A stretch of DNA of 42,312 nt. It comes from an uncultured Candidatus Berkelbacteria bacterium (lineage in GTDB: Bacteria > Patescibacteriota > UBA1384 > XYA2-FULL-43-10 > CAINNR01). Shown piece by piece: positions 1 through 42,312 of the stretch (position 1 is the stretch's first letter; each line of letters starts with the position of its first letter). A model generated the notes under the pieces. The model had not been told where the DNA came from and ran no database searches. It worked only from the letters and a program-made list of their open reading frames with translations. The stretch spans positions 1 to 42,312 of the forward strand of contig CAINNR010000038.1 of the NCBI GenBank assembly GCA_903851235.1. The letters run 5' to 3'. The translations under genes were made by a program, and so were the position numbers.

Positions 1-1
1 G

Positions 2-166
2 CTGGCAGTCAGAGCCGGTGGTGATAAACTGATGGTCTTCCAACCCCCATGGTTATTCGTTGTCGTAATCTTTTTCTTTTCAATTATTGTTGGAGTTCTA
101 ACAGGTCTCTACCCATCTCGTCGAGCGGCAAAGATTAATCCGTTGGATGCGTTAAGGTATGAGTGA
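2..166 (+). CDS. C-terminal end of an FtsX/MacB-type ABC transporter permease (partial)
   Basis: The window opens inside this gene; only the last 54 codons are present, ending in TGA. The visible part has one hydrophobic membrane segment followed by the short cytoplasmic tail YPSRRAAKINPLDALRYE. The PSRRAA-x-x-P-x-x-ALR pattern is the standard C-terminus of FtsX-domain (PF02687) permeases of MacB/LolC-type exporters, so the call rests on this tail alone. A separate complete permease of the same type lies at 29898-31253. Substrate unknown. The start and the ATPase partner would be upstream of the window. Confidence 0.8.
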   Translation: MAVRAGGDKLMVFQPPWLFVVVIFFFSIIVGVLTGLYPSRRAAKINPLDALRYE

Positions 167-192
167 GCTTGGATTTTGGGGCTTAATAATGT

Positions 193-285
193 CTAGCGGA
201 TACTGTCGATCGGTTGGCTCACCACCTTTGTTTGATCAATTTCATCACGAAAATCTCTTATTTGTTCCGCCAGTGGTGATGACAT
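193..285 (-). pseudogene. Short open fragment, possible gene remnant
   Basis: An ATG at 285 opens 30 codons ending at TAG, with residues SSPLAEQIRDFRDEIDQTK near the start. The same frame stays open upstream to about position 360 without an ATG and without a ribosome binding site. The composition (charged, heptad-like) looks protein-like, but I recognise no family. It could be the tail of a decayed gene or a chance frame. The rest of 167-463 shows nothing else I can support. Confidence 0.2.
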
Positions 286-463
286 AAATGTTCTTTGGCT
301 CAATTGCAAAAATGTGCAGCTAAAATCCCCCAATAATGTTGTCTGGTGAATAATAAGGGGATATCATTTTTACAGAAGGTTGCAAACAAGCATTCATTTA
401 TCATTCGCCGAGCTATCAAAAGATCTGTCCTTCTTGTGCAAAAAATTAATACTGAGCCCTTTT

Positions 464-1147
464 TTAGCGCCTACTATAGTGCGCTTCTACAAACATATGT
501 TCCGACATATTGCCGATAACTCTGGAGAATTCTTTCTTGAAAATATTGCCGTGTTCTTTGTCTGACATAACCATTCCGAGACCTCCGGCAATCATCCAAG
601 TATCATCTCTTGGCAGTAAACGTTGGGCGATAATATCTCCCGGATCAATCTGATATGTTCCGCTCCGCTCGTAGACAAAATATTCTTGGTTGTTTGCCAA
701 ATCCCTAAATTTAATTGATTTGCCGTATTTAACTTCTAATACCTCAAAAAACGAAAAGACGCTTTCGTCTCGCCATCTTCGGTAGACTGCCTTTTCGTTT
801 TCCGTCAGGTTTGCTTTTAAGATGAAGTGGTCAATCATCCTCTTATTTTTGTGTAGACCCTCAAAAATCAGGGCTTCGATCAGAGCGTTTATCGCTTCTT
901 TCTCAAACATTCTGTCGTGGAAAATATTATTAAGGATATTTTCCATCAGATCAACAACAAACTTCTGATCATACATCCATTTGACAATTTTGCCAACCAG
1001 CTCTTTTTGCTCCGTCGGACGTTCTGATTCATCTTTACTCAGACAACAGTGCTTATATTTTTTACCACTGCCACAATGGCATCGCTGGTTGCGGCCGAGT
1101 TTTTTATCACTGATGATTGGCAGATGTCTTTTGAATTCCAATGTCAT
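464..1147 (-). CDS. SEC-C motif protein of unknown function
   Basis: 227 residues. The N-terminus (about residues 18-35) carries the SEC-C motif RNQRCHCGSGKKYKHCC, a small zinc-binding module first known from the C-terminus of SecA and found in many otherwise uncharacterised proteins. Here it is N-terminal. The remaining ~190 residues are mixed helical and charged and match no family I recognise. The ATG overlaps the stop of the upstream gene (1144-2103) by 4 bp, so the two are co-transcribed and probably translationally coupled. The motif implies metal binding; the target is unknown. Confidence 0.75.
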   Translation of the reverse strand: MTLEFKRHLPIISDKKLGRNQRCHCGSGKKYKHCCLSKDESERPTEQKELVGKIVKWMYDQKFVVDLMENILNNIFHDRMFEKEAINALIEALIFEGLHKNKRMIDHFILKANLTENEKAVYRRWRDESVFSFFEVLEVKYGKSIKFRDLANNQEYFVYERSGTYQIDPGDIIAQRLLPRDDTWMIAGGLGMVMSDKEHGNIFKKEFSRVIGNMSEHMFVEAHYSRR

Positions 1148-2103
1148 AAAAGCTCCTGAAAAATATCTTTACCGAATCTAGTCAGTCCGAGGTAAGAAAA
1201 AGCGGTATAGAAAGGCATTGGCTCGGAGTAAGAGTGGGTTAAAATGTCTTCGACCTGCAGATTAAACTCATCCTGATCGAGAAATGTCGGTGCCAAAAGA
1301 TGGAGATATAGTGAGAACGGTAAGACCAAATGGGCGGTAAGATTGATCCAAAATATGACATACGGGCCGGTTTTGATATCAGGTAATTCCTCCGTATTCT
1401 TTAGCTCTTTTGAGGTCAGGCCGAAATCAGGGTAGACTGACCGGATCCGATGAACAAATTTATCTAAAATCCGTTCAGAGGACAGATCCTCCTTATCGGT
1501 TATCTGACCAAGAATCTGTCGCCAGAAAATGAACCATGACTCTTTACTGAAGCATTCGGAGACAAAGGGATCTCGCCGATAATAGCTGGCTAATTTGTAG
1601 TCGAGATAGGTCTCGATTAACCATTTCAAATCTTTCTTGGAAACGATATTAACAAAATCGATTTTTTTGTCGATTACCTTTTCGCTTAAAAAATTCAAAT
1701 CATTTCTGTACACAAGATCAAAATCATAAAGTAATTTTTGCCCGGCCAATTTTCTTTGCAGGTCAACAATCAACGGCTGATCTCTCCAGTCGATAAAATC
1801 TACTTTGCAGTCAAAATCGACGCCGTCACCAACCATTTTTGCCTTGACTTGCGGAAAGAACATCCCGGACACCGGCCATCGTTCAATTTTTTTAAGATGA
1901 TCAATATCGCAGTATGGATTTGATCCCTCTGAATACAGATTCTCAAGAAAATACCAACGCCAAAAGATATGAGCTGAAAACTTCTCCAGATTTTTAGACT
2001 TGACGCCGTTGGCGGTAGTTAGAATCTCAGTCAGACGTCCGGGAAAAATATTCAAAACTTGATTGACCTTGCTTTTATTCCATTTCTTCTCAGGAATATT
2101 CAT
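1144..2103 (-). CDS. Hypothetical protein, first gene of a pair with the SEC-C protein
   Basis: 319 residues, no recognised domain. It is rich in aromatic residues (many Trp, Tyr and Phe) with no clear signal peptide; a weakly hydrophobic stretch near residues 250-275 may be a buried helix rather than a membrane span. It starts with ATG at 2103 and ends in a 4-bp ATGA overlap with the SEC-C gene, so the two products probably act together. Codon use and base composition match the AT-rich core genes of the window. No obvious promoter was pinned down in the AT-rich leader. Confidence 0.65.
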   Translation of the reverse strand: MNIPEKKWNKSKVNQVLNIFPGRLTEILTTANGVKSKNLEKFSAHIFWRWYFLENLYSEGSNPYCDIDHLKKIERWPVSGMFFPQVKAKMVGDGVDFDCKVDFIDWRDQPLIVDLQRKLAGQKLLYDFDLVYRNDLNFLSEKVIDKKIDFVNIVSKKDLKWLIETYLDYKLASYYRRDPFVSECFSKESWFIFWRQILGQITDKEDLSSERILDKFVHRIRSVYPDFGLTSKELKNTEELPDIKTGPYVIFWINLTAHLVLPFSLYLHLLAPTFLDQDEFNLQVEDILTHSYSEPMPFYTAFSYLGLTRFGKDIFQELL

Positions 2104-3191
2104 AGGTGTTAATTAATAGTTATACACTGCCTTTTATGCCATTAATTCGAATTATTTGTAACAGACAAATCGTCGACGTTTGTAATATTTGGTCGAATTT
2201 GCTAAACGATGTTCGAACTTTTTTCGGATGGGTAAGGCTCTAGCGTCTCTATCCAGGCGGTTTCCCATCACCAACCCGATGCGATTTTTCAAAAAACTTT
2301 TAATCCGGTCTGATTTCTGGCTCCTTGGGTCAAAAGAATTGTCGGGTGTATGACGACTATCTGAAACTCGGATACAAGAGGAAGGTTGGAAAATACCATA
2401 TTAGGCGACTGATGAGCCGAACAAACAATTTTTTATGAACGCAAAGCGAAAGTAAAAATTATTTTTATAAATCATTGTAATTACTTAATCTGTATTATAG
2501 ACAATAGCAGAAAACATGGAATACCTCAACGAAAAAACAAAAAATAACGTCTCCGGAAGGTCTTGGCGGAATGAGACAGCGAGGTGTATAATTGTATCAG
2601 CGAACTGATACAGAAATATGTCTCATTCAATCTTAAAAGTTATATAGTTTGTGTCACCTACCTTTACAAATAGGGGAGTAGGTTGGGGTAGGCAGTAATA
2701 ACGGTAATCAGGCAAAAGAAAAAATAAACAAAACTAACTTAAAGAAACTAAGACTAAAAAAACAATCAGACCAAAACAAGAACTAATCCTTAAACATCTC
2801 TATCAAAAAAAAATTTACCGGTACCAATAATCCAGACAGCAAAATGATCCCTAATTATGGAGAAATCAGGACAAAAGAAAAGGTCAAATATGAGAACATT
2901 TACATTAAATCCTATAACAATATTGTCGAGGCCGGAGCCGGCCCAACAGAGTACTTTGAGATTTATTTACAAGTCCCCATTCAAGTCTCGGAGACCTTAC
3001 CCCGGCAGAAGTCTATATTAACAAATTTATTAATTATTCAGTCCCGGATTTATTGCCTAGTCGGGTATTAAAAACTGTCTAGACTAAGGGTACCAGCTTA
3101 TTATTCATAACTATAGTTTATTATAACTATATATTATTGCCAAGTAATGTTTATAATAAATTCACAACAGATAAACCATAAAAGTTTGGAT
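2104..3191. other. 1.1-kb stretch without a convincing gene
   Basis: No convincing coding sequence on either strand. It contains scattered short open stretches that look like decay: for example, plus-strand 2345-2438 reads as protein-like (…YLKLGYKRKVGKYHIRR…) but has no start. A 75-codon frame at 2844-3071 has no ribosome binding site and unremarkable composition. A small perfect inverted repeat lies near 2596-2614 (TGTATCAG, CGAA, CTGATACA). The last ~100 bp is the downstream region of the minus-strand tRNA pair. This reads as degraded DNA rather than a compact functional spacer. Confidence 0.4.
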
Positions 3192-3267
3192 TGGTCGGAG
3201 TGACAGGATTCGAACCTGCGACCTCATCGTCCCAAACGACGCGCGCTACCAACTGCGCTACACTCCG
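3192..3267 (-). tRNA. tRNA-Pro (anticodon TGG)
   Basis: Complete cloverleaf on the minus strand: acceptor CGGAGTG/CACTCCG, discriminator A, encoded CCA, D arm GCGC/GCGC, anticodon stem CGTCG/CGATG with loop TTTGGGA (anticodon TGG), and T arm GCAGG TTCGAAT CCTGT. It lies about 10 bp from tRNA-Lys and is probably co-transcribed with it. Confidence 0.97.
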
Positions 3268-3276
3268 AGATTATAT

Positions 3277-3352
3277 TGGTGGGTCCGGAGGGATTCGAAC
3301 CCTCGACCTTGGGATTAAGAGTCCCCTGCTCTACCTACTGAGCTACGGGCCC
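3277..3352 (-). tRNA. tRNA-Lys (anticodon CTT)
   Basis: Cloverleaf on the minus strand with encoded CCA; anticodon loop CTCTTAA gives CTT. T arm GAGGG TTCGAAT CCCTC is perfect. The acceptor stem GGGCCCG/CGGACCC has one C-A mismatch at pair 4-69; the rest pairs normally. Upstream neighbour of tRNA-Pro in the same orientation. Confidence 0.95.
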
Positions 3353-3428
3353 GCTAATTCTGTTAAACTCTAAGAAAAAAATTCGCTGTAATAAACCACA
3401 ATTGTTGATGCTGATTCTACATCTTTGA

Positions 3429-3719
3429 TTATACAAAAGAGTTTTCCGCTATCATGGGATGTGTGATAATACAAATGTCTCCGAACCCTAAATAAAACTT
3501 GGCGATTTTTTCCAAAAAATATTCTTGCAGGTCACTGGAATAATCCGAGAGTGCCGATTTGATCATCGATTCGACTTTTACCGGCGCCGGTGCTATGTGA
3601 GTTTGACTCAAACATACTCTCCCGGCATAATTGTCATCAATGGCGGAAATTAACATTTTGTGCAGAGATATAGTCTGTTTTTCGTTCAAGCTGGAATTTG
3701 CTATTTTACTCTTTACCAA
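3429..3719 (-). CDS. Hypothetical small protein
   Basis: 96 residues if started at TTG 3719, which overlaps the end of the small upstream gene (3706-3870) by 14 bp. An in-frame ATG at residue 22 is the alternative start. No recognised domain. Composition is balanced (helical middle with SMIKSALSDYSSDLQEYF) and looks like a real soluble protein. The overlap suggests a two-gene operon. Function unknown. Confidence 0.5.
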   Translation of the reverse strand: MVKSKIANSSLNEKQTISLHKMLISAIDDNYAGRVCLSQTHIAPAPVKVESMIKSALSDYSSDLQEYFLEKIAKFYLGFGDICIITHPMIAENSFV

Positions 3720-3870
3720 CTTTTAGAGAATCGTAGAGTTTTTTTAGATTATTAATTTTCTGTTTCAAATCTTTTTCCATCTTAGCATATTGACGAAATA
3801 ATATCAATCTGTCGTGAATATTGATTGATTTTGACACAAATTCGGCCAAATTCTTGTTTTTATCTCGCAT
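3706..3870 (-). CDS. Small charged helical protein
   Basis: 54 codons plus TAA starting at ATG 3870. The peptide is strongly charged and predicted helical, with Lys/Leu-rich heptads in the second half (EKDLKQKINNLKKLYDSLK), consistent with a short coiled coil. It overlaps the start of the 96-residue gene downstream. No family recognised. A small partner or antitoxin-like protein is possible by size and context, but nothing in the sequence proves this. Confidence 0.45.
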   Translation of the reverse strand: MRDKNKNLAEFVSKSINIHDRLILFRQYAKMEKDLKQKINNLKKLYDSLKVGKE

Positions 3871-4058
3871 GGTTTTTGTCTGCTGGAGTTACCGATGGTT
3901 CTAATCACCACACTGCTATATTTAAAAAATTTCCTCCCTTTCTTGCCGCAATAATGATATAATTTAGCAAATTAATTTCAGTGACATTTTTAAATTACTT
4001 AACAATGTTTACAATTACGTTTTAGATTATTTAAGGCATCTATCTTGGCAATCGTCTA

Positions 4059-4241
4059 TCATTCGCCTACAATTGGTATATAAAGAGAAATCTTCTTCTT
4101 AGCCACCGACTGCTCCTCGGATTGCTTTGGATCAAAAACCCTATATTGCGGATTCTTTTTTCCCAGATAAGCGCCGAGTCAAAATAGCCTTTTGATAGCA
4201 AAAGCCTTCATGATCTCGCCGGATGTAAAAAATATCAGCAT
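4059..4241 (-). pseudogene. Remnant of a small membrane protein, interrupted by in-frame TGA
   Basis: From ATG 4241 the frame runs 20 codons, meets TGA, then continues for 39 sense codons to a second TGA. Both halves look like one protein: a hydrophobic start, then AIKRLF, the stop, then LGAYLGKKNPQYRVFDPK, and a basic tail ending IPIVGE. The stop probably replaces Trp or Arg. I do not recognise the family and there is no good upstream ribosome binding site. Best read as a decaying gene; chance continuity cannot be excluded. The rest of 3871-4307 shows nothing else. Confidence 0.35.
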
Positions 4242-4307
4242 GACGTTGACCAAGTAGTAAAATATTTAGCCAAAAAAAGTTTGAAAAGTAATATATAAAG
4301 GAGTGAG

Positions 4308-4487
4308 ATGTCAAAAAGAGATGAAATAAAGATTGGTGACAAGTTCCACTATGCGGTTAGGGATAAGGGAGGTCGGTTCGTCGATATTACAAACATTGGG
4401 AAGTCGATTGAAGAAGATTCCAAGATAAAATCCAAAAAGCAGGTGAAACCCGGTCATGGTCATGAGGGAGATCTAAAGAAGAAATAG
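4308..4487 (+). CDS. Small hydrophilic protein, 59 residues
   Basis: ATG preceded by a good Shine-Dalgarno (AAGGAGTGAG, 4-5 nt spacing), 59 codons, TAG. The first half looks folded (KIGDKFHYAVRDKGGRFVDI), and the rest is Lys-rich with a Gly-His stretch KPGHGHEGDLKKK at the end. No family recognised. The strong ribosome binding site and biased composition support a real gene. Confidence 0.55.
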   Translation: MSKRDEIKIGDKFHYAVRDKGGRFVDITNIGKSIEEDSKIKSKKQVKPGHGHEGDLKKK

Positions 4488-4623
4488 AAAATTATTATCC
4501 AAATATCAAAATCTGGGCGAAATAAAGGTTGATAGCAAATCCGCTAAGCGAGAAACCAAGAGAAAGAAAACTCTCTTTGATCTAATAAAATATGTCAACT
4601 CGACAGGCTGGCAGTGATTGGGT

Positions 4624-4652
4624 TTGTCAATTTTTGGCTGATTTGGTAAAAT
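4624..4652 (+). promoter_or_regulatory. Promoter for the FMN reductase gene
   Basis: TTGTCA, 17-bp spacer, TAAAAT, about 40 bp upstream of the ATG at 4693, which itself follows a CGAGGAGAG ribosome binding site. Confidence 0.6.
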
Positions 4653-4692
4653 CTTCTTAGTAACAAGAGTTTAATTTTAATCGAGGAGAGTA

Positions 4693-5238
4693 ATGAAAAT
4701 ACTGGGAATTGTCGGCAGTTTGAGACAGGGATCATTCAACAAGAGTCTGCTTATCTCTGCAATCGATTTGGCACCGAAGGAGATGAATATCGAGATTTTT
4801 GATCTTGGTAAGATCCCGCCATTCAATCAGGACATGGAGACAAATTTACCGGAAAGCGTCAAAGAGTTTAAGGATAAAATTATCTCTGCCGACGGTATCT
4901 TGTTTGCTACTCCGGAGTATAACTATTCGATACCGGGTGTTTTGAAAAATGCAATTGATTGGGCATCGCGGCCTTTCGGTCAAAACTCTTGGGAAAATAA
5001 GGCGGTAGCAATCATCGGAGCCTCACCCGGGATGCAAGGCACCGCTCGGGCCCAAACCGCTTTGCGTCAGACTTTTACCTTTTTAAATGTTTACTGTATG
5101 AACCGGCCCGAGATCTATGTTGCGAAAGCGGCGGATAAATTTTCAGCTGATGGCAAATTGATTGACAGCGAAACTAAAGACTATCTTCAAAAGTTTCTGG
5201 TAGAGTATGAAAAATGGACTTTGAGGATGAATAAGTAA
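4693..5238 (+). CDS. NADPH-dependent FMN reductase family flavoprotein
   Basis: 181 residues, the usual family length. The N-terminus LGIVGSLRQGSFNKSL is the phosphate-binding loop for FMN (flavodoxin-like fold, PF03358). The ATPEYNYSIPGVLKNAIDW block (about residues 77-95) is the diagnostic second flavin-contact motif of chromate/azo/quinone-type reductases. Members pass electrons from NAD(P)H to FMN and then to quinones or other small acceptors in the cytoplasm. The ATG has a strong GAGGAG site and its own promoter; no neighbour shares the transcript. The physiological acceptor cannot be read from sequence. Confidence 0.93.
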   Translation: MKILGIVGSLRQGSFNKSLLISAIDLAPKEMNIEIFDLGKIPPFNQDMETNLPESVKEFKDKIISADGILFATPEYNYSIPGVLKNAIDWASRPFGQNSWENKAVAIIGASPGMQGTARAQTALRQTFTFLNVYCMNRPEIYVAKAADKFSADGKLIDSETKDYLQKFLVEYEKWTLRMNK

Positions 5239-5435
5239 ATTTTTCCGGCAATGTCTGGTTTACTTATTTATTATTCTGGCTGTCATTGATGTTGGTCAAA
5301 GTAGTATGAAACTAATTGAGGAAAATGAAATTATCAAAAAGCCAACAACATGAAGTTCTTGGTTCTCTAGCTTGTTATTAAGCTTAAAAATCGACTTTCT
5401 AACACACAGTTTTATTTAAATAATATGGGCAGGCT

Positions 5436-5609
5436 GTGAAATACAAAATTTGTGACCAATGTGGTGAGTTTGTGACCAAAACTGGTTTTATTTCCAGTTC
5501 TGTAATTTCTTGTAAAGGGACCGGGTATTTTGCTGTCTGTCACAATAAAAAATGTTTGAAGCGATTTTCCAAATCCAAATACGAAAAGCTAAAAGAAGAA
5601 AAGTTCTAA
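5436..5609 (+). CDS. Small Cys-rich (zinc-ribbon-like) protein, paralogue of 9171-9344
   Basis: GTG start and 57 codons. The protein has KICDQCGEFV at the N-terminus and AVCHNKKCLKRF in the middle, so two Cys pairs (CxxC and CHNKKC) could bind one zinc, followed by a Lys/Glu-rich helix ending KLKEEKF. It is the same length as, and nearly identical along its whole length to, the protein at 9171-9344, including GFISSSVIS and YFAVCHNKKC. This copy stands alone: its upstream and downstream partners seen at 9 kb are missing. DNA or RNA binding is possible but unproven. Confidence 0.65.
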   Translation: MKYKICDQCGEFVTKTGFISSSVISCKGTGYFAVCHNKKCLKRFSKSKYEKLKEEKF

Positions 5610-5721
5610 AAAACTGCTAAAAATTTGCCGGACTTCCTAATCTCTTGTGGTCGCCTTACCCCCACAACCTTAGCGGGCAAAAAGATTACGCCGATTGAAT
5701 AACCATTGTTACCCGTTTTGT

Positions 5722-5750
5722 TTGTTGCAAACGGTATATTCTGGTATATT
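5722..5750 (+). promoter_or_regulatory. Promoter of the PurM-like gene
   Basis: TTGTTG, 17 bp, TATATT, ending about 40 bp before the ATG at 5791. Confidence 0.55.
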
Positions 5751-5790
5751 TGAAATGGCCATACAGTGAAAAGAGAAAGGGGAGATTCAA

Positions 5791-6918
5791 ATGTCCGAAA
5801 GGACGGCAATGACGTATGCCGGAGTCGGTGTAGACTACGATGCCATGGATCCGTTCAAGTGCTCTTGCCAGCTGGCGGGACTCGCAACAGCTGGCAACAT
5901 CGCACGCATTGCAGGGGGAGAGTTTCAGGAGTTCGAACCCAGTCGTGGTGAGAGCGCCTACCTGATTGAGGCGAGGAAGAGCTACGTCGCCTTCGTCATC
6001 GAGGGTCTCGGAACCAAGAACCTGGTTGCCGATGCCATGTACGAATTCAACTCTGGTCGGGATAGCTACTACGACCACATCGCCCAGGACACCGTGGCAA
6101 TGATCGTCAACGACATGATCACCATGGGCGCCCTGCCGCTTTCAGTCGCGATGCATTTGGCGGTCGGCGACTCCAAGTGGTTCGAGGATGAGAAGCGGAG
6201 TGGCGACTTGATCAACGGTTGGAAAACCGCCTGCGATCTGTCCCGCTGTACATGGGGTTGTGGCGAGACGCCGACTCTCAGGGACGTGATCATCCCCGGG
6301 ACGGTCGAACTCTCCGGTGCGGCCATCGGCTTCGTCAAGCCCAAGGATCGGTTGGTCCAGCCTCGGAACATCGTCGCCGGTGACGCCATCGTGATCATCG
6401 GCAGTTCGGGTATTCACGCCAACGGACTGACACTGGCCAGGGAGATCGCCAGGGGTCTGGACTATGGCTTCCTGACTGAGTTGAGCGACGGACGCAACTT
6501 CGGCGACGCCCTGTTGGACGCGACGCACATTTACGTCGGACTCGTTGAGGACTGCCTCAACCGCGGGGTGAACATCCACTACCTCGTCAACATCACCGGT
6601 CATGGCTGGCGCAAGCTGATGCGGGCGCCGCAGCCATTCCACTACGTCATCACCACGGTTCCGGAGCCGCAGCCGGTGTTCCGCTTCATCCAGGAACAGG
6701 GCAATGTCCAGATGAGCGAGATGTACGGCAACTTCAACATGGGAGCCGGCTTCGCCGTCTATGTCCCCGAGGGTGATGTCGCAGCCGTGATAGCTGTCGC
6801 TACGGAGAACAACCTGACGGCGCTGAACGCCGGAACGATCGTCGAGGCCGAAGACAAGAAGGTGATCATCAACCCCGTCGGGTTGGAGTACGCCGGTGAG
6901 ACCCTCGCTGTTCGCTAG
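5791..6918 (+). CDS. PurM-like (AIR synthase-related) protein, isolated and G+C-rich
   Basis: 375 residues. Signature blocks of the AIR synthase fold appear in order: the VIEGLGTKNLVADAM block, comparable to the DGVGTK loop of PurM; DTVAMIVNDMITMGALPL, matching the VAMSVND segment; GSSGIHANGLTLAR, matching GLHSNGYSL; and NITGHGWRKLMR near the C-terminal domain. PurM closes the imidazole ring of aminoimidazole ribonucleotide using ATP. No other purine gene is in the window, and the loops diverge from classical PurM, so a related ATP-dependent reaction is possible. The gene has its own promoter, a GGGGAG ribosome site and its own terminator. It is visibly richer in G+C than its flanks, which suggests acquisition from elsewhere. 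Confidence 0.8.
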   Translation: MSERTAMTYAGVGVDYDAMDPFKCSCQLAGLATAGNIARIAGGEFQEFEPSRGESAYLIEARKSYVAFVIEGLGTKNLVADAMYEFNSGRDSYYDHIAQDTVAMIVNDMITMGALPLSVAMHLAVGDSKWFEDEKRSGDLINGWKTACDLSRCTWGCGETPTLRDVIIPGTVELSGAAIGFVKPKDRLVQPRNIVAGDAIVIIGSSGIHANGLTLAREIARGLDYGFLTELSDGRNFGDALLDATHIYVGLVEDCLNRGVNIHYLVNITGHGWRKLMRAPQPFHYVITTVPEPQPVFRFIQEQGNVQMSEMYGNFNMGAGFAVYVPEGDVAAVIAVATENNLTALNAGTIVEAEDKKVIINPVGLEYAGETLAVR

Positions 6919-6947
6919 TTGTCGCCGGTCACATCTGGCTCAAACCT

Positions 6948-6978
6948 GAGCTCTTGGGACTTCCCGGGGCTCTTTTTT
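6948..6978 (+). terminator. Intrinsic terminator of the PurM-like gene
   Basis: GAGC…GGCTC hairpin with a G+C-rich stem followed by a run of six T, 30 bp after the stop. Confidence 0.75.
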
Positions 6979-7044
6979 AATTCAGAAAAACAAAAAACGG
7001 CTTAAAAACCGCCTTGTTATATTCATCAATTTTTTAGGCTAAAG

Positions 7045-7290
7045 TTATAATTCGTCTTTTATCTGTTTCCAAGTCACATTTGAATACTTTTCAATATCAC
7101 CAACCACATACCGGAAAGTATCTTTTCTCATTTTTCCCTTGATGACGATAATTTTGCCACTTTTCGGACATTCAACTTTACAATGGCTGCCTTTCCCTCC
7201 AGTCATATTTATAGTAAATTCAAGTCATCTCAAAGCTCTGAGAAATTTCTCGCGACTAATGCCATCTGGAATTTCACTTAGCGATGGCAT
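7045..7290 (-). pseudogene. HicA-type mRNA interferase toxin interrupted by in-frame TGA
   Basis: From ATG 7290 the frame reads a HicA-like first helix ending FLRALR, meets TGA as codon 22, and continues LEFTINMTGGKGSHCKVECP to a TAA at 7045. The GGKGSH segment with its His is the catalytic/RNA-binding strand of the double-stranded-RNA-binding-like HicA fold (PF07927), and the length (81 residues) is normal. The TGA sits where the family has Arg or another residue before the L-x-F strand, so a CGA-to-TGA change is the simplest explanation. Translation could restart at the internal ATG of INMTGG, giving 52 residues without helix 1. It overlaps the antitoxin gene upstream by 17 bp. Confidence 0.7.
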
Positions 7291-7606
7291 ACTCTCTTCT
7301 ATCTTTTAGTGTACCAACTTTTCTAATCCCTGATTTTTTGGTGTACGAAGAAGGAATTTCAAACGCAGTCAAAATAGCGTCTTTTACATTTTCGTCTAAA
7401 TCTTTTTCGTCTTTGCCTTCAGTAATTATAGTTCCCCACTTAAAGTCGGTGCTTTTTGCAATAATACACCCGTCTGATGGGATATTCTGGAAGTTTATAA
7501 CTTTATTCTCTCGAAAATACTCGCTGAGCTCATAAAGACCTTTTGACACAATATCGCCAAAAGCAAATTTAAAGACATAATCTTTTAATTGTTTAAAAAC
7601 ACTCAT
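7274..7606 (-). CDS. HicB-like antitoxin
   Basis: 110 residues. The core (about residues 45-90) reads as a HicB partial RNase H-like fold: CIIAKSTDFKWGTIITEGKD, then DLDENVKDAI, matching the pattern in which a beta hairpin is followed by TxGxTxxEL-x-NIKEA. Antitoxins of this fold bind and block HicA. The N-terminal 40 residues are an extra helical region not typical of short HicB proteins. The gene precedes and overlaps the interrupted hicA, the less common antitoxin-first order. No strong ribosome site precedes the ATG. Confidence 0.65.
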   Translation of the reverse strand: MSVFKQLKDYVFKFAFGDIVSKGLYELSEYFRENKVINFQNIPSDGCIIAKSTDFKWGTIITEGKDEKDLDENVKDAILTAFEIPSSYTKKSGIRKVGTLKDRREYAIAK

Positions 7607-7965
7607 ATGTTATAACTTATAGCACTTTTGTTCCGTAAATGGGATAGTCGTTAATCCAATTTTATCAAATATGATAAGAAAAGTAAGTAGTTATTTTCTC
7701 CATATACATTTATTAATGGTTCTATATCCAATTTTAGTCTATCATTCGGCAACTCAAATTAAAATAAATTTATTTAATTTAATAAATGGAAAAGTTTTAG
7801 CGTCTCGTCTGCTCTATAAAAAAGTCGCTCTGGAAGCGACAAAAAGAAGTTGGTACTGCATCGTGGATAACATTAGAACTGTTTTTCAGAATACAACTCA
7901 AGATGCTTATATCCCAGACTTATTATCAAAAGAATATCTGTATACTTTGACAGCCAAGAGTCCGG
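7607..7965. other. AT-rich intergenic stretch with one terminator-like hairpin
   Basis: A plus-strand frame of 101 codons crosses this stretch but has no ribosome site and reads through a hairpin (GTCGCT-CTGG-AGCGAC near 7823-7839) flanked by A and T runs. The hairpin would work as a terminator on either strand, next to a TTGGTA resembling a tRNA CCA end, but no tRNA body follows. I see no convincing gene here. Confidence 0.4.
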
Positions 7966-8292
7966 TTAAATCTTGATTCCGCTTTTTTTGATCTCGCAGG
8001 CCAACGGATAGTATGGATCGTTAAAATCTTTTGGCAGAAAAGGATGTGGCTCGATGGCAAGGTCAATTTGCTGGCTGAGACTCATTAGCTTTACTCGTTC
8101 CCCCTGTCTGTCATCGCTAAAATCTGGTGAGACGACGGCTATGTCAATGTCACTTGAGTTATTTGCTTTGCCCTTGGCATAGGAACCGAAAACATAAAAC
8201 GCCGTGATTCCAAAACCGTTATCGGCCAGTAGACGGCGGAAATTTTTTGCGAGACTATAAATTTTATTATTTAAACCTGTTCTTTGATCCAT
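7966..8292 (-). CDS. MNT-domain nucleotidyltransferase (antitoxin of a HEPN/MNT pair)
   Basis: 108 residues. GSYAKGKANNSSDIDIAV (residues 36-53) is the minimal nucleotidyltransferase motif GSxAxG-x(n)-SDID, with D48 and D50 as metal ligands; a third Asp is in QQIDLAIEP (near residue 78), so the catalytic triad looks complete. Proteins of this type (MntA) AMPylate and silence a partner HEPN ribonuclease. The gene overlaps the end of the HEPN gene upstream by 22 bp, the classic arrangement. Its presumed target is interrupted here. Confidence 0.85.
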   Translation of the reverse strand: MDQRTGLNNKIYSLAKNFRRLLADNGFGITAFYVFGSYAKGKANNSSDIDIAVVSPDFSDDRQGERVKLMSLSQQIDLAIEPHPFLPKDFNDPYYPLACEIKKSGIKI

Positions 8293-8654
8293 TTGTAAAC
8301 CTCTTCGGACTTTTTATTCCAAATAAGCGCATATTTTTGTGTAGCTTTTTTATAAAATTGTTCCTTGTAATCGTCATAACGTGCTTCAATATTAAAAGTA
8401 GTGATTTCGCGCAAAACGGCTCTTTGATCTTCGGTTAAATCGAGTCCTGCAACACTGGCGAGCCTGACTAAATCATGCAAAGGCAAAATTTCTTTGTCTC
8501 TTTTTATGATCAGACTCTTAAGAGTTTTTTCAAGCACTAAATGCTACAAAAACAAGGACCAATTGTAGTGACCTAACTTATACATGTCGCCTGCTGTTTG
8601 GCGATCTCGCCCTGCAGATTCTAACCAATATCTTATGGCGTCTTCTTTGCTCAT
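8271..8654 (-). pseudogene. HEPN-domain (HepT-like) toxin interrupted by in-frame TAG
   Basis: From ATG 8654: an N-terminal helix with IRYWLESAGRDRQTAGDMY, then NWSLFL, a TAG codon, and directly HLVLEKTLKSLII, the hallmark of the HEPN fold (PF05168), followed by PLHDLVRLA and the C-terminal FNIEARYDDYKEQFYKK. Everything aligns in one frame, so the gene is full length (126 sense codons) apart from a single stop, probably CAG to TAG. A GTG at 8537 just after the stop could start an 88-residue fragment lacking the first helices. The MNT partner downstream is intact. Confidence 0.8.
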
Positions 8655-8775
8655 ATCTCTACCTAATTATCTTACTGTTATTATCTGCTAATCAAAGCAA
8701 AAAATCAATAGTCCGCGTAAAGTTTCAATAGTTAGGAAACACCAGCCAGCTTAAGTCTCTTCTGCTTCTCTACTA

Positions 8776-8798
8776 AAAAAATAGCTCTAAGAGCTACA
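8776..8798 (-). terminator. Terminator of tRNA-Arg (TCT)
   Basis: Minus-strand hairpin GTAGCTCTTAGAGCTA followed by seven T, about 10 bp beyond the tRNA 3' end. Confidence 0.65.
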
Positions 8799-8806
8799 AA
8801 TTTAGT

Positions 8807-8882
8807 TGGTACCCCAGGATGGAATCGAACCATCAACCTTCACCTTAGAAGGGTGCCGCTCTATCCATTGAGCTACTGGGGC
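8807..8882 (-). tRNA. tRNA-Arg (anticodon TCT)
   Basis: Complete cloverleaf: acceptor GCCCCAG/CTGGGGT (G-T at pair 1-72), A discriminator, encoded CCA, anticodon loop CTTCTAA giving TCT, T arm GATGG TTCGATT CCATC. Confidence 0.96.
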
Positions 8883-8970
8883 GAATATCCAATCTCAAAA
8901 AATCTGGTACAACGTGCGGGTCTTGATCTTTATAGACCCTCTTGTCCCTCTCCTTAGATGATATCGAAAA

Positions 8971-9174
8971 ATGAGACAAAAGACAAGAGACACTGTCTCA
9001 TTTTTAATCAATTTTAAGCTGAATAAACTTATTGATGTTCATTTTTACTCTGATGGCATTGAATTATCACAATCAGGAAAAGTTAAACCGATCATTATTC
9101 AATTCAACCAAAAGGACAATATAGAAGTTATCGGCGCCATTCTACAATACGCAACAAATTATTTTAACGTATGA
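8971..9174 (+). CDS. Small hypothetical protein, first of three overlapping mini-genes
   Basis: 67 residues, alternating beta-like and helical character (DVHFYSDGIELSQSGKVKP), no recognised family. The start at ATG 8971 lacks a clear Shine-Dalgarno, so the exact start is unsure. Its TGA overlaps the next ATG (ATGA at 9171-9174), which points to translational coupling with the Cys-rich protein. Confidence 0.55.
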   Translation: MRQKTRDTVSFLINFKLNKLIDVHFYSDGIELSQSGKVKPIIIQFNQKDNIEVIGAILQYATNYFNV

Positions 9175-9344
9175 GATATAAAATCTGTGATACATGTGGC
9201 GAATTTGTGACTAAAACTGGTTTTATCTCCAGTTCAGTAATTTCCAGCAAAGAAACTGGCTATTTTGCTGTTTGTCATAACAAAAAATGTTTAAAACGAT
9301 TTTCTAAGGCCAAGTATGAGCGGTTAAAAGAGGAGAAATTTTAA
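9171..9344 (+). CDS. Small Cys-rich (zinc-ribbon-like) protein, second of three mini-genes
   Basis: 57 residues: KICDTCGEFV near the N-terminus and AVCHNKKCLKRF in the middle form two Cys pairs, probably one zinc site, followed by a charged helix (KYERLKEEKF). It is the close paralogue of 5436-5609. It overlaps the preceding gene by ATGA, and its TAA overlaps the following ATG (TAATG). Position and size suggest a structural or regulatory accessory factor; the function is unknown. Confidence 0.7.
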   Translation: MRYKICDTCGEFVTKTGFISSSVISSKETGYFAVCHNKKCLKRFSKAKYERLKEEKF

Positions 9345-9469
9345 TGACCGAACAAAAAGAATTGACTCCGGATGACCTCGAAGATATTGCGGCTGAAAAA
9401 TTGGCTCACTTATTTATAGAGCAGATTCGAATGAAAATAAAGCGAGAGAAAAAAGAGTCCAAAGAGTAG
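9344..9469 (+). CDS. 41-residue charged protein, third of three mini-genes
   Basis: ATG shares its A with the previous TAA. 41 codons, strongly acidic start (TEQKELTPDDLEDIAAEKL) and strongly basic end (RMKIKREKKESKE), a single amphipathic helix by appearance. The upstream RAGGAG (AGAGGAGAA) lies inside the previous gene at good spacing. No family recognised. Confidence 0.6.
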   Translation: MTEQKELTPDDLEDIAAEKLAHLFIEQIRMKIKREKKESKE

Positions 9470-9496
9470 TTTATAGAGATTGGATTTCCTTGCTGA

Positions 9497-9856
9497 TTAT
9501 TCTTTTACTATGTCTGCTCTATGGATGATATCGGTTAAATCTTTTGCAGTTTTTTCGAGTAATTCAAAATACTGATCTTTTTTATCGTCAGAAATATTTT
9601 TTTCGATAAAGTGATCATATTCCCAGAGAACTAAATGAATGAGTTCGTGCAAAATAATGTAGTCGTCGCGTCCAGTTTCGGCATCACAAATAAGAACTGA
9701 TGCCTTTTTGTTTTCTGTATCAACTTCAATATCTCCGGATTGAATAAAATCTTTGCGCTCAAATTTTTTAATTCTAAAATCGATTTGCCAGCTTCCCAGG
9801 TTTAGGAACCGCTGCCAAAATCTTAGTGACTTTTCAATTTTTTCTTCTCGTTTCAT
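9497..9856 (-). CDS. Small zincin-type metallopeptidase-like protein
   Basis: 119 residues. ILHELIHLVLWEYDH contains HExxH (H70, E71, H74), the zinc-binding and catalytic motif of zincin peptidases, and the length fits short SprT-like or phage-type putative metallopeptidases. The N-terminal half has WQRFLNLGSWQIDFRI, the typical lead-in of that group. A third ligand is not obvious; Glu or His in the following helix could serve. Substrate unknown. The gene is alone and convergent with the mini-gene operon. The ribosome site before ATG 9856 is weak. Confidence 0.65.
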   Translation of the reverse strand: MKREEKIEKSLRFWQRFLNLGSWQIDFRIKKFERKDFIQSGDIEVDTENKKASVLICDAETGRDDYIILHELIHLVLWEYDHFIEKNISDDKKDQYFELLEKTAKDLTDIIHRADIVKE

Positions 9857-9888
9857 ATCAATATATTAATAAATTGTTTATATAGTTG

Positions 9889-9912
9889 GGGGCGACGATG
9901 TTTTGTCGCCCC
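9889..9912 (-). terminator. Hairpin ending the radical SAM operon
   Basis: Perfect 8-bp stem GGGGCGAC/GTCGCCCC with an 8-nt loop, 24 bp after the stop of the 27-residue peptide. No long T run follows, so it may act as an RNA end-stabiliser as much as a terminator. Confidence 0.5.
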
Positions 9913-9935
9913 TGTTGTTCCGGGCGCTGTTGCGC

Positions 9936-10019
9936 TTAGACTTGCCCCCGGCAGCACCGACCGCCATTCGTCGCAGACGATGGCTCAGACGACTTGTTGG
10001 CCTTTCTCAAGACCTTCAT
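9936..10019 (-). CDS. Candidate 27-residue precursor peptide of the radical SAM operon
   Basis: ATG at 10019, 27 codons, TAA. The ribosome site GGAAGGAGGG overlaps the last codons of the radical SAM gene, and the ATG lies 4 nt beyond its stop, so the peptide is translated from the same mRNA. The N-terminal half is basic (MKVLRKANKS), the middle is Ser/Thr/Asn-rich, and the end is NGGRCCRGQV. A Gly-Gly followed by a short Cys-Cys tail resembles a leader-core layout of modified peptides. No homology is claimed; the assignment as substrate of the enzyme upstream is inference from size, position, signals and Cys content. Confidence 0.5.
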   Translation of the reverse strand: MKVLRKANKSSEPSSATNGGRCCRGQV

Positions 10020-10023
10020 GATC

Positions 10024-11319
10024 TTACCCTCCTTCCCTGTTTTCTTCGCTCCGACGCAGAACTCGCAGGAAATCGTCCTTGACATACTTCAGTTCGACAC
10101 AAGGACTTTCCGTTGGTTTCCACTTCCGCTTCATCGAGCAGCCACCCATGCAGATCGGCAGGAACTGACATCGTGCGCACTCGTTGTGGGCGAACGGATC
10201 CTTGGAGATCCAACTCCGCCACTTCGGCTCATCGAGAAGCAGGTTGCCGTTTTTGGTTAAGGCACCGACTTTCTCGCCGGTATCGAAGTTTTCGCCGCAT
10301 TTGTAAAGCGAACCGCTCGGGTCGATGATGAATTGCCCGACCGAATCGACGATGCAGAATTCGTGACCCTGCAATGCGTCGGCGTAAGGTAGAACAATCC
10401 AGCCGTCGTTGGCAGCATCCATGTACATTTTCATGATAATAGATGATGCTTCCGGTGGTTCGAGACAGAGTGGAGCGCATGGGTTGGCATTGGAAGACAG
10501 GACGGGTTTGGCCAGCACTGCGACCTGGTTCTTGAGACCACTTGCTTCAAGTATATCATACAGATCAACAACCCTTGAAGCATTTGGCTTCCAGACATTG
10601 ACGCGGATGCTGACCGGCAGCCCGGCTTCCCTTGCTTGGCAGATGTTCGCAAGAATGGTAGCGAAGGTTTTGCCTCCGCCAACCAGCTTGCGACTCTGGT
10701 CGTGTGTTTCCGGTGGTCCATCAAGGGTAATCTGCAAATGTGCAACCTTGAATTTGGAGAGATAAGTGACCATCTCCGCATCCAGCAGATACCCGTTGGT
10801 AGTTACGGTCACGACATACTCTGTGTTTTGTCGGTCGCACTGATCGGCGATCCAGCTATTTAGCCGGAAAAGCGTTGCTCGTTCAAGCAGCGGCTCGCCG
10901 CCGTACCAATCGATTGACAGTCTGTCGAGCTTCGGGATTCTCTCCAAAAGCATCGACATGATGTTGCCCTCGACCGTCTTGGTTAGGCGTTTCCTACAGC
11001 GTCGCTGGAAGCAGTAGCTACATCGAAAGTTACAACTGAGCGTTGTCATGACTGACAGGATCAACTCGTTCTGTGTCCGCCCGGTTAAGTTCCTGACCCG
11101 GATGACCGCCTGTTCGTCATAGTTGGCATCAACCACTATCCCCAATTCGTGGAATTCTGACCAGAAAGCTGATGGCAGACGCGAGATGTCACGATGTTTG
11201 ATCGCTTCGCGAACTGCATCAACATCTTGGTTGATGACGACCAGAGCGCCGGTCAAAGTGTTGTAGATGATCAAGTCGTCTCCGTCTGGTGCAGAGAGAT
11301 TGTAAGCCGAAAGTTTCAT
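10024..11319 (-). CDS. Radical SAM/SPASM domain peptide-modifying enzyme
   Basis: 431 residues. An N-terminal region of ~90 residues precedes the radical SAM core, whose CNFRCSYC motif (C96, C100, C103) binds the SAM-reducing [4Fe-4S] cluster. WYGGEPLL (138-145) is the GGEP-type SAM-contact motif and TTNGYLL follows. The C-terminal SPASM region has C322, C341, then CARCQFLPICMGGC (C381, C384, C390, C394) and C407, enough for two auxiliary clusters. Such enzymes act mainly on ribosomal peptides or on sulfatases. The start at ATG 11319 overlaps the Cys-rich gene by 4 bp, and a 27-residue peptide follows immediately. The operon is more G+C-rich than its flanks. Confidence 0.92.
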   Translation of the reverse strand: MKLSAYNLSAPDGDDLIIYNTLTGALVVINQDVDAVREAIKHRDISRLPSAFWSEFHELGIVVDANYDEQAVIRVRNLTGRTQNELILSVMTTLSCNFRCSYCFQRRCRKRLTKTVEGNIMSMLLERIPKLDRLSIDWYGGEPLLERATLFRLNSWIADQCDRQNTEYVVTVTTNGYLLDAEMVTYLSKFKVAHLQITLDGPPETHDQSRKLVGGGKTFATILANICQAREAGLPVSIRVNVWKPNASRVVDLYDILEASGLKNQVAVLAKPVLSSNANPCAPLCLEPPEASSIIMKMYMDAANDGWIVLPYADALQGHEFCIVDSVGQFIIDPSGSLYKCGENFDTGEKVGALTKNGNLLLDEPKWRSWISKDPFAHNECARCQFLPICMGGCSMKRKWKPTESPCVELKYVKDDFLRVLRRSEENREGG

Positions 11320-11957
11320 CGGCGACCACCTCCGTTGTGGATTGACTGACTCATCTGGGTCTTGCTTTGGCTGATCGCCGCTCTTCGCTGGCCTTCCGGA
11401 ATTGCCTTCATCCTCTCAATCAATGCCCTAAGAGCATTGACATATTGATCGGATGACGCGTTCCCGGATTTGATGCCATACATCGCATCGAGCGGAGATT
11501 GAACGCCAAGCAGTTCATCAATCTCGCAGTTCCCGCCATGTTTGGGATTTTGGCACAACTTCAAGTCGACCAAAACCCTGACCATGTGAGAGCAAACCAG
11601 TGTTGAACAGCTTGGCGGACGCATGCACGAAAGCAAACAGCCGCGATTACAGAGTGCTTTGCACGGACCGTTGTTCGGCATACGACGTTTTCCGGTTGTG
11701 AAACCGTTCTGCTCGATCGCTTTAGCCCAGTTCGGACCATTAGTCATCTCCTGGGCTTTGGCCAGAGACTGCCAGTGGTCATGTGCCTGGTTATCAACCA
11801 GACAACAACACATATCTTTGTGTGGACGGACTCCAGAGGAGATTGCTCCCATGCTTTCAGTAAAGCAGTGGGCGCAAAGATCCTCGAAGAGTGAGAAGAA
11901 TCTCTTCAGCATATTCTCTATTTCTCGGAACTTTTTCAGCCCTGCTTTGTCTGGCAC
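11316..11957 (-). CDS. Cys-rich protein with YkgJ-like metal-cluster motif, first gene of the radical SAM operon
   Basis: 213 residues from GTG 11957, chosen because CGAGGTG stands just upstream and the frame before it covers the promoter. It has thirteen Cys: CAHC (28, 31), CCC (50-52), and the cluster GPCKALCNRGCLLSC with MRPPSC and LVC (99-122), plus C135 and C144. The GPC…GC…RP..C….C spacing resembles YkgJ-type iron- or zinc-chelating proteins. The C-terminus is Ser/Gln-rich and basic. It overlaps the radical SAM gene by 4 bp, so a role as electron donor, peptide binder or cluster carrier for that enzyme is plausible but inferred. Confidence 0.7.
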   Translation of the reverse strand: MPDKAGLKKFREIENMLKRFFSLFEDLCAHCFTESMGAISSGVRPHKDMCCCLVDNQAHDHWQSLAKAQEMTNGPNWAKAIEQNGFTTGKRRMPNNGPCKALCNRGCLLSCMRPPSCSTLVCSHMVRVLVDLKLCQNPKHGGNCEIDELLGVQSPLDAMYGIKSGNASSDQYVNALRALIERMKAIPEGQRRAAISQSKTQMSQSIHNGGGRR

Positions 11958-11982
11958 GGGAATCACCTCGTTGTAATGTGCT

Positions 11983-11996
11983 GCAGTATATACTGC
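11983..11996. promoter_or_regulatory. Perfect 14-bp palindrome near the operon transcription start
   Basis: GCAGTATATACTGC lies between the proposed promoter (12004-12032) and the GTG at 11957, at about the expected transcription start. Candidate operator for a dimeric repressor. Confidence 0.45.
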
Positions 11997-12003
11997 CAAA
12001 TTT

Positions 12004-12032
12004 GTTATATCAGAAAAGAACAAAATCAGCAA
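12004..12032 (-). promoter_or_regulatory. Promoter of the Cys-rich/radical SAM operon
   Basis: Minus strand TTGCTG, 17 bp, TATAAC, about 45 bp upstream of the chosen GTG. Confidence 0.5.
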
Positions 12033-12117
12033 ATATCGAGAGCTATTTTCAGCACGCTCTGGACTTCCCCAACCATCGCGGTACAATCCTCCCTGATCAA
12101 GAGATCAGAGAGGAAAT

Positions 12118-13518
12118 ATGGGGTCAGAAGAAGCACAATCTAGTATGCCGCCACCGTCTCGGATGCCATATGAGGTGAACGGTGTTTATGCCGATCCGAT
12201 CAAAGTAAGTAGCACTCAAATTAAATATTGCCTTTATGCTCGTAAATCAAGTGAAGATGATGAACGACAGGCACTTTCAATTGATTCCCAGATCAAAGAA
12301 ATGGTTGATTTGGCTCAAACTGAGGGATTATTGGTGACTGATATACGACGCGAGAGTCATTCAGCCAAGAATTCGGGAGCCAGACCAATATTTAATGAAC
12401 TAATTGTTGATATCAGAAAAGGGATTTTCGATGGAATATTAACCTGGGCGCCAGATAGAATGAGTAGAAATGCCGGCGATTTGGGGATGCTGGTAGACTT
12501 AATGGACAATGGCAATTTGCGGGAAATCAAAACTCACAGTCAAGCATTGACCAATTCACCAAATGATAAATTTCTTCTGATGATTTTATGCAGCCAAGCA
12601 AAGCTGGAAAATGATAATCGAGGCATTAATGTCAAAAGAGGCATGAAAACCAAATGCGAAATGGGACTTAGACCGAATCAGTCACCGCTGGGATATTATA
12701 ATGATGGCAGAGGAATAAAAAAGATATTCCAAGATAAAAAACGGGCTCCAATAATTAAAGAAGTGTTTGAAAAAGTCGCTTACGAACACTACTCCGGACG
12801 TAAAATTTACGACTGGCTGAAAAACGAAACGACTTTGCGTTCCAGAGCCGGCAAAGTATTAAATCTAAGCGTGATTTACAGAATGTTAAACAATCCATAT
12901 TACTGTGGTATGTTTGAATACCCGATTGGTTCCGGCAAATGGTACAAGGGTGGATACAAACCGATAATCTCAAGAGAACTATTTGACCTGGTTCAAGAGA
13001 AAATGATAATTCCGAAAAAATCGAAGCCGGGGACAAAAGTATTTAACTTCACCAGAATACTAAAATGCGGAAGTTGTGGTTCGGGCATAACTGCACAAGA
13101 AAAATTTAAACGACTCAAAAACGGCTCGATAAAAAGATATATTTATTATCACTGTACTCAATTCTACAATTTTGATTGTCCTGAACCATACACCAGAGAA
13201 GAAAAGCTGGTTGAACAATTATCAATACTTCTAAAGCATATTCCAATTCCGGAGATCTTATCAAAACCGCTTCTTAAACCTGAATTGGACAAGTTTATGC
13301 TAATACATCGGACGATGCAGAATCAAAACAATCAAATGGAGCAGATGAAACAAATAAATACAGAAATGAAAACTGAGGAGGAGTTCGATCTTACAGGATT
13401 TATAGAGTACATTTTCAAAGACGGATTAAGGGAACAAAAAAGGGAACTAATCAGCTGCCTAAACACCAAGCTTTATCTGGAAAATAGGATTGTGACTACA
13501 AAAGAACAAAAAGGATAG
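12118..13518 (+). CDS. Large serine recombinase (site-specific integrase/resolvase)
   Basis: 466 residues. The resolvase N-terminal domain (about 35-185) has YCLYARKSSEDDERQ with the nucleophilic Ser near residue 44, and WAPDRMSRN holding the conserved Arg pair. The recombinase domain (about 200-300) has the PLGYYNDGRG and MLNNPYYCGMF motifs. A zinc ribbon follows: CGSCGSGIT paired with YHCTQFYNFDC. A polar Gln/Met-rich linker and short C-terminus end it. Enzymes of this class integrate and excise phages or mobile elements between attP and attB. It is divergent from the radical SAM operon, AT-rich unlike it, and next to a tRNA cluster. ATG 12118 follows AGAGGAAAT. Confidence 0.93.
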   Translation: MGSEEAQSSMPPPSRMPYEVNGVYADPIKVSSTQIKYCLYARKSSEDDERQALSIDSQIKEMVDLAQTEGLLVTDIRRESHSAKNSGARPIFNELIVDIRKGIFDGILTWAPDRMSRNAGDLGMLVDLMDNGNLREIKTHSQALTNSPNDKFLLMILCSQAKLENDNRGINVKRGMKTKCEMGLRPNQSPLGYYNDGRGIKKIFQDKKRAPIIKEVFEKVAYEHYSGRKIYDWLKNETTLRSRAGKVLNLSVIYRMLNNPYYCGMFEYPIGSGKWYKGGYKPIISRELFDLVQEKMIIPKKSKPGTKVFNFTRILKCGSCGSGITAQEKFKRLKNGSIKRYIYYHCTQFYNFDCPEPYTREEKLVEQLSILLKHIPIPEILSKPLLKPELDKFMLIHRTMQNQNNQMEQMKQINTEMKTEEEFDLTGFIEYIFKDGLREQKRELISCLNTKLYLENRIVTTKEQKG

Positions 13519-13533
13519 AATTTTTAGACGACT

Positions 13534-13559
13534 TTTACCAGAGATGGTAAATTTTTTTT
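13534..13559 (+). terminator. Terminator of the serine recombinase
   Basis: TTTACCA-GAGA-TGGTAAA hairpin followed by eight T, 16 bp after the stop. Confidence 0.8.
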
Positions 13560-13670
13560 ATTGGATTCGGTGATTTTAGCCGAAAAGTTCCAAAGTATTG
13601 GTGGCTTTACGAGAAATAAGACGGTTTCAACCCCTTGCCTAGTCGTTTTAGATGAGCCCTGTTTGACAAC

Positions 13671-13690
13671 AAAAAAAGACCCGAGAGGTC
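13671..13690 (-). terminator. Terminator of the minus-strand tRNA cluster
   Basis: Minus-strand GACC-TCTCG-GGTC followed by seven T, about 65 bp beyond the last tRNA. Confidence 0.6.
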
Positions 13691-13754
13691 ATTATAACTT
13701 TTCTACTGTCTAAATTATCCTTTACAGGACTTGCAAAAAGCTCCAAACAGTTGT

Positions 13755-13829
13755 TGGTACGCCCGACAGGACTCGAACCTGTAACGTAAGTTCCGAAGAC
13801 TTATGTGATATCCATTTCACCACGGGCGC
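13755..13829 (-). tRNA. tRNA-Arg (anticodon TCG)
   Basis: Acceptor GCGCCCG/CGGGCGT, anticodon stem TAAGT/ACTTA with loop CTTCGGA giving TCG, T arm ACAGG TTCGAGT CCTGT, encoded CCA. Last gene of a three-tRNA cluster. Confidence 0.96.
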
Positions 13830-13880
13830 AGAATTATTTTTTTGTAACTCGTTTCTCGTATCCTGGTTATTTTTAACCAA

Positions 13881-13956
13881 TGGGGCGGCTAACGGGAATT
13901 GAACCCATGACTCCAGTGCCACAAACTAGCGTGATAACCACTTCACCATAGCCGCC
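13881..13956 (-). tRNA. tRNA-His (anticodon GTG)
   Basis: Loop TTGTGGC gives GTG. The acceptor has the encoded extra G at -1 pairing with C73, the identity element of tRNA-His, and an encoded CCA. Confidence 0.96.
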
Positions 13957-13992
13957 ATAAATTATTTAACTTCAAAAACCGACAATTAACTT

Positions 13993-14069
13993 TGGTAGCC
14001 CGGATGGGAGTCGAACCCATGATCTCCTGGATGAAAACCAGGTATCCTAGGCCACTAGACGACCGGGCC
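13993..14069 (-). tRNA. tRNA-Glu (anticodon TTC)
   Basis: Acceptor GGCCCGG/CCGGGCT, anticodon stem CCTGG/CCAGG with loop TTTTCAT giving TTC, T arm ATGGG TTCGACT CCCAT, encoded CCA. Confidence 0.96.
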
Positions 14070-14140
14070 CCAGCTTTTAGATTATAACCTATAAGAGTAA
14101 ATTTTTCAAGCTGATTTTGACTTTGATATGTAAACGAAAT

Positions 14141-14172
14141 AAATAAGCGGTCACGAGAACTCGCGGCCGCTT
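14141..14172 (-). terminator. Terminator of the 51-residue gene
   Basis: Minus-strand AAGCGG-CCGCGAGTTCTCGTGA-CCGCTT: an outer 6-bp stem with an inner CGCGAG/CTCGTG stem, then TATTTATTT. Confidence 0.65.
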
Positions 14173-14176
14173 GTGG

Positions 14177-14332
14177 TTAGGGCGGTGGCAGATGATCACC
14201 CGACTGCCTGTGTTTTGGTTTCTCCTCAGGCACCACCTTCCTTTTGAACAAGCCGCAGAACTGAGCCCAGAGTCCCGGCCCGGCGGTTGCGTCCTTCTCT
14301 CGTCTCTTTTTTGGCATTATGTGCGCCGGCAT
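14177..14332 (-). CDS. Small basic proline-rich protein in its own transcription unit
   Basis: 51 residues from ATG 14332, preceded by AGAGGTGAG at good spacing; a second in-frame ATG follows at codon 6. A TATAAT-like box (minus strand, near 14372-14377) lies ~40 bp upstream and a strong hairpin terminator follows the stop. The protein starts MPAHIMPKKRREKD, has a short hydrophobic middle (GLWAQFCGLF) and ends in His/Pro-rich sequence (DHLPPP). No family recognised. Higher G+C than the flanking tRNA spacer. It belongs to the group of isolated single-gene units in this window. Confidence 0.55.
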   Translation of the reverse strand: MPAHIMPKKRREKDATAGPGLWAQFCGLFKRKVVPEEKPKHRQSGDHLPPP

Positions 14333-14499
14333 TTTACTCACCTCTTGCGACAGGATGAAAGTCTAGTTCATATTATACACCAATACCGTAAGTAGAATGA
14401 TTAAAGAAAAATTAGACAATCACTGGACAAAAAAGCTCTCTAGATTATAATGGGAATAGGTGATTGGCGGAGTGATAAAAGTTGTAATTAAATTGATCG

Positions 14500-15069
14500 A
14501 TGACAGGAAAAACTCACAGAGTAATTGGTTTGCTTGCCGGTGGAGGATATTTTTTGGCGCTTTCGAACGCAACATATCAACCGGCAACCCTAAGCGCAGT
14601 TATTGTCGTTTCATATTTGGGTTCCCTGATTCCCGACGCTGATGATGCCGGCGCTGACATTTGGCACAGCATACCCTTAGGTCATACGGTTGGAAAAATT
14701 ACCGATCCGTTTCTCAAACATCGCAATATCTCTCACTCTCTGATCGGCCTAATCATATATACTATAATAGTATATATGATTCTTAATCTTATGCCGAGCT
14801 ACTGGAGCATATCAATTCTGCCGGTTACCATTGCGACATCAATCGCTTATGCCAGTCATCTTTTAACTGACGCTTTTACGGTTGAGGGAATTCCGATTTT
14901 CTGGCCCTGGCATCGAATGTTTGGAATTCCGCCGAAACCGTTTGATGGAATTCGAATCGAAACCGGAGGGTGGTTTGAAAATATAATAATCTTTTCGTTA
15001 GTAAACATCGGAGTGATATTTTTAGTAATTTCATATTGGCAAAAAATAAAGTTTTTAATTCTAAAATAA
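14500..15069 (+). CDS. YdjM-family inner-membrane metal-dependent hydrolase
   Basis: 189 residues. MTGKTHRVIGLLAGG at the N-terminus, SLIPDADDAGADI near 45-58, KHRNISHSLIG near 75-85 and YASHLLTDAFTVEGI near 119-133 are the conserved His/Asp motifs of the YdjM (DUF457, PF04307) membrane hydrolases. About four hydrophobic helices follow this pattern and the C-terminus ends in a membrane span plus a Lys-rich tail. Substrate unknown. A TATAAT box at ~14445 gives a short leader. The last ~100 bp of this gene are duplicated at 16224-16330, evidence that the next intact gene (16361) was once its direct neighbour. Confidence 0.88.
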   Translation: MTGKTHRVIGLLAGGGYFLALSNATYQPATLSAVIVVSYLGSLIPDADDAGADIWHSIPLGHTVGKITDPFLKHRNISHSLIGLIIYTIIVYMILNLMPSYWSISILPVTIATSIAYASHLLTDAFTVEGIPIFWPWHRMFGIPPKPFDGIRIETGGWFENIIIFSLVNIGVIFLVISYWQKIKFLILK

Positions 15070-15154
15070 TTGATTTACCAGTTCGAAAGCGGTGAAATTG
15101 AATGATCAGGCGAAAAAACATTGGAAGGGCAAAACCATGGTTGTGCCGGCTCCC
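14971..15154 (+). repeat. Left copy of a direct duplication flanking the zeta-toxin unit
   Basis: Covers the end of the YdjM-type gene and the first part of the MGMT-like gene. It matches 16224-16483 closely, apart from a 76-bp deletion that removes the start codon and first codons of the MGMT-like gene (the junction CCAGTTCG directly joins AAAGCGGTGAAATTG). This copy has the intact hydrolase end and a dead fragment of the next gene. Confidence 0.9.
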
Positions 15155-15192
15155 AATAATATGGCAGTAGTTCATTATTTAATTGTTTGATT

Positions 15193-15915
15193 ATGCTTAA
15201 CAAGACAGAACAAAAACTTAGTATCGAGGCCAGAGAATGGATAAAACATCATGAGCAGGAATTATGTCAGAAGTTTGCTGACCTTAAAAAACATCCTCCA
15301 GTCGAGAAGCCAATTACATTATTAATGGCTGGATCTCCGGGAGCGGGCAAGACCGAGTTTTCTAAAAATTTTAATCAAGAGGTTGTGGAAATATTGAAAA
15401 TCCCATCGAATGCCGTAAGAATAGATACCGATGAAATTAGGGATTTTGTTCCAGGATATACAGGCAAAAATTCAGATGTTATACATAGTGCTGCTAATTT
15501 GGGAGTCGATAAAATATATCAATTCGCATTAAAGCACCGTCAGAACGTAATATTGGATGGAACATTTGCTAATTATGATAAATCTTGCGAGAATATAAAT
15601 AGATCATTGAAAAAGAATCGAACAATTGGTATCTTCTATGTATATCAGGATCCGCTTGTTGCTTGGGAATTTACAAAAGGTAGAGAGAAATTGGAAGGCA
15701 GATTTGTCCCAAAAGAGGTGTTTGTTAGCGCTCTATTCAATGCCAAAAGTAATGTTAATAGGGCAAAAAAGGAATTTGGAAATAAAATAATTGTTTTTGC
15801 GATAGAAAAAAATTATGATAATAGCGTTAAGAAAACATATTTTAACATAGAAAACATTGACAGCCATATTACTATCAGATACACTGAGGATTCCTTAAAT
15901 AATTTATTAAATTAA
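15193..15915 (+). CDS. Zeta-toxin family ATPase/kinase
   Basis: 240 residues from ATG 15193 (a TTG two codons earlier is possible). MAGSPGAGKTEFSKNF (about 46-61) is the P-loop of the zeta toxin/PezT family (PF06414), followed by RIDTDEIRDFVPGY, which places the catalytic Asp region, and NVILDGTFANYDK, the second conserved strand. Zeta toxins phosphorylate UDP-N-acetylglucosamine-type sugars; many chromosomal relatives in small genomes have unknown targets. The gene is AT-rich, followed 7 bp later by a small gene, and the pair is bracketed by a direct duplication, so it entered here as a unit. Confidence 0.85.
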   Translation: MLNKTEQKLSIEAREWIKHHEQELCQKFADLKKHPPVEKPITLLMAGSPGAGKTEFSKNFNQEVVEILKIPSNAVRIDTDEIRDFVPGYTGKNSDVIHSAANLGVDKIYQFALKHRQNVILDGTFANYDKSCENINRSLKKNRTIGIFYVYQDPLVAWEFTKGREKLEGRFVPKEVFVSALFNAKSNVNRAKKEFGNKIIVFAIEKNYDNSVKKTYFNIENIDSHITIRYTEDSLNNLLN

Positions 15916-15922
15916 AATCAAT

Positions 15923-16163
15923 ATGTTCAATCTATCTAGAAACAACAATCCAAAGCGTAAAATCTCAATTATTCAAAAGCCCAAAAAAGAAGATCCCAAA
16001 TCATTTTTTGAGCTTTCTTCTAGCGATCAAAAAAAAATAATTGAAAGAGCAGTTGTTCAAGCAAATGAAGATCAAAAAGACCTAGTTAATAGAGCACGAG
16101 CTTGTAACTGAATCAATAGAGAAAGTAGTTAATAAATTTGTTCTAGATTGGGTAACTCGCTAA
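15923..16163 (+). pseudogene. Small partner of the zeta toxin, frameshifted
   Basis: The ATG frame runs 62 codons to TGA at 16111: a basic start, then DPKSFFELSSSDQKKIIERA and VQANEDQKDLVN. Near 16091 the next frame continues naturally as EHELVTESIEKVVNKFVLDW to TAA 16163. One missing base (probably in the A run of AATAGAGCAC) would join them into a ~79-residue helical protein. The position directly after the zeta toxin suggests an antitoxin or chaperone partner. If antitoxin, its damage next to an intact toxin is notable. Confidence 0.5.
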
Positions 16164-16223
16164 TGCCGCTAATTTAGCTTTGTAATCACACGGGAAGGAT
16201 ATAAATTCAGCAGTAAGTGATGG

Positions 16224-16483
16224 TGGTTTGAAAATATAATAATCTTCCCGTTAGTAAACTTCGGAGTGATAATTTTAGTAATTTCATATTGGCAAAAAAT
16301 TAAGTTTTTAATTCTAAAATAATTGATTTACCAGTTCGTAAATGAAAAACGGAGGTAATTATGGCGAAGAAAAAAAGTTGGTTCGAGAAATTGCACGATT
16401 CAAAAGATTTACCGAAAGTGGTGAAATTGAATGATCAGGCGAAAAAACATTGGAAGGGCGAAACCATGGTTGTGCCGGCTCCC
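16224..16483 (+). repeat. Right copy of the duplication flanking the zeta-toxin unit
   Basis: The first ~100 bp repeat the 3' end of the YdjM-type gene (here without a reading frame start) and the rest is the intact start of the MGMT-like gene. Several point differences from the left copy show that the duplication is not recent. Confidence 0.9.
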
Positions 16484-16828
16484 TTGGAGGTTGATGAAAT
16501 CATGAAGAGTGTTCCCAAGGGCAAATTGATCACAACCGATGTTATTCGGAAAAAATTGGCCAAGAAACATCAAACGGATATCGGCTGTCCACTGACGACC
16601 GGAATTTTCACTTGGATCGCTGCCGGCGCTGCCGGTGAAGAAATGGCTGCCGACAAAAAGAATATCACGCCATTTTGGCGGACACTAAAATCAAATGGCG
16701 AACTAAATCAGAAATATCCCGGTGGCATTGAATTTCAATCCGACCAATTAAAACTTGAGGGCTTTGAAATCGACAGCCGGCGAAAAATCCCAAGGGTTAG
16801 GGATTTTGAAAAATATTTGATAAAATAA
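16361..16828 (+). CDS. MGMT/ATL-like DNA-binding-fold protein
   Basis: 155 residues with a strong ribosome site (ACGGAGGTAATT). The segment VPKGKLITTDVIRKKLAKKH followed by IGCPLTTGIFTWIAA resembles the winged-helix DNA-binding domain of O6-alkylguanine transferases, with the Pro-Cys-His-Arg active site replaced by GCPLTTG. It is therefore unlikely to be a classical alkyltransferase. The C-terminal TPFWRTLKSNGELNQKYPGG block is conserved in many uncharacterised bacterial relatives as I remember them. It may bind damaged or other nucleic acid. It was originally adjacent to the YdjM-type gene (see repeats). Confidence 0.6.
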   Translation: MAKKKSWFEKLHDSKDLPKVVKLNDQAKKHWKGETMVVPAPLEVDEIMKSVPKGKLITTDVIRKKLAKKHQTDIGCPLTTGIFTWIAAGAAGEEMAADKKNITPFWRTLKSNGELNQKYPGGIEFQSDQLKLEGFEIDSRRKIPRVRDFEKYLIK

Positions 16829-16853
16829 AAACCCAGTATTTACTACCGGGTTA
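16825..16853. terminator. Bidirectional terminator between convergent genes
   Basis: AACCCAGTA-TTTA-CTACCGGGTT hairpin with A-rich and T-rich flanks, between the stops of 16361-16828 and 16851-17462. Confidence 0.65.
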
Positions 16854-17462
16854 GACAAAATTCTCATCAGTTAATATGTACTCGCCAAAACCATTGTCGT
16901 TGCACTTTCCAAGCCGAATGCAACGAATTTTGTCGTAAATTTCATCGGCGAAAAAGTGGTTGTGTCCGCTAATTGCGATTTTCGGTTTTAACCGGCGGAT
17001 CAGATTGGTAATTGCGGTTTCTTCGGCATTGATTCGATGCCCATAAACATCAATCCAAAACGGAAAGCCGCAACCATGGCTCAAAAAAATGTCGATTTTG
17101 AGACTCTCATCAATCTCCAAGCATCTTTCCATCGCAGCTCTTGGAAAGGAAGCCTGACCCGGAGCCGGATTAATTCTATTTAGACCCGGAAGCCCAACGA
17201 CTTTAAGGCCGCAGATGTTATGAACGATCCCAGCTCTTAGCAGAGTATTATTTCTTGGCAGAGTAAGCTTGCCGTCAATAATATCGACGATTGTCTTTCG
17301 CTCCTCGTGATTTCCGGCGATCCAATAGAAGGGAACCGGCCACAAAACGCCGTAACACTTATAGTCGCCAACTTGAAGACAGCTATCGGGTTCCATCCGA
17401 TCGATGAATTTTAAGGCCCGGTCAGGGTTGGCATGCAAATCGCCAAAGATTGCCAGTCGCAT
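16851..17462 (-). CDS. Calcineurin-like metallophosphoesterase
   Basis: 203 residues with the five metal/phosphate motifs in order: GDLHAN (7-12), QVGDY (about 36-40), WIAGNHEE (about 48-55), LSHGCGFPF (mid protein) and ISGHNHFF (about 170). These bind a di-metal centre that hydrolyses phosphodiesters or phosphomonoesters. The family is broad, so the substrate is open. The start codon ATG 17462 follows TTGGAGGTGACAGC, a strong ribosome site. It is the only gene on its transcript and ends in a shared terminator. Confidence 0.9.
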   Translation of the reverse strand: MRLAIFGDLHANPDRALKFIDRMEPDSCLQVGDYKCYGVLWPVPFYWIAGNHEERKTIVDIIDGKLTLPRNNTLLRAGIVHNICGLKVVGLPGLNRINPAPGQASFPRAAMERCLEIDESLKIDIFLSHGCGFPFWIDVYGHRINAEETAITNLIRRLKPKIAISGHNHFFADEIYDKIRCIRLGKCNDNGFGEYILTDENFV

Positions 17463-17540
17463 CCGCTGTCACCTCCAAGGAGAAGATATTGGAATCTTAG
17501 CACTCTTGCCCATTTTATTCAAGAGAGAAATATGATTAAT

Positions 17541-17566
17541 AAAAAAAGGCCCGACCAAATGTCGGC
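17541..17566 (-). terminator. Terminator of the 30-residue gene
   Basis: Minus-strand GGCCGACATTTGGTCGGGCC hairpin followed by seven T. Confidence 0.8.
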
Positions 17567-17585
17567 CGAACCGTAGATAGAAAGA

Positions 17586-17678
17586 TCACCTCCCGGGCTT
17601 TCGCGAGTGTCGCCGCCGACGTCGGATTTCAGGGGTTGACGTCATGGTGACACTGGCAGCCCGATCTCTTCGGTGCAT
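17586..17678 (-). CDS. 30-residue arginine-rich peptide gene with complete own signals
   Basis: ATG 17678, 30 codons, TGA. The evidence is the surrounding signals: TTGACA-17-TACACT promoter (17721-17749), AGGAGGT ribosome site 9 nt before the ATG, and a textbook terminator 20 bp after the stop. Ten or so Arg residues dominate, with IRRRRRHSRKPGR at the end. It could be a nucleic-acid-binding or membrane-active peptide, or the transcript itself could be the product with incidental translation. No family recognised. Confidence 0.55.
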   Translation of the reverse strand: MHRRDRAASVTMTSTPEIRRRRRHSRKPGR

Positions 17679-17720
17679 ATTTTGTGACCTCCTGGGGATG
17701 GAGTTTGTACCGTTATTATA

Positions 17721-17749
17721 AGTGTATTTAAAAAAAATATAAATGTCAA
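17721..17749 (-). promoter_or_regulatory. Promoter of the 30-residue gene
   Basis: TTGACA, 17-bp A/T-rich spacer, TACACT on the minus strand. Confidence 0.6.
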
Positions 17750-17759
17750 AATTCTTGTC

Positions 17760-17788
17760 AAAAAAAGGCCGACCTGAAGGTCAGCCTT
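17760..17788 (-). terminator. Terminator of the 353-residue repeat protein
   Basis: Minus-strand AAGGCTGACCTTCAGGTCGGCCTT hairpin and T run, 11 bp after the stop. Confidence 0.8.
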
Positions 17789-17798
17789 GCTGCTCGTT

Positions 17799-18860
17799 CT
17801 ACCCGTTCTCACTCCTGGACCTGCGGCTGCCGCCCCTACCAGACTTGGGTTCAGCCGGCGGAACGTCGCCCTCGACCGCTGCGACCACGGGCTCGGGAAC
17901 GTCGCCCTCGACCGCTGCGACCACGGGCTCGGGAATGTCGCCCTCGATCACTACGAGGACGGGCTCGGGACTGTCGCCCTCGATCGGGATACTTACCAGA
18001 TCTGCCTCTGCCTCTGCCTCTGCTGCCTCGGCCTCGGCCACTGCACGAGCGGTAGCCTCTACTGCCTCAACCGCGGTTCTGGTCCGCTCTTGGAGCACCA
18101 GCTCCTGTGCCGTCATCAGGCACTCGGGGCAAAGCTCCTTGCTGCCGTTGGCGGTCCAGATGACCTGGAGGGCGTAAGTCAACTCCTCGGCTGAGACTTG
18201 TGCGCCCCTGCCAAGGCAGGTCTCGCACTCGCCGCAGGTGCAGAACGGGGCGAGTTCGACCAGTCTCATTCTGGCCTCGACCTGTCGCTCCCTGTCGAGA
18301 CGCTGTTGCAGAGCTCCGAGTTCAGCCGTCTCAATCGCCTCGTAGAGCGAAGCCTCCCTTGCCGGTGTCGCCGCCCGGATCCAGTCGATGACCTCGTACT
18401 TCTGCTCTTCACGCTTTCCGGACAGGATGTCGATGAGAGCCTTGGCCGGGGTGAAGTCTGCCTCTGCCTCGGCCTCGTACCAGTCACGAGTGCCGACGAG
18501 CAAATCGCCGCTGTCTCGCTCGATGACGACCACCCAGTCCTGGGTCGGTTTGATCGAGTTGAGCAACTCGACCGTTACTCGTCCGAGACCACGCGCCGGC
18601 GAACCAAGCTGGCTCTCGACGAAACTGGTGATCGGGTGTCCGAACGCCGTCGCCGACAGTGTGGCTGCTGCCAGTACCTCGGTTACGACGACCGGAGTCC
18701 CCGGTCCGAGATCGATGTTGAGGCCGATCTTGGCGCCGCTCTCCAGCCGTTTGTACAGCTGCATCTTGGACTCGCCTTCCAGCTGACCGAGCGGCCGGCT
18801 TGTCAGCGCGAACGCAGCTTCATACAGCCATTCGGCGAACGTAAGCTTGTCGTGTCTCAT
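17799..18860 (-). CDS. Orphan acidic protein with CxxC pairs and C-terminal tandem repeats
   Basis: 353 residues from ATG 18860, chosen for the GGAGGGTCAAG ribosome site. Regions: a mixed N-terminal domain (1-200) with no recognised fold; Cys pairs CTCGECETC and CPEC (about 215-255), possibly a zinc site; a long Ala/Glu helix (AEAEAAEAEAEAD); four copies of a 12-residue unit of the type VEGDVPEPVVAA; and a basic Gly/Arg/Ser tail. G+C is far above the flanks. The promoter with a palindromic spacer (18907-18937) and terminator make it a self-contained unit. Function unknown; a charged tail after flexible repeats suggests an anchoring or binding role. Confidence 0.75.
   Translation of the reverse strand: MRHDKLTFAEWLYEAAFALTSRPLGQLEGESKMQLYKRLESGAKIGLNIDLGPGTPVVVTEVLAAATLSATAFGHPITSFVESQLGSPARGLGRVTVELLNSIKPTQDWVVVIERDSGDLLVGTRDWYEAEAEADFTPAKALIDILSGKREEQKYEVIDWIRAATPAREASLYEAIETAELGALQQRLDRERQVEARMRLVELAPFCTCGECETCLGRGAQVSAEELTYALQVIWTANGSKELCPECLMTAQELVLQERTRTAVEAVEATARAVAEAEAAEAEAEADLVSIPIEGDSPEPVLVVIEGDIPEPVVAAVEGDVPEPVVAAVEGDVPPAEPKSGRGGSRRSRSENG
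17866..17990 (-). repeat. 36-bp coding tandem repeats
   Basis: About three and a half head-to-tail copies of a 36-bp unit (GTCGCCCTCGA…CGGGCTCGG as read on the plus strand) encoding 12 residues each. The first two are identical and the others have diverged. Length variation between strains is likely. Confidence 0.85.
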
Positions 18861-18906
18861 CTTGACCCTCCGGTGTGTCAGAATCTCACGCAACGTCGTG
18901 ACACTG

Positions 18907-18937
18907 GTAATATATACTATTATATTACATTTGTCAA
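18907..18937 (-). promoter_or_regulatory. Promoter with palindromic spacer for the 353-residue protein
   Basis: TTGACA (18932-18937), 17 bp, TATATT (18909-18914) on the minus strand. GTAATATA and TATATTAC (18907-18928) form an 8-bp inverted repeat spanning spacer and -10, a likely operator. Confidence 0.6.
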
Positions 18938-18951
18938 TACCTTTGATCAAA

Positions 18952-18977
18952 TAAAAAAGCTGACCTCTCGGCCAGCC
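18952..18977 (-). terminator. Terminator of the 84-residue gene
   Basis: Minus-strand GGCTGGCCGAGAGGTCAGCTTTTTT. Confidence 0.75.
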
Positions 18978-18993
18978 GGGGAAAGTTGAAATT

Positions 18994-19248
18994 CTATCCG
19001 AGCATCTTAGGGTCGGGAATGAAGTGAACAAGATCCCAAAAGTGACCGCTAAGCGCACCAAAGCCGGTAAGCAGATTCATCGCGTGTCTAATATCTTCAA
19101 TTGAATGGATGACAATAATGTAATTCCCATCATTCATTATTAAGTATTCGGCGCGCAGATATGCAAAGCTAACAGCATTGATTTTCCTGACTATCTCCTT
19201 CAAGTGTTCTGGCATCAGTGTTTCGCCAACCGGAATAAGTCGGTACAT
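18994..19248 (-). CDS. Orphan small protein in its own transcription unit
   Basis: 84 residues from ATG 19248 (AAAGGATGATCGGAT upstream), promoter TTGACT-17-TAGTAT at 19290-19318 and terminator 17 bp downstream. The sequence alternates beta-like strands (AEYLIMNDGNYIIVIHS) and an amphipathic helix (IEDIRHAMNLLTGFG), a pattern seen in small alpha/beta domains. No family recognised. It is the fourth minus-strand single-gene unit in a row. Confidence 0.6.
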   Translation of the reverse strand: MYRLIPVGETLMPEHLKEIVRKINAVSFAYLRAEYLIMNDGNYIIVIHSIEDIRHAMNLLTGFGALSGHFWDLVHFIPDPKMLG

Positions 19249-19289
19249 ATCCGATCATCCTTTGACGCGAAGTTGTTGCCTGCAGATTG

Positions 19290-19318
19290 ATACTATTCCA
19301 GGAATGGAGGAAAGTCAA
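19290..19318 (-). promoter_or_regulatory. Promoter of the 84-residue gene
   Basis: TTGACT, 17 bp, TAGTAT on the minus strand. The spacer contains the imperfect dyad ATTCCTGGAAT. Confidence 0.55.
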
Positions 19319-19429
19319 TGCCGACAGGCCGCCACCGACTTTGGTTGGGATCTTCGTTGACGAAAAAACAAAAATCAGATAAGATATTATTAGTCATTTT
19401 ATTTTAAACGAATATGAAAGTAGGACGAA

Positions 19430-20950
19430 GTGATAACAATATTAATTGCGATTGTCGCCCTTGTTGTTGGCGGCGGTTTGGGTTTTTTAATTTTTCGGAT
19501 TCTAACGGGAAGAAAAGTTGATAGTGCAAAAAATCGAGCTGAGAAAATTATTGCTGACGCCAAATCGGAGAGCAAGGAACTTTTGATATCGGCAAAAGAT
19601 GAGTCCCTAAAGTTAAAAGAGGAGATCAAAAAGGAGTTTGTACCGAAAGAGCGAGAGATCGCCGAATTTGAGCGCTCGCTTCGCAGTCGGGAAGTTGGGA
19701 TTGATAAAAAATTTGATCAATTGGAGGCTGAGCGAAAAAATGTTTTCAAAAAAGTCGAGGAGGTTGATCAGCTAAAACAAACCCTGCGCGAATTGCGAGT
19801 TAAACAGGAAGAGTCTTTGGAGCGGATCGCCAAAATGAATAAAGAGGAAGCCAAAGAGGTGCTGTTAAACTTGGCGGAAAAAGAGGGCAAAGAGGAGTTG
19901 GTAAAAAAAATCAAAGAGGTAAATACTTATGTTAAAGAACAGGCCGATCAGAAAGCCCGTGAAGTAATTGCATCGGCGATTCAACGATTGGCGCCGGAGT
20001 TCACGGCGGAAACAACGGTTTCTTCGGTCGCGATTCCGTCGGATGAAATGAAGGGTCGGATAATCGGTCGAGAAGGCAGAAACATCCAATCATTCGAAAA
20101 AGTCACCGGCGTTGATCTGATCATCGATGACACGCCGGAGATGGTGGTACTGTCATCCTTTGATCCGATGCGTCGAGCACTGGCAAAAGTGACGCTGGAA
20201 AAATTGATGGCTGACGGCCGAGTTAATCCAACGCGAATTGAGGAGATGTACGAAAAAGCCAAAAAGGAGATTGCCGAAGATGTCCGCCGAGCCGGTGAAG
20301 AAGCGGCTTACGAAGTTGGTGTCGCCGGCTTACCACCGGAAATTATTAAAGTTCTCGGCCGATTGAAATATCGAACCTCCTACGGACAAAATCAGCTGAT
20401 GCATTCGGTCGAAGTTGCCGGTTTGGCCGGACTTTTAGCCGAAGAGTTGGGTGCCGATGTTCGAATCGCTAAAACTGCCGGCTTGCTTCATGATTTGGGC
20501 AAAGCCGTTGATCAGGATGTTCCGGGAAATCACGCGGTTATCTCCGCCGATATCGCTAGAAAATATAAGATTGATCCGGCAATTATCCACGCAATTGAAG
20601 CTCATCACGAAGACATTGAAATTAAAACCGTTGAAGCGGCGATCGTTCAGGCCGCCGATGCAATCTCTTCGGCCAGACCGGGTGCTCGTCGGGAATCGCT
20701 GGAAACCTACATCAAACGCTTGAAGGATTTGGAAAATATTGCCAACACCTTTCCCGGAGTCGGGAAATCGTTTGCAATTCAGGCCGGTCGCGAAGTTCGG
20801 GTTATCGTTATCCCGGAAGAGATCGATGACCTTGGTGCCGAGAAGTTGTCAAAAGAGATCGCCAAAAAGGTTGAAGCCGAAATGCAATATCCGGGGCAGA
20901 TTAAAATTAATGTAATTCGGGAAATTCGAGCAATGGAATACGCCAAATAA
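19430..20950 (+). CDS. rny: Ribonuclease Y
   Basis: 506 residues, standard length. N-terminal membrane anchor (residues 1-25, [19 protein letters not shown]), long charged coiled coil to about 180, KH RNA-binding domain with [15 protein letters not shown] (about 207-221), then the HD domain with [12 protein letters not shown] (about 350) and metal-binding His/Asp. RNase Y initiates mRNA decay at the membrane in bacteria lacking RNase E. GTG start with TAGGACGAA just upstream. The order rny-ymdB-like phosphoesterase is the common Gram-positive and CPR arrangement. Confidence 0.97.
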
Positions 20951-20976
20951 AAACTTAAAAGTCAAAATTTCAAACA

Positions 20977-21789
20977 ATGGAACAATCGAATAATCGAACA
21001 ATCAAAATTCTCTTCATCGGTGATATTGTCGGCCGACCGGGCAGGAACGCCTGCAAACGATTGATGCCGGATTTAGTTAAAGAGCATCAAGTCGATTTTG
21101 TCATTGCCAACGGTGAAAATTTGGCTGCCGGTAATGGCATGACGCAAGAAACCTATCGTGAAATGTACGAAGCCGGCATTGATCTTTTTACCTCCGGCAA
21201 CCACATTTGGAATAATAAGGATATTATTGAGCATCTTGACGACTCAACAACTCACGTTGTTCGACCGATGAATTATCCTGAATCGGTGCCGGGTAAAGGT
21301 TTCGAGATTTTGGAGAAAAACGGCAAAAAACTCATAGTTAGTAATTTAATGGGTCGGGTTTTTATGCCGGATGATTTAGCTGACCCGTTTTCGATGGCAA
21401 AAAATTTTGCTGAAGAACACTCTGATTTTCCGATCATCATCGATTTTCATGCTGAAGCGTCGTCGGAAAAAATTGCCCTCGGTCGCTATTTGGATGGTCA
21501 AGTGGCGGCGGTTATCGGCACCCATACTCATGTTCAAACCGCCGATGAGACGATTTTTCCGAATGGTAGCGGATTCATCACTGACGTTGGTATGGTCGGT
21601 CCGATCGACTCGGTTCTTGGCGTCGAAAAAGAGATTATCATTGAGAAGTTCTTGACACAATTGCCGGTATCGCATAAAGTAGCAAGTGGAGAGGTTAATT
21701 TTTCCGGAGTAATAATTACACTAGACCCAGAGAAGAAAATCACCTTATCAATTTCGCGAATTAATAAGATAGTAAAATTAAGCGAATAA
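20977..21789 (+). CDS. ymdB: YmdB-type (TIGR00282) metallophosphoesterase
   Basis: 270 residues. FIGDIVGRPGRNA (about 13-25), NGENLAAGNGMT (45-56), SGNHIWNNKD (72-81) and IGTHTHVQTADE (near 175) are the conserved di-metal motifs. The family hydrolyses 2',3'- or 3',5'-cyclic nucleotides in the cytoplasm, and its gene follows rny in many genomes. It lies 26 bp after rny, so one operon. The start ATG 20977 lacks a strong Shine-Dalgarno; an internal start around residue 8 is possible. Confidence 0.95.
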   Translation: MEQSNNRTIKILFIGDIVGRPGRNACKRLMPDLVKEHQVDFVIANGENLAAGNGMTQETYREMYEAGIDLFTSGNHIWNNKDIIEHLDDSTTHVVRPMNYPESVPGKGFEILEKNGKKLIVSNLMGRVFMPDDLADPFSMAKNFAEEHSDFPIIIDFHAEASSEKIALGRYLDGQVAAVIGTHTHVQTADETIFPNGSGFITDVGMVGPIDSVLGVEKEIIIEKFLTQLPVSHKVASGEVNFSGVIITLDPEKKITLSISRINKIVKLSE

Positions 21790-21808
21790 GGAGGCGGGGA
21801 AGGAGAGT

Positions 21809-22084
21809 ATGAATAAATCCGAGCTTATTGAGTCAGTTGCGAAAAAAACCGGTTTGTCTCGAAGAGAGGCAACAGTTGGAATCGATAGCGCTTTTGTCAT
21901 CGTCGCCAAGGAACTCAAAAAAGGTGGCAAAGTTACATTGACTGGATTTGGAACGTTTGATGTTGGCAAAAGAAAAGCCAGGGCCGGGGTTAATCCGCGA
22001 ACCGGAGCGAAAATTAAAATCGCCGCATCGAAGATGCCAAGATTCCGACCGGCAAGAGCTTTGAAAAAGGATGTTAGAAAGTAA
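21809..22084 (+). CDS. hup: HU-family DNA-binding protein
   Basis: 91 residues: MNKSELIESVAKKTGLSRRE dimerisation helices, GKVTLTGFGTFDVGKRKARA beta arms with GVNPRTGAKIKI, ending in the Arg/Lys-rich C-terminus. HU bends DNA and compacts the nucleoid. Ribosome site AAGGAGAGT upstream; 19 bp after ymdB and followed by a terminator, so it ends the rny operon. Confidence 0.97.
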   Translation: MNKSELIESVAKKTGLSRREATVGIDSAFVIVAKELKKGGKVTLTGFGTFDVGKRKARAGVNPRTGAKIKIAASKMPRFRPARALKKDVRK

Positions 22085-22124
22085 ATCAAAATTTTAAAAT
22101 CAAAAATCAAAATTATCATCGATA

Positions 22125-22157
22125 AAAAATCCTCCGAGAAAATTGGGGGATTTTTGG
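22125..22157 (+). terminator. Terminator of the rny-ymdB-HU operon
   Basis: AATCCTCC-GAGAAAATT-GGGGGATT hairpin followed by TTTGG and further T. Confidence 0.8.
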
Positions 22158-22165
22158 TTTTATTG

Positions 22166-22194
22166 TTGACAGATTTAAAAAATTGTAGTATTCT
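22166..22194 (+). promoter_or_regulatory. Consensus promoter of the 164-residue orphan gene
   Basis: TTGACA, 17 bp, TATTCT, 40 bp before ATG 22235. Confidence 0.7.
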
Positions 22195-22234
22195 ATCTTT
22201 GTGATAGACAGCTCAGTGAGGAGGTCGACTCTTA

Positions 22235-22729
22235 ATGGCTTCAGGTGAGAGTAAGCTAGAGGTTCCGTTACCCGTGGGAGTAAAAAGGCGAGTCGGTTTG
22301 ATTATCAGGAAATTCAGTGCTGAACACAAAGGTGTAGTGATTAATCTGGATGTTATAAATCAGATCGGACTTGCTTTCATTGAATCTTTCCTTGACTATA
22401 AGGCTGATGAGAATCCTTTCGGGATTACAACTAAAGATGGTTTTGTTGCGATTGATCTTGGCGATCTGATAGAGAGAGCCAGGTGGGGTAGGAAGATTAC
22501 AGGCGCAAAACTGGTATCTTCGGTTAGTCCCGGAGAACGTGTAAAGATTGCCCAACTGGCATGGAGAGTACAGGAAGAGTTGATGTCTCCTCCTGATGAC
22601 TTAACCATGATGTTTATCGCCGCCTACACTTTACTTGAGTTCTATTTGGAGCAAAAGAGTTTGGGTAACCCGATTTGTTCAATGGTCAATGATACTCCAG
22701 TTGCGGTGACGCTTGTATTCAGTTCATAG
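22235..22729 (+). CDS. Orphan protein in its own transcription unit
   Basis: 164 residues, ATG with a GAGGAGGTCGAC ribosome site. No family recognised. The N-terminal basic stretch PVGVKRRVGLIIRKFSAEHK is followed by mixed helices and a hydrophobic helix (DDLTMMFIAAYTLLEFYLE). No signal peptide. Own near-consensus promoter and terminator. Similar in architecture, not in sequence, to the other single-gene units nearby. Soluble cytoplasmic protein by appearance. Confidence 0.7.
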   Translation: MASGESKLEVPLPVGVKRRVGLIIRKFSAEHKGVVINLDVINQIGLAFIESFLDYKADENPFGITTKDGFVAIDLGDLIERARWGRKITGAKLVSSVSPGERVKIAQLAWRVQEELMSPPDDLTMMFIAAYTLLEFYLEQKSLGNPICSMVNDTPVAVTLVFSS

Positions 22730-22745
22730 CTTGTAAAGTTCCATT

Positions 22746-22771
22746 GGCGTTCTAAATGAACGCCTTTTTTT
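22746..22771 (+). terminator. Terminator of the 164-residue orphan
   Basis: GGCGTTC-TAAAT-GAACGCC hairpin, then seven T. Confidence 0.9.
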
Positions 22772-22828
22772 GTATAAAATGCTAATGATCGTTCATATTT
22801 TGTATAAAAAATAATCACCGTTTAAAAA

Positions 22829-22881
22829 AACTTTTCACAAGATAGATTTGAAGCAAGACAGGGATTTTTTTGGAAATAAAA
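22829..22881 (-). repeat. Partial third copy of the intergenic repeat
   Basis: The stretch AACTTTTCAC…GATTTGAAGCAAGACAGGGATTTTTTT matches the distal ~54 bp of the repeat copies at 23805 and 24384, and like them lies just beyond a minus-strand terminator. The promoter part is absent here. Confidence 0.7.
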
Positions 22882-22904
22882 ACCCTCCGGTAACTTCGGA
22901 GGGG
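22876..22904 (-). terminator. Terminator of the 285-residue orphan
   Basis: Minus-strand CCCTCCG-AAGTTAC-CGGAGGG then TTTTTATTT. Confidence 0.85.
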
Positions 22905-22913
22905 CTTGGGTTC

Positions 22914-23771
22914 TTATTCGGTTTCTGGTTTCGAGGGTCCACACATCAGTTGCAAACCGGCTTCGAGCTTGTCAGCCACAATCAGTGCTTCTTTGATGCT
23001 AGCCTCGGAGTTGAGAGGCAAATTGCTGAAATGGCCCGATTCGGTGTCAAACCTAAATACCAACTCGACTAACGGATCAGAGTTGTTGGGCGGAATTGGA
23101 CCCGAAAGTATATTGGCATTGGCATTCCATTTCGAGATATCATCAACTCCGGAGAAATCGAGCTTGAGAAAATAACCGGGACCGGATTTGATCAATGTTT
23201 CGGTCCCCTTCGACATCTGCACTCGTCCGACAATGAAACAGGCAAGACCATGACCGGTCAATCCGGCCGGGAAAACAGCAGACTCAACTAATTGCAACAA
23301 CTGATCGCAATCGAGACTGAATTTGTTATTGTCGACGTCCAATTTCAGTCTGAATTCAATTCCCAAACCTTGCTCCAGTTTGAAGCTTTCGGCGATCGAC
23401 GAAGAGATATCGCTCCTCTGACCGGTGGAAGAGTTATAGGCCATGAATTCAAAGAAATAGCTTTCTTGTTGCTTTGGTGTTGGCGAAAGCACGGAGATGG
23501 AAAGTCCGGTCAGTCTACCCGTTAGGTCTTCAAGTTCGAGACGCCCTCTACCAATTTCAGTTAGCGTCTTCTTCATATTTCTGACTGCAAATTCCATCCT
23601 GCCGATGGAACCGATTGAATTGTAGTTAAGGCTTCTTAGCTGCTCTTCGGCTGACATCAGACTGTGTGCCGGATTTTCAACAACGCCTTCAGCGATTTGA
23701 CTCAAAATGTCTTGAAATTGCTCCCAACTACAAATGATTCCGGTTCGCCGATCACGACGCATCAATTGCAT
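22914..23771 (-). CDS. Orphan protein with repeat-borne promoter
   Basis: 285 residues from ATG 23771, chosen because ACAAGGAGAAGTATC stands directly before it. No family recognised. N-terminus basic (MQLMRRDRRTG), helical to ~90, then beta-rich, with alternating strands such as IEFRLKLDVDNNKFSL and YFLKLDFSG. No membrane segment or signal peptide. The promoter lies in the ~140-bp repeat also found upstream of 24045-24344, so the two genes are probably co-regulated. Confidence 0.7.
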   Translation of the reverse strand: MQLMRRDRRTGIICSWEQFQDILSQIAEGVVENPAHSLMSAEEQLRSLNYNSIGSIGRMEFAVRNMKKTLTEIGRGRLELEDLTGRLTGLSISVLSPTPKQQESYFFEFMAYNSSTGQRSDISSSIAESFKLEQGLGIEFRLKLDVDNNKFSLDCDQLLQLVESAVFPAGLTGHGLACFIVGRVQMSKGTETLIKSGPGYFLKLDFSGVDDISKWNANANILSGPIPPNNSDPLVELVFRFDTESGHFSNLPLNSEASIKEALIVADKLEAGLQLMCGPSKPETE

Positions 23772-23804
23772 GATACTTCTCCTTGTAGTCATTGGTGTGC
23801 AACC

Positions 23805-23949
23805 TGCCAAGATAATAACACAATAGTATATTCTATGTCAATGATTTGTGATGGTGAAAAATTATTATATATTACTTTTTCTCAGTCGAGAGATAACCGG
23901 CATTGAAAACTTTTCACTTGATAAATTCAAAGCAAGGCAGGGATTTTTT
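23805..23949 (-). repeat. Promoter-bearing intergenic repeat, copy A
   Basis: About 140 bp nearly identical to 24384-24525, with scattered substitutions. It carries a TTGACA-17-TTATTA promoter at the gene-proximal end, an A/T-rich block (TAATATATAATAATTTT), and the GTGAAAAGTTTTCAATGC block at the distal end, just after the neighbouring terminator. Confidence 0.9.
23813..23841 (-). promoter_or_regulatory. Promoter of the 285-residue orphan
   Basis: TTGACA, 17 bp, TTATTA (minus strand). The spacer holds AGAATATACTATTGT, a slightly degraded form of the AGAATA/TATTCT dyad seen in copy B. Confidence 0.7.
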
Positions 23950-23954
23950 TTGAA

Positions 23955-23982
23955 ATAAAAAACCCGCCTAAATCAGCGGGCC
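23955..23982 (-). terminator. Terminator of the 99-residue orphan
   Basis: Minus-strand CCCGCTGATTTAGGCGGG followed by six T. Confidence 0.8.
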
Positions 23983-24044
23983 AGAATTAATGTTGGGTTC
24001 AGAACCACCTACGTGATCCGCCGGTTTTAGCGGAATAAACCCAT

Positions 24045-24344
24045 TTATTGAGTGTATGCACACGTTGGAAAATACTTGTCTAGACAACTCAGTTTGCGTC
24101 CGCATTTATTGCAGTGTGCATCTCCGGGAAAATCTGAGATTGTCCAATCATCCGGTAAACCGATAATGTGATGTGGACCTCCATCAACGCAACGATCCTC
24201 GGTCATAAGCCTCCTTGAAATGGTAACAGGTAGAAATGACCCCATGTTGAATTCCTCTACATACCACCGAATTGCGCCGGTCGGATCAACCTCTTCTGCA
24301 GGAAACAGTTTTTTTATGATAGTTGCAACAAACTTGGCTATCGA
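24045..24344 (-). CDS. Orphan protein with C-terminal zinc-knuckle-like Cys cluster
   Basis: 99 residues from GTG 24344, chosen because AAGGAGAACACT precedes it; the longer frame upstream would overlap the repeat-borne promoter leader. The C-terminal 30 residues have HCNKCGRKLSC and a final C in FPTCAY, enough for a small zinc site. The rest is mixed with no known family. The promoter is in repeat copy B. Confidence 0.65.
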   Translation of the reverse strand, partial: SIAKFVATIIKKLFPAEEVDPTGAIRWYVEEFNMGSFLPVTISRRLMTEDRCVDGGPHHIIGLPDDWTISDFPGDAHCNKCGRKLSCLDKYFPTCAYTQ

Positions 24345-24383
24345 CACAGTGTTCTCCTTAGTCGTTCCGTAGCTGGCGTATTC

Positions 24384-24525
24384 TGCCAAGATAATAACAG
24401 AATAGTATATTCTATGTCAATGATTTGCGGTGGTGGAAAATTATTATATATTACTTTTTCTCAGTCGAAAGATAACCAGCATTGAAAACTTTTCACTTGA
24501 TAAATTTGAAGAAAGCAGGGTTTTT
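24384..24525 (-). repeat. Promoter-bearing intergenic repeat, copy B
   Basis: Second copy of the block at 23805-23949, in the same orientation and same position relative to gene start and neighbouring terminator. Confidence 0.9.
24392..24420 (-). promoter_or_regulatory. Promoter of the 99-residue orphan with dyad in the spacer
   Basis: TTGACA, 17 bp, TTATTA. AGAATATACTATTCT between the boxes has perfect 6-bp arms (AGAATA/TATTCT), well placed for a repressor or activator dimer. Confidence 0.7.
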
Positions 24526-24539
24526 GCTTATTGGGAATG

Positions 24540-24563
24540 AAAAAACGGGTCGGAATTACCCGC
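24540..24563 (-). terminator. Terminator of the 68-residue orphan
   Basis: Minus-strand CGGGT-AATTCCG-ACCCG followed by six T. Confidence 0.8.
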
Positions 24564-24594
24564 CCGCCCTGATAAAACCATCGTTGTAATAGTC

Positions 24595-24801
24595 TTACAT
24601 AATGCGAGACATGATTTCGCGCTGGTAAGTGCCAAGCAGATAATGCAAAGTACTCCGTTCCGCGTCGCAAATCTCCTTTTCGGGAGCGAATGCCGACAGG
24701 GCGTTGTAACTGATGATCTGCTTAAACCATTCAATCAAATCAATCCGATGCATGCCAACCGGGTTCCGTGGAACTGTGTCAAGAAATTCGCGATAAGTCA
24801 T
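24595..24801 (-). CDS. Orphan small protein in its own transcription unit
   Basis: 68 residues from ATG 24801 (CCGGAGGATTAAA upstream). No family recognised; helical, with MTYREFLDTVPRN at the start and an acidic middle (EKEICDAERSTLHYLLG). A weak TTGAAA-17-TATGGT lies upstream in an A/T-rich leader containing TGTGGTATATATGG. The terminator follows. Confidence 0.6.
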   Translation of the reverse strand: MTYREFLDTVPRNPVGMHRIDLIEWFKQIISYNALSAFAPEKEICDAERSTLHYLLGTYQREIMSRIM

Positions 24802-25020
24802 TTTAATCCTCCGGAACGTGTAGTGGTCATTGTACACCATATATACCACAGAATTATTTTTCAAACAAGCGGCTCTCAACTTTTTCTCAGCTTTGTGGTA
24901 TAATCTGAAAGCTAACGGCTAACTGATAACCAATGACGAACAGTCGCAACCAGAAAGTTTGTTAGTTACTCCGTTACGATTACTCATTATTTACTATTAG
25001 TTATTATCTAATTAAGAGCC

Positions 25021-25698
25021 ATGCGAATACTTATTGTCGAAGATGATCACAAAATTGCCGGTGCGATAAAACGCGGTTTGGAACAGGAAAAATTCGCTGT
25101 TGATATTTCTTATGATGGCCAGGATGGTTTGGGTCAGGCGCTGACAATCGATTATGATGTCATTATCCTCGACCGGATGTTGCCGGAAGTTGACGGAATT
25201 GAGGTTTGCCGAGCTTTGCGCCAAAAGGATAATCATACGCCGGTTATTATCCTGACGGCGAAAGATAAATTAAATGATAAAGTCGAAGGCTTAAATGCCG
25301 GCGCCGATGATTATTTAACCAAACCGTTTGCTTTTATCGAACTTTTAGCTCGAGTTCGAGCGCTAATGCGCCGACCGCAAGAAACGCAAGAGACAATTTT
25401 GAAAGTTGACGACCTGGTTTTAAACACGCTGACATTTGATGTTGAACGTTCCGGCAAGAAAATCAAACTTTCGTCGACCGAATTTTCATTGTTGGAGTAC
25501 TTAATGCGAAATCCGAATCGGATCTTAACCAAGGATAACATTATCTCGCATGTTTGGGATTACGATGCTGACATTTTGCCCAACACCGTTGAGGTTTTTA
25601 TCGGTTATCTGCGAAAGAAAATTGACAGCGCTTTTCCGAAAAGAGGAGCCTTAATCCAAACCGCCAGAGGATTTGGATACAAATTATCGAATAACTAA
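25021..25698 (+). CDS. OmpR/PhoB-family response regulator
   Basis: 225 residues. Receiver domain with acidic pair D8/D9, phospho-acceptor D51 in IILDRMLPEVDG, T79 and K101 (LTKPF), all present. Winged-helix DNA-binding domain from about 128, with the typical ending FIGYLRKKID and TARGFGYKL. It sits 11 bp upstream of its histidine kinase. An extended -10 (TGGTATAAT, near 24895-24903) is a probable promoter. Target genes unknown; the efflux operon at 28.7-32 kb is one candidate by proximity. Confidence 0.95.
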   Translation: MRILIVEDDHKIAGAIKRGLEQEKFAVDISYDGQDGLGQALTIDYDVIILDRMLPEVDGIEVCRALRQKDNHTPVIILTAKDKLNDKVEGLNAGADDYLTKPFAFIELLARVRALMRRPQETQETILKVDDLVLNTLTFDVERSGKKIKLSSTEFSLLEYLMRNPNRILTKDNIISHVWDYDADILPNTVEVFIGYLRKKIDSAFPKRGALIQTARGFGYKLSNN

Positions 25699-25709
25699 CT
25701 GTTAACATC

Positions 25710-26711
25710 ATGAAGTTTAATTCCGCGATTGTAAAATTAACAATTTTTTATGTCCTGATTGTAATGTTGATCAGTGTCGGTTTTTCACTGGCGATTTTTC
25801 AGATTTCATCAAATGAAATTGATCGCGGACTCAATCGTCAGAATTCGATCTTGCAAAATTTGCCGCCGCGCGATGAAAGTCATCTGCTTGATGATTTTGT
25901 CAATTTGCACAATCAACAATTACAGGATTCCAATAACCGCCTGGAGACGAATTTGATATATTTTAATTTACTGATTTTAATTTTATCTTCATTTGCCAGC
26001 TATTTTCTTGCTCGCTGGACACTCCGGCCACTGGAGGAAGCGGTTGAGGAGCAAAATCGCTTCACCGCTGACGCGTCACATGAACTCAAAACTCCGCTGG
26101 CGGCGATGCGAACTGAGATTGAAGTTAGTTTGCGTGACAAAAAATTTAAGCTCTCGGGAGCGAAAAAATTACTTAACTCCAATTTGGAGGAAATTGAAAA
26201 GTTGGAAACTCTCTCCGGGGCGCTTTTGAAATTGGCGAAACTGGATGAAACCAATAAATTAGACTTTGTGAGTTTAAATTTAGACGAGATAATTGTTGAA
26301 GCTTATGAAAAGGTTGAAAGTCTGGCGAGGAAAAAGCAGATAGTTGTTGATGCCAAATTAGTCAACGCAAAAATTCTTGGAGACAAATCATCTCTGGTCG
26401 AACTCTTTGTTATTCTTTTTGATAATGCGATAAAATACAGTCCGAAAAGTTCAAAGATAAAAATTAAATTATCGTCTGACGGGAAACATCAAACAGTGTC
26501 GATAGTAGACCACGGTGTTGGAATAAAATCATCGGACCTGCTCCATATCTTCAACCGATTCTATCGTGCCGACCAGTCGAGAAATAAGGAAAAAGCTGAG
26601 GGTTACGGGTTGGGGCTTTCAATTGCCAAACGAATTGTTGAACTCCATGGCGGAAAAATTTTCGCCCTCTCAACTCCGGGAAAAGGCAGTGAATTTGTAG
26701 TAAAATTCTAA
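25710..26711 (+). CDS. Membrane sensor histidine kinase
   Basis: 333 residues. Transmembrane helices at about 8-30 and 82-101 enclose a ~50-residue external loop, short for a sensor. DHp domain with DASHELKTPLAAM (H124). ATPase domain with the N box LFDNAIKYSP, G1 DHGVGI, F box IFNRFYR and G2 GYGLGLSIAKRIVELHGG, all intact. It phosphorylates the adjacent response regulator. The short loop suggests it senses the membrane or a partner protein rather than a large ligand. Confidence 0.95.
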   Translation: MKFNSAIVKLTIFYVLIVMLISVGFSLAIFQISSNEIDRGLNRQNSILQNLPPRDESHLLDDFVNLHNQQLQDSNNRLETNLIYFNLLILILSSFASYFLARWTLRPLEEAVEEQNRFTADASHELKTPLAAMRTEIEVSLRDKKFKLSGAKKLLNSNLEEIEKLETLSGALLKLAKLDETNKLDFVSLNLDEIIVEAYEKVESLARKKQIVVDAKLVNAKILGDKSSLVELFVILFDNAIKYSPKSSKIKIKLSSDGKHQTVSIVDHGVGIKSSDLLHIFNRFYRADQSRNKEKAEGYGLGLSIAKRIVELHGGKIFALSTPGKGSEFVVKF

Positions 26712-26714
26712 GTT

Positions 26715-26745
26715 AATAAAAAAGCCGAGGATTTACTCACTCGGC
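26715..26745 (-). terminator. Terminator overlapping the end of the 149-residue orphan
   Basis: Minus-strand CCGAGTGAGTAAATCCTCGG then C and six T; the stop codon of the gene (26737) lies inside the stem, and the hairpin may serve the kinase gene from the other side. Confidence 0.75.
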
Positions 26746-27186
26746 GGGCGGACCGTAGCCATCGGTCGGGAGATTTAGTTTTCGAAGTTTTTCATATGCT
26801 GCTGCATAATCGGGGTGTGGCCCGATTACTTTGAACGGGAAGGCCGTACCGCTGTAGGAGATAACAGTCATCTCACCGGCGTCTCTGAATGCTCTCCAGT
26901 AAAGTGCCACTACACGACGATCTTCAAGCGCTACGTTTTTTATCAGATTCCAGCTCTCTTGCGCCAAAACTGTGACCCCATTACTGTCATTGTCGTCATC
27001 GTATCCGATTATCACAAATTGTTTGCCGGCCGGAATCGTTTTTCCCGCATAGAATGGTTTGGGAGTTTCGAGAATTTCAATGATCGCACCAATCGGCGGA
27101 GTAGGTTTTCCACATCCGCACTGACATCTTGGCCAAGTCTTGGGGTCGTCGGTAAAATTCGCTGGCACGTATCTGTAGTAGAACAT
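26737..27186 (-). CDS. Orphan protein in its own transcription unit
   Basis: 149 residues from ATG 27186 (AAAAGGAGATCGGC upstream). WPRCQCGCGKPTPP near the N-terminus gives three closely spaced Cys (CxCxC), then beta-rich sequence (GKQFVIIGYDDDNDSNGVTV) and an Asp/Tyr/Pro-rich C-terminus. No family recognised. Promoter TTGACA-17-TAGCAT at 27218-27246. Confidence 0.65.
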   Translation of the reverse strand: MFYYRYVPANFTDDPKTWPRCQCGCGKPTPPIGAIIEILETPKPFYAGKTIPAGKQFVIIGYDDDNDSNGVTVLAQESWNLIKNVALEDRRVVALYWRAFRDAGEMTVISYSGTAFPFKVIGPHPDYAAAYEKLRKLNLPTDGYGPPAE

Positions 27187-27217
27187 GCCGATCTCCTTTT
27201 CCAGCTGTGATAAGTGA

Positions 27218-27246
27218 ATGCTAACAAATCAAATTGTAAATGTCAA
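27218..27246 (-). promoter_or_regulatory. Promoter of the 149-residue orphan
   Basis: TTGACA, 17 bp, TAGCAT on the minus strand. Confidence 0.65.
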
Positions 27247-27291
27247 AAGTTTCAGCCCTTGAAATAACAATGGTAATTGCCGATGGGATGT

Positions 27292-27322
27292 CAAAATGAC
27301 TCGCGAGATGCGAGTCATTTTG
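27292..27322. repeat. Perfect hairpin, copy 1 of a duplicated element
   Basis: CAAAATGACTCGC-GAGAT-GCGAGTCATTTTG: 13-bp perfect arms, 5-nt loop. A near-identical element is at 28476. It could terminate transcription from either side (T and A runs flank it). Confidence 0.85.
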
Positions 27323-27365
27323 TTTCTGTTAAACCGTTTTTTGGTCTAATAAAATCCAGTATTTT

Positions 27366-27557
27366 CTATTTGCCAAACTTTGGGAAGGCAAAGATTAAGT
27401 AAATTGCCGATAGCCCAACTAGGTCGTAGACAATTTTCGCCAATGCGCCGTCACCCAAAACTTTGGTGACCAAATTCCAGTCGAAAACTCCAACCAAACC
27501 CCAGTTCAACCCGCCGACGATGACAAGTACCATCGCAATGATGCCGATAACCTTCAT
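27366..27557 (-). CDS. DUF378-family small membrane protein
   Basis: 63 residues with two membrane segments. VLVIVGGLNWGLVGVFDWNL near the start and LVGLSAIYLIFAF near the end are the DUF378 (PF04070) signature. Cytoplasmic-membrane protein of unknown function, common in bacteria with small genomes. ATG follows GGAGGGAAAA. Followed by the duplicated hairpin as terminator. Confidence 0.92.
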   Translation of the reverse strand: MKVIGIIAMVLVIVGGLNWGLVGVFDWNLVTKVLGDGALAKIVYDLVGLSAIYLIFAFPKFGK

Positions 27558-27720
27558 TTTTCCCTCCTACTTTTTATATAGCCATTACCAGTATACAACG
27601 ATTCGTTTGGTAGGTGCAAGATATTATTGAAAACATTTGACATAAAAAATTAAAAATGTCAGTCTTGAAACATCAGATCAAAAACACAACTTTTGGATGG
27701 GTTAATATTGGATCTAATAT

Positions 27721-28422
27721 ATGAATAGTATTACTCAAGTGATCTATAATCTGGTCAATTGCCTGCCAGCCGAATTCAAGCAACCACCTGGTTTTTTTCG
27801 AATATTTTCGGCTGAAAAGCTGCTTTTTGAATTGGACGGTAAAAGTATAAAGTTATGCGGAGAGGATATTGATCAAAAAGTATCCGCGCAAAAAGACAAG
27901 CACAGTTTTTCACTGCTAGAAGAAGAATGGCGCAATTTTTTAAAGGAACTAGGTAGTTCGTACATTCGCCTCAATCACGTGGGAATCAGTTATGCATGCA
28001 ATAATATAGAACAAGAAATTTCTTATTACAAAAAACTAGTTTTTAGGCATGGCTCTGGTCTTTATGAGGAATTATCAAGTATTAGGCATGAACGCTGGGT
28101 ATTTATTGGCGATACTTCAGATTGGCAAGCTCCATTATTTGAGATCGTGCTGACCGAAGGTCGTGTCAATGCAGAGAATAATTGGCGACCTCATTTTCAG
28201 ATTGATATTGATACTAGTCTGGCTGAAGCCCAACTGGATATATTGCTCAGGAAATATTTTGGGCCAAGATTTACTAAATGGAAGTTGGCTTTCCCCGGTT
28301 ACGGCACAGTTCTGAGCATTGGGTTGCTCGGTATTGTTGAGGGAACAAAAATTTACTTAGGCACTGGCACATCTCTTAGAAACACTGAGTTTCATAGACG
28401 ACAGGAACTGAAGCGAATCTAA
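27721..28422 (+). CDS. Hypothetical protein, weak VOC-like signature
   Basis: 233 residues. LNHVGISYACNNIEQEISYYKK (about residues 90-111) and the later WRPHFQID, with His and Glu at spacing typical of vicinal-oxygen-chelate (glyoxalase-like) repeats, hint at a VOC fold. The match is weak. No signal peptide or membrane span. Bracketed by the two duplicated hairpins, so a separate transcript. No good ribosome site before ATG 27721. It may be a small-molecule-binding or metal enzyme. Confidence 0.45.
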   Translation: MNSITQVIYNLVNCLPAEFKQPPGFFRIFSAEKLLFELDGKSIKLCGEDIDQKVSAQKDKHSFSLLEEEWRNFLKELGSSYIRLNHVGISYACNNIEQEISYYKKLVFRHGSGLYEELSSIRHERWVFIGDTSDWQAPLFEIVLTEGRVNAENNWRPHFQIDIDTSLAEAQLDILLRKYFGPRFTKWKLAFPGYGTVLSIGLLGIVEGTKIYLGTGTSLRNTEFHRRQELKRI

Positions 28423-28758
28423 AAAAATATATTTTCAGTAAAATAATGGTTGCTGGTGCAATAATCATCGGCTGTCAAAATGACTCGCGAGATGCGAGCC
28501 ATTTTGATTCCGGTTAAGCTATTTTTCAGCCGGGTGTTTTATGATGAATTTGGTCGATCAAATAAAAATATATGGAGAAAAAATTATGTAGAAAAACAGA
28601 CTTTCAGATTGCGGTTTTTTACAAAAGTTAAAGAAGGCAAATGTTAAAAACAAAAGGAATTGGTTATCTGGCGGTCGCCCATATCGGGTGACCGCCAAAC
28701 TGTTTTTCTTAAGCTGATTTTCAGCATGGATCGATTAAAGTTAACTCATGGAGGAATT
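28423..28758. other. Intergenic stretch with two hairpins
   Basis: Holds the duplicated hairpin copy 2 (28476-28506) and a second strong hairpin at 28669-28697 (TGGCGGTC…GACCGCCA). No gene seen. The second hairpin lies in the leader of the 28759 gene and could be an attenuator or end of an upstream transcript. Confidence 0.5.
28476..28506. repeat. Hairpin, copy 2 of the duplicated element
   Basis: CAAAATGACTCGC-GAGAT-GCGAGCCATTTTG: as copy 1 except one base that leaves a wobble pair. Confidence 0.85.
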
Positions 28759-29271
28759 TTGGATATAAAGAAAAATTGGCTTTACATTTTAATTATCGTT
28801 GTGATATTAGTTGGCGGAATTTATTCCGGCATACGTTTTTTGAAACCGGCAAACGCCGGCAGTAATGATCAAACTGCGAATGCCAGCGGCCAAAATCCTT
28901 CCGGTCAGAATGGCAGATTTGCTGGCGGTCGTGGAAACGTTAAACCGCTAACGGGAACAATTTCGTCAATCAGCGGCATGACAATTGTCATGACCGCCAG
29001 CGATGGCTCGACAAAAAATATCGCCACAACAGGGGAGACCAGAATTTCGGAAATGGAAAATGGCAGCCGGACAACTTTGGCCTTAACCGATTTGACTGTC
29101 GGTGAAACGATCAATGTCATGGCGCAGGATACTAGCGCCGATCCGATTACGCCGAGAATAATTATTGTCGGCACGTTTTCACCACCTTCCGGAGGCTCTC
29201 AAGGTGGCGGTTGGAACGCCGGAGGAAGCAGTAGTGACAATTCCGCTAGCCCTGATACTTCAGTTAATTGA
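28759..29271 (+). CDS. Membrane-anchored DUF5666-like extracytoplasmic protein
   Basis: 170 residues from TTG 28759, preferred because GGAGGAATT precedes it; an in-frame ATG 11 codons earlier has no such site. One N-terminal membrane anchor (WLYILIIVVILVGGIY), a Gly/Gln/Asn-rich linker, then a small beta domain (LTGTISSISGMTIVMTASDG) with the features of DUF5666 domains, and a Ser/Gly tail. First gene of a run leading to the ABC exporter, so possibly a periplasm- or surface-side accessory subunit. Confidence 0.7.
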   Translation: MDIKKNWLYILIIVVILVGGIYSGIRFLKPANAGSNDQTANASGQNPSGQNGRFAGGRGNVKPLTGTISSISGMTIVMTASDGSTKNIATTGETRISEMENGSRTTLALTDLTVGETINVMAQDTSADPITPRIIIVGTFSPPSGGSQGGGWNAGGSSSDNSASPDTSVN

Positions 29272-29341
29272 TTTTTAAGTTTTTTCTCAGCTAAATGAGT
29301 TATTATTAAGCCAGCTAGACAAATTAAAATGAAAGGAAAAT

Positions 29342-29812
29342 ATGGAAGACAATAAGGAAGAAAAAATCGACCAAACAAAATCGGAGAAAGCCCAAAGCTC
29401 TCATCACTATGTTGGTTTGAAAGTCATACTGTTAGCGTTGGTTCTACTGTTAGTCGTTGGCGGAGTTGTTGGTGTTGCCAAGTTGGCGTTTTCTGATCGC
29501 AATTCTGGTGGTCGCGTCGCAATTGAACGAAATGTTAATTTTAGTCGTCAGGGTTTTGGCGGTCGCGGAATGCATCAGCAAGTTGGGAACACGATTACCG
29601 GCAGTTTGAGCAAAATTGACATGGACACTTTAGTTGTTCATAAAGCCAGCAATAACAAAGATTACACTGTCTTGATTTCCGATACGACTCAGATTCGGAA
29701 GGACAATGACATTGCCGGAAAATCAGATTTGGCCATCGGCCAAGCGATAACGGTTCAGGGGAGCGCGAATTCAGCCGGTCAAATTACGGCAACTTACATT
29801 ATCATCAATTAG
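29342..29812 (+). CDS. Second membrane-anchored DUF5666-like protein
   Basis: 156 residues, ATG after GAAAGGAAAAT. A cytoplasmic N-terminus of ~25 residues, one membrane span (LKVILLALVLLLVVGGVVG), a Gly/Arg-rich linker (GFGGRGMHQQVG) and a beta domain (TGSLSKIDMDTLVVH, ITVQGSANSAGQI). Same architecture as the preceding gene but little sequence identity. Upstream of the ABC permease. Probably an extracytoplasmic adaptor of the exporter, by context only. Confidence 0.7.
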   Translation: MEDNKEEKIDQTKSEKAQSSHHYVGLKVILLALVLLLVVGGVVGVAKLAFSDRNSGGRVAIERNVNFSRQGFGGRGMHQQVGNTITGSLSKIDMDTLVVHKASNNKDYTVLISDTTQIRKDNDIAGKSDLAIGQAITVQGSANSAGQITATYIIIN

Positions 29813-29819
29813 TTTGGGC

Positions 29820-29862
29820 AATAATATGGCCGGCGTCCTCCCCCTGCGCCGGCCATATTATT
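29820..29862 (+). promoter_or_regulatory. Perfect 16-bp hairpin between the anchored protein and the permease gene
   Basis: AATAATATGGCCGGCG and its exact complement separated by 11 nt. No strong T run follows, so it may limit read-through or protect the upstream mRNA end. Confidence 0.75.
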
Positions 29863-29897
29863 ATGCAAAATTTAAAATTTAATCCTTTTATTTAAAA

Positions 29898-31253
29898 TTG
29901 GAGACGAAAATGGGCACAATCGCGCGCGGAGTTAAAAACGCATTTCGAAACAGTATCCGGACAATTTCGGTTGTACTGATCTTATCAATTTCAATCGCTA
30001 TGGCGCTTATTATGTTTGAATCATTAAAAACCGTTGAAACAAAAATCTCCAGTGTCAAGGCATCAATCGGGAATTTTGTTACCGTTTCACCGGCGGGAAT
30101 TCGCGGATTTGAGGGTGGTGGAAGTTTGTTGACCGATGACAGTATTTCAAAAATTTCACAAATTTCCGGCGTGACGAAAGTGACCAAAACTCTAACTGAT
30201 CACTTAGACACTACAACGACAAATTTGGTTACTCCGATTGCCGCCGGGGATTTTGGTAATCGACAACAGCGACAATCGACCGGAAGTTCTGAAGGCTCAT
30301 CAGCCGGTCAAAACCAAAACCACAGTTTTGCCATGCCGATTATGGTCTCTGCGACTGATGACGTTAATGTAATGCAAAGTTTAAATGTCTCACAATTTAA
30401 TCTTACATCAGGCGAAAAAATTGATGGCTCATCAGCCGACAATGTTGCGATGCTTGGCACATCAATGGCTAGTAAAAATAATTTGACTGTCGGCCAAAGC
30501 TTTAAGGCCTATAATCGGGATATCAAAGTAGTCGGGATTTTTGATTCCGGCAATACTTTCAGCAACTCTTTAATTATCATGCCGTTAAAAACTTTGCAGA
30601 CACTTTCGAACCAAGTCGGTCAGGTTAACAGCGTTTTGGTTCAGACCGTATCAATCGACACTGAAGCCAGCGTAACCTCGGCGATAAAGACTCAGTTGGG
30701 TGATTCCGCCGATGTTGTTTCCAGCCAGGATACCTCAGCTCAAGCCGTTGCCCCGCTTTCAAATATCAAAAGTATCTCAACTTATGGTTTGATCGGATCG
30801 CTGGTCGCCGGCGCAATTATTCTCTTCTTAACCATGGTGATGATTGTTCGTGAGCGTCGAAGAGAAATTGGAGTCTTGAAAGCAATCGGCGCTTCAAACG
30901 CTTTGGTTGTTGCTCAATTTTCAGTTGAGTCATTGGTCTTAACATTAATCTCATCGATTGTCGGAATGGTTTTGGGCACATTTCTTTCAAATCCGATTTT
31001 GAAAGTTATGGTGACCAGCAGTACAACCTCCGGGCCGTCCAATGCCGGCGAAGCGCATGTCGCGATGATGCGAGTCGGTGCCGGAATCGTTAATGGCGCC
31101 CAAGGAGCGGTTCGGAATTTACAGGCGACGATTAATTGGCAGATAATATTATACGGTCTGGGAGCGGCGGTTATTATCGCTCTCATCGGTTCGGCCCTTC
31201 CGGCCTACTTTATTTCAAAAGTTCGACCGGCGGAGGTGCTACGAAGCGAGTAA
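29898..31253 (+). CDS. MacB/FtsX-type ABC transporter permease
   Basis: 451 residues. N-terminal membrane helix (about 20-38, ISVVLILSISIAMALIMF), a large extracytoplasmic domain (about 40-290), then three helices with the FtsX-domain motifs MMIVRERRREIGVLKAIGAS (about 315-334) and the C-terminal PAYFISKVRPAEVLRSE. It works with the ATPase 34 bp downstream. MacB-type transporters move peptides, lipids or signals across the envelope by mechanotransmission. Its external domain is Ser/Gln-rich and unusual in the middle (GSSEGSSAGQNQNH). Confidence 0.95.
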   Translation: METKMGTIARGVKNAFRNSIRTISVVLILSISIAMALIMFESLKTVETKISSVKASIGNFVTVSPAGIRGFEGGGSLLTDDSISKISQISGVTKVTKTLTDHLDTTTTNLVTPIAAGDFGNRQQRQSTGSSEGSSAGQNQNHSFAMPIMVSATDDVNVMQSLNVSQFNLTSGEKIDGSSADNVAMLGTSMASKNNLTVGQSFKAYNRDIKVVGIFDSGNTFSNSLIIMPLKTLQTLSNQVGQVNSVLVQTVSIDTEASVTSAIKTQLGDSADVVSSQDTSAQAVAPLSNIKSISTYGLIGSLVAGAIILFLTMVMIVRERRREIGVLKAIGASNALVVAQFSVESLVLTLISSIVGMVLGTFLSNPILKVMVTSSTTSGPSNAGEAHVAMMRVGAGIVNGAQGAVRNLQATINWQIILYGLGAAVIIALIGSALPAYFISKVRPAEVLRSE

Positions 31254-31287
31254 ATTGTAATTAATAAGGAATAGCAATGGAGAAAAT

Positions 31288-31953
31288 ATGTTAAAAGTGA
31301 TGAATCTAACAAAAAAATTTCAGTCGGGTGAGACGAAGGTTTTAGCGGTCAACAATGTTTCTTTTGAGCTGGGCGACGGAATTTTTGCTACAATCGTCGG
31401 AAAATCCGGTAGCGGCAAGTCGACATTACTGGCATTGTTGGGAGCGTTGGACAAATCAACTTCAGGTGAAATATTTGTTGGTGGAGAAAATATCAGTAAA
31501 ATGTCTGATAGAAAATTGATCAATTATCGCCGAAATAAAATCGGCTTTGTTTTTCAGAGTTATAACCTGGTACCTAATTTATCAGCTTTGGAAAATGTAA
31601 TTTTGCCAATGGAGTTTGCCGGCGTTTCAAAGTCGGAGCGAAAAAATCGGGCGATAAAACTCTTAAGGGAGGTTGGCATCGATGAAGCTAAATCGAAAAG
31701 ACTGCCGACAAAACTTTCCGGTGGCGAGCAACAGCGGGTGGCAATCGCCAGAGCGCTAGGGAACAAACCGAGTTTAATTCTGGCTGATGAACCAACCGGG
31801 AATCTCGACTCGACGACCGGTGACATTATTATCAAGCTGATGAAAAATTTGGCCAAAACTGAAAAAACCACAATTATTGCCGTTACCCACGATTCGACGA
31901 TGTCGGCCAAAGCCGACCAACATTTTACGATGAAAGATGGCAAACTATTATAA
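31288..31953 (+). CDS. MacB/LolD-type ABC transporter ATPase
   Basis: 221 residues. Walker [10 protein letters not shown] (38-46), Q-loop Q90, signature LSGGEQQR (143-150), Walker B LILADE (163-168), D-loop NLDS and H-loop H near 199 are intact, so it should be active. The partner of the permease immediately upstream, in the same operon. Confidence 0.96.
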
Positions 31954-32032
31954 ATCTAAATAATTTTTAACTTTTACTGATCAAAATCATCTGATACACT
32001 GTATAAGTAAGCGGAAACCATTAATTTAGCCA

Positions 32033-32701
32033 ATGCCGAAATTTTTTAGCACTAAATTTTTTAGACGAGCCAGCAACCTTTTGTTGATCATCGCTATTCT
32101 GGCCCTTTTGGCGCTGGCGATTTTCGTCCACTATCATAAAATTCTTGGACTTGATGTCTTTCTCTCCCGCGATTTACAATCCGAGGGAGATACTACCAGT
32201 CGTCAAACTTTGTTTTTTGATTTTTTCTACGCCGTCAGTTTCTTCGGAAAAACTTTTATTGCCGCGATTATGGTTTTTCTCGTCGCTTTTGGCTTTTGGT
32301 GCTTGAATTATTGGCGAGAATCAATTTTTTGCCTACTGTCAACTATTGCCGTTGCTGTTAACTCCGGTATCAAACTTTTGGTTGACCGACCGCGACCGAC
32401 CGATGGGATTGTCAGAGTGATTAATCGGCAAATGGACGCCAGCTTTCCCAGTGGCCACGTGGTTTTTTACACCGTGTTTTTCGGTTTTTTAATCGCCGCA
32501 ATGTTCTATACTAAAAAAATTCCTCGTTGGTTGCGAATAGCAATTATAGTAATTTCACTTTGTCTAATCATCTCTGTGTCATTTTCCCGGGTCTACCTCG
32601 GTGCTCACTGGACAACGGATGTCGTTGCCGGTTATCTTGAAGGTTTTATTCTCTTAACTATTTTGCTTCATTTCTACTTTTCTCGGATGCCGAAAGACTG
32701 A
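32033..32701 (+). CDS. PAP2-family membrane phosphatase
   Basis: 222 residues, about six membrane helices. The three phosphatase motifs are present: KLLVDRPRP (114-122), PSGH (139-142) and SRVYLGAHWTTD (185-196), with catalytic H142 and H192. Enzymes of this group dephosphorylate lipid phosphates such as phosphatidic acid or undecaprenyl pyrophosphate. No own clear promoter; a TATACACTG-like box lies ~40 bp upstream. Confidence 0.93.
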   Translation: MPKFFSTKFFRRASNLLLIIAILALLALAIFVHYHKILGLDVFLSRDLQSEGDTTSRQTLFFDFFYAVSFFGKTFIAAIMVFLVAFGFWCLNYWRESIFCLLSTIAVAVNSGIKLLVDRPRPTDGIVRVINRQMDASFPSGHVVFYTVFFGFLIAAMFYTKKIPRWLRIAIIVISLCLIISVSFSRVYLGAHWTTDVVAGYLEGFILLTILLHFYFSRMPKD

Positions 32702-32764
32702 TATTCTACTTTCATTTCTGGTCATAAAGTGTTATCATCAAGTAGTTATAAAAAAGGAAATATC

Positions 32765-33958
32765 ATGACAGAAAACAATAAAGAAAAAATTGCTGAGCTT
32801 TTGACTCGCGGAGTTGAAAAAATTTATCCGACAAAAGAAGTTTTGGACCTGCAACTAAATTCCGATAAAAAACTTCGAATATACTACGGAATCGATCCGA
32901 CCGGTAAATTGCATTTGGGTCATGCCGTTCAGCTGATAAAGTTGCGACAATTTCAAAATTTGGGGCATGAGATCATCGTTCTTTTTGGCGACTTCACCGC
33001 CAGAATTGGTGATCCGACCGACAAAACCGCGACTCGAAGAAAATTATCAAAAGAGCAGGTTGAGGCAAATTCGGAAAATTACAAATCAATCATCGGAAAA
33101 ATTCTCGAGATCGAAAAATCCAACTTTCGATTTGTAAGTAACAATGATTGGACCGATAAATTAACCCCAGAGGATTTACTTGAGTTGGCATCGAATTTTA
33201 CCGTTTCACAACTTCTGGAGCGGGACATGTTTCAGGAAAGAATAAAATCCGGTAAAGAAATTTATTTGCATGAATTTTTATACCCGATTTTTCAAGCCAA
33301 CGACGCAGTTGTACTGGATGTCGATATGCAGATCGGCGGCAATGACCAAACCTTTAATATGTTGGCCGGACGAACGCTGATGAAAAAATTGAAAAACAAG
33401 GAAAAATTTGTTTTGACAACAAAAATGCTGGTTGATAATTCCGGCAAAAAAATGGGTAAAACCGACGGTAATATTATTCCTCTCGATGCCGAGCCAAACG
33501 AAATTTTTGGCGCGGTCATGTCTTGGCCGGATGAATTAATTTTAGTCGCTTTCGAACTTTTAACCGATTTACCAATGGAGGAAATTGAAAAGATTAGAAT
33601 TGATATGCCGGAGAAATTAAATCCCAGAGATGCAAAAATTCAGCTGGCAAAAAAGATTGTAAAATTATTCTATGGCGAAAACGAAGCGCAGGAGGCGGAG
33701 AAATACTTCGTTGACACTTTTTCAAAGGGTGAAATTCCAACAGATATTGAAGAGGTCAAATTGGAAACCGGTCAATCGCTCATGCAAAAATTGGTGGCAA
33801 AAAATATCGTATCATCGGGAACCGAATGGCGCCGACTGGTTGAAGCTGGCGCAGTAAAAACTTCGGCTGGTGTTAAAGTCGATGACATTAATTTCAGCCC
33901 AACAGAAACAACCGTTCTAAAAATCGGCAGAAAAACCTTTGTGAAAATAGTACTATAA
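32765..33958 (+). CDS. tyrS: Tyrosyl-tRNA synthetase
   Basis: 397 residues from ATG 32765 (AAAAAGGAAATATC upstream; an upstream ATG at 32729 lacks a ribosome site). Class I motifs: HLGHA (50-54) as the HIGH variant and KMGKT (about 225) as the KMSKS variant, with the YGIDPTG Tyr-binding region before HIGH. C-terminal S4 RNA-binding domain from about 335. Charges tRNA-Tyr in the cytoplasm. Its end overlaps the convergent 2H gene by 6 bp. Confidence 0.97.
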   Translation: MTENNKEKIAELLTRGVEKIYPTKEVLDLQLNSDKKLRIYYGIDPTGKLHLGHAVQLIKLRQFQNLGHEIIVLFGDFTARIGDPTDKTATRRKLSKEQVEANSENYKSIIGKILEIEKSNFRFVSNNDWTDKLTPEDLLELASNFTVSQLLERDMFQERIKSGKEIYLHEFLYPIFQANDAVVLDVDMQIGGNDQTFNMLAGRTLMKKLKNKEKFVLTTKMLVDNSGKKMGKTDGNIIPLDAEPNEIFGAVMSWPDELILVAFELLTDLPMEEIEKIRIDMPEKLNPRDAKIQLAKKIVKLFYGENEAQEAEKYFVDTFSKGEIPTDIEEVKLETGQSLMQKLVAKNIVSSGTEWRRLVEAGAVKTSAGVKVDDINFSPTETTVLKIGRKTFVKIVL

Positions 33959-34561
33959 AATTTTTTTCAGTTTGAATCTTGCGATCTCGTCATTACAGGT
34001 CCCGGACTCTCCGCCGTAGTAGAGACCGATTTCTCGAACAGTAAATGACAGATCCGGTAGCATTATTTTTTTTAGGTCGACGATCTTATTTTCAGAAAAT
34101 TTCGTCAGAGTCAGATGTGGATTATATAACTTTCCGCTCATACGGTAACCGTATTTCTTGACATTTTTTATTTCTTCAGGCGTATATGTTTCGATTCGAT
34201 TCAAATCCTTTTGACGTATTAAATTTTCTCTCAGAGGGTTTAATTGCTCGACAATCATATCTTGAAAATCGGAAATATTTTTGTCAAGCAGATAAGTTGC
34301 ATAAACATAGCCCCTCTTGCCATCAGGTTTTTGAGCAGCTATTAATTTAAATACCTTATAACTTCGGAGGTATTTTTTTAAACTGCTTTTAATTTTTGTC
34401 AGATTTTTTTCCGGGAATTCTGTCATATAAAGTGTAATGTGAGGAAAGAAATTTTTACAATCCAGAACAAAATCACCTCGAAGTTTTTTGCTGGCTTCGA
34501 TTGCCGAATCCAAAATATTTTTTGGCGGACAAATTGCGATAATAAGGGTTTTTGATTTCAT
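33953..34561 (-). CDS. 2H phosphoesterase superfamily protein
   Basis: 202 residues with two HxT/S motifs: FPHITLYM (H41, T43) and NPHLTLTKF (H149, T151), the paired catalytic motifs of 2'-5' RNA ligase/cyclic phosphodiesterase-like proteins. The substrate could be a tRNA-derived or cyclic phosphate, unknown here. ATG 34561 is 9 bp from tRNA-Arg(CCT) on the same strand, so it may be expressed downstream of that tRNA. Confidence 0.85.
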   Translation of the reverse strand: MKSKTLIIAICPPKNILDSAIEASKKLRGDFVLDCKNFFPHITLYMTEFPEKNLTKIKSSLKKYLRSYKVFKLIAAQKPDGKRGYVYATYLLDKNISDFQDMIVEQLNPLRENLIRQKDLNRIETYTPEEIKNVKKYGYRMSGKLYNPHLTLTKFSENKIVDLKKIMLPDLSFTVREIGLYYGGESGTCNDEIARFKLKKIL

Positions 34562-34569
34562 CGGTTTTT

Positions 34570-34644
34570 TGGTACCCTCGACAGGAGTCGGACCTGTATC
34601 TAGGGCTTAGGAGTCCCTTGTTCTATCCGTTGAACTACGAGGGC
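34570..34644 (-). tRNA. tRNA-Arg (anticodon CCT), atypical T loop
   Basis: Acceptor GCCCTCG/CGAGGGT, loop CTCCTAA giving CCT, encoded CCA. The T loop reads TCCGACT instead of TTCGACT, so position 55 (normally pseudouridine) is C. The anticodon stem has an A-G pair at its loop end. Confidence 0.9.
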
Positions 34645-35019
34645 TTATTAAATTGGTCCAGAGGGGCACAGCAGATTTAAACTAACCCGACGCTTACTAT
34701 TTAACCATATTTTGCTAGTAAATTCAATACCGAAGTCGATAAATTGCTATCAGTTAAAATCTCTTGCAACTTCCAACAGACGCTAGCGATACTCCAAAGA
34801 TTGATTTTTTTTCGACGCAAATCTGGTTTGCTTGACCGATATGGAAAAATAGAACTTGAAATATAAAATCTCAGCCTGAGTTTTGGATTTTGCTTTGTTA
34901 TCTTGACACTCGTTTGTAATCATGCTAATATTAGCTGTTCAGATTCAAAGACGAGTTTTGGACAAACCACAGAACTACAAACGGCTCGTTAATGATCGAG
35001 CACAAAGGAGAGAGGGATA
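34645..35019. other. Intergenic region with a consensus promoter for the CPBP gene
   Basis: No gene seen in ~375 bp. It holds TTGACA-17-TAATAT at 34903-34931 for the downstream gene; the rest is unremarkable AT-rich DNA. Confidence 0.5.
34903..34931 (+). promoter_or_regulatory. Promoter of the CPBP-type protease
   Basis: TTGACA, 17 bp, TAATAT. Confidence 0.75.
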
Positions 35020-36204
35020 GTGGAAGGTAAGAAGACGCTTGGTGTTTTTTCTGCGATTGGCACGTTTGTCTTACTGGCGCTGATTGCCTGGAAGGCGGGA
35101 GTTTTCGGCATGGTCATCGGCGAGTTGGTCTTGTTCATCTCAGGAGGATTCCGCGAAATCGCAGTTAACCACACGAGCTTCCTGATGATGTTTCCGGTCA
35201 TCCTCGCCGTGGTAGTCATCGAACTTCCGTGTTGTATCGGCGCAGCAGTTCTACAAGCGAAGATACTCGGCAAAAGCGGTAAGCACGCACTCGTCGATTT
35301 CTTCGACAAGATGGTCGAAGGTAACCACTTCTTCTCATTCTTCGTGATGGTCATCATCGAAGAGCTGTTTGCGCGTTGGTTCTTCCTCGGGTTGCTGACA
35401 AAGATTCCATTTTTGTCCGGTGTAGTCGCATTCTACACACTGTTCCTGATCGGGAATGGTATCTGGGCGTTGATTCACCTGGACAACTTTGAGGAAGAGA
35501 AAGACCGCAAAACGCTTCGTGTGTTGCCGCAGTTCGTCGCCGGTCTTTTCTTCACATATGTCTTTGTGAAGTATGGCTTGCTGGCGGTAGTTCTTGCACA
35601 CTTTGCGTCAAACGCGGTACTGTTTGCGACGCACAAGGTTCAGCGAGTCAACTTGGTTGACGGTATCATCGTTGGCTATGCCGCTTTGTGTGCTGTCGTC
35701 TGCTATCTGCTGATGCATAAGCCACTTGCGGATATCCTCCCATGGTTTTCCGATAACCCGGTGTTTCGTCTGCAAGGCTGGGAATTCTGGGACTATGTAT
35801 TGTTCTCAGTGTTCCTCTCCGCCAGCTTCGTTATCGTTTTCGGTGTCTTGTTGTATGATCAAGGCGATGCAGGGAAGAAGGAATCAGACGAATCACCGGG
35901 AATCATCAGACTCATCATCGTAATACCATTTGTTATCGGGTTGCTCTACGGAACATACGCTCTTCTGGGGCTGTTCATCGCGAGCGTGCCGTATCGGGTG
36001 CTTGTCCTGGCTATTCTCTTCACCTTTATCCAAAAAGGTATGAGTGGAAGCGCTGTGGCGCGGACATTCTGGGTCGGTCTACCCGATATCTATATCTCTA
36101 TGTGTATCTTGCAGGCGCTCGGCTTTTGGCCAGCAATAGCATGGATTGCGCTAGATACTATAGTTCAAGCGCCAAGAATTATACTGAACAGAATCAACGA
36201 CTAA
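35020..36204 (+). CDS. CPBP-family intramembrane metalloprotease
   Basis: 394 residues, about ten membrane helices. The Rce1/CPBP motifs are complete: IIEELFARW (E114, E115, R119), WALIH (H153) and LAHFASN (H194, N198). Such enzymes cleave membrane or prenylated proteins, or protect bacteriocin producers. GTG start with AAAGGAGAGAGGGATA. The C-terminal third (~220-394) is extra membrane sequence beyond the usual ~250-residue CPBP. Higher G+C than the flanks, with own promoter and terminator. Part of the single-gene-unit class. Confidence 0.85.
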   Translation: MEGKKTLGVFSAIGTFVLLALIAWKAGVFGMVIGELVLFISGGFREIAVNHTSFLMMFPVILAVVVIELPCCIGAAVLQAKILGKSGKHALVDFFDKMVEGNHFFSFFVMVIIEELFARWFFLGLLTKIPFLSGVVAFYTLFLIGNGIWALIHLDNFEEEKDRKTLRVLPQFVAGLFFTYVFVKYGLLAVVLAHFASNAVLFATHKVQRVNLVDGIIVGYAALCAVVCYLLMHKPLADILPWFSDNPVFRLQGWEFWDYVLFSVFLSASFVIVFGVLLYDQGDAGKKESDESPGIIRLIIVIPFVIGLLYGTYALLGLFIASVPYRVLVLAILFTFIQKGMSGSAVARTFWVGLPDIYISMCILQALGFWPAIAWIALDTIVQAPRIILNRIND

Positions 36205-36210
36205 TACCCG

Positions 36211-36246
36211 GGGCTTTGCGGTAAAAACTGCTTAGCCCTTTTTTTT
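36211..36246 (+). terminator. Terminator of the CPBP-type protease
   Basis: GGGCT…AGCCC hairpin with inner GC pairs, then eight T. Confidence 0.85.
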
Positions 36247-36342
36247 AAATAAATTCGTTAACATCAGCCGGACTTTTAGCTAGCTTGGAGGCAAGTTACT
36301 ATCGCGACTCGACAATTTTAGTCTTTAATTTAGATGATTATT

Positions 36343-36369
36343 ATTCATATATACTTCGTATATATGAAT
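36343..36369. repeat. Perfect 12-bp inverted repeat
   Basis: ATTCATATATAC-TTC-GTATATATGAAT in an otherwise featureless spacer downstream of the minus-strand tRNA-Pro(CGG). Confidence 0.8.
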
Positions 36370-36510
36370 GTACGATTATCTACCAAATCAGCTGAATATT
36401 TCTGCTCTGTCTACTGTCTCGATTCAGTTTTCGGATTCGATATTTTTTATTTGAACAACTTTTCAACTCAAAAACAGCATACTCTATCAAGAAAAATATG
36501 CTGTCCTTTC

Positions 36511-36587
36511 TGGTCGGGGTGACTGGATTTGAACCAGCGACCTCATCGTCCCGAACGATGCGCGCTACCAGGCTGCGCTACACCCCG
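36511..36587 (-). tRNA. tRNA-Pro (anticodon CGG)
   Basis: Acceptor CGGGGTG/CACCCCG, anticodon stem CATCG/CGATG with loop TTCGGGA giving CGG, T arm GCTGG TTCAAAT CCAGT, encoded CCA. Confidence 0.96.
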
Positions 36588-36666
36588 AAATTTTACGAAC
36601 AGCTTTATTATAGCTGATAATTGTGTTAAAATCCAGAGAGATAATATAATTTTGCAAGGAGGCATG

Positions 36667-37677
36667 ATGCCGGAAAAAGTAAAGTTTGAAATTTCGACCT
36701 GGACAGTAGTAAAAGTGATATTGGTGATTTTGGGGTTTTATTTTTTGTTTTTGGTTAGAGACATCGTCGCGCTGTTTTTTATAGTTTTGATTTTGACCGC
36801 GACATTTTTACCGGTGGTTAATACCTGGCAAAAATATGTCGGTCGAGTGGTTGCAATTATTGGGCTTTTTCTAATACTGGCAGCGGTAATTTTTGGTGTC
36901 GTATATATCATTATTCCGCCGCTTGTGGCTCAAACTTCGCTCTTGGTTCAGGGTATTCCGGAATATTTAAATCACTTGAATTTTGTCAGTTTGAAATCGC
37001 ATATACCAAATATTCAAAGTACACTTGACAATCTGGCATCTAACTTAGGGACGGTAACATCCAACCTGTTTTCCTTTACTGCCGGTGTTATCTCAGTAAT
37101 CTTTGCCGTCTTGATGGTTTTAATTTTAACTCTCTATTTTCTCATCAGCGAGCAGGATATTAAAAAGTTTGTATCATCACTTTTTGCCGAAAATCGTCGT
37201 GATGACGCAATTTTTGTCATCAATAAAATTATGGCTAAAGTCGGTTCATGGTTTCGCGGACAGATGCTTTTGGGTCTGACGGTTTTTGTTTTAGATTTTA
37301 TCGGTCTTTCAATTTTGCAAGTCCCATATGCATTAATTCTCGCGGTCATCTCCGGACTCTTGGAGCTTATCCCAACAATCGGTCCGATAGTTGCCGGCAC
37401 TACTTCCGCTTTGATCGCACTGACAATCTCACCCTGGATGGCACTGTTCGTCATTATTCTTTATCTGATCGTCTCGCTTCTGGAAAACGCTTTTCTGATA
37501 CCGAAAATTATGCAAAAAGCGATCGGAATCTCTCCAATCATTATCTTACTTGCACTTTTAGTCGGGGTAAAATTAATGGGAATTGTCGGTGCAGTTCTTT
37601 CGATACCGTTGGCGGCCTCACTTTCAGTCATCGTCATTGAATGGCCGACGATAACCAAAATATTCTCCAAAGAGTAA
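36667..37677 (+). CDS. AI-2E/PerM-family permease
   Basis: 336 residues. The start is one of two adjacent ATGs; the second gives 4 nt spacing to AAGGAGG, the first only 1. About eight membrane helices, with the family motif SGLLELIPTIGPIVAG (about 240-255) and the GISPIIILLALLVG and GAVLSIPLAA C-terminal region. Members (PF01594) export small molecules or Na+/H+-linked substrates; the autoinducer role is proven only in a few. Its TAA overlaps the smpB ATG. Confidence 0.93.
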   Translation: MPEKVKFEISTWTVVKVILVILGFYFLFLVRDIVALFFIVLILTATFLPVVNTWQKYVGRVVAIIGLFLILAAVIFGVVYIIIPPLVAQTSLLVQGIPEYLNHLNFVSLKSHIPNIQSTLDNLASNLGTVTSNLFSFTAGVISVIFAVLMVLILTLYFLISEQDIKKFVSSLFAENRRDDAIFVINKIMAKVGSWFRGQMLLGLTVFVLDFIGLSILQVPYALILAVISGLLELIPTIGPIVAGTTSALIALTISPWMALFVIILYLIVSLLENAFLIPKIMQKAIGISPIIILLALLVGVKLMGIVGAVLSIPLAASLSVIVIEWPTITKIFSKE

Positions 37678-38117
37678 TGGCGAAAAAAATTCGAAAATCA
37701 AAAAATCTGGTTAATAAGAAAGCTCGCTTCGAATATACTTTTGTTGAAAATCTGGAAGCCGGGATTGTTTTGACCGGCGAAGAGATCAAAGCTGTCAGAG
37801 CGAATAAACTACAACTCACCGGGTCTCATGTAAGGATTATCGCTGGCGAAGTTTACTGGATCGGTGGCATTATTTCCGTTGCCACCGGTGATCAACAGCG
37901 AAGTCGAAAACTGCTGTTGCATCAAGCGGAAATTGAAAAACTGGTCGGCAAGTCGGAAGAAAAAGGTTTGACAATTGTGCCGACGAAAATTTATTTAAAA
38001 CACGGCCGGGCGAAACTTGATATTGCCCTTGCCCGCGGTAAAAAACTTCACGACAAACGGGAGGTGATGAAACAACGAGATTTAGAACGGGAATCGGCAA
38101 GAAATATAAAACATTAA
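37677..38117 (+). CDS. smpB: SmpB, tmRNA-binding protein
   Basis: 146 residues from ATG 37677, overlapping the permease stop (TAATG). NKKARFEYTFVENLEAGIVL at the N-terminus, TGEEIKAVRA, LTIVPTKIYLKHGRAKLDIA and the KLHDKREVMKQRD tail are diagnostic. SmpB brings tmRNA to stalled ribosomes; the tmRNA gene itself is not in this window. Confidence 0.97.
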   Translation: MAKKIRKSKNLVNKKARFEYTFVENLEAGIVLTGEEIKAVRANKLQLTGSHVRIIAGEVYWIGGIISVATGDQQRSRKLLLHQAEIEKLVGKSEEKGLTIVPTKIYLKHGRAKLDIALARGKKLHDKREVMKQRDLERESARNIKH

Positions 38118-38120
38118 ATA

Positions 38121-38717
38121 TTATTTTTTATCTTTTATATTGCTAAATTCGCAGCCGCAATAATTTTGGCGGTAGAGATTCAGCTCCTTTGAGATTTTTG
38201 CCGCTTTTTTAGCGCCTTCAAACTTTTTGAAATCGGCAATAAAATACTTGAGTGAATTTCCCTTTGTATGGGAATAGCTGGCGTCAATTTTCTTTCCGAT
38301 TTTGTTTATCAATTCGGCGTCTTTGTGTGTTGAGACCGAGAGTGTGGTGCCGAAAAAGCTATATTCGTTTTTATGGTGATCGTTTATTTGGGCGGCAACA
38401 GTTGCCACGGCTTCCAATCTCATTCGGTAGCAGACTTCGCAACGTTTACCGCGTTCCGGCTCATTTTCCAATCCGTCAACCAAACTTAGCCAGTAGGCGT
38501 GTTCTTCAGACCAATCGTAATCGCCAACCAAAATTTTAACATTTTGCGAATCACAAAAGTTTAAGAGTTCGTTTAGCCGACGATCATGTTCAACTTTGGG
38601 AAAAATGTTCGGATTATACCAAAAAAGTGTCACTGCTAGGTCGTCATTTTTTAATTGATCCAATACGCCGGCAGCGCAAACGGCGCAACAGGCATGGAGT
38701 AAAATTTTTTGTTTCAT
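38121..38717 (-). CDS. queH: Epoxyqueuosine reductase QueH
   Basis: 198 residues. LHACCAVCAAGV (C10, C11, C14), RGKRCEVCYRMRL in the middle and NYCGCEFS at the end form the conserved Cys set of QueH (DUF208), which binds a [4Fe-4S] cluster plus iron and reduces epoxyqueuosine to queuosine in tRNA. No other queuosine gene is in the window. Convergent with smpB, 3 bp between stops. Confidence 0.95.
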   Translation of the reverse strand: MKQKILLHACCAVCAAGVLDQLKNDDLAVTLFWYNPNIFPKVEHDRRLNELLNFCDSQNVKILVGDYDWSEEHAYWLSLVDGLENEPERGKRCEVCYRMRLEAVATVAAQINDHHKNEYSFFGTTLSVSTHKDAELINKIGKKIDASYSHTKGNSLKYFIADFKKFEGAKKAAKISKELNLYRQNYCGCEFSNIKDKK

Positions 38718-38825
38718 AAAAAAAGAATATCTGATTCTAACTAAAATGTCGAGGGTCTAGTGTTTTATATACCAATGCCTAGAGCTATTCAAGAGCGATG
38801 TTCTCTTTTACAGCTGCAAAAATAA

Positions 38826-38853
38826 TAAAAAAAATCGCAGCATATGCTACGAT
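38826..38853 (-). terminator. Terminator of the 141-residue orphan
   Basis: Minus-strand ATCGTAGCATATGCTGCGAT followed by T run. Confidence 0.8.
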
Positions 38854-39272
38854 AGGGAGTTTAACTTTTCCAAACAGTCATTGACCGCTTCCTGATAATC
38901 TCCACCAACTCCAGAGGCATCTGGTTTTTTGCTTTCCAGAGAAAGAAACATAAGGATAGTTGCTTTTCCGAAAATATTTTTGAAGAAAGAACCAAACCGT
39001 ATGCCTTTCTCTCGGGCAACCGACTCAAGCCGATCCAATAGTTCCGACTTGGCTTCGGCTTCCGGCCAAAGATCCGCAGACAATGCGGCTCTAACGCCTT
39101 CACTAAGAGATGTTGCCCTAAACTTGACCCCGTTCCGTATACTTTTGAAGCCATCATCCATTTCGTTTCGTCCCCAAACTTCAAGTTCACCGGCAGGGGA
39201 GATACTGAATCTGGGCCCGACCAGAGTATGTATGCCATCAACTCTCTTGCCGAGAAATTCCAAGAGCGTCAT
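38847..39272 (-). CDS. Orphan protein in its own transcription unit
   Basis: 141 residues from ATG 39272, selected for AAGCGGAGGTGCAAA directly before it. No family recognised. Beta-rich N-terminus (VGPRFSISPAGELEVWG), helical middle with EAEAKSELLDRLESVAREK, then a short hydrophobic stretch (ATILMFLSLESK). Promoter TTTACA-17-TAAGAT (39305-39333). The stop codon abuts the terminator stem. Confidence 0.65.
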   Translation of the reverse strand: MTLLEFLGKRVDGIHTLVGPRFSISPAGELEVWGRNEMDDGFKSIRNGVKFRATSLSEGVRAALSADLWPEAEAKSELLDRLESVAREKGIRFGSFFKNIFGKATILMFLSLESKKPDASGVGGDYQEAVNDCLEKLNSLS

Positions 39273-39304
39273 TTTGCACCTCCGCTTGGGGTATCGCTGG
39301 TGAG

Positions 39305-39333
39305 ATCTTATCATAGAAGGAAGTATTTGTAAA
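39305..39333 (-). promoter_or_regulatory. Promoter of the 141-residue orphan
   Basis: TTTACA, 17 bp, TAAGAT on the minus strand. Confidence 0.6.
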
Positions 39334-39417
39334 GTGTTCGCACTGGCAGAGTGCGTAAGTAATAACTTTTGTTGTTTTCTTAATTTTCGAGAAAAATTTT
39401 ATCATCACTGTCAGGTA

Positions 39418-39448
39418 TTAAAAAAGCTCCCAGAAAATGGCTGAGAGC
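39418..39448 (-). terminator. Terminator of the exported propeller-like protein
   Basis: Minus-strand GCTCTCAG-CCATTTT-CTGGGAGC followed by six T. Confidence 0.8.
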
Positions 39449-39469
39449 CGGTGCTTAGTTTGTCGTCGT

Positions 39470-40594
39470 CTATTTGGGGAGATTTTCAGTCGGCTTATCA
39501 TTCTTTGGAGAGATTTTGATAATCTTGCTTGCGAATGAGAGCGGAATAAAAATGTTACCATTGCCATCTACTTCCAGATCAAAAATGTTGCCATTGTAAT
39601 TATTGATCTGGGCGATCAAAGCAACCTTACCATCGGTAAGACTAATGGAAAAAATTGCCCAATGCCAATCCATCCCGCCATCTTTTCTCGGCTCATCGTC
39701 AATTGAGCCAATTGAAACCAAACTGTTAGATGCCGGATTGTAACGAATTACTGCTCCACCAGTTGCTGACGCTTTCTTGCCGACAACTTCGGTTGCGTCC
39801 TGAACAAAGAGTTTGTCAGTTGTTTTATCCGGCTTTACAACGTCAATCCACTTTTTTCGAGTTTCGCCCCAGCCCTCAGCGTGGAAGAGATAAAAATTTC
39901 CTGATTTGTCGACAGTCATACCATCAAACATTATTGCTGCATCCGGATCGAGTTGATCGGTCTTTAACCAGTTGACCAGCGACTTATTATCGGTGCCCAA
40001 ATTGTCAATGCCGATTTCCTTGGTGTTGAAAATATAAAGTGCCTTATCAATCGGGCTAACTGCAAAACCGCCAAAGTCTTTTGAAATCTGACCGCTGAAC
40101 TTGCCAAATGGGAAATTTAACCAAAATACATAGCGATTCGGGGTATCAATCTTACAACAAGCAATCTGCTCATCAATCCAAGTGCTGCCGTGAACGAAGA
40201 TTTCACCGTTGTAACCACAGGTAATTTGAGTGAAGTGAACTCCGCCCCAAGTGTCACCAGCGCCATCACAAAGACGGGAAATTTTTCCATCTCGAAGTTC
40301 GTAAACAGCTTCTTCACTCCCAACTGATTCCCATGCCCGATGTTGAGCGTCTTTGTCGGCTGGATCAGTATTAAAAAGTAGGTCATACTTGTGCGCTTGG
40401 ACGAAGAACAGACGATTACTCACTGGGTCAATTGCAACATTGCTTGGAGAGAATAATCCGTCGGCAACAACTGTGCTCTCGTAATTGGGGGTTGGAGTAA
40501 TGGTGAAATTTTCATCAATACAATATGCAAACTGGCCAATTGCCACCAGTACTAGCGGAATCAAAACTCCCAAAAAGGCGACTGGCTTGTTCAT
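39470..40594 (-). CDS. Exported beta-propeller-like protein
   Basis: 374 residues. The N-terminus (residues 1-25, FLGVLIPLVLVAIGQFAYC) is a signal peptide or membrane anchor, with a Cys at its end that could be lipidated. The mature part repeats strand-rich units such as FSPSNVAIDPVSNRLFFVQA, FAVSPIDKALYIF and NIFDLEVDGNGNIFIPLSFA, the pattern of NHL/SMP-30-type six-bladed propellers. Probably an extracytoplasmic binding protein or enzyme. Promoter TTGACA-17-TGATAG, ribosome site AAGGAGAAACGTA, own terminator. Base composition is close to that of the core genes, unlike several other units. Confidence 0.65.
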   Translation of the reverse strand: MNKPVAFLGVLIPLVLVAIGQFAYCIDENFTITPTPNYESTVVADGLFSPSNVAIDPVSNRLFFVQAHKYDLLFNTDPADKDAQHRAWESVGSEEAVYELRDGKISRLCDGAGDTWGGVHFTQITCGYNGEIFVHGSTWIDEQIACCKIDTPNRYVFWLNFPFGKFSGQISKDFGGFAVSPIDKALYIFNTKEIGIDNLGTDNKSLVNWLKTDQLDPDAAIMFDGMTVDKSGNFYLFHAEGWGETRKKWIDVVKPDKTTDKLFVQDATEVVGKKASATGGAVIRYNPASNSLVSIGSIDDEPRKDGGMDWHWAIFSISLTDGKVALIAQINNYNGNIFDLEVDGNGNIFIPLSFASKIIKISPKNDKPTENLPK

Positions 40595-40621
40595 TACGTT
40601 TCTCCTTGCGACAGTTAGTCA

Positions 40622-40639
40622 GCTCGATACTAATCGAGC
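40622..40639 (-). promoter_or_regulatory. Leader inverted repeat before the propeller-like gene
   Basis: GCTCGAT-ACTA-ATCGAGC, perfect 7-bp arms, between the promoter and the ribosome site. Could be an operator or a 5' mRNA hairpin. Confidence 0.55.
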
Positions 40640-40647
40640 CGCCAGTA

Positions 40648-40676
40648 CTATCACAAGAAGTTACAAAAATTGTCAA
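40648..40676 (-). promoter_or_regulatory. Promoter of the propeller-like gene
   Basis: TTGACA, 17 bp, TGATAG (or 18 bp to GATAGT). Confidence 0.6.
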
Positions 40677-41183
40677 GGTGCAATATCACTCGAAGTTTAT
40701 TACTTTATTTTTTTTCTGTCAAGCGTTTGTAGATGATAATAACCTCTTGTAATCGGGAGTGTCAGAAAAGATTTTTCTGTTTTCAATATGAAAAGGCAAG
40801 CGAAGAGGAATTTTAGTTTCAAATGAGTTACGATAAATATAAATCATAAATTTTTTAGAAGGTGTTATGGATGAACGTAGTCAAGTATCTGAGCCATGTT
40901 TGCTGATTTTCTTCCGCCAGTCCGATATCTTATAAACAAACTCCATAGCCCTAGGAAATCTATTCCTTACCGGACTTTTCAAATAGATATCTTATTTGGC
41001 AGTCGCCCGATATTAAAAATCAAAGATCTGAAACAGGCGAGGACAAGCAGTGTCTCCCAAACTCGGACAGATTTTTAACATTTCTAAACGCTAAAATTCT
41101 GATCCTTGTGGTTGATTTGAGATTTCGGCGACTGCTGCACTGCCAACTTCAAAATTAATATACACTGTAATTGACTAGTATGC
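40677..41183. other. 500-bp stretch without a convincing gene
   Basis: No gene with a ribosome site. A 22-codon frame at 40867-40935 and a 60-codon frame at 40896-41078 have no support. Repeated mentions of TTTTTCTG and GGCGACTGCT are short and not significant. Confidence 0.4.
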
Positions 41184-41219
41184 ATAAAAAAGGGCTACCA
41201 GCATGGTGGCTGGTAGCCC
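41184..41219 (-). terminator. Terminator of the last orphan gene
   Basis: Minus-strand GGGCTACCAGC, loop, GCTGGTAGCCC: 11-bp perfect stem followed by six T. Confidence 0.9.
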
Positions 41220-41307
41220 GGGTAAATCTTGCGCCTATTGGCACCGACCCGAGAGACAAGTGGCAAGCTGTAAAAGTCTCAAGGGATTTGGGGAGTAAGG
41301 TACAACT

Positions 41308-42222
41308 CTACTGTGGGAGGAAAGCCGAAGCCGAGCCACAGTAGGCACTGGAATCGCTGATCGAGCAGGTGTCGAATTCCACCCTGCCATGGCTGAAGTT
41401 GAAGCACGGCACGGAGCCGAACTCGCCATCGGGCCCCGGACTGAACTCATCACCGGCGCAGTCAATCCAGAGGTAGTCGTAATGCTGGAGCCGTTCGGGG
41501 TGAGTCAGGAGCATGGACCCAACTGCCAAGGCTCCAAGCCCGAACTGGTTGGCGTCCATGACCTCGCGAGCCCGGCGAACGGACTCACCACGGTGGAGAA
41601 GACCGAACTGAGCGGCGATGATCAATATGTCGCTCATATCTTGGGCCTCAGTGATCTGAACTAGAGCGCCAGCGGTCCGGGTGGCAACCCGAAGCTGTGT
41701 CGTCTCGATCGGGCCCAAGAGGTAGTCGGAAAAGTCCCGCGAGGCCGCAACCATCGATAGGATCAGGCTGACTCCGGCAAAGTTCTGTTCAGCCGGATCG
41801 GTCAGGTTGGGGAAGAGCTTGGCAGCCAATGCGACAGTCGATGGGATGGCGAACCAGCCCTCGGCGCCTTCGGGGAGGGCGGGCAGGTTTTTGGCGAACG
41901 CCAGGGCGGAAGTCGGGTCGAGGCCGAGTATCTTGGCAAGGCCTGTTATCTGCTCCTCGATCGGCTTCGGACCCGTGTATCCGGGTGGGTAGGTGCAACT
42001 TGAGTCCTTCTCCTCACCGGCGAACCGGTTGGCGCAACGGTTGTCACTGATGAACTTGCCGACCAAGTCGGCCAAGCCGGCAGTCTCGTTCACACGCTGG
42101 GCTTCTCCCTCTAGGAGCATAGCTTTATCGTAGGCATCAGCTATGATGTCCATGAACTTACCACCTTTCTTGTCTCGGTGGGTTACTACTGACGGGGCCA
42201 ATGGACTAGACATCGGAACCAT
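41308..42222 (-). CDS. Orphan G+C-rich protein in its own transcription unit
   Basis: 304 residues from ATG 42222. Two other starts compete: the ATG three codons later (42213) lies 11 nt from the same AGGAGG, and ATG 42153 follows AAAGGTGG at 7 nt. No family recognised. Mostly helical with Ala/Leu-rich segments (STVALAAKLFPNLTDPAEQN, TRTAGALVQITEAQDMSDIL), two clusters of Cys (NRC, SSC; CAG, CFN, CSI, YCG) and a Ser-rich C-terminus. No signal peptide. G+C far above flanks. Terminator present downstream; upstream lies a 34-bp palindrome. Confidence 0.7.
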   Translation of the reverse strand: MVPMSSPLAPSVVTHRDKKGGKFMDIIADAYDKAMLLEGEAQRVNETAGLADLVGKFISDNRCANRFAGEEKDSSCTYPPGYTGPKPIEEQITGLAKILGLDPTSALAFAKNLPALPEGAEGWFAIPSTVALAAKLFPNLTDPAEQNFAGVSLILSMVAASRDFSDYLLGPIETTQLRVATRTAGALVQITEAQDMSDILIIAAQFGLLHRGESVRRAREVMDANQFGLGALAVGSMLLTHPERLQHYDYLWIDCAGDEFSPGPDGEFGSVPCFNFSHGRVEFDTCSISDSSAYCGSASAFLPQ

Positions 42223-42275
42223 CTCCTCCTAGTATGATCCGCCTGTAAAGGCAGGCTGTTCCTTGCTTAGAACAA

Positions 42276-42309
42276 GCATTCTATTAACAAGTTCTTATTA
42301 ACAGAATGC
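42276..42309. repeat. 34-bp near-perfect palindrome upstream of the last gene
   Basis: GCATTCTATTAACAAG, TT, CTTATTAACAGAATGC: 16-bp arms with two positions that still wobble-pair in RNA. Located ~55 bp upstream of the start of 41308-42222. Confidence 0.8.
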
Positions 42310-42312
42310 AAA

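Follow-up and report, generated by a model that had tools for sequence, protein, structure and literature searches.

Several described radical SAM/SPASM systems resemble the locus analysed here. The Clo7bot maturase CtpM (TIGR04334) represents the top-scoring curated family for our enzyme over its full length, and the precursors of the Clo7bot Cys-rich peptides open with a leader, MKFIKKP, that is comparable to the MKVLRKA of our candidate peptide. Clo7bot loci differ in carrying numerous tandem precursors, longer and Cys-rich, alongside an ABC transporter, and in having no Cys-rich partner protein like ours. Loci in Bacilli, whose enzymes score best against TIGR04463, share with ours a 27–28-residue frame 3' of the enzyme that begins with M[KR][VI][LI]R[PS]A; the Bacilli enzymes and ours all fall below that family's cutoff, and the Bacilli peptides differ from our 27-mer in being Cys-free and ending in VPGNL[NKS]. 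Geopeptide maturases (TIGR04280) have the same enzyme architecture and a different peptide; near a true member of that family (L067) lies a 25-residue frame with Cys-Cys, MKKGVAKKAVLATTCCRIGAANVKL. By both fold and profile, the closest solved structure is that of CteB (5WGG/5WHY), a thioether-forming SPASM maturase with an RRE, which is 17% identical to our enzyme. The substrate of CteB is a longer, six-Cys peptide.

In CPR bacteria, graspetide clusters have been reported as new in a phylogenomic study (PMC8939145), and an antiSMASH survey of CPR-type bacteria turned up chiefly YcaO genes (PMC12153355); in the part of the literature that we covered, we found no paper describing SPASM mini-RiPPs in these organisms. 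Here we examine a 42,312-nucleotide contig of an uncultured Candidatus Berkelbacteria bacterium, hereafter the window, together with a second genome of the same genus (G001). We propose that the window holds a compact RiPP locus, carried on a cassette that occupies different sites in the two genomes, in which a 27-residue peptide is the substrate of a SPASM enzyme and becomes cross-linked; from the sequence comparisons below we put the probability of this reading at roughly 80%. The features of the locus are as follows.

12004..12032, minus strand: promoter-like site TTGCTG-N17-TATAAC, read by eye; coincides with the right-hand limit of the block in common with G001
11983..11996, no strand assigned: 14-bp palindrome GCAGTATATACTGC, between the promoter-like site and the first gene
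11316..11957, minus strand: orphan Cys-rich protein, 213 aa, 13 Cys, GTG start
10024..11319, minus strand: radical SAM/SPASM enzyme, 431 aa, with an RRE-like N-terminal domain in the structure model
9936..10019, minus strand: 27-residue candidate precursor MKVLRKANKSSEPSSATNGGRCCRGQV
9889..9912, minus strand: hairpin with an 8-bp stem, a variable loop and no U-run, 3' of the peptide frame
9497..9856, minus strand: 119-aa HExxH protein (HELIH), candidate leader peptidase, within the conserved block

The Cys-rich protein gene, the enzyme gene and the 27-codon frame run in the same direction behind a single promoter-like site. The end of the Cys-rich frame (11316) shares 4 bp with the enzyme's ATG (11319), a gap of 4 nt separates the enzyme's stop from the 27-codon frame, and the ribosome site of that frame, AAGGAGG, lies within the enzyme's last codons. 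An earlier note on this DNA had described this arrangement and the ribosome site; both are borne out by the sequence, and the arrangement recurs in G001. The promoter and palindrome that it placed ahead of the operon were likewise located. The promoter is kept in G001 as TTGCAG-N17-TATAAC, and the palindrome, possibly an operator, is altered there at a single position (GCAGTATATTCTGC); the TTGCTG/TATAAC pair is absent from the list returned by a consensus promoter scan. Since the palindrome lies downstream of the promoter, the Cys-rich protein probably starts at the GTG at 11957, behind GAGGTGAT, rather than farther upstream. A 49-aa version of the small frame, beginning at an in-frame ATG at 10085, was rejected: its added stretch falls within the enzyme gene and shows Glu-to-Gly and Cys-to-Tyr changes in G001. 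The hairpin predicted to follow the peptide is present at 9889–9912, although it is not a classical terminator because no U-run follows its stem; it possibly divides expression of the peptide from that of the next gene.

Elsewhere in the window, three further islands of ~60% GC (5791–6918, 17799–19061 and 41308–42222) stand out from a background of ~40% GC and carry a gene for an AIR-synthase-like protein and two frames that match nothing in Pfam. A nucleotidyltransferase/HEPN gene pair at 7966–8537 (minus strand) is arranged like an MNT-HEPN toxin-antitoxin system.

The 431-aa enzyme contains a radical SAM domain (Pfam E=4.6e-17) with the cluster motif CX3CX2C at C96, C100 and C103, followed by the seven-Cys SPASM pattern C-x9-15-G-x4-C ... 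CX2CX5CX3C ... C (C322, G336, C341, C381, C384, C390, C394 and C407). The CX3CX2C motif and the seven SPASM cysteines are invariant across 27 homologues. In a structure model with an overall pLDDT of 89.7, residues 7–79 form three strands followed by three helices, an RRE-type topology, with pLDDT ~96 up to residue 70; fold comparison of the model placed CteB first (TM 0.71), followed by anSME and TigE. Scores against the curated NCBIfam models listed all fell far below their cutoffs: TIGR04334 (Clo7bot) was best at 253.2 bits (cutoff 600), followed by TIGR04463 at 222.4 (cutoff 525), CefB NF038107 at 215.8 (cutoff 600) and geopeptide TIGR04280 at 157.8 (cutoff 400). A 41-row tree drawn from the matches listed places the window enzyme and its G001 counterpart together on an isolated branch of length 1.43, with no supported sister. 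By these sequence criteria, the enzyme is an unnamed family inside the known Clo7bot/TIGR04463/CefB/geopeptide assemblage.

We then asked what lies beside related enzymes, using at least 80 genome loci obtained through a contig scan of genomes. Among the relatives listed, six Bacilli enzymes (Kurthia, Parageobacillus and Paenibacillus), ~28% identical to ours and not sister to it in the tree, are followed by 27–28-residue frames of the kind introduced above; in the three of these loci inspected (L031, L034 and L039) there is no obvious partner gene. A second such enzyme, 28% identical to the first, is encoded in the window genome itself; upstream of it lies a 35-residue frame, MERKSRNRVRILKPA...KDSCCGSRK, that contains VRILKPA and has a Cys-Cys C-terminus, and a relative of this second enzyme in G014 has an upstream frame ending ...KDSCCGARK. 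The core [KR][VI][LI][RK][KPS]A, sought within the first 20 residues, was found at 8 loci among 26,882 distinct small frames, namely the window, the second-enzyme contig (C7) and the six Bacilli loci; all adjoin homologous enzymes, and the core occurs nowhere else in the set. The pattern was written after the sequences had been viewed, so its specificity is the useful part. Small frames with at least two Cys in the last 20 residues lay beside 19 of 50 enzyme homologues, compared with 16.7% of random places. Thus the earlier proposal that the 27-mer is the substrate of the SPASM enzyme gains from the restriction of this leader core to related enzymes, and the small frame that it suggested seeking beside homologues is present in G001, at C7 and, among the matches listed, at the Bacilli loci. 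Two of its details fared less well. It took Gly-Gly as the leader boundary, which is unsupported, since none of the related precursors contains GG; and it looked for a conserved C-terminus with a variable middle, whereas across distant loci the N-terminus is common and the C-terminus varies. As in the general class, a short candidate precursor with a conserved leader adjoins the enzyme.

The Bacilli loci merit mention in their own right. Each of the six (L031, L034, L039, L044, L049 and L054) pairs a SPASM enzyme with a peptide of this Cys-free type, with no NCBIfam match, and these two-gene loci apparently constitute an undescribed RiPP family.

The first gene of the operon encodes the Cys-rich protein, for which profile searches found no family. 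No homologue was detected in 380 phylum genomes beyond the window genome and G001, or among the 101 loci examined, and viral contigs searched with this protein and with the enzyme yielded nothing. A distant match in G082 was discarded as spurious because its frame runs on into an inositol-monophosphatase-like gene. The protein had been called YkgJ-like, and in its second half it does have the motif C-x5-RP-x2-C-x4-C; among 6,966 open frames, the only others to carry it come from two of the four loci retrieved for the YkgJ / CxxCxxCC family (PF03692). The protein differs from that family in having no CxxCxxCC block; the PF03692 profile matches neither this protein nor anything else in the genome, and an hhalign comparison was not significant (P=0.044). 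We therefore rejected membership: the motif alone is insufficient, and the label YkgJ-like serves as a lead and does not classify the protein. An AlphaFold model of the protein was unusable (pLDDT 44.6).

The Cys-rich protein could itself be what the enzyme modifies, in the manner of the anaerobic sulfatase and quinohemoprotein maturases that act on whole proteins, with the 27-codon frame a by-product or regulatory element. Its gene is translationally coupled to that of the enzyme and was never found apart from it, anSME is among the enzyme's top fold matches, and quinohemoprotein maturase models score weakly on the enzyme. We nevertheless consider this improbable: the ribosome site of the 27-codon frame is ideal, and the leader core of the 27-mer also appears beside related enzymes without an obvious partner gene.

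G001 carries the same operon at another locus. Its contig shares with the window a block corresponding to 9493–12032 (86.5% identical), which takes in the 119-aa HExxH gene; the flanks on both sides differ, and the only other similarity is a short match at tRNA genes near 3.3 kb. A cassette therefore occupies different sites in these two related genomes. Within it, the 27-codon frame is identical at 84 of 84 nt (0 of 28 codons changed, counting the stop), whereas 155 of 432 codons are changed in the enzyme, the DNA of which differs by ~16%, and 66 of 214 in the Cys-rich gene. The comparison shows the small frame to be strongly conserved at the sequence level, although with no substitution in its 27 codons, coding selection is not measurable between the two genomes. 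In the window, a serine integrase (12118–13518) sits 86 bp from the cassette and may have moved it; we found no convincing att-like repeat flanking the cassette. The integrase is followed by a tRNA Arg-His-Glu cluster, the two together spanning 12118–14069. Beside the G001 copy there is a short frame like a recombinase C-terminus (L005:3557-3730), whose orientation relative to the operon differs.

This distribution bears on a further alternative, in which the enzyme makes a peptide-derived cofactor for a cellular enzyme, as with PQQ or mycofactocin, and not a secreted RiPP. Such a role would suit a small genome and a locus with neither an exporter nor an immunity gene adjacent, and cofactor-pathway SPASM enzymes are distant relatives of ours. 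However, an accessory product fits better because the cassette sits at varied sites and is missing from nearly all relatives, and no cofactor-using partner enzyme is seen nearby; we rate a cofactor as low in likelihood as modification of the Cys-rich protein. It is less probable still, to the point of being remote, that something other than translation keeps the 27-codon stretch conserved, be it a role as an RNA or DNA element or recent gene conversion: although the identical run is 125 nt long and extends over the enzyme's end and the gap, the RNA fold of the coding stretch is not unusual, Rfam finds nothing in the region, and the frame's length, position and N-terminus agree with those of peptides at independent loci. 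Given the specificity of the leader core, the conservation in G001 and the related loci, the reading of a precursor with its maturase, that is, a RiPP locus, is well supported by the sequence data.

Regarding the earlier statement that neither a transporter nor a protease is adjacent, we indeed found no transporter gene next to the operon, but the co-directional 119-aa gene directly after the peptide frame and hairpin encodes a putative protease with the motif HELIH. Its product gives weak matches to SprT-like and M91 families (E=0.13–0.15). Beside phylum enzymes, HExxH genes account for 11 of 69 neighbours compared with 2 of 116 in the background (Fisher p=4e-4), a count that excludes the looser variants HEDTH and HEIIISH (at C7, C68 and C39) and that reflects a post hoc pattern among neighbours not all of which are independent. 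Non-phylum homologues show no enrichment (2 of 127 neighbours versus 5 of 327 overall), and in G003, G177 and G046 members of the 119-aa family also lie apart from such enzymes. The 119-aa protein may therefore serve as the leader peptidase.

In the RiPP pathway that we favour, the short leader MKVLRKA would dock onto the RRE-like N-terminal domain of the enzyme, and the radical cluster, together with the auxiliary SPASM clusters, would cross-link the C-terminal core of the 27-mer. The Cys-rich protein may assist by handling metal or electrons or by presenting the substrate, and the leader would be cut off by the HExxH protein or else by a cellular protease. Our guess, offered at even odds, is that the cross-link consists of one or more thioethers linking the adjacent cysteines with a residue close by; the Cys-Cys in the core and the thioether-forming CteB as best fold match hint at this, although the Bacilli cores have no Cys and chemistry other than a thioether is therefore possible. 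As a further guess, the product is a secreted or surface peptide directed against competitors or involved in host-cell contact.

Other loci in the phylum have related layouts. In the window genome, L010 (G000:C7:1-7116), which holds the second enzyme and its 35-residue frame, also encodes an ABC-F ATPase, a HEDTH peptidase-like protein (Peptidase_MA_2, E=3e-4) and an MFS transporter; it resembles a more complete RiPP locus, in which some genes possibly serve self-protection and export. At L011 (G000:C39:1-3834), the genome's third SPASM enzyme, nearest to the FibroRumin maturase TIGR04136 (253 bits, below the cutoff of 400), is preceded by a 40-residue frame ending in YECACSCACRSK and accompanied by a 251-aa HEIIISH protein. 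L127 and L128 (G124 and G252) have 52-residue frames 3' of the enzyme, MK[TA]LQTMTS...ICCGSSYKEQ / KCCGAAFKEQ, in which the leader and a Cys-Cys-Gly core are kept between genera. Directly 3' of SPASM enzymes at L131 and L140 (G034 and G086), the short frames MKAMIKKLPVYEPCSTCKKSSNCH and ...LKVCNTCRQQSNCH make up what is apparently another precursor family.

A more ambitious and rather doubtful reading is that the phylum has scattered mini-RiPP units that move between sites and lineages, each comprising an ultrashort Cys-Cys precursor, a stand-alone SPASM maturase, a small HExxH peptidase and sometimes a Cys-rich redox partner, and yielding a chemically new, short cross-linked peptide for host contact or competition.

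Radical-SAM RiPP loci as such are familiar, and nothing is overturned here, the enzyme class and its logic being already known; the enzyme family, the Cys-rich partner and the peptide are without a name. The shared leader core offers a simple handle to search for further such loci, and SPASM biochemistry gains concrete additions that can be put to the test, namely the Cys-rich partner as well as the HExxH genes that recur. RiPPs are seldom credited to small-genome CPR-type bacteria, and the phylum genomes that we compared span 0.5–2 Mb. If our reading is true, radical-SAM RiPPs would also be present in such bacteria, with precursors of fewer than 40 residues that escape both gene callers and curated families.
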